From NCBI GenBank assembly GCA_002719615.1, contig PBHZ01000018.1, forward strand, positions 49,940 through 90,388: a stretch of DNA of 40,449 nt, in the 5' to 3' direction. Numbering within the stretch: position 1 is the first letter of the stretch; each line of letters begins with the position of its first letter. Of this stretch, positions 1-40,449 are shown in pieces. A model generated the notes under the pieces. It was not told the DNA's origin. It ran no database searches and worked only from the letters and a program-made list of their open reading frames with translations. The DNA comes from Methanobacteriota archaeon. GTDB lineage: Archaea > Thermoplasmatota > Poseidoniia > Poseidoniales > Thalassarchaeaceae. The position numbers were made by a program, and so were the translations under genes.

Positions 1-483
1 CCTGCAATAAATTGGCTTAGTTCATATTCATTATATCCTCCGTCGTTAGATCAATGGTATAGGGATAACATTAAGGCTGATTTCCCGGAAGTAAGGACTC
101 AAATAAGCTCACTTTTACAAGTAGAAGCAGAGTTACAAGAAATTGTTCAATTAGTTGGTTCTGACGCACTTCCAGTAGATCAACAACTAACTTTGGAAGT
201 TGCTCGTATGATTAGAGAATTTTTCTTACAGCAAAATGCATTCCATGATGTAGATACCTACAGTGATCTAAAACTGCAATATACAATGGCTAAAGCTATT
301 CTTTCATTCCAGGAAGAATCTAAGAAAGCACTCGCAGGTGGGTCAGCATTAGAAGATGTAGTAAATGTCCCTGCAAGGACGGATTTAATGAGAGGGAGAT
401 TTGAATCTGGTTATGAAGATCGAATAGAAGAAATGCTAGAAGAAATGACTAAACAAATTTCTAATACTATGGAGGCCAACTAA
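1..483 (+). CDS. atpA: A/V-type ATP synthase subunit A, C-terminal part (truncated by window start)
   Basis: Open frame 1 from base 1 (PAINWLSSYSLYPPSLDQWY...); C-terminal helical domain of V/A-ATPase A subunit, directly followed by subunits B and D. Confidence 0.9.
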   Translation, partial: PAINWLSSYSLYPPSLDQWYRDNIKADFPEVRTQISSLLQVEAELQEIVQLVGSDALPVDQQLTLEVARMIREFFLQQNAFHDVDTYSDLKLQYTMAKAILSFQEESKKALAGGSALEDVVNVPARTDLMRGRFESGYEDRIEEMLEEMTKQISNTMEAN

Positions 484-486
484 GGA

Positions 487-1881
487 GTGATAAAAATGAC
501 TGGAAAAGAATATAGAACAATTACTGATGTAAAAGGACCTTTAGTGTTCTTGAATAAGACTGAACCTGTTGCCTTTGGAGAAATCGTTGAACTACGTCTC
601 TCCGATGGTACTATGAAAAATGGACAGGTTCTAGATACTTCTGATGATCAAGTTATTGTACAAGTTTTTGAAGGGACTGCTTCAATAGATAAACAAACAG
701 GTATCAAGTTTCTTGGAGATGTATTCAAATTACCTGTCAGTAAGGATATGATAGGCAGAATTTTGGATGGAGCAGGAAGGCCTAGGGATGGCGGACCATC
801 TATAGTTGCCGACGATATGGCAGATATTATCGGCGCTGCTATAAATCCCTACTCAAGACAAAGCCCATCTTCTTTTATCCAAACAGGGATATCGGCTATA
901 GATGCTTGTACTTCACTGGTAAGGGGGCAAAAATTGCCTATATTCAGTGCATCGGGATTGCCGCATAATGATATTGCACTACAAATTGCTAGGCAGGCAA
1001 AATTAGTGGATAGTGATGATGATTTCGTAGTAGTATTCTGTGCAATGGGAATTACAGCAGAAGAATACAATTTCTTCGTCCATGATTTAGAAAGAACAGG
1101 GGCTCTTGAAAATGCATGTTTGTTCGTCAATCTTGCAGACGACCCTGCTGTTGAGAGATTAATCACTCCTAGGTTGGCATTAACCGCTGCAGAATATCTA
1201 GCATTTGAGCATGATTATCATGTTTTAGTCATATATACAGACATGACAAACTATTGTGAATCACTACGTCAAATTGGCGCAGCACGTGAAGAAGTTCCAG
1301 GTAGACGAGGATATCCAGGTTACATGTATACAGATCTAGCAATGCTATATGAGCGTGCAGGATTAGTTAAAGGTAAGAAAGGATCAATTACTCAATTCCC
1401 TATATTGACAATGCCGGGAGATGATATTACTCATCCAATACCAGACCTTTCAGGATATATTACTGAAGGACAAATAGTAATTTCTCGTGAATTACATCAA
1501 AAAGGAATTTATCCTCCAATAAATGTTCTACCATCTCTATCTAGATTGATGAATGCAGGTATTGGAGATGGAAAGACACGTGAAGACCATAAATCAGTCT
1601 CTGACCAATTATATGCAGCATATGCCCAAGGGAGGGAGTTAAGAGGTTTGGTTGCAATTGTAGGTGAAGACGCTTTGAATGAACGAGATCTGCAATTACT
1701 CAAGTTTGCTGATATTTTTGAAAATCAATTCCTTAGACAAAGTAGAGATGAAGATCGATCCATAGGAGAGGGTACACTTGATTATGCATGGGAGCTACTT
1801 TCTAATATAGACACCAAATATCTCGTCCGTCTAGATCAAAAATGGATTGATAAATATCATCCAAATGAGAAGAAAAAATAA
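487..1881 (+). CDS. atpB: A/V-type ATP synthase subunit B
   Basis: 464 aa; [72 protein letters not shown] and [17 protein letters not shown] are diagnostic of subunit B. Confidence 0.98.
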
Positions 1882-1910
1882 TTTTTTAAGAAATTTCGGA
1901 GATGAGATAG

Positions 1911-2528
1911 ATGGCACTAGATATTAAGCCCACAAGATCGGAATTAATCAATTTGAAACGTAGGATAAAGCAAACTTCCAGTGGATATAATCTTCTAAAA
2001 ATGAAAAGGGATGGTTTATTTTTTGAATTCAGGACTTTACTTGCTGAAATGATTGCTGCAAGGGAAGAACTCGTAGAAACATACAGAGACGCACTAAAAT
2101 CAATTGCACTGGCATCCTCAATCGAAGGAGGTTTAGCCGTAAAAAGTGCTGCAATAGCTGCAACAAATGGGCCAGAGGTAATGGTATCCAGGAGAAATAT
2201 AATGGGTGTTGTAGTCCCAAAGGTAGAAGGAACTAATCTAACTACTACTGTTGAAACGAGGCCTACTGGAATAATTGGGGGTTCTCCATATATCGATGAG
2301 TCAGCAGATTCCTATTCCATTTTAATAGCGAAAATTGTCAAAGCCGCAGAGATGGAAGCCACACTTAAGAGACTATTAGAAGAGATTGAAGCAACAAAGA
2401 GAAGAGTTAATGCTCTTGAATTTGTAGTAATTCCTGAGATGAAAGAAGCTCAGACCTTTATACAATTAAGATTAGAAGAAATGGAAAGGGAAGAAACCTT
2501 CAGACTAAAACGCTTTAAGAACAAGTGA
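1911..2528 (+). CDS. atpD: A/V-type ATP synthase subunit D
   Basis: 205 aa; PTRSELINLKRRIKQTSSGYNLLKMKRDGLFFEF and RVNALEFVVIPEMKEAQTFIQLRLEEMEREETFRLKRFK. Confidence 0.97.
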   Translation: MALDIKPTRSELINLKRRIKQTSSGYNLLKMKRDGLFFEFRTLLAEMIAAREELVETYRDALKSIALASSIEGGLAVKSAAIAATNGPEVMVSRRNIMGVVVPKVEGTNLTTTVETRPTGIIGGSPYIDESADSYSILIAKIVKAAEMEATLKRLLEEIEATKRRVNALEFVVIPEMKEAQTFIQLRLEEMEREETFRLKRFKNK

Positions 2529-2603
2529 TTAAAAATGTGATTATTCTAGTGAGAGGTATCTTATCAGTCAACATTGGCGGAGGATATAAGGAGGTATCTC
2601 ATA

Positions 2604-5015
2604 ATGAAAGCTCAACAATCTATATATCTTGATACTGAGACGTGGAGTAATCAGGAATTCACTGAAGTTATTGCTTCAAGGTATTTTATATTGGGCCAGG
2701 AAACTAATCAACAATCTTCATGGGAAGTTAGAAGCCCAAACGATATGGAAATTGATGAATGTTTAATTCTTCTCAATAATCATTTGGAGTCATTAGGGTT
2801 AATAGGCATATTGAGTGGCGAGGGAATGCCTGTACTGAGTATAATTAATTTACCAATTTCTCCAAGTGTTTCAAGCTCATTTCAGCAATTTCTAATTTGG
2901 ATACTCATGTCAATTTTTCTGACTATAGTTGGTGCTGAATGGCTTGGGTTGTATGATGTGGGCGATAGTATTCTCGATGGCAATACCATCCGTCAATCAT
3001 TATTTTATTTCACATTTCCAATAATCTTTTCTTTGTTGTTATGCAGTAATTTAAGATACTGGATGGCTAAAAATTATGACATTGATAGTGGCCATATAAT
3101 TCCCATAATATTTCCAATTCTTTATCCGACATGGCCTTTTGGTTTAACTGGTATTTTATCTCAAAAAAGAATAGATAAGATACCATTTCCAAATCGAAAA
3201 AAATTAGCCATTATTGAGTCTATACTACCAATATCTATATTTTTCTTGGGTGCTACTTTTACCATGATAGGACTCAGTATAACTTCGAATGAGCCGCCAG
3301 ATTTAGAAGACTCCCCTATAATATTTGATCTTAATCCATTTACTCAAACCTTTGCTTCTTTAATGTTTGAAAATTATGAATTAAAATTACAATGGTTACA
3401 CCCTATTGGAATAGCAGGAATAGGACTTTCTATGATTGGTTGGATTCTTTTATTACCTATTCCAGGTTTTCCTGGTGATAGATTATTATATTCGATTTTC
3501 GGAACTTCTGAAATGTCTAAGGGGAACCTACAAACTTCTTTATTTATCATATCTCTTGTAATTATGATGTTCACTTTTGCCTTTGTTAATTATTTACCTT
3601 GGCTATTCTTGATTGCTTTTTCTACTTGGCAGCGTTTTAGCCCCGAGAATAGTATTATTCCATTTATAGTAAACCAGAGTACTGAACTAAGTAACAACTT
3701 TAAATCCAAAATCACTATTCTACTAATTTCTGTGATGATTATTGGATTTCCAGGGCTTGCTCCCATCACAACTTTGGAAGAATACGATTCTGGATTATCA
3801 ACAAGCAATTGGGAAACAGACTTGGAAATTCCTCAATTCGGAGAGGGAAATATTACTTTGGACCTCCGTCCAAAGGGAATTTTGCCTGTTTCTGGATTTT
3901 TACAATTTAGTATTGAAGGAAGTCATTCAGAGAATTGGGAAATAAACTCCACTTGTGAATTGTCCAATTTATGTCATTTCAGTAACATAACACAAAATAA
4001 TAACCAATTAATAAAAATATTGATACATGCGCCGGATTATTCCTTCGAAGAAAAATTTTATCTTAGAATAATTATTGATGTAAATGGTTATGAAGAAGAA
4101 CATATGGTTTTTTTATACAATAATTTATACTCAGGCCCAACAGATGTATTCTGGGAAATTTCTGAAAATACTAATAATCCTAAAATTTGCACAAAATTAA
4201 ATATCATCTCAGGCGATCAAGGTAATTTGTCTTTGACAAATCCCTTTTGGAACTTCGTAAACTCTTCAATTGTTAATGAAGAATTCAGTGAGTTATGTTT
4301 AATCGGTCATGAGGGGGCTTTATTCTCTTCAAATGATGTTGATCAACAATTCCGTCGGTATGGCCCGACGATTCAATTTATTAGAGAAAATAATACTACA
4401 CTTGAGTGGTTAATGCCAATAGAAAATACTGAACCTATTGTGTATGTTTCTGATGCTGAGTGGACAATTCCTTTTTGGCTAAATTCAGGAAATAATCAAT
4501 ACTCTATTATTTATGGTTCTGAGAATCCATCCTTTTGTAAGTCTAGTGATATAGTAACAGAAGTAGGTTCAAACTGGACTTTACCTTTGGAAGAATATAC
4601 TCCAATAAAATTCTCAAAAGGTGAAATAGTTAATGGAACAATAATTATTCCTTCTTCTGGTTGGATAATGATATGTGATGGTATTATACCAATTCATAAG
4701 TATATCATTGAAGAAGGATTGGACGTTATAATCAATCCAGGCTCAATTAATAATAGAATTACTAATAAATCGTTTACGGCATATAATAGAGAAAATTTCT
4801 CAATCCCAGTCTCGGTAGAATTGTATGGCGATTCAGTTAATGTTGGTGCCTGGGAAGAATACTATGTGCCAAATAATATCGATCCTTTTGGTGAAATAGA
4901 GATAATATTGGATGAAGAATTTAATAATTCTTTGTTCTATGTATCATGGATTTCTATTGATAATAATAATTTGATAATACACAATTCTGTAAGGTGTCCA
5001 GTAAACGGGTGTTAA
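2604..5015 (+). CDS. Large membrane protein with site-2-protease (M50/EGY)-like core lacking catalytic motifs, plus large C-terminal extracytoplasmic region
   Basis: ORF 2574-5015; ATG at 2604 preferred because AAGGAGGT lies just upstream. Multiple TM segments; FPNRKKLAIIESILPISIFFLG and HPIGIAGIGLSMIGWILLLPIPGFPGDRLLYSIFG resemble EGY-type S2P landmarks, but the HExxH position reads CSNLR. Confidence 0.6.
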   Translation: MKAQQSIYLDTETWSNQEFTEVIASRYFILGQETNQQSSWEVRSPNDMEIDECLILLNNHLESLGLIGILSGEGMPVLSIINLPISPSVSSSFQQFLIWILMSIFLTIVGAEWLGLYDVGDSILDGNTIRQSLFYFTFPIIFSLLLCSNLRYWMAKNYDIDSGHIIPIIFPILYPTWPFGLTGILSQKRIDKIPFPNRKKLAIIESILPISIFFLGATFTMIGLSITSNEPPDLEDSPIIFDLNPFTQTFASLMFENYELKLQWLHPIGIAGIGLSMIGWILLLPIPGFPGDRLLYSIFGTSEMSKGNLQTSLFIISLVIMMFTFAFVNYLPWLFLIAFSTWQRFSPENSIIPFIVNQSTELSNNFKSKITILLISVMIIGFPGLAPITTLEEYDSGLSTSNWETDLEIPQFGEGNITLDLRPKGILPVSGFLQFSIEGSHSENWEINSTCELSNLCHFSNITQNNNQLIKILIHAPDYSFEEKFYLRIIIDVNGYEEEHMVFLYNNLYSGPTDVFWEISENTNNPKICTKLNIISGDQGNLSLTNPFWNFVNSSIVNEEFSELCLIGHEGALFSSNDVDQQFRRYGPTIQFIRENNTTLEWLMPIENTEPIVYVSDAEWTIPFWLNSGNNQYSIIYGSENPSFCKSSDIVTEVGSNWTLPLEEYTPIKFSKGEIVNGTIIIPSSGWIMICDGIIPIHKYIIEEGLDVIINPGSINNRITNKSFTAYNRENFSIPVSVELYGDSVNVGAWEEYYVPNNIDPFGEIEIILDEEFNNSLFYVSWISIDNNNLIIHNSVRCPVNGC

Positions 5016-5017
5016 TA

Positions 5018-5968
5018 TTGAGGATTGCAATTTTAGGCATTGGTTCTATTGGTGGAATGTTGCTTGGAGCTCTAGCTGATTCAGATGCCGAATTAATAGC
5101 GGTATCTAGAGGCTATATGGCATCACAAATTTCAGAAAGAGGATTAACATTAAACACTCCAGAAGGGACAGTTGAGCATTTTCCTTCTGAATTATTTACA
5201 GTAATTGATAGCGAATCTGTCCCTATACCTATTCATTTGGCTAATTCTTGCGATTTCACATTAATTTGTGGGAAAAGCCACTCTACTCCCATACTTGCCC
5301 AACTAGCATCTGAATTATTATCCAAAAAAGGAATTGCCATAAGCCTACAAAATGGTCTCGGTCATTCTGAATATCTTTCAAAAAAAATTGGGCAAGGTAA
5401 CGTATTGGGTTGTACTATAACTCATGGTGCTTGGAGAGATGTTAATTCTGTACATTGGGCAGGAAGGGGAAACATAATTCTTGGATCATTGGAAGGCAAA
5501 TCCCCATCCCCTAAAATTAACGATTTTATTTCGTTGTTAGAATCCTCAAACCTCTCTCCAAGTTGGAGTGAAGATATCCACAAGGAAATTTGGATTAAGT
5601 TATTAATAAACATAGCAATAAATCCAATTTGTGCCATAACGAGTTTAAGAAACGGAGAAATTTTACTTCGAAATAATATTTGGGAACAATCTTGCTCAAC
5701 TATGTTAGAAGCATCAATAATTGCTAACTCATTGGGAATTGATATAGATAGTGACGATTTAGTTTCTAAGTTAAAATCAGTTATTAAATCGACTAGAACA
5801 AATCGTTGTTCAATGTTACAAGATATAATGAATGGTAAAAAAACAGAAATCGATTCACTGTGTGGAGAAATAGTTTCTAAGGGAGAGTCTCTAGGAATCC
5901 CGACTCCTTTGAATACAATGCTATATGCGTTGATAAAGGGAATTGAGGATAACACAGAAGTCGAATAG
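5018..5968 (+). CDS. Ketopantoate reductase family (ApbA/PanE-like) 2-dehydropantoate 2-reductase
   Basis: RIAILGIGSIGGMLLGALA Rossmann start, CDFTLICGKSHSTPI, ISLQNGLGHSEYL, KLLINIAINPICAIT, then C-terminal helical domain. Probable TTG start near 5018 inside the ORF call. Confidence 0.85.
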   Translation: MRIAILGIGSIGGMLLGALADSDAELIAVSRGYMASQISERGLTLNTPEGTVEHFPSELFTVIDSESVPIPIHLANSCDFTLICGKSHSTPILAQLASELLSKKGIAISLQNGLGHSEYLSKKIGQGNVLGCTITHGAWRDVNSVHWAGRGNIILGSLEGKSPSPKINDFISLLESSNLSPSWSEDIHKEIWIKLLINIAINPICAITSLRNGEILLRNNIWEQSCSTMLEASIIANSLGIDIDSDDLVSKLKSVIKSTRTNRCSMLQDIMNGKKTEIDSLCGEIVSKGESLGIPTPLNTMLYALIKGIEDNTEVE

Positions 5969-5978
5969 TTTAATTTTA

Positions 5979-6869
5979 TCATTTTTGACATTTTGGACAG
6001 AAAAATGTTGATCTATTTGACTGAATAATTCTTTTTATTATGCCATTACATGATTCCTTGAGACAGCCTTCTCCTTCTCTGCCATATGCCACAAATGAGT
6101 TAGGAAAATAGCCCAATGCATCATCCCCGTCAACTCCTCTAAAATCTTGTAGCGTCGAACCTCCTGCATCTATCGCTTCTATCATAACTGCATGAATTTC
6201 AAAAACTAATTTCTTTATTCTTTTATCTATTCCATTCTTCTTAACTAAAGTTTCAGCCTTTCTTTTTGGTGATATTCCTGCCCGGTTAAGTATCTCACAA
6301 ACGTAAATATTTCCTAAACCTGCGATTATCTTCTGATCGAGTAAGGCATTTTTTATGGACATTTTTCTTTTTAATTTATCAGAAAGAATTTCAGGGGTCA
6401 GTGAATCAGGCATAGGCTCAGGTCCAATATTTTTCAATAATTTATGCTCATTTTGTTTTTTAGTGTCAAAAATATCCATAATCCCAAATCTTCTATGATC
6501 CGAATAAACTCCCTTTCCTCCATCATCAAGATGAATCACCACCCAATCATGAGGGCCTTCTCCACTACCTATTTCGGCTCCATAATTAAACCTTCCAGGA
6601 ACTCCTTTTTTGCCATCTCCTAGTAGTGTCCATCTACCACTCATTCCTAAGTGACACAGCCAAGTTATTCCTTCTGAAAGCCTAATCAACAAATATTTCG
6701 CTCTTCTTTCAATTTTCAATATCTTCTTCCCTTTCATAATTTCGTCAAATCTATGAGGGAAAGGAAAACGTAAATCTTTTCTTCTTAACTCTACGTCGAC
6801 TATGACTCTATCTTTCAAATGATTTTCAAGCCCTTTTCGCACAGTTTCGACTTCTGGCAACTCTGGCAT
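5979..6869 (-). CDS. mutM: Formamidopyrimidine-DNA glycosylase (Fpg/MutM)
   Basis: MPELPEVETVRKGLE N-terminus (catalytic P2/E3), GLGNIYVCEILNRAGISP (H2TH), C-terminal CLKESC...FFCPKCQ zinc finger. Confidence 0.97.
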   Translation of the reverse strand: MPELPEVETVRKGLENHLKDRVIVDVELRRKDLRFPFPHRFDEIMKGKKILKIERRAKYLLIRLSEGITWLCHLGMSGRWTLLGDGKKGVPGRFNYGAEIGSGEGPHDWVVIHLDDGGKGVYSDHRRFGIMDIFDTKKQNEHKLLKNIGPEPMPDSLTPEILSDKLKRKMSIKNALLDQKIIAGLGNIYVCEILNRAGISPKRKAETLVKKNGIDKRIKKLVFEIHAVMIEAIDAGGSTLQDFRGVDGDDALGYFPNSFVAYGREGEGCLKESCNGIIKRIIQSNRSTFFCPKCQK

Positions 6870-6906
6870 ATTTTGCCGTAATAGTACTACTCAATGATTA
6901 TAACTG

Positions 6907-7617
6907 TTAATCAATGCACTTCATTTTACAATAAAATAATACATGTTGTTCTTCTAGGCCTTTCAAATCAATTTTTTCGATAACATTTAGATTAGAGTTC
7001 ATTAGTATTTCTTCGGCCTTTTCAAATTTTATTTCCAGACTCCCGTCCGCTGCTCTTTCACTGGCTCCTTTGAGGCTAAGAAGACCAATCCCATTATTTT
7101 TTAGAAAACTTTCGGCTATTTTTACAAATGTTTTTGCTTGATCAGATATACTTAAGTCCTGATGTATCCAATCCACTTTTTTATATATGAAAGGTGATAT
7201 TTGTGCGATATCTCTTGCATCTGCAAGGACAGGGACTATGCCGGGCCTTATTTCAGATAATTTCACCAGTTCTCTCATCATTCTCGAAGAGATGTCAACG
7301 GCTATTATTTGCCCTTTATGATGATTCCCAGATCCACACACGCAATCATGAATATGGCTAACTGTTCCTCCCGTTGAAGATCCTAGATAAAGACAATCAT
7401 TACCAGGTTGTGGAATGATTTTTGCAGGATCAAATTTTGTTCTAAGTAAAGAAGCAGCAATTTTTGATTTAGTAGGATCCCAAATACGCCATTCATTTTT
7501 CCCATCTTTTTTTCGACGTTCCTTTCGTACCGAAATTCCTTTTACAGCGTTTCTAGTCCATATATTCCTCCCTTCTTTTCTCACACCCCATCCTAATGAG
7601 ATAATTTTTCGCTTCAT
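6907..7617 (-). CDS. flpA: Fibrillarin-like rRNA/tRNA 2'-O-methyltransferase
   Basis: SKIAASLLRTKF, CLYLGSSTGGTVSHIHDCV, IIAVDISSRMMRELVKL, RPGIVPVLADARD, DWIHQDLS. Confidence 0.96.
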   Translation of the reverse strand: MKRKIISLGWGVRKEGRNIWTRNAVKGISVRKERRKKDGKNEWRIWDPTKSKIAASLLRTKFDPAKIIPQPGNDCLYLGSSTGGTVSHIHDCVCGSGNHHKGQIIAVDISSRMMRELVKLSEIRPGIVPVLADARDIAQISPFIYKKVDWIHQDLSISDQAKTFVKIAESFLKNNGIGLLSLKGASERAADGSLEIKFEKAEEILMNSNLNVIEKIDLKGLEEQHVLFYCKMKCID

Positions 7618-7621
7618 AATT

Positions 7622-8671
7622 TCATTTCCTTATGGGCGGTTTCGGAAACTTGCTGATTATTTTTTCAATATCACTGTTAATCTTGGAGATTTCTTTGTCT
7701 CCCCAGGGGATTCCTCCAAAATGGTCAATTCTAGTGGCAATACTTGCCTTTCCAGCAATAAATCTGGCTACCTTTCCTCTCACCCATCTTGGAGATTTTC
7801 CCACTTGAGGTAATGAAAATAATATCGATCCATGCTTAGGTGGAGATGCTCCCTTTCTATGCGCTGCCATCGCAGCATGTGCACCTAGTACCTGCAACGA
7901 ACCTGATGGCATCCTAGCTAATCTCTCCCTACTTCCAGCCAAAACTAGTAACTTCGATGCATTCAAGGGGCCTATTAAAGATGAAAGAGTTGGCATATAA
8001 TCTAGAGTAAGTATTCTTATCGCATCTTCATGTTGCCTCATTCTTTGTGTCAAATCAACCGCTAATTCGCAATGTTTTTTCAGTGATTTCCATTCAACTT
8101 CTGAAGGGGAAAATAATGGCTGAGTTGTTTCCATAAGATTTGCAGCCGAAGATATAGATTCCGATTTAACGATGGAGTTGATAATTTCTTTCCGATTAGT
8201 ATCCAAATTTATTTCTGTCAAGAATAATCCAACCCATTCGATACATCTGGATTCACTCGTAGTCCAAGTAGATCTAATTTCATTTGCCGATGAAACCAAC
8301 ATGTCTAATCTTTTATCTAAATCTCCTGAAGATTCAGCAATCTTTAATTTTGTCATTTTGATGGCTGCTTCGTCAAACATTTTCTGTTGATCTTCATCAT
8401 ATGGAGGCCAATTAATATCATCTAAATGACCTTCTGGACAGACTTCAACATCATCAAATCTTTCATATAAAATTCTTGCCTCTGGACTCATTCTACCCTT
8501 TTGTAACAACAATAATCGTCTTACCAAATTTGGAACTGTTACATCTGATGTCCAATATATTTCATCAATAACCATCCCTTCATCATTAATTAGACGAGAT
8601 AATCTCCAATCATAACTGATTCGCACATACCTCCGAGGAGTTATGTCGCTTGAACAGTACGGAAGAATCAT
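7622..8671 (-). CDS. Nop5/Nop56-related C/D box RNP protein
   Basis: NOP domain: LSSLIGPLNASKLLVLAGSRERLARMPSGSLQVLGAHAAMAAHRKGASPPKHGSILFSLPQVGKSPRWVRGKVARFIAGKASIATRIDHF. Operonic with flpA. ORF extends to 8701; internal ATG at 8671 likely. Confidence 0.95.
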   Translation of the reverse strand: MILPYCSSDITPRRYVRISYDWRLSRLINDEGMVIDEIYWTSDVTVPNLVRRLLLLQKGRMSPEARILYERFDDVEVCPEGHLDDINWPPYDEDQQKMFDEAAIKMTKLKIAESSGDLDKRLDMLVSSANEIRSTWTTSESRCIEWVGLFLTEINLDTNRKEIINSIVKSESISSAANLMETTQPLFSPSEVEWKSLKKHCELAVDLTQRMRQHEDAIRILTLDYMPTLSSLIGPLNASKLLVLAGSRERLARMPSGSLQVLGAHAAMAAHRKGASPPKHGSILFSLPQVGKSPRWVRGKVARFIAGKASIATRIDHFGGIPWGDKEISKINSDIEKIISKFPKPPIRK

Positions 8672-8712
8672 GTTCACGAAGTAATGAATAATGAATACCA
8701 ATTAGGCCAATT

Positions 8713-9087
8713 ATGGATATTAAACTTGTTGGGATTGTAGCATGCGGTGGGGCATTAGGAGCTGTATTGAGATATTCAATTTCCTCCTTATTTCCAGGGT
8801 ATTACGGAATTTCGAATACTATCGTAATCAATTTAATTGGTTCTTTATTCCTCGGTATCCTATTCGGTGCAATTTCAGCCGGTTTGGATATTAGTGAAGA
8901 AACAATACTTCTGATTGGAACAGGATTTTTAGGGGCTTTCACGACAATGTCGACCTTTGCTCTGGAAAGCATAGAGTTGATACAAGAAAATCAATTCATG
9001 GCTATTATGTATATATTTATTTCTGTTTTCGGGAGTATATTTCTCGCATGGGGCGGATATTCTGTAATCATTAATATTATGCAATAG
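8713..9087 (+). CDS. crcB: Fluoride ion exporter CrcB/Fluc
   Basis: 124 aa, four TMs; GGALGAVLRYSIS, TIVINLIGSLFLGILFG, GTGFLGAFTTMSTFALE. Confidence 0.95.
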   Translation: MDIKLVGIVACGGALGAVLRYSISSLFPGYYGISNTIVINLIGSLFLGILFGAISAGLDISEETILLIGTGFLGAFTTMSTFALESIELIQENQFMAIMYIFISVFGSIFLAWGGYSVIINIMQ

Positions 9088-9179
9088 ACTACCAAAAATG
9101 GTACTTCTAATAGAATCATTGAATAGTAATCATATTGACCGATATATGGCCTTAGTAATATAAAGGAGTACAGATTTAG

Positions 9180-9566
9180 ATGTTTTGTCCAATATGTGGT
9201 GCACTTTCATTTCCTGATTCAAAGAATAATATCAAATGCCCGGACTATAAATGTGGATATGAAGGACCATTATCTGGGCCTGATGGTAAAGGAGGTAAAT
9301 TCATTGATCCAATGTCGGGGGAAGAAATTGACTTAACAAATGCAACTGCAAAAAATGCAACTAAATCACTCAAACATTTGACTGAAGTAGTTGAAGAAGA
9401 AGTAGCAAGGGGAACTTTGAGAATAGGGGATTATATATGCCCTAACCCCAAATGTCAGAAAAATAGAGTATATGTATGGATGCAACAAACGAGATCCTCG
9501 GATGAGCCTGAAACTAAAATGTGTACTTGTGAAAGCTGTGGTAAAAAATGGCGTGAATATCAGTGA
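9180..9566 (+). CDS. tfs: Transcription factor S (TFS, TFIIS/RPB9-like)
   Basis: N-terminal CPICG...CPDYKCG zinc ribbon and C-terminal CPNPKCQ...QQTRSSDEPETKMCTCESCGKKW with the acidic DE hairpin typical of cleavage factors. Confidence 0.92.
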   Translation: MFCPICGALSFPDSKNNIKCPDYKCGYEGPLSGPDGKGGKFIDPMSGEEIDLTNATAKNATKSLKHLTEVVEEEVARGTLRIGDYICPNPKCQKNRVYVWMQQTRSSDEPETKMCTCESCGKKWREYQ

Positions 9567-9634
9567 CTTTTTTATTAAAATATTACGAACCATCAATAAC
9601 CTCCTACTACGACGTCATAAAGTAAGGTGCTATC

Positions 9635-10384
9635 ATGCTAAGAGTAACTGCTAAACAACAACTAATGAGAGAGATTATTGAACTTCTCTCAGTTTTGACC
9701 GAAGAAGCAAAGCTATTATGGAACGAGAAAGGGTTGCATGTAACAGTAGTGGACGGTTCTCATGTTGCTCTTCTTTCTGCTACTATTGCCGATGAATGCT
9801 TTGAAACATACGAGGTAGAGAAAGTAGAAATAGGATTAGAATTAGGCAAAATGCGTGATTTATTAACTCTAGCCGGCCCCAATGATTTGATAGAACTAGA
9901 TTATGATGAATCAGTAGGGGCAATAAACGTCAGAGTAGGAGAGGTACATAGAATACTCAGAGGAATAGATCCAGCGACTATGAATAATCCCAACATCCCC
10001 AATTTAGAATTCAATCACAAAGCTACTGTCGGCTCGGATAGACTTTCGAGATCGTTGAGGGCTGCTAAGTTCGTTGGAGAGATAGTAGATTTAAGTCTAG
10101 AAAAAACCCATTTGACAGTCTCAATAACAGTAGAAGCTGGAGAAGGGGTAAATGTTCGCTTCGAGTCTGGAGAATTAAGTGAATTAGTATGTCCTTCTCC
10201 TACTCAATCTTCATATTCTTTACAGTTTTTAGATCCGCTTACGAGGAAATTAGCTAGTGGGCTGACCGAGAATATATCTTTGGAATTTCAAGAAAAATAT
10301 CCACTTAGGCTGACATGGAATAGCAATCAAGGCGGTGCAAGTTGGACGTATTTCTTGGCTCCTAGAGTTACCAATGACCCGTGA
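9635..10384 (+). CDS. pcn: DNA polymerase sliding clamp PCNA
   Basis: 249 aa; KQQLMREIIELLSVLTEEAKLLWNEKGLHVTVVDGSHVALL and typical length and two-domain clamp pattern. Confidence 0.92.
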   Translation: MLRVTAKQQLMREIIELLSVLTEEAKLLWNEKGLHVTVVDGSHVALLSATIADECFETYEVEKVEIGLELGKMRDLLTLAGPNDLIELDYDESVGAINVRVGEVHRILRGIDPATMNNPNIPNLEFNHKATVGSDRLSRSLRAAKFVGEIVDLSLEKTHLTVSITVEAGEGVNVRFESGELSELVCPSPTQSSYSLQFLDPLTRKLASGLTENISLEFQEKYPLRLTWNSNQGGASWTYFLAPRVTNDP

Positions 10385-10392
10385 ACTCATGA

Positions 10393-11502
10393 ATGATAAC
10401 GCCGTGCCAATCAAATATGGACTACACTACTTGTGTCATTATTCCTAGCGTAAGGAATCATGAGGAATTAGACATTGTACTTAAATGCCTGAAAAAACAG
10501 ACATATGAGGGGCAAATAGAAACAGTAGTTGTCGGCCCGACAAATGACCCTGGACAAGATGTCTGTCTAGAGAATAATATAAGATTCATAGATGATGAAG
10601 GTTCAAGAACTAGAGCAGATGCATGTAACATAGCAATCAAATCTACAACTTCAGATTTGATACTATTCACAGATGATGATGTAATTGTACCAAAAGATTG
10701 GGTAAAGAAATTAGTCTCATGGTTTGAAAATGAAGAAGTCAGCGGAGTAGGAGGTCCTAATTTTGCCCCAGTTGATGAATCAACAATGTGGCAACAAGTA
10801 ATTGATGTCGCATTCTGTAGCACAATATTCACTGCCGGAACTAATTACGGTAAAGTAGGTAAGAAAGAACTAGATGAAGTTAGCCAACTTCCTGGGGTTA
10901 ATTGCGCATACAGGCGCTCAGTTCTAGAAGAAGTGGGAGGTTTTGATGAAGGCGCCATTGGAGCAGAAGATGTAATGCTTGATTACAGAATAAGGTTAAC
11001 AGGAAAGAAATTGTGGACTGATAGAACTGCTATAATGTGGCATCGAAGAAGAGACCTATCAAGAGTTAAGAAACAAATTAGAAATTATGGACTAGTGAGA
11101 ACTTTGGCTAGTCACCAATATCCTGAATTAAGAGCACCTACGCATACAGCAGTTGCATTTTTTCCTCCAATAGTTTTGGCAGCATTTGGATTTTTTTTCT
11201 GGGGTCTAGTAAATGGAGGAATAGCGTGGCCTGATTTTTGGGATATCCGATTGTCGACAGTACCTATGGGGCTTCCGAGATTAGGAGTTCATACACTACC
11301 GACACTCATTCTGTTGTACAATCTATTAGCTTGGTATGGATCTTGGAAGGGAAACTCCCCAAGTAAAACCAAGAAAACTATCTTTTTGTCTTCAATAGCA
11401 ACTTACACATTACATTGGAACTATGGAATGGGAGTATTAACCGGCTGGATTAGAATATTAAGAGGGAAATCAGGCCTTCAGATAGATGATAGATCACGTT
11501 AA
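10393..11502 (+). CDS. Glycosyltransferase family 2 with C-terminal TM segments
   Basis: CVIIPSVRNHEELDIVLKCLKKQTYEGQIETVVV, LILFTDDDVIVPKDWV, GGFDEGAIGAEDVMLDYRIRLTG. Confidence 0.9.
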   Translation: MITPCQSNMDYTTCVIIPSVRNHEELDIVLKCLKKQTYEGQIETVVVGPTNDPGQDVCLENNIRFIDDEGSRTRADACNIAIKSTTSDLILFTDDDVIVPKDWVKKLVSWFENEEVSGVGGPNFAPVDESTMWQQVIDVAFCSTIFTAGTNYGKVGKKELDEVSQLPGVNCAYRRSVLEEVGGFDEGAIGAEDVMLDYRIRLTGKKLWTDRTAIMWHRRRDLSRVKKQIRNYGLVRTLASHQYPELRAPTHTAVAFFPPIVLAAFGFFFWGLVNGGIAWPDFWDIRLSTVPMGLPRLGVHTLPTLILLYNLLAWYGSWKGNSPSKTKKTIFLSSIATYTLHWNYGMGVLTGWIRILRGKSGLQIDDRSR

Positions 11503-12203
11503 ATTATTTTCATCTTACCGCAATTATTTCCAACCTTCCAAGATTTAGTCCTTGGTCTCCAAAATATAGCAGTAAATACTCCGATAAATAATCCGCCGAA
11601 TACTAAATTCAGCCAGCCTTCTGAAATATATCCCGTGCTTGCATTAAAATATGCCCAAACAAATGATGGAATGATACCAATAACTATTGAAATTAATAAC
11701 TCCTCAAATAATAACTTAGATTTATCAGGTGAAGAAGGTAACCTTGGAGCTAAAGTATTAAGATTTGTCTTTGGCCTTTTGACCAAGCGTAAATATTCAC
11801 ATTTCTCATCTTTAAGAATTGAATTGATTGAAGGTTTTCCAGAACTCCAAGACCGTGAAACTTTAATTAGCCAATCATCTTCTATGAATGGCCTCCCATC
11901 ACAATATTTTGACCAGTAAGAACTACGGATTCTATCAGATAATTCTTCAACTTCATTTTTTCCAGAGATCAGTTTCTTTTCCATTGCGAGAGCCCATTCT
12001 GATTCTGAGGCAACATAACAACCTTCTCCTTGTAAAGCTACATTTGCAATTTCATGATTAATCGGTAAAAAAGATATTTCAAAATTATAATCTATTTTAA
12101 CTTCATGCCTGGGTCCAATTCCTCCAAAAAGAACTGAGCGATTATCTGAACCGATGAACACTTTACCTGGTTCTACATCTACCCATTGAATTTCCAATCT
12201 CAC
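11499..12203 (-). CDS. Truncated formylglycine-generating-enzyme/sulfatase-modifying-factor-like protein with two C-terminal TM helices
   Basis: VDVEPGKVFIGSDNRS...HEVKIDYNFEISFLPINH...GEGCYVASESEWALAM follows the FGE order (GxFxMGS...HxV.l..F.I...EVT...RLPTEAEWE); C-terminal TM hairpin. Confidence 0.55.
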   Translation of the reverse strand: MRLEIQWVDVEPGKVFIGSDNRSVLFGGIGPRHEVKIDYNFEISFLPINHEIANVALQGEGCYVASESEWALAMEKKLISGKNEVEELSDRIRSSYWSKYCDGRPFIEDDWLIKVSRSWSSGKPSINSILKDEKCEYLRLVKRPKTNLNTLAPRLPSSPDKSKLLFEELLISIVIGIIPSFVWAYFNASTGYISEGWLNLVFGGLFIGVFTAIFWRPRTKSWKVGNNCGKMKII

Positions 12204-12208
12204 ACCAC

Positions 12209-14110
12209 CTAGGGTTCAATTTCTCCAGTTTGTATTGACCACTGAGAAGCATATACACTATCGTTTTCCAGTAATTCTCCATGCTTTCCTCTTTCTACAA
12301 TTGAACCATCAACCATTGATATTATTTCATCGGCATTTCTAATAGTAGCGAGTCTATGAGCTACTGCAATGGTAATTCTATTCTTCTTACCGTTGGAACC
12401 GTCAAAAAGGGACTGTTGTATCCTCTTTTCAGTTTCAGCATCTAATGCCGCACTTGCTTCATCTAAAATTAGAAGATCAGGATCATTCAATAGAGCCCTT
12501 GCCAGACTAATTCTAGCCCTCTGGCCGCCCGACAACATCACTCCTCTATCGCCAACCATTGATTCTAATCCATTTGTTAACTGAGAGATAAATTCCGATG
12601 CTCCTGCCATATCTAGAGCACTATGTATCTCTTCATCCGTAGATTCTCTCGCATAGGCAACATTTTCTTTAATAGTCCCGTAAAAAAGAAATGGGTCCTG
12701 AGACACAAAACCGATCTTAGATCTGACTGATTTTATTGAAAAATTATTGATATCAACGCCATTAATGAGAACTTGTCCGTTTTGTGGTTGATAGAATTTC
12801 TCTATTAACTTCAATATTGTACTCTTTCCAGCTCCAGTATGGCCCATAACTCCTAAAAATTCCCCAGATGAAATATCTATATTTATGTCGTTGAGAGCAT
12901 TAGACTCCGAAGATGGATAAGAGAAAAATACATTTTTGAATGATAGGCTGGTAATTGGCTCTTCAAGTGGCAATGCGTCCACCTTATCGTAAATTGAAGG
13001 TTTAAGATCTATGACTGCAAAAACTCGACGTGAAGCAGCCTCTCCTTTCTGTAGTTGATTCAGTAACATCCCTAGAATCCATAATGGCATAGTCATACGA
13101 GTAGATATCAATAAGAATGTAACAAATTGTCCAACACTTATTTGTCCAGAATTCATTAACCAACCTCCGGCTGAAACTAAGAGGCCGAATGATATTCCAG
13201 CTACTATGTGGAATCCAGGAATAAACCGATTTCTGATAAAGGCCGCTTGTATAGCTTGATCTCTATAATTACCACTCTGCCTCTCAATTCTATTTCTCTC
13301 AAAATCGCTGGCATTGTATGCTTGAACTACTGTTATGCCAGATAATACATTTTCCAATATAGCTACTATTCCGCCGGTACTTTCTCTTTGTTGACGGTAC
13401 TTTCTTTGCACTCTAGTGGAAAACCAGATGACCATAGGAACAATCATGAATAATGGTCCGAATAGAATCATACAAAGTGTAGGGGACATCCAGAAAAGAA
13501 TAAAAAAGGCAGCACTAAGAGTTGTGAATATCCTAATTATACTAGTAGTAGAATCTGAAATTATATCCTCTAATTGTGCGACGTCGGCAGATAAAACAGA
13601 CATCAAGTTACCAGTCTGCCTAGTTTCAAAGTATGATGCCTCCATATCCATCAAAGATTTTGTAGCATCCATCCGGATATCATGCTGAGCCTTGTAAGCT
13701 ATTGATTGCCAAAGTTGATTGCTTAATCCTTGAGTTATTGCAAGACAGACGAATGATGAGAAAATAAGTAAGCCAAAGCCAAGTTCTGTAGAATCAATTG
13801 GCCCTAAATTTGGTATTATATCTAGTGTAACAAAACTCTCAACTCTTGAGTCGGTAAATTGAGATTTATCAGGATTATAATAATCAGCAGCCATTCCTAT
13901 GGCAATCAAGGGAACAAGATCAAATATTCTGGCACCAATATTCGCTAGAAGGCCACCTATTGCTCTTTCCCAATATCTCGTAACATAAGGTAAAATTCTC
14001 CATATCTGCTTACCAACTATTTGCCTATCTTCACCAAGGTCAGATGCATCTTTACTTATCGATGATACTATGACGCCCTCGGCTGAGTCTGGAGAAATAC
14101 CGTTCGACAT
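12209..14110 (-). CDS. ABC transporter, ATP-binding/permease fusion (MsbA/MdlB-like exporter)
   Basis: 633 aa; TM domain then GHTGAGKST Walker A, VSQDPFLFYGTI Q-loop, LSGGQRARISLARALLNDPDLLILDEASAALD. Confidence 0.96.
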   Translation of the reverse strand: MSNGISPDSAEGVIVSSISKDASDLGEDRQIVGKQIWRILPYVTRYWERAIGGLLANIGARIFDLVPLIAIGMAADYYNPDKSQFTDSRVESFVTLDIIPNLGPIDSTELGFGLLIFSSFVCLAITQGLSNQLWQSIAYKAQHDIRMDATKSLMDMEASYFETRQTGNLMSVLSADVAQLEDIISDSTTSIIRIFTTLSAAFFILFWMSPTLCMILFGPLFMIVPMVIWFSTRVQRKYRQQRESTGGIVAILENVLSGITVVQAYNASDFERNRIERQSGNYRDQAIQAAFIRNRFIPGFHIVAGISFGLLVSAGGWLMNSGQISVGQFVTFLLISTRMTMPLWILGMLLNQLQKGEAASRRVFAVIDLKPSIYDKVDALPLEEPITSLSFKNVFFSYPSSESNALNDINIDISSGEFLGVMGHTGAGKSTILKLIEKFYQPQNGQVLINGVDINNFSIKSVRSKIGFVSQDPFLFYGTIKENVAYARESTDEEIHSALDMAGASEFISQLTNGLESMVGDRGVMLSGGQRARISLARALLNDPDLLILDEASAALDAETEKRIQQSLFDGSNGKKNRITIAVAHRLATIRNADEIISMVDGSIVERGKHGELLENDSVYASQWSIQTGEIEP

Positions 14111-14169
14111 ATTCTTTCGGAAGGACAGAAGCGTTTCAATATGTGGTAATGATATCCTGCTAATATTGG

Positions 14170-14241
14170 TGCGCCCGCCGGGATTTGAACCCAGGACATG
14201 AGGTTGGAAACCTCAGGTGATAACCCCTTCACCACAGGCGC
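14170..14241 (-). tRNA. tRNA-Gly (TCC)
   Basis: Minus strand GCGCCTGTGGTGAAGGGGTTATCACCTGAGGTTTCCAACCTCATGTCCTGGGTTCAAATCCCGGCGGGCGCA folds to a full cloverleaf; anticodon loop TTTCCAA; no encoded CCA. Confidence 0.95.
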
Positions 14242-14320
14242 GATATGACACCGAGGACATGACCTTACAAAATCAATTCGGTCACATTTATTCAAATGCT
14301 AAAGCCATCTCGGTATATCA

Positions 14321-14533
14321 ATGATGATTAGGCAAAGAGTAGGAATTTTATTGATGATAATTTTTCTTCCTATTAATGGGCCTTTAATTAGGATGATTTT
14401 AGGAGAATTAAATATCCAAATGCCCATTGGAGATTTTTATTTCTTTGCTCTTTGTATACTAATTTTTGTAATCGGAGGATTCATGACCTTCACTCCAAAA
14501 TTAAAATTCGAATCTATTAATAAATCTCTTTAG
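14321..14533 (+). CDS. Small two-TM membrane protein
   Basis: 70 aa with hydrophobic segments VGILLMIIFLPINGPLI and FYFFALCILIFVIGGFM; between tRNA and convergent TatD-like gene. Confidence 0.5.
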   Translation: MMIRQRVGILLMIIFLPINGPLIRMILGELNIQMPIGDFYFFALCILIFVIGGFMTFTPKLKFESINKSL

Positions 14534-15401
14534 GCCATTTTGAATGAATATTTTTCATAAGACTAATTATTTCATTATCTGAATAATCTAATTCCCACAT
14601 TTTCCTACATAATTCTTGTGTTCTTTTTGGTACAGTTTTAGGGCCTAGAACTGCACCAGGCCTATTCAAATCATCCAAAAAATCAGTTTCCATGCCCCAA
14701 ATTGAATCTGATTTTTCTAATGTCTTAATTATTGTCTCAATACTTCCCCTGCCTACACTAATTGATGAACTAATTCCATTCGTAAAATTTGAGTCTAAAT
14801 TGGGGGGAGCAAAATGTCTTATCACTTTCTTTTTAACCATTTTTGACTTTTTACGTAATTCTTCTATCTCAGAATATGTTTTTTTACCATTATCTTCAAC
14901 GTGTAATTGAATACTCGCCCCTTCCTCTGCAGAATTTTCCATAATCTGTAATAATAATTCATTTGCCTTATTCCATGTTTGATTATTTACTGGATAATGA
15001 GGCCTTCCAACTTCTCCAAGGCAAACCGCGTCGCCATCAGAGATATATTCTAATGCCAAATTAACTGCTTCTAGGTGTAATTCAGTAGATCTTTCATAAC
15101 CCATGGTCTTAACTTGCTTTTCCCAAGAAACAGGGTGAGGGCCTAAAGTTATTACAACATCTATTTCAAATGTATTTCTGACCTCATTACCCATATTAAT
15201 TGTATTTAGATAAGCTATTTTATAATCTTCAATTTTTCTTGGAAGATTATTAAAATCAGGTTTATGAACCAAGTTGATCGCTGTACCGCCAACATTTACA
15301 AATTCATTAATTGCATCTAGATAGCGATTTTTCCTATCTAGATGTATATGTTGATCCATTATTTCTCCATGCCAAAAACCATCTTCTAACATCTTTCTCA
15401 A
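14517..15401 (-). CDS. TatD-related metal-dependent hydrolase
   Basis: MDQHIHLDRK metal site, VVITLGPHPVSWEK, DAVCLGEVGRPHYP, IQLHVED, IWGMETDFLDD. Confidence 0.85.
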   Translation of the reverse strand: MRKMLEDGFWHGEIMDQHIHLDRKNRYLDAINEFVNVGGTAINLVHKPDFNNLPRKIEDYKIAYLNTINMGNEVRNTFEIDVVITLGPHPVSWEKQVKTMGYERSTELHLEAVNLALEYISDGDAVCLGEVGRPHYPVNNQTWNKANELLLQIMENSAEEGASIQLHVEDNGKKTYSEIEELRKKSKMVKKKVIRHFAPPNLDSNFTNGISSSISVGRGSIETIIKTLEKSDSIWGMETDFLDDLNRPGAVLGPKTVPKRTQELCRKMWELDYSDNEIISLMKNIHSKWPKEIY

Positions 15402-15925
15402 GCCAATGTTCCTTCTCTTTCAAGTAAATCTTTCCAATAACTTATCGCCAACTCAACCACTCTCCTTGATTTTTGTCCGAGGACAATTCCCTTACCGTTA
15501 CTGAATAATATTATTCGACATTCATGTCTTTTAGCATCTATTCTTAATGCATTAATATTATTATCTAGGATAACATCATTAAATCTGTCATTTGCCAATT
15601 CGAGTAAAACCGCCCTGCCCAATGAAAATTCTACTAATAATTCTCCTGTTTCAGATTTTATTCCTTCATCAGACATACCAATACTAAGAAGAAATCTTTG
15701 TGTAACTAATTTAGCAACCTCCAGTCTTGAGATATTATGAATAATTATTGATCCATTTTTATCTATAATTAATGTTGATTTTGGGTTTTCATTAACAATT
15801 ATCGAATATTCTCCATCCTTAATCCCTCCTGCTAAATTTACTGCATCTTCATGCTTGACAGGCTCAGAAGGTGTAAATCTGAAGGTTTGTGTTTGTACCT
15901 TTAAAAAGTTAGATTCTCCTTCCAT
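15398..15925 (-). CDS. Divergent TBP-fold (TATA-binding-protein-like) protein
   Basis: Two repeats resembling TBP halves: STLIIDKNGSIIIHNISRLEVAKLVTQRFLLSIG and NALRIDAKRHECRIILFSNGKGIVLGQKSRRVVELAISYWKDLLEREG (cf. LIFSSGKMVVTGAKSEEEA). Confidence 0.55.
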   Translation of the reverse strand: MEGESNFLKVQTQTFRFTPSEPVKHEDAVNLAGGIKDGEYSIIVNENPKSTLIIDKNGSIIIHNISRLEVAKLVTQRFLLSIGMSDEGIKSETGELLVEFSLGRAVLLELANDRFNDVILDNNINALRIDAKRHECRIILFSNGKGIVLGQKSRRVVELAISYWKDLLEREGTLA

Positions 15926-15929
15926 CTTT

Positions 15930-16739
15930 TCATCCTCTTTCTATCTTTTCTACTCTAACACTTTTATTTAATGAATCATATAATTGTTCAAGGTACGCTT
16001 GGTGGACGGGTACTAATAATGTGACGTCGGAATCATTACTTTCATTTAGTCTTCTATCTCTTAAATCATGCAGCGCACCCTTTATTCTTGCTGCAAATCT
16101 TTGATCACGTTCTTCAATCAACTCTTCAGTAAGGACTCTTTGTTCTTCGATCCACCATGATGCACCAGCAGCTGCAGCGGCACCTAAATCCGAATTCACT
16201 TTTTCAGAAATCTCCACTTTTTTTGAAGCCTTTAGACGATTTTTTACGTATCTTCTAGATGTACTTATAGTCTTCAAAAGATTAATTAATTTTACTTGAT
16301 TATCTGCATATTTTGAATACCATGCTTCCCAGTTTTTATCAGTTATTTCTGGTATTATAGTATAAATCGGCTTCCCGCCAGTATTTTCAGCATGCTTCAA
16401 TAATCTAATTGGCTCAGGGTCTGGAATACTTGGGCCATTAACATCCAAATTCTGGATATCTCTTAACAGTAAACTCATAGCTCCCCCCGATGCCATAACA
16501 GCATCCACATTGATTCCTGGACTTTTAATTTCATCCTTATGTTCTTGTTTTAATATTGTTATATCATCTTTAGAATATAATAGTGCCAAACCATCCCATT
16601 TCTTATATCTTAGAGAATTAGGCATAACTACACATGGAAGGTGTGGCCAAATCACTATCTTTCCTCCTTCTGGATCTTGATAAATGAGAGATTCCCACTT
16701 CAGACAGGGCAGTTCCATAACTCTGCGAAGGGTTATCAT
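15930..16739 (-). CDS. TraB/PrgY-like domain protein (divergent)
   Basis: C-terminal LIEERDQRFAARIKGALHDLRD...VTLLVPVHQAYLEQLYDSL resembles TraB-family ERD..MA..I...VVG.GH..G. ORF extends to 16889 but overlaps the divergent thioesterase; internal starts at 16739 or 16718 are more likely. Confidence 0.45.
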   Translation of the reverse strand: MITLRRVMELPCLKWESLIYQDPEGGKIVIWPHLPCVVMPNSLRYKKWDGLALLYSKDDITILKQEHKDEIKSPGINVDAVMASGGAMSLLLRDIQNLDVNGPSIPDPEPIRLLKHAENTGGKPIYTIIPEITDKNWEAWYSKYADNQVKLINLLKTISTSRRYVKNRLKASKKVEISEKVNSDLGAAAAAGASWWIEEQRVLTEELIEERDQRFAARIKGALHDLRDRRLNESNDSDVTLLVPVHQAYLEQLYDSLNKSVRVEKIERG

Positions 16740-16829
16740 GATACAACTATACCTATCAAAACACTCATAATTGACAAATTTAGATGTAGCATTCAAGGAT
16801 GATGACTTATCATCAGGGTTCGATAGTAC

Positions 16830-17279
16830 ATGGAGGCACCTTACTCTCTCGAACCCGTTGTAATCTTGAATGAAGTTTTTCCAGGTCATACTAATGCACT
16901 AAATACACTATTTGGAGGCCACTTAATTAGCATCATGGATACTAGTGCTGGAATGGTTGCTTCGAAATTTGCACATCGCGAATTTGTAACTATCTCAATA
17001 GACGCACTTAAATTCCGTAAGCCAGCATTCCAAGGCGATATTATTAGAACAACTGCCAAGGTTGTTTGGACTTCACCTCGTACTGCGGGGATACATGTTA
17101 CTTCTTGTCGAATGTCCAGGTCAGAGTGGGAAGGCGATGAAATTTGCTCTGGGTTCTTTTTTATGGTGGCTATTGATGAATCTATGAATCCAATAAATAT
17201 ACCCCAATTCGAACCAATATCAATTGAAGAGAAAGAATTATGGAATCAAGCCCAATCTGCCAGAGATGCTATGAAATAG
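16830..17279 (+). CDS. Acyl-CoA thioesterase, hotdog fold (YciA/BACH-like)
   Basis: VFPGHTNALNTLFGGHLISIMDTSAGMVASKFAHREFVTISIDALKFRKPAFQGD. Confidence 0.92.
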   Translation: MEAPYSLEPVVILNEVFPGHTNALNTLFGGHLISIMDTSAGMVASKFAHREFVTISIDALKFRKPAFQGDIIRTTAKVVWTSPRTAGIHVTSCRMSRSEWEGDEICSGFFFMVAIDESMNPINIPQFEPISIEEKELWNQAQSARDAMK

Positions 17280-17327
17280 GTTCATAATGACCATTCATTT
17301 CAACAACCTAATCATTGTCGGATTCTT

Positions 17328-18311
17328 ATGCCTGTTCTCAATGTTGCATTTATAGGCTCAGAAGACTTCGCGAGAAAATTAGCAAAAAAAGGTGATACAA
17401 GGGACATAGAATCCTACGTTTTTAAAGAAGGATCAGGTAGTAAAGCCCGAACTATATCTCTTCTGAGGCCACTTAAATATCCCGATAGCATAAGACCATT
17501 GCTATCGGTATTGAATGTTTCTAAAGTTGGGGTGATAGAGATATCGGCATTAGATTCTTCACTAGGAGAAATTTTAGTCTCATTCGCTAGTGCTGGAATA
17601 GAAAAAGGGATTGCGATAATCAATCCGGAAGAAGGAAATTGGATAGATGTAGAGCAAATAGAACTCATTTTCTCTCAATTAAAACTCGACTGGAAAATAT
17701 ATCAATCTATGCCAGAAAATCATGAAATTAGAGAATTGCTATTTGACATGATGGATCAAACAGATATAATTGGAACATCACTTATATTACCTGTAGATCA
17801 ACATTTTGTAGTTCAAGGAATTGGATTAGTAGGAATTGGCTATGTCCAATCTGGACAAATTAAAAAACACGATACCATAGAAGTAATTTCATTAGGCGAG
17901 AAGGGAATTGTCAGAAGTTTGCAAGTAATGGATGAAGACGTTGAAGTAGCACATTCTGGAGATAGAGTTGGAGTAGCAATTAGAAATCTACGTGAAGAAG
18001 CATTGCATAAAGGGTGTATTATAGTTCACCCAAATTCCGAAGTAGTTGTGAAACACAATATTTCTTCCTTTATTTTGAATAAAGCACCTTTCCAGAAAAA
18101 AATAATAAAAAAAGATGATATCATTCATGTATCTGCAGATATGCAATTCGTTGTTGGCCGAGTTACAAGTATTTCTGAAAACAATATTAAAATTAAATGG
18201 GAAAATCCATTATGGGTAAGATCTGAACAAAATAATCAAATTATTTTGGCTCAATTAGATGCAAAACCTATGAGGATTATCGGGACTGCAAAAAGTATGG
18301 TGCCCGAATAA
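17328..18311 (+). CDS. EF-Tu/SelB-like protein with degenerate, non-canonical G domain
   Basis: LILPVDQHFVVQGIGLVGIGYVQSGQIKKHDTIEVI..GEKGIVRSLQVMDEDVEVAHSGDRVGVAIRNL is a clear EF-Tu domain II. The N-terminal start LNVAFIGSEDFARKLAKKGDTRDI lacks GxxxxGK[ST]. Confidence 0.8.
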   Translation: MPVLNVAFIGSEDFARKLAKKGDTRDIESYVFKEGSGSKARTISLLRPLKYPDSIRPLLSVLNVSKVGVIEISALDSSLGEILVSFASAGIEKGIAIINPEEGNWIDVEQIELIFSQLKLDWKIYQSMPENHEIRELLFDMMDQTDIIGTSLILPVDQHFVVQGIGLVGIGYVQSGQIKKHDTIEVISLGEKGIVRSLQVMDEDVEVAHSGDRVGVAIRNLREEALHKGCIIVHPNSEVVVKHNISSFILNKAPFQKKIIKKDDIIHVSADMQFVVGRVTSISENNIKIKWENPLWVRSEQNNQIILAQLDAKPMRIIGTAKSMVPE

Positions 18312-18392
18312 TATTTTTTATACATAAATCTAAATCTTAACATCTATGACTACATTCATTTTATACCATATGAACTAGTCTGCCATAACTGG

Positions 18393-20006
18393 ATGTATTC
18401 AGCTGGGCTAAATAGCCCAACTGGGGAGGGGGAAACCGAACTACTCGGTAATCTTTCTCTTGTTGGGGTGAAGGGGTCGTTTTGCGCAATACTATCCGAC
18501 CGTGAATTGACTCTTGAAAGGAGTGACGGTAAAGGTTTGCGACTTTCTTTAGCAGCAGTTAATAGAACTAGACATCTAACAATTCCGCTTTTACCTAATG
18601 GCCTAGTTCCAATAGGAATTATTGCTATAATACTTGGTCTATCAACTATATCTTTTCCATATGGACTAATTCCAATATCATTGGGTTTTCTTGCCATCTC
18701 GTTTAATATTTTTTCGCGATATCCAATAATTTCTATTGATACCAATTCAGGCGATAGGCACTTAATCGCCGGGAGCGAAGGTTCGTTACTAAGGTTAGCA
18801 ACCATGATTTCTAGATTAATACATGGCAGTAGTATGGTTGAGGCTAGAATAGGGTTAGAAAACCTGGAAAAAGAAATGCCGATATTTCCTGCATTTACTC
18901 ATGCCGGAGGAAACTTTACCAAACATAGTAATAAGTTATTAATGAACAATAATAAAATACCAGAATTTTCTTCAGATATAAGAGAAAACACAATTCAAAA
19001 ATCATACTCTCTTAATAATACGGATGAAAATTTAGAAAGAGAAGAAGTTAACTTCAATGGTATTCCTGTGGATGATACACTATCGGATGAAAAAATTTCA
19101 CCAAAATCTGCTTATGAAAGTGCGTGGAATACTCCTCCTCCGCCATGGTATAAAGAAAAGCAGAGGACACATGAAAATAATGAAGATTTAACATTGAGTA
19201 TCGATAAAAATGAAAATAGGATGGATTCTGTATTGTCTGAGGCGGCTGGACAATTAGAAATGTTTGGAGAAGGACTAGATATGTTTGGACAAGGTGGTTT
19301 ATTTGACCAAAGTTTAGATTCTCATAATGGCGATACATTTCCTACTAAAGATATTGAAAATAAACATAATGTTGAAAATAAGCCGATTCAAATATCAAGT
19401 TCTCAAATGATGAAAAAAGCATATGAGACTTACGGTTCTCCAGATTTTGAGTATGAAAGGTCATATGAATTGCCCCGTCCAAATGAAGAGGCAGTAAGGG
19501 AGGAGTGTAAAACTGGAATTGTACAAGAAGCAAGAGCTAAACAAGAAATCAAAGGTAGGAATAGGGAATTACAATATTCCTACGAGTCGACAAATTTAGA
19601 TAGTTATCCTTCATTAAAAAAATATGCAAACCAAGGAAATAATCATTTTTTCACAATCAAAAATAATCCAAATAGTATTTCTTCATCTTTACTGAATAGA
19701 TTATTCAGACCATCATCTATTTCTTTTAAGAAAACACAATCAGATAGTCCGTCTGATAATAGATTCCAAACATCTCAACATCTGAGGTTGAGAAGTGATC
19801 AAGAACATCAGTCTAGTACTATTTCTCGCTCCAGAAGAAGAAATAAAAATATTGAAAATGATGATGCAATGAAAATTATAGATATGATAGTTTCCGGAGT
19901 CTCTAATGATGAGAAAAATCAAAGAAGATTAAATTTTAAAAATATGAGAAAGACGACTAATTCTTCTGAAAATAATAAATTACTAGGTATAAGAAAATTA
20001 GGCTAA
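18393..20006 (+). CDS. Uncharacterised membrane-anchored protein with long low-complexity polar C-terminus
   Basis: 537 aa; N-terminal beta-rich domain, TM hairpin (LPNGLVPIGIIAIILGLSTISFPYGLIPISLGFLAISFNIF), then ~370 aa rich in N/S/E/K. Confidence 0.65.
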   Translation: MYSAGLNSPTGEGETELLGNLSLVGVKGSFCAILSDRELTLERSDGKGLRLSLAAVNRTRHLTIPLLPNGLVPIGIIAIILGLSTISFPYGLIPISLGFLAISFNIFSRYPIISIDTNSGDRHLIAGSEGSLLRLATMISRLIHGSSMVEARIGLENLEKEMPIFPAFTHAGGNFTKHSNKLLMNNNKIPEFSSDIRENTIQKSYSLNNTDENLEREEVNFNGIPVDDTLSDEKISPKSAYESAWNTPPPPWYKEKQRTHENNEDLTLSIDKNENRMDSVLSEAAGQLEMFGEGLDMFGQGGLFDQSLDSHNGDTFPTKDIENKHNVENKPIQISSSQMMKKAYETYGSPDFEYERSYELPRPNEEAVREECKTGIVQEARAKQEIKGRNRELQYSYESTNLDSYPSLKKYANQGNNHFFTIKNNPNSISSSLLNRLFRPSSISFKKTQSDSPSDNRFQTSQHLRLRSDQEHQSSTISRSRRRNKNIENDDAMKIIDMIVSGVSNDEKNQRRLNFKNMRKTTNSSENNKLLGIRKLG

Positions 20007-20963
20007 ACCAACAATTCTTCTATATTTATCTACTCTAGCATGATATTTTCCCTTTTGCAAATCAATCAGATTAGTAGAACCCAATCCACCTATTATGAAT
20101 GAAGAAGTGATTGTAGCGTGAACTAACGAATTCCGCATAATTTCAATATCTCCTATCGCACCATTACATCCAACAATATTAGCCAACATTGCTCCTGCAA
20201 AAGCATCTCCGCATCCTGTCGGATCAATGACATTTTTTGTAGGATAGGAAGGTAGCGAAATAATTCCACAAGGCAAATATGCTAGAACACCTCCACTCCC
20301 TCTTTTGATTATCAAACTTCTAGGTCCTTTTCCTGCAGACAATCCTCCAAACAAGGCTTCCCCTGAGATTATCTTTTCAGCAGCAATTGTTACAATTTCT
20401 TCTCCTGAAATGGCACAAACCTCTTCCTCATTCAATATGGCTATGTCTACTTGCCTAAGTGCTTCAGATAATAACTTAAATTCTGTTTTTATCCATAACA
20501 TAAATGTATCTAATACAGATATATTAGGACTAGATTCTCTCAGAATCTTTATTTGAGACGAGGGATGCATATTTGCACAGAATAAAATATCAACATTCTT
20601 CCAGGAACTAGGTATATCCGGGTTAAAATCTCCTAAAACATTAATTTCCGTAGATATGGTCTGAGCATCATCCATTGTTCCTTCATACCTTCCTGACCAT
20701 CTGAATGTTTTCCCTGGGATTTTTGTAATCCCTTCTGTATTTATCCCTCTTTCATCTAACAATTGCAAATCTTCTTTTCTAAAATCATCTCCTATTGGTC
20801 CTATTGCTCCTACTCTAGGGAACATCCCAGGTTTCAAAGGAAGATGAAATGCTGCAGAAATAGATGCATGAACGGCCGAACCTCCTAATACATCGTAGCC
20901 GTGAACTTTTGGTGTTTGGATATGGTCGTAGCCTATACTCCCGACTATTACTAAATCCATCAA
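19998..20963 (-). CDS. PfkB-family carbohydrate/nucleoside kinase
   Basis: MMDLVIVGSIGYDHIQTPKVHGYDVLGGSAVHASI N-terminus; LIIKRGSGGVLAYL and NVIDPTGCGDAFAGAMLANI C-terminal signature. Confidence 0.93.
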   Translation of the reverse strand: MMDLVIVGSIGYDHIQTPKVHGYDVLGGSAVHASISAAFHLPLKPGMFPRVGAIGPIGDDFRKEDLQLLDERGINTEGITKIPGKTFRWSGRYEGTMDDAQTISTEINVLGDFNPDIPSSWKNVDILFCANMHPSSQIKILRESSPNISVLDTFMLWIKTEFKLLSEALRQVDIAILNEEEVCAISGEEIVTIAAEKIISGEALFGGLSAGKGPRSLIIKRGSGGVLAYLPCGIISLPSYPTKNVIDPTGCGDAFAGAMLANIVGCNGAIGDIEIMRNSLVHATITSSFIIGGLGSTNLIDLQKGKYHARVDKYRRIVGLA

Positions 20964-22306
20964 ACCCCTCTCGCAATCAATTTTGGATGTTCTTCAAGAT
21001 ATTTAATCGTTATTTCTTTATTTTTGAAATCCTCTTCATTTAAGATTTTTTTATGAAGTGGAATTAGGGTTTCTAATCCAGTCAAAATCACTTCATCCAA
21101 AGTGGCAATCATCTTTTTTATGGCTTCTTTTCTAGTTGGAGACCATATGATTATTTTTGCAAGGAGAGAATCAAATGATGCTGGAACATCATATCCGGTA
21201 TGAATATGGGAATCGATTCTAACTCCTTGGCCACCGGGCCAAATACATTCCCATACTCTTCCTGGTGATGGCTCTAGTGTCCAAGGATTTTCAGCATTAA
21301 TTCTTACTTGAATAGCATGCCCTCTAATTTTTACTTCTTCCTGTGTTATCGTTAACTGTTTTCCGGCAGCAATTTTTATTCCTAATGCTACGAGATCTAC
21401 TCCAGCTATCATTTCAGTAACTGTATGTTCAACCTGTACTCTTGGATTAACTTCCAAGAAATAAAAATTACCTTCTCCATCCCTTAAGAATTCAAAAGTT
21501 GCTAATCCTTCATAACCCACTAATTTAGCACCTTTAACTACAATTTCTCCAATTTCTTCTCTTACTTCGTCACTAAGCCACGGACCTTCTTCTATTATTT
21601 TTTGATGCCTTCTTTGAATTGAACAAAATCTTTCTCCAAAATGTACCGCCCTTTTGCCATCACTTAATACTTGAAATTCAATATGTTGGGCATCTTCGAT
21701 GAATTTCTCTATGAAAACTCTCCCGTCTCCAAATGCAGATAATGCCCTACCTTGACAAAGATTTAGTGCGCTTTCAAAATCGTCATCATTATTCACTACT
21801 TGCATCCCTATCCCTCCTCCTCCAGCAGCAGCCTTTATGATTAATGGAAAACCTATTTCTTTAGCTATTTTCTTCGCTTCAATTGTATTTTTAATTGGTT
21901 CTTCGGAACCTTTGGCTATGGGTAATCCGGCCTTTGCCATTATTTCACGAGCCGAAATTTTATCTCCTAATATCTTTAATACATCAGAATTAGGGCCAAT
22001 AAATTTTATTCCCTCTTCCTCCAACCTTCTTGCAAAAGTTGGATTTTCGGCCAAAAACCCATATCCTGGGTGTACAGCATCAACGCCAATATCTACAGCG
22101 GCCTTTACTATAGCCTCAATATCCAAATAAGATGCCAATGGGTCATTACGAGGAATAAATATTCCTTCATCTGCTAATCTAACTGGCAAAGATAAACGGT
22201 CCTCTTTACCATATATTATTGCCACTTCGATGCCAAGACAGCGCAGAGATCTCATTATCCTTAGAGCAATTTCGCCCCTATTGGCGATTAGAACACGGCG
22301 AAACAT
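20960..22306 (-). CDS. Biotin carboxylase (acetyl/propionyl-CoA or pyruvate carboxylase subunit)
   Basis: FRRVLIANRGEIALRIMRSLRCLGIEV, IIKAAAGGGGIGMQVV, FLEVNPRVQVEHTVTEMIAGVDLV. Confidence 0.97.
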   Translation of the reverse strand: MFRRVLIANRGEIALRIMRSLRCLGIEVAIIYGKEDRLSLPVRLADEGIFIPRNDPLASYLDIEAIVKAAVDIGVDAVHPGYGFLAENPTFARRLEEEGIKFIGPNSDVLKILGDKISAREIMAKAGLPIAKGSEEPIKNTIEAKKIAKEIGFPLIIKAAAGGGGIGMQVVNNDDDFESALNLCQGRALSAFGDGRVFIEKFIEDAQHIEFQVLSDGKRAVHFGERFCSIQRRHQKIIEEGPWLSDEVREEIGEIVVKGAKLVGYEGLATFEFLRDGEGNFYFLEVNPRVQVEHTVTEMIAGVDLVALGIKIAAGKQLTITQEEVKIRGHAIQVRINAENPWTLEPSPGRVWECIWPGGQGVRIDSHIHTGYDVPASFDSLLAKIIIWSPTRKEAIKKMIATLDEVILTGLETLIPLHKKILNEEDFKNKEITIKYLEEHPKLIARGV

Positions 22307-22350
22307 GATGTTACCTATATTTATTCCAATAACAGGTAGTCCTTAAAAAT

Positions 22351-24207
22351 TCAGTATACATCTCTCAGATATCTTTTTTCAGTTTTCATCATTTGCGTCT
22401 CTACAAATTCAGTGGCTTGTTGTATATCCATATTACCATGTTCAGAACAAATTTTTATTAATGTTTTATGGACATCTTTAGCCATCCTTGACTTATCTCC
22501 ACAAACATAGAAATAAGCCCCACCATCTATCCATTTCCATATTTCTTCTCCGTTTTTATCCATTAAATGTTGAACATAAACCTTTTCATTTCCTGTACGT
22601 GACCACGCTAAATCATGTTTATTTAGTACACCCTTTTTCTTCCAGTCTTCCATTTCTTCTTTATAGTAATATTCTCCTTCTTCGGTCCAATCACCGAAGA
22701 ATAGCCAGTTCTTACCTGTTGCATTATCAATCTCTCTTTGTTCCAGAAATGCCCTGAAAGGAGCTATTCCCGTTCCAGGACCAACCATTATGACATCCTT
22801 TGTTTTATCTTCAGGTAAGACAAATGATCTAGTTGGAGACATAAATATTCCAATGCCTGTTTCTTCTACTTCACACATGTCTGATAAAAAACCTGTACAT
22901 AATCCTGCTTTGTCTCTGCCATGATGAGAATATCTTACTATTCCAACAGTGAGGTGTACAGTTCCTGGCTCGAATTCTGGACTACTTGCAATAGAATATA
23001 GCCTGGGCTTCAATCTGTCCATTCCTTCTATAAATTGTTGTGCACTGAAATTTATATTACCAAAATCTCCTAATGCATCTATGTAATCTCTGGACCAAAT
23101 ATAATCTTCCATGGCTTCTCCATTGGAAGATAATTCATTCCATAATACAAGACTGGGGTCAGAAATTGAGCCCACTTCTTCATATCCGTACGGTAAATCG
23201 TCACCATCTCCGGTACCTTGCCAATCCAATAATATAGTCCCATTCTCTTCTGAAATTCTTTTTCTTCTAATTATCTTAATCTCAATTCCTTCCGAACCAT
23301 TATTCAAATATTCTCCCAATCTCATAACCCATTTTTTCGATAGCCTATGTATTTCATAACGCTTTGTCAATGCTTCTCTTATTGTACATTCTCCTAAATG
23401 AGTATCCACTATTTCTTCGCCCGTGAAATTACACAATGATAAGATATTATTCACTAAATCTGGGTGACAAATGGGTATTACTCCTAACGCATCTCCTGCT
23501 TTGTATTCTAGGCCGGAGTCTCCTAAATCAAATACAATATGTCTAGTTTCCTTGCCAGATCCTTCTCCATTAAGTACGAAGTTTTGATTCAAATAAGAAG
23601 TGTATGGATTTTTAGCACTCCATTGTGATTTTGCAGATTTCTCTACCGTGATTTCTTTCTCGGTTTCAGTGGATTTAATTTCTATATTTTTTTCAATTTT
23701 AACACTTTCTATAGGTACAACTTCTTCCAATGGTTCAGAATCTTTCAAATCTTCAATAAGAGCCATTTTCTTAAGCACCGATTCGGACCATAATTGAGCT
23801 GGTTCTTCAAAATCTACATCGCAATCAACTCTATCGTGTATTCTTGTTGCACCCTTTGACTCAAACCAGTTATCCCATTCTTTCCCCGATTCACAAAACA
23901 AATCATATGATGAATCTCCTAAAGCGAGTACTGAGAAATGCATATTATCTAACGAATCAATGGTTTCGCTATTTGCAGCTTCCCATAAATCTTCAGCATT
24001 ATCAGGTTGTTCCCCATCTCCCCAAGTACTACAACAAATAAGCACTCTTCTCTCCTTCATGATTTCATTTATTGTTATCTCATCCATCGCCCTTACAGTG
24101 GGATTCAGATTATGTTCAATGGCCGCTTGTCCTGTCTGAATAGCAATTTCTTCAGAATTTCCCGACTGAGAGCCATATATAATAAGAATTGAACGATCGG
24201 CAGACAT
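22351..24207 (-). CDS. Diflavin reductase (flavodoxin + FAD/NADPH domains; CysJ / P450-reductase-like)
   Basis: IIYGSQSGNSEEIA flavodoxin start; RLYSIASSPEFEPGTVHLTVGIVRY; VGPGTGIAPFRAFLEQRE; YVCGDKSRMAKDVHKTL. Confidence 0.95.
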   Translation of the reverse strand: MSADRSILIIYGSQSGNSEEIAIQTGQAAIEHNLNPTVRAMDEITINEIMKERRVLICCSTWGDGEQPDNAEDLWEAANSETIDSLDNMHFSVLALGDSSYDLFCESGKEWDNWFESKGATRIHDRVDCDVDFEEPAQLWSESVLKKMALIEDLKDSEPLEEVVPIESVKIEKNIEIKSTETEKEITVEKSAKSQWSAKNPYTSYLNQNFVLNGEGSGKETRHIVFDLGDSGLEYKAGDALGVIPICHPDLVNNILSLCNFTGEEIVDTHLGECTIREALTKRYEIHRLSKKWVMRLGEYLNNGSEGIEIKIIRRKRISEENGTILLDWQGTGDGDDLPYGYEEVGSISDPSLVLWNELSSNGEAMEDYIWSRDYIDALGDFGNINFSAQQFIEGMDRLKPRLYSIASSPEFEPGTVHLTVGIVRYSHHGRDKAGLCTGFLSDMCEVEETGIGIFMSPTRSFVLPEDKTKDVIMVGPGTGIAPFRAFLEQREIDNATGKNWLFFGDWTEEGEYYYKEEMEDWKKKGVLNKHDLAWSRTGNEKVYVQHLMDKNGEEIWKWIDGGAYFYVCGDKSRMAKDVHKTLIKICSEHGNMDIQQATEFVETQMMKTEKRYLRDVY

Positions 24208-24322
24208 AATAAAACCTCAACTTAAGCAACCCTCCGAGTCAAAACATGTTTATGAATAGATGCTGTCGAAGGTATGAAATTAATATGTATCGAAGTTATT
24301 AAGTCAGGTCTAGAATACGCAG

Positions 24323-25126
24323 TTGATAATTATGATTCGCATCGACTTCTTAGGAACTGGAAATGCCTTCGCCCCTCATGGTAGGCTTCATTCTCTTGCA
24401 TTAATTGATGAAAAAATATTGATTGATACTCCTCCGACATTAATTCCTCAACTACGTCGGAAAGGAATCAATATTTCCAGTATAGAGCACGTATTATTTA
24501 CTCATTGGCATGCAGATCACACATTTGGCTTCCCCTTCTTTTTGCTCGAAAGAAAATATATTTCTGACCGAAATCAAGAAAAAATACCAAGTATCTATCT
24601 AAGACCTGGTGGAAAGAAAATATTATCAAATCTTTGTAATGTTGGATTTCCGGGCAGCTTAGAAGATATTGACAAAACTGCTATTTGGATTGAAGATGAA
24701 GAAATAAATCTAATCGGAACTAATTGGAAATTTACAAGGTTTCCAGTTTGTCATACTCCTGAAACAGATCCTCATGGTTATGAATTAACACATAGTAGTG
24801 GACTAATGTTATTACATTGTGGCGACTCAGGGCCTTGTAAAGAAATAGAAAAAAGAGCCAAAAATGCTGACGTAGTTATTCTGGAAATGGGTATGCCTGA
24901 CATTGGAAATTTCCCTCATCATTATACCCCAAATGATGTCAGAGCCTTTTCCGATAAATTTCCAGATACCTTTATTTTAGTAACACATAATTTTTCTAAT
25001 TCTGGTAACGCCATTGGAGGTTTTGCGATGCCAGATTTACCAAAGGGAGTTTATCAATTAGAAGATGGAGATGTGTTAGAGATTTCAGCCGAAAGAGATT
25101 TTAAAATCAGTAACAATAATAAATAA
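24323..25126 (+). CDS. MBL-fold metallohydrolase, ribonuclease Z-like
   Basis: MIRIDFLGTGNAFAPHGRLHSL, HVLFTHWHADHTFGFPFF, LLHCGDSGPCKEI. Confidence 0.85.
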   Translation: MIIMIRIDFLGTGNAFAPHGRLHSLALIDEKILIDTPPTLIPQLRRKGINISSIEHVLFTHWHADHTFGFPFFLLERKYISDRNQEKIPSIYLRPGGKKILSNLCNVGFPGSLEDIDKTAIWIEDEEINLIGTNWKFTRFPVCHTPETDPHGYELTHSSGLMLLHCGDSGPCKEIEKRAKNADVVILEMGMPDIGNFPHHYTPNDVRAFSDKFPDTFILVTHNFSNSGNAIGGFAMPDLPKGVYQLEDGDVLEISAERDFKISNNNK

Positions 25127-25297
25127 ATCGTCAATTTTTAAATCTATATTTTACTCCTATAACTTGAATCATATCTTCATGCTTTAAGACATACTTATTA
25201 TCTTTGACTTACTCGCCAGAAGACATATGTTAGTGCGCTCTTAACTAGTAAGTTAAATATGTGCATCAATATATGTTTTTAGGACGTTGTGTGAAAT

Positions 25298-26536
25298 ATG
25301 GACGGGAATATTTTTGAGAAAATTCTTGGCCAAAAAAGTCTATTCATGAATAGGAAGATTTTCGATCATGGGTTTGAACCATCACGTTTACCTCACAGAG
25401 AAAATGAAATCAATTCTCTGGTTAAAAATCTTGTAGATGCATTACATGGGCACATCCCTTCAAACATGCTTCTTTATGGTGTCCCTGGTGCTGGAAAAAC
25501 AGTTGTAACTAGATATGTACTACGTCAGTTAAGGGAAAAGGGTAGAGAATTGGGTAAAAAGGTACATGCCTACGAAATTAATTGTAGAAGTGTCGATACC
25601 AAGTATAGAGTAATTCAGCAAATCGCCTCTGAGCTCCAGGAACGTGGGGACATGACAGTTCCTTTCACTGGTTGGCCAACAGATAGAGTTTTAGAGACCT
25701 TAATTAATAGGATGGATAGGTCAGGAGGAGTGCATATTATCGTACTTGATGAGATAGACAATTTGGTCTCAAGAGCAGGCGATGGTCTTCTTTATAATTT
25801 AACAAATCTAAATACTAGTTTATCCAATTCTAGGTGTTGTATTATAGGCATAAGTAATGATTTGAATTTTACTCAGCAACTAGATCCTAGAGTAACTTCC
25901 AGACTAAGCCAAGAAGATATAGTATTCCATCCATATGGTTCAGCAGAAATAGAAAATATCCTTTCTAAGAGAGTCGAAGACGGACTAAAAAAGGGTATTT
26001 TACAAGAAGGTGTCATCAGCTTATGCGCGGCTTTAGCAGCCCAAGAGCATGGCGATGCTAGAAGGGCATTAGATTTACTTAGAATATCAGTCCAAAAGGC
26101 AGAGCATAATTCTCAAGAAATAGTAGAAACAAGACATGTTAAAATAGCCCAAAGTCAGTTAGAATATGACCAAGTTACGCCAGTCCTCAAAACCCTTCCT
26201 TTGCATCAAAAATTAGTTCTTTTATCTATATGCCTCAATGAAGGCAATGGCTTGAAAAATATTTCTACCGGCGATATTTATCGAACATATGCAGATGCTT
26301 GTATTTTAGTTAGTATAGAACCTCTTACTACTCGTAGAGTTTCTTCTCTCCTTAATGAATTAGATACATTAGGTCTTATAATTGCCAGAAATATAAGTAA
26401 AGGAAGGGGAGGGAGAACCAAACAAGTCAATTTAACTATCCCCAAAGCGGTAGATTGTATCTCTTTAATGAGTGAGAATGAACCATTAGTATCAGAAGCC
26501 GCTCTTGGCAAATATAAACTACAATCAAAACTATAG
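25298..26536 (+). CDS. cdc6: ORC1-type DNA replication initiator Cdc6
   Basis: LPHRENEINSLVKNLVDALHGHIPSNMLLYGVPGAGKTVVTRYVLRQL, IIVLDEIDNLV, IIGISNDLNF, HGDARRALDLLRISVQKAE and C-terminal winged helix. Confidence 0.97.
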   Translation: MDGNIFEKILGQKSLFMNRKIFDHGFEPSRLPHRENEINSLVKNLVDALHGHIPSNMLLYGVPGAGKTVVTRYVLRQLREKGRELGKKVHAYEINCRSVDTKYRVIQQIASELQERGDMTVPFTGWPTDRVLETLINRMDRSGGVHIIVLDEIDNLVSRAGDGLLYNLTNLNTSLSNSRCCIIGISNDLNFTQQLDPRVTSRLSQEDIVFHPYGSAEIENILSKRVEDGLKKGILQEGVISLCAALAAQEHGDARRALDLLRISVQKAEHNSQEIVETRHVKIAQSQLEYDQVTPVLKTLPLHQKLVLLSICLNEGNGLKNISTGDIYRTYADACILVSIEPLTTRRVSSLLNELDTLGLIIARNISKGRGGRTKQVNLTIPKAVDCISLMSENEPLVSEAALGKYKLQSKL

Positions 26537-26589
26537 TCTTTCATGACTATTGATAATCATTATACGAAAAGGGTAATTCGCAGCAATTA

Positions 26590-27108
26590 ATGAGTGACGA
26601 TGCGCTAGAATGGAAAGGCTCTTTATTTAGGCCAAGTATGACACTATCACGTATTTTACTAGTTCTAGGGATATGGGGATTAATTCTAAATGTAGTTAAT
26701 TTGACAATCGGAGCATATTCAGGAAAGAAGGCCCTGTGGTCAGGATTCTTCCTATCAGGGGCTTCAAATACCAACTCTACAGTTTTAGTTTTAGATGATT
26801 TAGTATTCTTATTTGTATCATTGTCATTTTGTTCTTTGGGTTTAATGGGTATGCGTAATGCATTAGGAGAAGAAAATGGATTATTGGAATCTATATCATC
26901 AGATATCAACTCCTTTACTGATAAGTTGTTTTCATTGAAAGATGATTATCTGTCCACTTTCGGCTCATGGCTAATTGTTTCCGGCATCACCTTCTACTTT
27001 TTTTGGAGTATTTTCAATGAAACATGGCTAGACCCTGGTGTTTACTCCGTTATGATATCTTTAATCTCATTTGGATATGGGATTTTGATATTCGCTGATT
27101 ACGAATAA
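26590..27108 (+). CDS. Predicted four-TM membrane protein
   Basis: 172 aa with four hydrophobic stretches; no recognisable family. Confidence 0.65.
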   Translation: MSDDALEWKGSLFRPSMTLSRILLVLGIWGLILNVVNLTIGAYSGKKALWSGFFLSGASNTNSTVLVLDDLVFLFVSLSFCSLGLMGMRNALGEENGLLESISSDINSFTDKLFSLKDDYLSTFGSWLIVSGITFYFFWSIFNETWLDPGVYSVMISLISFGYGILIFADYE

Positions 27109-27113
27109 TATGG

Positions 27114-28160
27114 TTAGGAATAAATAAATTTGGATAATATATCCTTGCATCTTTCTTTACTCTCTTCTTCGGTTTTTCTAACTACAACTCCTATCCCAGG
27201 TTGCCCATAAACTATTACTGTCCCCAAAGGAGCAACTAGATGAATTATCAAAGGAGCTAAATCTTCTTCTCCTTCTACGTCTATAATACTGGTTGATTTA
27301 TCAATCAACCATTTTTCTATTGCTAGTTTGCAACTGTTAAGTAATGATTTAGTTAAACTTCCTGCAGGATTTACGCATTTGAAATAATTATCATATTTAT
27401 CAATATCAATCTTTGTTGCTTGATTCCATATTTTTCTTTTTGTTTTTCCATCTATAAGGGATATATCTGCACAATGATTCAATTCTTGTAATGCTAAAGT
27501 TGTAACATCTCCAACAGTAATTAGTGGAATATTTTCACTTGAATATTTTTCCATAACAATTTTCATAGCATAAGTGTAATCATCTTCCTTTCCCTCTATT
27601 ATAACTCCAAAGGGCTTCTTTAGCTTTTCTTCTGCGTATTCTGTCATCACTAGACTTTCTGCATCCTTATCATTATTTGAATAGTTGAAATACGGGCTTA
27701 TCCAAGATTCTCCCTGTCTATTAATTTCGCCATTTCTTATTCTAGTACTTGATATTGGAAAACCATCCCATGCATTTTCATGTTCCACTTCAATTATTTC
27801 TAATTCATCTAGCCTTCCTTCACTCCTCATTTTATTTATCTCAACGCACATATTTACAGTCTCAGCAGTACATATAATTGCTGTTGCATCAGGATGTCTT
27901 GGAGCAGGGCCAAATTCATTTTCCAATATTCCAAATTTAATTTTATTTATTACACTCTTCTCCAAATTACCAATTATATCGTCTTTTCGATCTTCCCATT
28001 TCATTGTTAATGGATTATTTTTCTGAGCTATTTCATCAGATATAATCCAAATCTCAATTTTTTTACATCTTTCTAATGCATTATCTATTAATTTTTTGTG
28101 ACCAGCATGAAATCTATCAAAAGTTCCACCAATAAGTCCCAAATTATGCATTTCAATCAC
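27114..28160 (-). CDS. Phosphopantetheine adenylyltransferase fused to DUF359 GTP-dependent dephospho-CoA kinase
   Basis: N-term NLGLIGGTFDRFHAGHKKLIDNAL (TFDxxHxGH), GFPISSTRIRNGEI; C-term PFGVIIEGKEDDYTYAM...ITVGDVTT...VNPAGSLTKSL..IDVEGEEDLAPLIIHLVAPLGTVIVYGQPGIGVVV matches DUF359. Confidence 0.9.
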   Translation of the reverse strand: MIEMHNLGLIGGTFDRFHAGHKKLIDNALERCKKIEIWIISDEIAQKNNPLTMKWEDRKDDIIGNLEKSVINKIKFGILENEFGPAPRHPDATAIICTAETVNMCVEINKMRSEGRLDELEIIEVEHENAWDGFPISSTRIRNGEINRQGESWISPYFNYSNNDKDAESLVMTEYAEEKLKKPFGVIIEGKEDDYTYAMKIVMEKYSSENIPLITVGDVTTLALQELNHCADISLIDGKTKRKIWNQATKIDIDKYDNYFKCVNPAGSLTKSLLNSCKLAIEKWLIDKSTSIIDVEGEEDLAPLIIHLVAPLGTVIVYGQPGIGVVVRKTEEESKERCKDILSKFIYS

Positions 28161-28183
28161 TACGGATATTTGTCAATTATTAT

Positions 28184-28490
28184 GTGCCCCGAGGTGTAAC
28201 GGCTACCTTCACAGTATTACTCTGGCGCCTGACCCACCTCGGGACGTCTGTCGGACTGTGTGGTAGTCCCTTGATTCATTCCTTTCAGTCCTCAGGGGAC
28301 CTATCACAATCCGGCCACTTGTTTTGCTCCATAATTCATTCCTAATAGGTCTTCATGGTCTTCGACAAATGGTTTCCCAAACGTGGTACCATGAATCATC
28401 CTAGTCCTCCGGCGTGGTGGTTTCGTCATCACGGTGTTGCCGCTCGGGCATTTAGTGCTCTACCTCCTACTTCAAGAACATCTCGGTTAT
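28184..28490 (+). ncRNA. Structured non-coding RNA candidate, family not identified
   Basis: ~340-bp ORF-free, GC-rich island. Helices: 28188-28196/28235-28243; 28266-28274/28292-28300; 28414-28420/28426-28432; ends 28189-28197/28478-28486. Several pairs are G-U only on the plus strand and would be A-C on the minus strand. Confidence 0.65.
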
Positions 28491-28500
28491 AATCAAATAA

Positions 28501-31077
28501 TTATTTTTCACTTTTTACATAATAGTAATCATACCCAGAAACCTTTTTTAATATTCTTTTTGTAATTTCAATATTGCCCTTCAATAACTCATCACTAGAG
28601 AAATAAGGCCATTTTTCTATCGGTTGTGCCAACCAACCAACCAACTCATGTGTTCTTCCTGAAGTCGGAGATATTTGATTTATGGAATTATTTATTGAGT
28701 CATACAAGTCCATTATCGATTCACTCGTTGAATCATTTAGTATTCTTTCTATTTCATTATATATTGTGAAATCACATCCGGGATGTTTTTTTGCAGATAG
28801 TCCTGGAACTTCAATCTGCTCTCCTTTGGGCCTTAGTATGGTAGAGCACCATGGTGCGTTTTCCTTTAAAATCCATTTAAAACCATCTTCAGAACGGATT
28901 CCTCTAAGTAAAATGTTTTGAGATTCGACCGCCCACCAATCCGAAGGCATTTTTTCAACTATCATTCTTATTTCATTACCATCTAATTTTTTTTCATCCA
29001 ATACCATGTCCAACATATTTGACCATATCTTTACCTCATTCATATCGTCCAATTTTTTATTTTTATTTTTTATTTTATACATTAATTCATCTATTTCTAT
29101 CAAATTTTTATTCTCTTTTGTGAACAACCAATACACTCCTTTAATCGCATCAAGAGATTTCTTCGGAGGATTCCTCAACCATGCTTCAATTGACCATTCT
29201 AACATATCTAAATATGTATTTTCTGATAACCATGGTGCATTGGATAAAAATTGTGCTGCAATCCATGATACTCCTCTGGAAGCCTTTCTTGATTCCATAA
29301 TAGGTCTCGTTCTTAAGAAAATATCAGAATCTTCTCTCAATTTGATTTTTAATTTATCTGAGAACATATTAAGAACTGAATCTGGGGCCTCATCAGATAT
29401 TTCAACTAATTTTTCAATAGGCAAGAAATCAAGATTTAGTAGCGCCAACCATTCAGGATCTATGCGCTCCCTCAATCTTTGCCATCTAGGCCATCTACCA
29501 TTATCCGGAGAAGCTATCCAAGCAGCCAATGGGTATCTCGCTTCCATTTGATTGGCCCAACTTTCATCTCCCAATGGATATTGGGAAATCGATGACATTA
29601 TTACTGATAAATACTCTTCATCAAATTCTTCACTTACGAAGTCACTTTCTATTTTTAATCCTAAAAGACTCCAGGGATTTATATTTTTGTTAATATTTTC
29701 TCCCAGAGGACTTTCTTTATGCCCATCTTCAATTAATTTTAGAGGTAATGTTTCACCTCTTTTAGTGACAAATTCTAACCATGGCAAAGATCTTTTTTTA
29801 TCTACCCTTAACATATCAAAATTTTTGAAAAAAATATCATTCTCTTTGATAATTAACAGTCTTAATTTGTCACAAAATGATAATTTTAGCATCGTTTCAC
29901 TCGAAATCTTTTCAGTTAAATCTATTACTAATTGTAAATTATTATCCAATGACACACTCCATTGCACAATAGATTCTACAGCATTTTTACCCAATCCTCT
30001 AGTTTCCATTTCCTTGGAAAATGCCTCTTTATCAAATATTACATCATTCCAATCTTTCCTAAATTTCCTCCATGTAGAGTCTGAGGTTTTTATTCTTTTT
30101 TTTGTAGTAATCTTTTCTTTTAAAGCAACCAAACGCTTCCTCTTTTCTTGGTTCGAAATTCTTGGATGGGCAATTTCAATCCAGTAATCCAATACATCCA
30201 GAGGATAAACACTTTCTACAGATGTAACGCCTCTTAAATCACCGATTAATAATGCATTTTTTTTGGCTATTCTTAGTAACATAGATTTGTATAAATTATC
30301 ATCCATTATTGCTACTATTGCATCTTTGGGCCTAATAATTGGAGAAAGCTGGTGACATGTTCCAAGAGACCACAAACCTCTATGATAAATATTCTCAGGC
30401 AATAGAGAATTAGATCTAAAATCAGGCTGCCCAAACCATTCTCCTGTTGATATAGATACAATATTCTCTCCCTGTATTAATTTCCCTCTTGCAATCCCAA
30501 TTATTTGGCTGTTATCTCCGTATGATTCTATATTCTGAGGATCAAGTATTTCTGGCTCCTCCATGCTGATAGTTTTTTCATTCAAATCAAACCATCTCAA
30601 ATCTGAATGATTCAATTTAGCCCAATTCCAAGACACCCCTTCATTTCCTTTGGAATCCGGCAATCTATCTGGGACCAATATTAACGTCTCTTCGGGTTGT
30701 CGTAAAAAAGCAAAAAGTATATCCGTTCCTTCTCTATAAAGTACACAGATTTTATCATTATCTTTGGGTATCGGTAAAGCCTCTTCTGCCTTATACCATT
30801 CATCCATTTGTAGTACTTTAATTCCTTCTTCTGTAAGTCTTATTTTTGCACCTCTGCTCCCTATTTCTAGATCACTAGAAACTAATTTTTCATCCCTCAT
30901 TCTTTTTATTTCTGCCGATGCATGAGGCATTCTCAGGCCAACTGATTTAGCCAATTCACTCACAGTTTCTTGACTCTCGACTAGTCTGTTCATCAATCTA
31001 AGTCTGTACTTACTTCTTATTTTTTTAGGTGTAATTTTTGCACCCTTTTTTACTGACTTTTTGAAATCAAACGACAC
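28501..31077 (-). CDS. Large orphan protein with N-terminal winged-helix/HTH domain
   Basis: 858 aa, GTG start preceded by GAGGAG; YRLRLMNRLVESQETVSELAKSVGLRMPHASAEIKRMRDEKLVSSDLEIGSRGAKIRLTEEG is an MarR/ArsR-like wHTH; remainder has no recognisable domain. Confidence 0.75.
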   Translation of the reverse strand: MSFDFKKSVKKGAKITPKKIRSKYRLRLMNRLVESQETVSELAKSVGLRMPHASAEIKRMRDEKLVSSDLEIGSRGAKIRLTEEGIKVLQMDEWYKAEEALPIPKDNDKICVLYREGTDILFAFLRQPEETLILVPDRLPDSKGNEGVSWNWAKLNHSDLRWFDLNEKTISMEEPEILDPQNIESYGDNSQIIGIARGKLIQGENIVSISTGEWFGQPDFRSNSLLPENIYHRGLWSLGTCHQLSPIIRPKDAIVAIMDDNLYKSMLLRIAKKNALLIGDLRGVTSVESVYPLDVLDYWIEIAHPRISNQEKRKRLVALKEKITTKKRIKTSDSTWRKFRKDWNDVIFDKEAFSKEMETRGLGKNAVESIVQWSVSLDNNLQLVIDLTEKISSETMLKLSFCDKLRLLIIKENDIFFKNFDMLRVDKKRSLPWLEFVTKRGETLPLKLIEDGHKESPLGENINKNINPWSLLGLKIESDFVSEEFDEEYLSVIMSSISQYPLGDESWANQMEARYPLAAWIASPDNGRWPRWQRLRERIDPEWLALLNLDFLPIEKLVEISDEAPDSVLNMFSDKLKIKLREDSDIFLRTRPIMESRKASRGVSWIAAQFLSNAPWLSENTYLDMLEWSIEAWLRNPPKKSLDAIKGVYWLFTKENKNLIEIDELMYKIKNKNKKLDDMNEVKIWSNMLDMVLDEKKLDGNEIRMIVEKMPSDWWAVESQNILLRGIRSEDGFKWILKENAPWCSTILRPKGEQIEVPGLSAKKHPGCDFTIYNEIERILNDSTSESIMDLYDSINNSINQISPTSGRTHELVGWLAQPIEKWPYFSSDELLKGNIEITKRILKKVSGYDYYYVKSEK

Positions 31078-31095
31078 TAATGTACTCCTCTAAAT

Positions 31096-31111
31096 TAATC
31101 TAATTAGATTA
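31096..31111. promoter_or_regulatory. Perfect 16-bp palindrome, candidate operator
   Basis: TAATCTAATTAGATTA is its own reverse complement; 19-34 nt upstream of the GTG start of the 858-aa HTH protein. Confidence 0.5.
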
Positions 31112-31144
31112 TATGTATAAAATTATCTTTAATAATTACATTTA

Positions 31145-31234
31145 GTTACATATTTCTTGTGGAAAATATATCTTTATCTATGCTTATCTAATTTATTAAC
31201 CATAATTGTATTAATTAATGAAACAATATGTAAC
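31145..31234. repeat. 10-bp perfect inverted repeat in divergent spacer
   Basis: GTTACATATT (31145-31154) and AATATGTAAC (31225-31234), 70 bp apart, in the AT-rich spacer 31078-31312. Confidence 0.5.
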
Positions 31235-31312
31235 CAAATATTACAATAACATACATAACCATTATATTACCCCCCGCTCTCCTCTTAAATATGCTTCGTT
31301 TATGCGGAGTCT

Positions 31313-31588
31313 GTGAGTACTAGGATGATAGATATGAGTGATAATAATTTACGTACTTCTATCAAAAAATACCTAACAAAGAAACCCAGAAATACTGCTG
31401 AAATATATTCCTGGCTGAGTAAAAAAAATATTTTGCCAAATTATGATGTAGCAGAGCTTTTGGAATCTGATGACTCTATTGTTAGGATTGGAGTTGTCCG
31501 GAAAAGTGGGATGATTGATAAAAAATATCCACTTTCAGAATGGGCGACAGAAGAATGGGTAAAGTATCATGAAAGATCAATAAAATAG
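31313..31588 (+). CDS. Small wHTH-like protein, tandem copy 1
   Basis: 91 aa; LRTSIKKYLTKKPRNTAEIYSWL...LLESDDSIVRIGVVRKSGMIDKKYPLSEW. GTG at 31313, ATG at 31325 or 31334 possible. Confidence 0.65.
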   Translation: MSTRMIDMSDNNLRTSIKKYLTKKPRNTAEIYSWLSKKNILPNYDVAELLESDDSIVRIGVVRKSGMIDKKYPLSEWATEEWVKYHERSIK

Positions 31589-31604
31589 AAAAGAGGTAAA
31601 AGAT

Positions 31605-31859
31605 ATGAGAACTACAAGATTAAGGCAAAAAATAAAGAAATTTTTAGATTTAAAAGGTGAAGCAAATACTACGGAAATATTGGAACATGTTAATTCAACT
31701 ATGAGACATGGAACTACTCCTCAGCAACTAGGCAATGTCCTATCAAAAGATAAAGATATATTGAAAATTTCTACTACTAAAAGAGGAGGCGCATTATCTG
31801 GAAGATATGAGATATGTGTTTGGCAACTCAGGCCCGGTACATTAGATGGTGAAAATTAA
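31605..31859 (+). CDS. Small wHTH-like protein, tandem copy 2
   Basis: 84 aa; LRQKIKKFLDLKGEANTTEILEHV...LGNVLSKDKDILKISTTKRGGALSGRYEICVW, parallel layout to the preceding ORF; AGAGGT upstream. Confidence 0.7.
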   Translation: MRTTRLRQKIKKFLDLKGEANTTEILEHVNSTMRHGTTPQQLGNVLSKDKDILKISTTKRGGALSGRYEICVWQLRPGTLDGEN

Positions 31860-31868
31860 TCAAAATAA

Positions 31869-32879
31869 TTAGTTTTCTAATTTGATATCCCATTCTCCAT
31901 ATCTGGCCTTATGATTCATCTCCGCTCTTTTGAGGAATTCTAATTGACTTGACTCTGGCGATCCTTTAGCCCACTCCTTCAATGCTGATGCCTGTAAAGC
32001 TCTACCATATGAATAAGATAATTCCCATGGATGTTTTTTGTTCATTTTATTCATGATATTCAAATGGGCCGTTGCATCTTCATCACTTTGTCCTCCTGAT
32101 AAAAAAACTATCCCTGGGACTTCAGTTGGGACATTTTCACTCAAACATCTAACTGTCATCTCAGCAACTTGTTTTCTAGTAATTTGTTCATCATTCATAT
32201 TTCCTGAAATTATCATATTAGGTTTCAGTAAAACTCCTGGCAAATATACATCATTTATTTCACACTCAGAAAATGTTTTCGCCAATACCCTTGATGTAAC
32301 TTCTAAACATCTCTCGGCACTGTGCAATCCATCCATTAGAACTTCGGGTTCGATAATAGGAACTAATCCGCATTCTTGACAAATTCTTGCATATTTTGCT
32401 AATAATTGAGCATTTTCACTCACACAAGAGTCACTTGGTTTCTCACCATCTATGGAAATAACTGCTCTCCATTTAGTAAATCTTGCACCCATTTCAAAAT
32501 ATTCCTGACATCTTTCTTTCAAGCCATCCAAGCCTTCTGTTACTTTTTCTCCCTCATGCCCTTCAAAATCTATTGTGCCTGTATCAACTTTAATGCCAGG
32601 ATAAATTCCTCTATTTATCATTGCTTGCGGTATATCAGTACCATCATCCATCTTTTGTCTTATTGTTTCATCATATAAAATGACTCCACTTATCGCCTTT
32701 TCATAATTCTCTGATGAGAACAAATTTACTCTATATTTTCTTCTATTCTCTTCTGAAGGATCTATTCCAACGGCCTCTAAACGTTTTGACATAGTTCCAT
32801 TACTTTCATCCGCCGCCAAAATTCCCTTTCCGGGCGCAACTAAATCATTCGCTATTTTTTCTAGACTGTTTGTATCCAT
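31869..32879 (-). CDS. Fructose-bisphosphate aldolase, class I (eukaryote/bacterial-type)
   Basis: LVAPGKGILAADESNGTMSKRLEAVGI, PIIEPEVLMDG, LLKPNMIISG (Schiff-base Lys region), FLSGGQSDEDATAHLN, WELSYSYGRALQASALKEW. Confidence 0.97.
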   Translation of the reverse strand: MDTNSLEKIANDLVAPGKGILAADESNGTMSKRLEAVGIDPSEENRRKYRVNLFSSENYEKAISGVILYDETIRQKMDDGTDIPQAMINRGIYPGIKVDTGTIDFEGHEGEKVTEGLDGLKERCQEYFEMGARFTKWRAVISIDGEKPSDSCVSENAQLLAKYARICQECGLVPIIEPEVLMDGLHSAERCLEVTSRVLAKTFSECEINDVYLPGVLLKPNMIISGNMNDEQITRKQVAEMTVRCLSENVPTEVPGIVFLSGGQSDEDATAHLNIMNKMNKKHPWELSYSYGRALQASALKEWAKGSPESSQLEFLKRAEMNHKARYGEWDIKLEN

Positions 32880-32934
32880 ACTCTTCCCTACTACTCCGAG
32901 AACGATAAAGAAAATGAAACCATCGTTTATTTCT

Positions 32935-33888
32935 TCAAATTATTCTTTCCGAAGTAATGAATTTGTGCTCCTTGTTAATTACATCAATTATTTCTGAATG
33001 TACGTTGAAAACCCCTTCATTTGTCTTTTCTACTCCCTTCGTTCTACCATTACATACTCCTGTCCCAATAAAAATAGAGTCTTCAGAAGAACATAATTCA
33101 TCTCTTTTCCATAATCTCTCAATATCGCCCTCTATCATCTCTTCAGCTCTTTCTCTATGTCCGCGATTCTTAAAGATTAATCTTCCCTCAAATGGTGCAT
33201 CTAATCCTCTCAATGCGGTAGCAGTTATTACTCCTTCAGGAGCAGCTCCTATTCCCATCAACATATCAATATTTGATTTAGGGTCAGCTGCATCTAACGC
33301 TGCTGATATGTCTCCATCTCCGATTTTTATGACATTGACCTTGTACTCATTTAATTCACTAATCAATCCCTTATGCCTCGGCCTATCCATGACTACTACT
33401 TTTAATTCATTTGATTTTTTATCCAATACCGCACAAGCAGCTTCAACATTATATGCAACTCCTGCATCTAAACTAATCTCTCCATTCAATTCTTTGGGTC
33501 CTGAAATTTTATCCATATAACAATCAGGCGCATGTAATAAAGAACCCCTTGGGGCTGCCGCCAATACGGCCATGGCATTAGGTAAATCCGAAGCTACATG
33601 ATTTGTACATTCTAATGGATCGACAGCAATATCTATTTTTAAAGCCTCTAAATCTCCTTGCATTGACCCTAAAGATTCACCTATCCAAAGCATTGGGGCA
33701 TCATCGCGCTCACCTTCACCTATCGCTACTCTTCCATCAAAAGGGACATTATCAAATACATTTCTCATAGCTTCAACCGCTGCACCATCTGCAGATTTAC
33801 CATCTCCTAATCCTATCCATGCTGCGGCTGCTATTGCAGCAGATTCTGTAGCATCTAGAAAATATCTCTCTAAACTGTTGGTCGCCAT
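32935..33888 (-). CDS. glpX: Fructose-1,6-bisphosphatase class II (GlpX)
   Basis: ATESAAIAAAAWIGLGDGKSADGAAVEAMR, GEGERDDAPMLWIGESLG, IAVDPLECTNHVASDLPNAMAVLAAAPRGSLLHAPDCYMDKI. Confidence 0.95.
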   Translation of the reverse strand: MATNSLERYFLDATESAAIAAAAWIGLGDGKSADGAAVEAMRNVFDNVPFDGRVAIGEGERDDAPMLWIGESLGSMQGDLEALKIDIAVDPLECTNHVASDLPNAMAVLAAAPRGSLLHAPDCYMDKISGPKELNGEISLDAGVAYNVEAACAVLDKKSNELKVVVMDRPRHKGLISELNEYKVNVIKIGDGDISAALDAADPKSNIDMLMGIGAAPEGVITATALRGLDAPFEGRLIFKNRGHRERAEEMIEGDIERLWKRDELCSSEDSIFIGTGVCNGRTKGVEKTNEGVFNVHSEIIDVINKEHKFITSERII

Positions 33889-33924
33889 GTACTCCGCAAA
33901 GCATGTAGGAATTCAATTATGTGG

Positions 33925-34359
33925 TCAATATTTAATTTTTTCAACCACTCTTATGTCAGTTATTTTAGTTTCGGGATATTGGCCTTCTGAATCCTTTTCT
34001 ATGTATTTCAGCATGTCCAAGACACATAACAAACCATTACTTACGCCGCATAAAGCCTCCATTTCTACTCCTGTATTCCAATTCGTAATCACCGAAACAG
34101 TACATCTCAATCCCTTTTCTTCAATCGTCCAATCTACTTTTGAACCTTCTATGGGGATATTGTGACAATGCGGAATCATTCTTGAGGTTTCTTTTATTCC
34201 TTGGATGGATGCTATAGTAGAGGCTTCCAAAACATCTCCCTTTTCCGTTTTACCTTCATTTATTTTATTCAAAGATTCCTTACTTAATAATACTAGTCCA
34301 GTTGCAACTGCTTTTCTTTTAATTTTGGGTTTATTACTGATGTCTACTATAGCATCCAT
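33925..34359 (-). CDS. moaC: Cyclic pyranopterin monophosphate synthase MoaC
   Basis: DISNKPKIKRKAVATG, KGDVLEASTIASIQGIKETSRMIPHCHNIPI, GVEMEALCGVSNGLLCVLDMLK. Confidence 0.95.
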   Translation of the reverse strand: MDAIVDISNKPKIKRKAVATGLVLLSKESLNKINEGKTEKGDVLEASTIASIQGIKETSRMIPHCHNIPIEGSKVDWTIEEKGLRCTVSVITNWNTGVEMEALCGVSNGLLCVLDMLKYIEKDSEGQYPETKITDIRVVEKIKY

Positions 34360-34435
34360 GATATCACTCTTGTATCGCGACTAACATCTTACTATTTGAT
34401 TAATTACACCTAAATTGAAAATAAATTGAAAAGAA

Positions 34436-34858
34436 TTAGCCCAGTCCTTTTTTCCAATGGATTCCATCTTCTCTTATTTCTTTTTTCCAAAGAGGGGCTT
34501 GCCTTTTTAACTCATCAATAAGCCAACTACATGCAGAAAAACCCTCTCTCCTATGCGCAGAAGAAACATGGATGCTCACAATCGGCTCCATTGGTTTAAC
34601 TGATCCAATACGATGCGCTATTGAAACAGATTTCACTCCAAATTTTTTTATTGATTCTTCTCCAATTTTTCTTAGTACCATTGGTAATTTTTTTTCCCAT
34701 GAGTCGAAAATCAATTCTTGTACTTTTATTGCTTCTTCATTTCCTCTCACAATTCCTGTAAATGAAACTATACTACCACAATTTTCTTTATCGATTTTTT
34801 CAAGTAATTTTTCAGGCTTCAATTCTTCAGACTCAACTGATATGAAGACTTCAGACAT
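34436..34858 (-). CDS. moaE: Molybdopterin synthase catalytic subunit MoaE
   Basis: GSIVSFTGIVRGNEEAIKVQELIFDSWEKKLPMVL, IAHRIGSVKPMEPIVSIHVSSAHRREGFSACSWLIDELKRQAPLWKKE. Start ATG 34858 (MSEVFIS) preferred over ORF start 35017. Confidence 0.94.
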   Translation of the reverse strand: MSEVFISVESEELKPEKLLEKIDKENCGSIVSFTGIVRGNEEAIKVQELIFDSWEKKLPMVLRKIGEESIKKFGVKSVSIAHRIGSVKPMEPIVSIHVSSAHRREGFSACSWLIDELKRQAPLWKKEIREDGIHWKKGLG

Positions 34859-34937
34859 ATACCTTGGATAAGGCCATACATCTTGAATACAACGGAAATA
34901 ACCCAATGTTGAAATTATATATAATACTCCGAAATAT

Positions 34938-36164
34938 ATGGCCGACAAACCTATACACATTTTAGGTGCTGGTTTATCTGGCCTTTCTGCGGCTATTCTA
35001 CTTGCAAATGCAGGCAAAGAAGTACATGTTTATGATGTCAGAAAAGATAGTGGAGCACGCTTTGATGGAGATTTTCAAGGAATAGAAAATTGGACATCTT
35101 CTCCAGATTTTTTTGATGAGATGAGAGATTGGGGGATAGATCCAGATTCATTCAAATCAGATGCATTCAATATTGTCGATTTAGCTCATCCCGATGACAT
35201 CATAACTCAACCCAAGACTGAAGAAATTGCATTCAGAGTAGTTGAAAGAGGTACTGATAATCACTGTATAGATCAAGGTCTAAAAAAACTTGCATTGGAA
35301 GCAGGTGCCAATATACATTACGGTACACGAAAAGAACCTCAAGAATGCGACATAATTGCTGCAGGTCCAAAAGACTCTAGCGCAATTGCTTTTGGAGAGA
35401 TATTTCATACAGACCACCCCAATCATGTTACTTTACAACTCAACGATAAATTGGCTCCTGGCGCTTATTCATATCTAATTATTATCGACGGCATTGGGTT
35501 AATTTGTACCTGTCTTTGGCGCAAACAAAAGCGAAGTAGTCGTTATCTGAATGAAACTATAGCTTGGTATGAACAAAATTATGAATTAAACAGGAAACCA
35601 ATAAAAAGAGTAGGTGGTAAAGGAGATTTTTCATTACCAGAGAAATATATACATGAAGGACGTTATTATGTTGGTGAAGCTGGTGGTTTACAAGATTTCA
35701 TGTGGGGTTTTGGAATGAGGTATGCAATAACAAGTGGCGTACTAGCAGCCCAAAGTATATTGGGAGAATGTGATTATGAAGTTGAAGTTCGTAAAAGACT
35801 TGTTCCTTTGGTAAAATCGAGTGCAATAAACCGTTTTTTACTCAATAGAGTTGGAGACAGAGGATTCAAATTAGCAGCCAGATATTGGATGTGGGATCAG
35901 AAACGTAAGGGAGATGGTTTAGCTTTCATGCGATGGCTTTACGCACCAAGTATATTTCGTAATTTATTATGGCCAATTGTTAAGTTAGGTATGTTGAGAC
36001 GTAAAAGGTTGAATGATGGAAGATTTGTGAGTAGGATGCCATTCAGAAAAGCATTAAAAAGAGATAATTGGAATCCAAGTATCGAAGCAATAGAAATAGG
36101 TAAGCAATGGGATAAAGTTAGGAAATCCGGTGCACACGCCTCTTTCACAGAATCAGATACTTAG
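34938..36164 (+). CDS. FAD-dependent oxidoreductase, geranylgeranyl-reductase-like
   Basis: HILGAGLSGLSAAILLANAGKEVHVYDVRKDSGARFDGDFQGIENW; YYVGEAGGLQDFMWGFGMRYAITSGVLAAQSI. Confidence 0.8.
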   Translation: MADKPIHILGAGLSGLSAAILLANAGKEVHVYDVRKDSGARFDGDFQGIENWTSSPDFFDEMRDWGIDPDSFKSDAFNIVDLAHPDDIITQPKTEEIAFRVVERGTDNHCIDQGLKKLALEAGANIHYGTRKEPQECDIIAAGPKDSSAIAFGEIFHTDHPNHVTLQLNDKLAPGAYSYLIIIDGIGLICTCLWRKQKRSSRYLNETIAWYEQNYELNRKPIKRVGGKGDFSLPEKYIHEGRYYVGEAGGLQDFMWGFGMRYAITSGVLAAQSILGECDYEVEVRKRLVPLVKSSAINRFLLNRVGDRGFKLAARYWMWDQKRKGDGLAFMRWLYAPSIFRNLLWPIVKLGMLRRKRLNDGRFVSRMPFRKALKRDNWNPSIEAIEIGKQWDKVRKSGAHASFTESDT

Positions 36165-37079
36165 ATGTTAGTCACTAACTTCCGTTTGATTGAAATAACC
36201 AATCATTATGCCAACAACATGTCTTCTTGGCCGGAACTTAAATCAATGCCTAATAATTTGGTAAACTATGGAGTTACTGATAATGGAATAGCCATTATTG
36301 AACTTATATCTGATACTGATGGGAAACCTCTCACTGATGGTCGAACTTCTGTTAATACATACACTAGGGAGATGTGGGAAGATATAGATCAAGCCATTCT
36401 CAGTGCTCGTTTCGATGGAGATGTCTCAGTTATACTTTTGACTGGTCATGGCGAAAAATTCTTCTCCGCAGGTGCTAGTATAAACTATCTCAATACTCTA
36501 TCACCTAGATACAAATATTTCTTCTGCCTTCATGCTAATGAAACTCTATCTAGGTTAGAACAAACTCCCAAACTAGTAATAGCAGCATTGAACGGTCACA
36601 CTGTTGGAGGTGGATTAGAAATCGCTATGGCAGCAGATATCAGAATAGCACATAAAGGTAATTTCCAAATAGGTTTGCCAGAAGTTTCCCTTGGAGTATT
36701 AGCAGGAACTGGAGGTACAGCACGTCTCGCTCGCCTAGTCGGAAAGGCAAGGGCAATGGAAATAATGGTTACAGGCCGAAAATTTTCTTTTGAGGAAGCG
36801 CGAGATATGGACCTAATTCACGATATATATGACAGCGTTGGCCTGGAAGACTTTAGAACAGATGTTCTTGATTACGCTGGCCAATTTACATTACCATTAG
36901 CAGCCGCTAAAGCAATTGGTAACATCAAACGCAGCGTTCAAAGTGGAATTGAAATACCATTAGAATATCATCTAGCATTAGAAAGAGAATTACAGTCAGA
37001 TTTATTTCAATCTGAAGATGCTAAAGAAGGCATTGCATCTTATGTTGAAAGGAGAACGCCAAGATTCAAAGGTGAGTAA
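36165..37079 (+). CDS. Enoyl-CoA hydratase/isomerase family protein
   Basis: GEKFFSAGASINYL, VIAALNGHTVGGGLEIAMAADIRIA, FQIGLPEVSLGVLAGTGGTARLARLVGKARAMEIMVTGRKFSFEEA. Translation may begin at internal Met. Confidence 0.93.
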   Translation: MLVTNFRLIEITNHYANNMSSWPELKSMPNNLVNYGVTDNGIAIIELISDTDGKPLTDGRTSVNTYTREMWEDIDQAILSARFDGDVSVILLTGHGEKFFSAGASINYLNTLSPRYKYFFCLHANETLSRLEQTPKLVIAALNGHTVGGGLEIAMAADIRIAHKGNFQIGLPEVSLGVLAGTGGTARLARLVGKARAMEIMVTGRKFSFEEARDMDLIHDIYDSVGLEDFRTDVLDYAGQFTLPLAAAKAIGNIKRSVQSGIEIPLEYHLALERELQSDLFQSEDAKEGIASYVERRTPRFKGE

Positions 37080-37142
37080 TTTTTTCAATATTCTTATTCT
37101 GACATACATTTATTCATATAGTAATTATGTATCCGCATTTTT

Positions 37143-38288
37143 ATGGCAGATACAGAAATCGTAGAGAAATATACTCCCAACTTTGAAGCATGGGTTCAAG
37201 ACTTCACCGAATGGCAAACGAGAATAGGATTCGACCCCTCATGGTTGGGTGATTACAGATTTGATATCAAGTTCGACTGGGATACGGCTGGAGAAAAAAT
37301 AGAATTTGGAGATTTCGAAGGTATGCCGAAATGGGAAAGAAGAATGCAAATACCCCAACAAAATATCAGAGACGCCATAATCAGTATGATTAGCGTACAA
37401 GGAGATACAGAATTTGCTAGTGTGGAACAGCAAAACCATTTGCTTGCTACTGCCCCAACAGAATATGATATGAAATCAGCACTGAGAATAATGTGTGAAG
37501 AACAAAGGCATGGCTGGCAAATGGCATATGTCCTGTGTACGTATTTTGGAGAACAGGGAGTTAGAGAAGCTTCAAAACTTCTTGAAAGGAATGCTCAAGA
37601 TGGAACCAGAATTCTAGGATCTTTTAATGCTCCAATTGATCATTGGCTAGACTTCTTCTGTTTCACTCACTTTATTGATAGAGATGGAAAATATCAACTA
37701 AAAATGTTGAGTACCTCTTCATTCAAGCCTTTGGCAGCCTCCATGGGTCCTATGTTAAAAGAAGAATCATTCCATCTTGGAACCGGAGCAAACGGACTAA
37801 GAAGAATAGTAAAACAAGGTGTAATTCCTTGTGAATTATTACAAAAATATCTGAATAAGTGGATTAGTACAGGATTAGATCTTTTCGGTACTGATGACTC
37901 TACAAGCGCACAATGGGCTTATGTTTACGGAGTAAAGGGTAGATACGATGAGAGAGAAAGTGATGTCGAAGCAGATCGTGCACATCTAAACGAGGCAAGT
38001 AGAGAATTATATTTCCAAGAATTAAGGGAAGAAATGAGGAGAATAAGCGCGGTTAGAAAAGAGGGAGAGCCAGAATTATTCATACCCTCTGATAAATTCA
38101 ACCGTGGCATAGGAATGTACGCGGGGAAGAATTACACAATAACCGGTGAAAAATTTGACGGTAGTGATGAAGAATATCAAGATTATTTAGTTAGTGTCCT
38201 GCCAACTGATGAAGATGAAGATAAATTAATGAATGATTATATGAAAAAAGAATGGATTCAATACCGTGAATGGAAAGGGAAAAAATAA
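37143..38288 (+). CDS. Benzoyl-CoA 2,3-epoxidase BoxB-like / PaaA-like di-iron oxygenase
   Basis: VQGDTEFASVEQQ, CEEQRHGWQMAYVL, RILGSFNAPIDHWLDFFCFTHFIDRDGKYQL, MLKEESFHLGTG carry E...ExxH...E/ExxH di-iron ligand layout; recalled BoxB sequence shares these blocks. Confidence 0.8.
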   Translation: MADTEIVEKYTPNFEAWVQDFTEWQTRIGFDPSWLGDYRFDIKFDWDTAGEKIEFGDFEGMPKWERRMQIPQQNIRDAIISMISVQGDTEFASVEQQNHLLATAPTEYDMKSALRIMCEEQRHGWQMAYVLCTYFGEQGVREASKLLERNAQDGTRILGSFNAPIDHWLDFFCFTHFIDRDGKYQLKMLSTSSFKPLAASMGPMLKEESFHLGTGANGLRRIVKQGVIPCELLQKYLNKWISTGLDLFGTDDSTSAQWAYVYGVKGRYDERESDVEADRAHLNEASRELYFQELREEMRRISAVRKEGEPELFIPSDKFNRGIGMYAGKNYTITGEKFDGSDEEYQDYLVSVLPTDEDEDKLMNDYMKKEWIQYREWKGKK

Positions 38289-38301
38289 GGAAGGAATTAA
38301 T

Positions 38302-38865
38302 ATGCAACATGTATCCCTACTCGCTTTCGATAAAAAGAAATGTGAACCATTTTTTAATAGACTGACAGAATTATTTTATGAACATCATCATTCCGACTCT
38401 CAAAAACCAGATGAATATGAACGCTTACTGTATATGGTAAAGCGACCATACGATGATAAAATGTTGGATATGATAGATGATTGGATGGAAATTGGTAAAA
38501 GAGAGTGGAAGGAAGAAACTACTCGTGAGGTGAAATTAGCTCTATATGCAATAAAATATCCAGATACATTACTTATTGATAGTTTCACCGAAAAAGCGAG
38601 ATCTGATTTAAAGCGACTATCTAGTTATCTTCATTTTACTCATCACACCTACGCGATTTGGGATGAAGATACAAGAAAAGGATTATCTAAATTAGGAATC
38701 GACATTCCTCAAACAGATGTCGCCGATCCATTCATCTACGGTGCATATGTCAGCGCAATAGAACTTTTGAAAGATGTTGCACCATTTACTTGTTTTTTAG
38801 AACATGATGTACCTCGTCAAAGATTATTTCAAGCTGCACTTGCATCTTATGGGCGTGAAGATTGA
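38302..38865 (+). CDS. Uncharacterised 188-aa protein in BoxB-like operon
   Basis: ATG 38302 with AAGGAAGG upstream; ATG-TGA linkage with next gene; no family recognised. Confidence 0.7.
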   Translation: MQHVSLLAFDKKKCEPFFNRLTELFYEHHHSDSQKPDEYERLLYMVKRPYDDKMLDMIDDWMEIGKREWKEETTREVKLALYAIKYPDTLLIDSFTEKARSDLKRLSSYLHFTHHTYAIWDEDTRKGLSKLGIDIPQTDVADPFIYGAYVSAIELLKDVAPFTCFLEHDVPRQRLFQAALASYGRED

Positions 38866-39785
38866 GTAAATCATATGGACTAGGCATACAACCTACTAAC
38901 ATGAAAGTCAATGTTGTCGCAGTTATAGGTGCTGGCACGATGGGTGCAGGAATAGCTCAGATATGTGCACAAAGAGGTTGGAGGACAAAAATCTTTGATA
39001 CTTCTGAGAAGAGCCTCCAAACCTCTCTAAAAAGTATCAATTCGTTCTGGGAGAAAGGAATATTACGTGGAAAAACTACTAGAGAACAATTAATTTCATG
39101 GTCTGAAAATTTGGAAACTCATACTGATATGGCAAAAGCAGTTTCAAATGCCGATATTGTTATTGAAGCTGTTCCTGAGATATTATCATTGAAGAAGGAA
39201 ATTTTCTCCAAATTAGATAATATTCTACCTGAGAAGACAATATTGGTTACTAATACTTCTAGCTTATCTATTTCGGAGATAGCAAATTCAACTAATAGGC
39301 CAGACAGAGTTATAGGGATGCACTTCTTCAATCCTGTTCCTATAATGAAATTAATTGAAATAGTTAGGCATGAAAAATGTTCAAAAGAAACGATAAAAAT
39401 AGCAGAATGTGTAGGTTTAGAACTTAATAAAAAAACAATTCTTGTACATGATTATCCCGGTTTTGCAACAAGCAGATTAGGCGTAATTTTAGGAAATGAA
39501 GCCATAAAAATGCTATCGGAAGGCGTTGCATCTGCCAGTGATATCGATACTGCAATGGTGCTTGGTTACAAACATCCTATAGGGCCATTAGAATTAACAG
39601 ATTTAGTAGGTTTGGATGTTAGAAGAGACATTCTAAATAATCTTGCAAATTCTTTTTCTGATGATTCGTATCTTCCCCATCCTCTTTTAGAAAAATTAGT
39701 GGAGAATGGAAATCTTGGAATAAAAACAAATAAGGGAATATACAATTGGAATAATGGTGTAAAACAAGATCGAGACGATTTATGA
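38862..39785 (+). CDS. 3-hydroxyacyl-CoA dehydrogenase (3-hydroxybutyryl-CoA dehydrogenase-like)
   Basis: VAVIGAGTMGAGIAQICAQRGWRTKIFD, NTSSLSISEIA, RVIGMHFFNPVPIMKLIEIV, GFATSRLG, GYKHPIGPLELTDLVGLDV. Confidence 0.96.
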   Translation: MSKSYGLGIQPTNMKVNVVAVIGAGTMGAGIAQICAQRGWRTKIFDTSEKSLQTSLKSINSFWEKGILRGKTTREQLISWSENLETHTDMAKAVSNADIVIEAVPEILSLKKEIFSKLDNILPEKTILVTNTSSLSISEIANSTNRPDRVIGMHFFNPVPIMKLIEIVRHEKCSKETIKIAECVGLELNKKTILVHDYPGFATSRLGVILGNEAIKMLSEGVASASDIDTAMVLGYKHPIGPLELTDLVGLDVRRDILNNLANSFSDDSYLPHPLLEKLVENGNLGIKTNKGIYNWNNGVKQDRDDL

Positions 39786-40063
39786 GGTTTTTTTTGTCAT
39801 TAAGTATTGAGTTAATAGGTTTATTTGCGGGTTTTTTGGGCGTAATAGCATGGATTCCTCAAATCAAGGAAGTATGGATTCAGAAATCTCATGAGGGAAT
39901 ATCTCTCCCCACATTTTTTCTTGTTGCATCGGCTTTAATTTTATGGCTAATTTATGGAATATTAATCGTTTCTTATTCTATTATTATAGCTAATATAGCC
40001 GCCCTGATTTGTATTTTACTAGTTATTTTCGGCGTATTAAGAATACGCCATTCTGAGAATTAA
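39782..40063 (+). CDS. SemiSWEET / PQ-loop three-TM transporter
   Basis: 93 aa; GLFAGFLGVIAWIPQIKEVWIQKSHEGISLPTFFLVASALILWLIYGILIVSYSIIIAN. Confidence 0.85.
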   Translation: MRFFLSLSIELIGLFAGFLGVIAWIPQIKEVWIQKSHEGISLPTFFLVASALILWLIYGILIVSYSIIIANIAALICILLVIFGVLRIRHSEN

Positions 40064-40065
40064 TA

Positions 40066-40449
40066 TCATATTTTCGTTAATATTCTATGAAAATGATGAA
40101 CTCCTATTTCCATGGTGGGAGAATATCTGCCCCTATCATATGAAGAACTACTTACTCCAATTTGTACTCCTTCTACTATTTCTTGATCTTCTCTTTCAAC
40201 TTTATCCAAATCTCCTCCAGCTCCTTCTCCAATTAATGAAGCGTCAGCAATATATCTCTGATAAATTATTTCAGTTTTATTAACTGAAGTGGGAACTACT
40301 AGATTTACTGATAATCCCCACGGATAGAAATTCAGCATTAATCCGGGAAAAATCCAGAAGTAATATGCAGCAATTTTCTTTCCATAATCCTTCGATATTT
40401 CAGGTAAATCAAAGGAGTCTTCGCCATCCTTTGCAATTCCTATTTGCAA
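40066..40449 (-). CDS. Rieske-type ring-hydroxylating oxygenase alpha subunit, C-terminal fragment (truncated by window end)
   Basis: AAYYFWIFPGLMLNFYPWGLSVNLVVPTSVNKTEIIYQRYI and EREDQEIVEGVQIGVSSSSYDRGRYSPTMEIGVHHFHRIL match the SRPBCC catalytic C-terminus. Confidence 0.88.
   Translation of the reverse strand: MQIGIAKDGEDSFDLPEISKDYGKKIAAYYFWIFPGLMLNFYPWGLSVNLVVPTSVNKTEIIYQRYIADASLIGEGAGGDLDKVEREDQEIVEGVQIGVSSSSYDRGRYSPTMEIGVHHFHRILTKI

Follow-up and report, generated by a model that had tools for sequence, protein, structure and literature searches.

The window, that is, the whole stretch of 40,449 nucleotides that was analyzed, came from Poseidoniales (Marine Group II) and opened with genes of the A-type ATP synthase. 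The C-terminal part of subunit A (1..483), subunit B (487..1881) and subunit D (1911..2528) were encoded in this order on the plus strand. The gene of interest, P0001, started 75 nt further on the same strand (2604..5015). It was an open frame of 803 aa with its ATG at 2604, and a ribosome-binding site, GGAGGT, was located ahead of it at 2590-2595 (plus strand). On the downstream side, a panE-like ketopantoate reductase gene (4994..5968, plus strand) overlapped its end. The first-pass annotation had read P0001 as a dead site-2 protease (S2P) next to the ATP synthase operon, and atpA, atpB and atpD did lie directly upstream. The sole tRNA found in the window was a tRNA-Gly (anticodon tcc) at 14167-14241 on the minus strand.

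All parts of P0001 described here were encoded on the plus strand, and hydropathy gave about seven transmembrane (TM) segments. Residues 1-90 (2604..2873) formed a presumably cytoplasmic N-terminal domain, for which active EGY-like S2Ps had an aligned counterpart; the profile alignment began within this domain. The TM helix at 2988..3056 corresponded to the helix that formerly carried HExxH. Residues 147-151 (3042-3056) aligned with HExxH and read CSNLR, with the Cys codon at 3042, as had been proposed. A PNRKK block followed at residues 196-200 (3189..3203) and was common to active relatives; R198 was present in 49/49 orthologs. The parallel drawn earlier to the EGY P-N-R-K-A block was kept, with PNRK at residues 196-199. 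The TM helix at 3393..3482 was the former carrier of NLLPxGQLDGGH and now read LLPIPGFPGDR (3450-3482). The Asp of LDG was indeed replaced, and Pro290 (3471-3473) occupied its column. The C-terminal TM helices of the core were placed at residues 307-392 (3522..3779) by hydropathy. The remainder was a probably extracytoplasmic, order-specific domain of about 400 aa (3801..5012) with 8 Cys and 12 sequons.

Two profiles were compared, one built from 49 Poseidoniales orthologs and the other from the active EGY-like S2Ps that occur in other Thermoplasmatota. The hhalign probability was 99.8% (E 8e-28) over about 340 columns, and the match spanned the N-terminal domain and the membrane core, i.e. 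the N-terminal half of the protein. Reversed, column-shuffled and PDZ-type S2P profiles served as controls and gave only 0.2-1.4%. The S2P-core homology that had been suggested from a single sequence was thus borne out by the profiles. The window protein alone gave nothing significant in Pfam and NCBIfam scans; a DUF5976 match stayed below the cutoff, and the gathering score of PF02163 in Pfam was not reached. Peptidase_M50 (PF02163) matches were obtained in 9/49 orthologs, with a best E of 0.01, and sub-cutoff matches in several orthologs fell on the LDG half (profile positions 142-219). The profile had no significant match in a PDB sequence search, and no further relatives were found in the viral contigs scanned. 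MGIII is the sister group of Poseidoniales in the same class. Its S2P (HEMGH, GQLDGGH) was found by the window protein itself at E 1e-5 to 4e-3. An AlphaFold model from a shallow alignment (the window protein and four relatives) had a pLDDT of 29 at full length and 46 in the core. The core model at pLDDT 46 gave no significant Foldseek match, and MjS2P (3b4r) ranked fourth at E 2.4.

The catalytic columns were compared between the 49 Poseidoniales orthologs and 27 active relatives. HExxH and LDG were both gone in 49/49 orthologs, whereas H, E, H and D were all kept in 27/27 active relatives. The first position of HExxH was mainly A in the Poseidoniales proteins and C in the window protein. The PNR block, HP..AG and the LLP motif were still present in the orthologs. 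The N-terminal domain, the TM core and these three motifs were common to the Poseidoniales protein and the EGY-like S2Ps of Thermoplasmatota (PF02163), such as that of MGIII. However, the Poseidoniales protein differed from the active enzymes in lacking HExxH and the LDG Asp and in having its own Cys-containing C-terminal domain. The first-pass annotation had raised the question of whether loss of HExxH is fixed in related archaea, and a core HExxH was found in 0/49 aligned orthologs. An HEQRH in the C-terminal part of one ortholog (L062), outside the core, appears to be a coincidence. The motif loss was order-wide, and P0001 is almost certainly an EGY-like S2P by descent that is catalytically dead, as judged from its sequence.

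Orthologs of this pseudoprotease were present in 170/172 sampled Poseidoniales genomes, with the 21 genomes of family f3 counted apart, and each genome had one copy. One of the two genomes without it (G015) was also without atpD, which suggested a missing contig. When the active MGIII EGY-like S2P was used as the query, only the pseudoprotease or nothing was obtained among the Poseidoniales genomes listed. The same query in other orders of the phylum gave EGY-like S2Ps as best matches at E 1e-37 or better. These searches suggested that the ancestral active EGY-like S2P was lost or converted in Poseidoniales, whereas MGIII keeps an active one. Two other intact S2P types were found in Poseidoniales, a PDZ-type enzyme (HEYSH, HEYGH or HEFGH) and a short S2P. 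The short proteins inspected (L144-L148) carried either HEIxH or HELAH together with PLDG in open frames of about 280-385 aa, and were apparently intact.

The C-terminal domain was homologous between both Poseidoniales families (99.7%, E 6e-27). There was no detectable relation between it and the domain of the MGIII S2P, which was without Cys. By sequence comparison, the domain of about 400 aa is order-specific, and a large C-terminal extension as such was also present in many active EGY-like S2Ps of Thermoplasmatota. In the window protein, the domain contained 12 N-x-S/T sequons, whereas shuffled sequence would give 6.3 (p about 0.009). All 59 orthologs had 6 or 8 Cys within their last 400 aa, at conserved columns. 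The sequons and the 6 or 8 Cys indicated that the domain is probably extracytoplasmic. With about seven TM segments and an assumed cytoplasmic N-terminus, it would also lie outside. Of the earlier description of this region as sequon-rich and extracytoplasmic, the sequon excess held, and the outside location is probable by inference.

The gene order around atpD was then compared among genomes. In 74/75 genomes having both genes, the pseudoprotease gene followed atpD on the same strand with a gap of 53-150 nt. In the one exception (G074), the two genes were on different contigs. No atpD was found in two genomes (G039 and G030), where the pseudoprotease match began 86 nt or less from a contig end. 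The panE gene was located 3' of the pseudoprotease gene in the window and in 10/10 fetched Poseidoniales loci. The atpD-pseudoprotease-panE block was kept in both Poseidoniales families, and further genes of the window (fpg, rlmE and others) were not near the block in the other genera fetched. In MGIII (G078, G079 and G080), atpD and the active S2P gene were on different contigs with other neighbors. The active MGIII gene was observed between TFB-like and dihydroorotase-like genes, named from their sequences, at two loci (L086 and L090).

Inactive intramembrane proteases are known from other organisms. Plant EGY3 is an S2P pseudoprotease that was termed the only pseudoenzyme of its family and was identified only in plant cells (PMC9355673). 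EGY3 was reported to stabilize CSD2, and under high light egy3 mutants over-accumulated the ATP synthase proteins ATPE and PDE334 (PMC9355673). As it is described there, EGY3 resembles the Poseidoniales protein in being an inactive S2P homolog retained as a conserved membrane protein, and differs in being a chloroplast protein (PMC9355673). The first-pass annotation had pointed to iRhoms instead. Like the Poseidoniales protein, iRhoms are intramembrane pseudoproteases, and their reported role is to regulate rather than to cut (PMC3149277). They are related to rhomboid serine proteases, whereas the Poseidoniales protein is related to S2P. Plant EGY3 was the closer precedent, within M50. In the open-licence literature searched, EGY3 was the only published precedent found for an inactive S2P, and an earlier archaeal description elsewhere is possible.

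By analogy with these proteins, it is somewhat probable that the Poseidoniales protein is a scaffold in the membrane or binds clients there, without proteolysis. Zn binding and cleavage would have been lost, and the retained membrane core might still bind transmembrane segments or subunits. The C-terminal domain outside the cell would provide a second binding surface. The pseudoprotease might then serve in the membrane as a scaffold, chaperone or stability factor that does not cut, like EGY3 and iRhoms. Since the ATP-synthase neighborhood was fixed, that complex would be the first client candidate, through its assembly or quality control. The link to ATP synthase was drawn from gene order only, and we consider it doubtful. 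The fullest version is similarly speculative and rather unlikely as a whole. In the ancestor of Poseidoniales, the sole EGY-like protease would have lost catalysis and gained an outer domain with disulfide bonds. Its gene would have come to lie behind those of the ATP synthase, and the protein would have become a dedicated assembly or stability factor of the A-type ATP synthase.

The dead S2P might instead have its job elsewhere, such as envelope sensing or regulation of either intact S2P, with the atpD neighborhood being merely historical. The PDZ-type and short S2Ps retained in Poseidoniales would be available for such regulation, and the large C-terminal domain would fit a sensor. The active MGIII relative was located elsewhere, next to TFB and dihydroorotase genes, and the MGIII atpD had other neighbors, which was also consistent with a neighborhood of no functional meaning. 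However, the atpD-pseudoprotease-panE block was held in both families, whereas the next genes of the window were not in the genera fetched. We regard this explanation as a serious possibility at less than an even chance. In Poseidoniales, an ancient membrane-cutting protease probably became a partner protein of the membrane that no longer cuts, and its job is possibly related to ATP synthase. The fixed atpD neighborhood offers a testable client for an archaeal dead S2P.

A second group of altered S2Ps was identified in family f27, which comprised Thermoplasma-like genomes. These genomes carried an active EGY-like S2P and a second EGY-like paralog. In this paralog RExxK/R replaced HExxH in 11/11 proteins (L112-L122), and the LDG Asp was kept. 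It is apparently another archaeal pseudoprotease clade, as indicated by the motif replacement. Like the Poseidoniales protein, it was an S2P homolog without HExxH and with a C-terminal extension. Unlike the Poseidoniales protein, it had RExxK/R, kept LDG and occurred in the same genomes as an active EGY-like S2P. In the tree, each dead clade formed one side of a branch. The reading was taken from a second tree, for which the rows were sampled more thinly and one sequence (L101, branch 4.62, probably misaligned) was left out. Neither a joint clade of the Poseidoniales proteins with the f27 dead paralog nor a clade with MGIII was rejected in this tree. The two groups could thus represent one ancient pseudoprotease paralog with a single inactivation, and one clade was not rejected by the AU test (p 0.40). 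However, the inactivation differed, with RExxK/R and LDG kept in one group and mostly ASxx[R/Q] and FPG in the other. In addition, the match to the active family was far stronger for the f27 profile (E 7e-62) than for the Poseidoniales profile (E 8e-28). A single inactivation is therefore unlikely. An order of marine archaea in which a dead S2P has become fixed, together with a second inactive clade in Thermoplasma-like archaea, would mean that intramembrane metalloproteases became non-enzymes outside plants too.

Several of the replaced catalytic positions were themselves strongly conserved. The E position of HExxH was Ser in 45/49 orthologs, and the second-His position was R or Q in 45/49 and H in two. 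The LDG Asp column was Pro in 49/49, and P287 and P290 were invariant. Such conservation might be expected of a protein that still cuts with unorthodox residues. However, the metal ligand set of the old site was kept in no ortholog; the first His was mostly Ala and the Asp was always Pro, and residual proteolysis is very improbable. A decaying gene that yields no functional protein might explain the long branch between the pseudoprotease clade and active relatives, but the frames were open, the gene was retained in nearly all genomes and the Cys pattern was conserved, which left this explanation with almost no weight. Each of the three parts of the protein had a dN/dS of 0.08-0.15 against three close relatives, and these values indicated that the pseudoprotease gene is under purifying selection.
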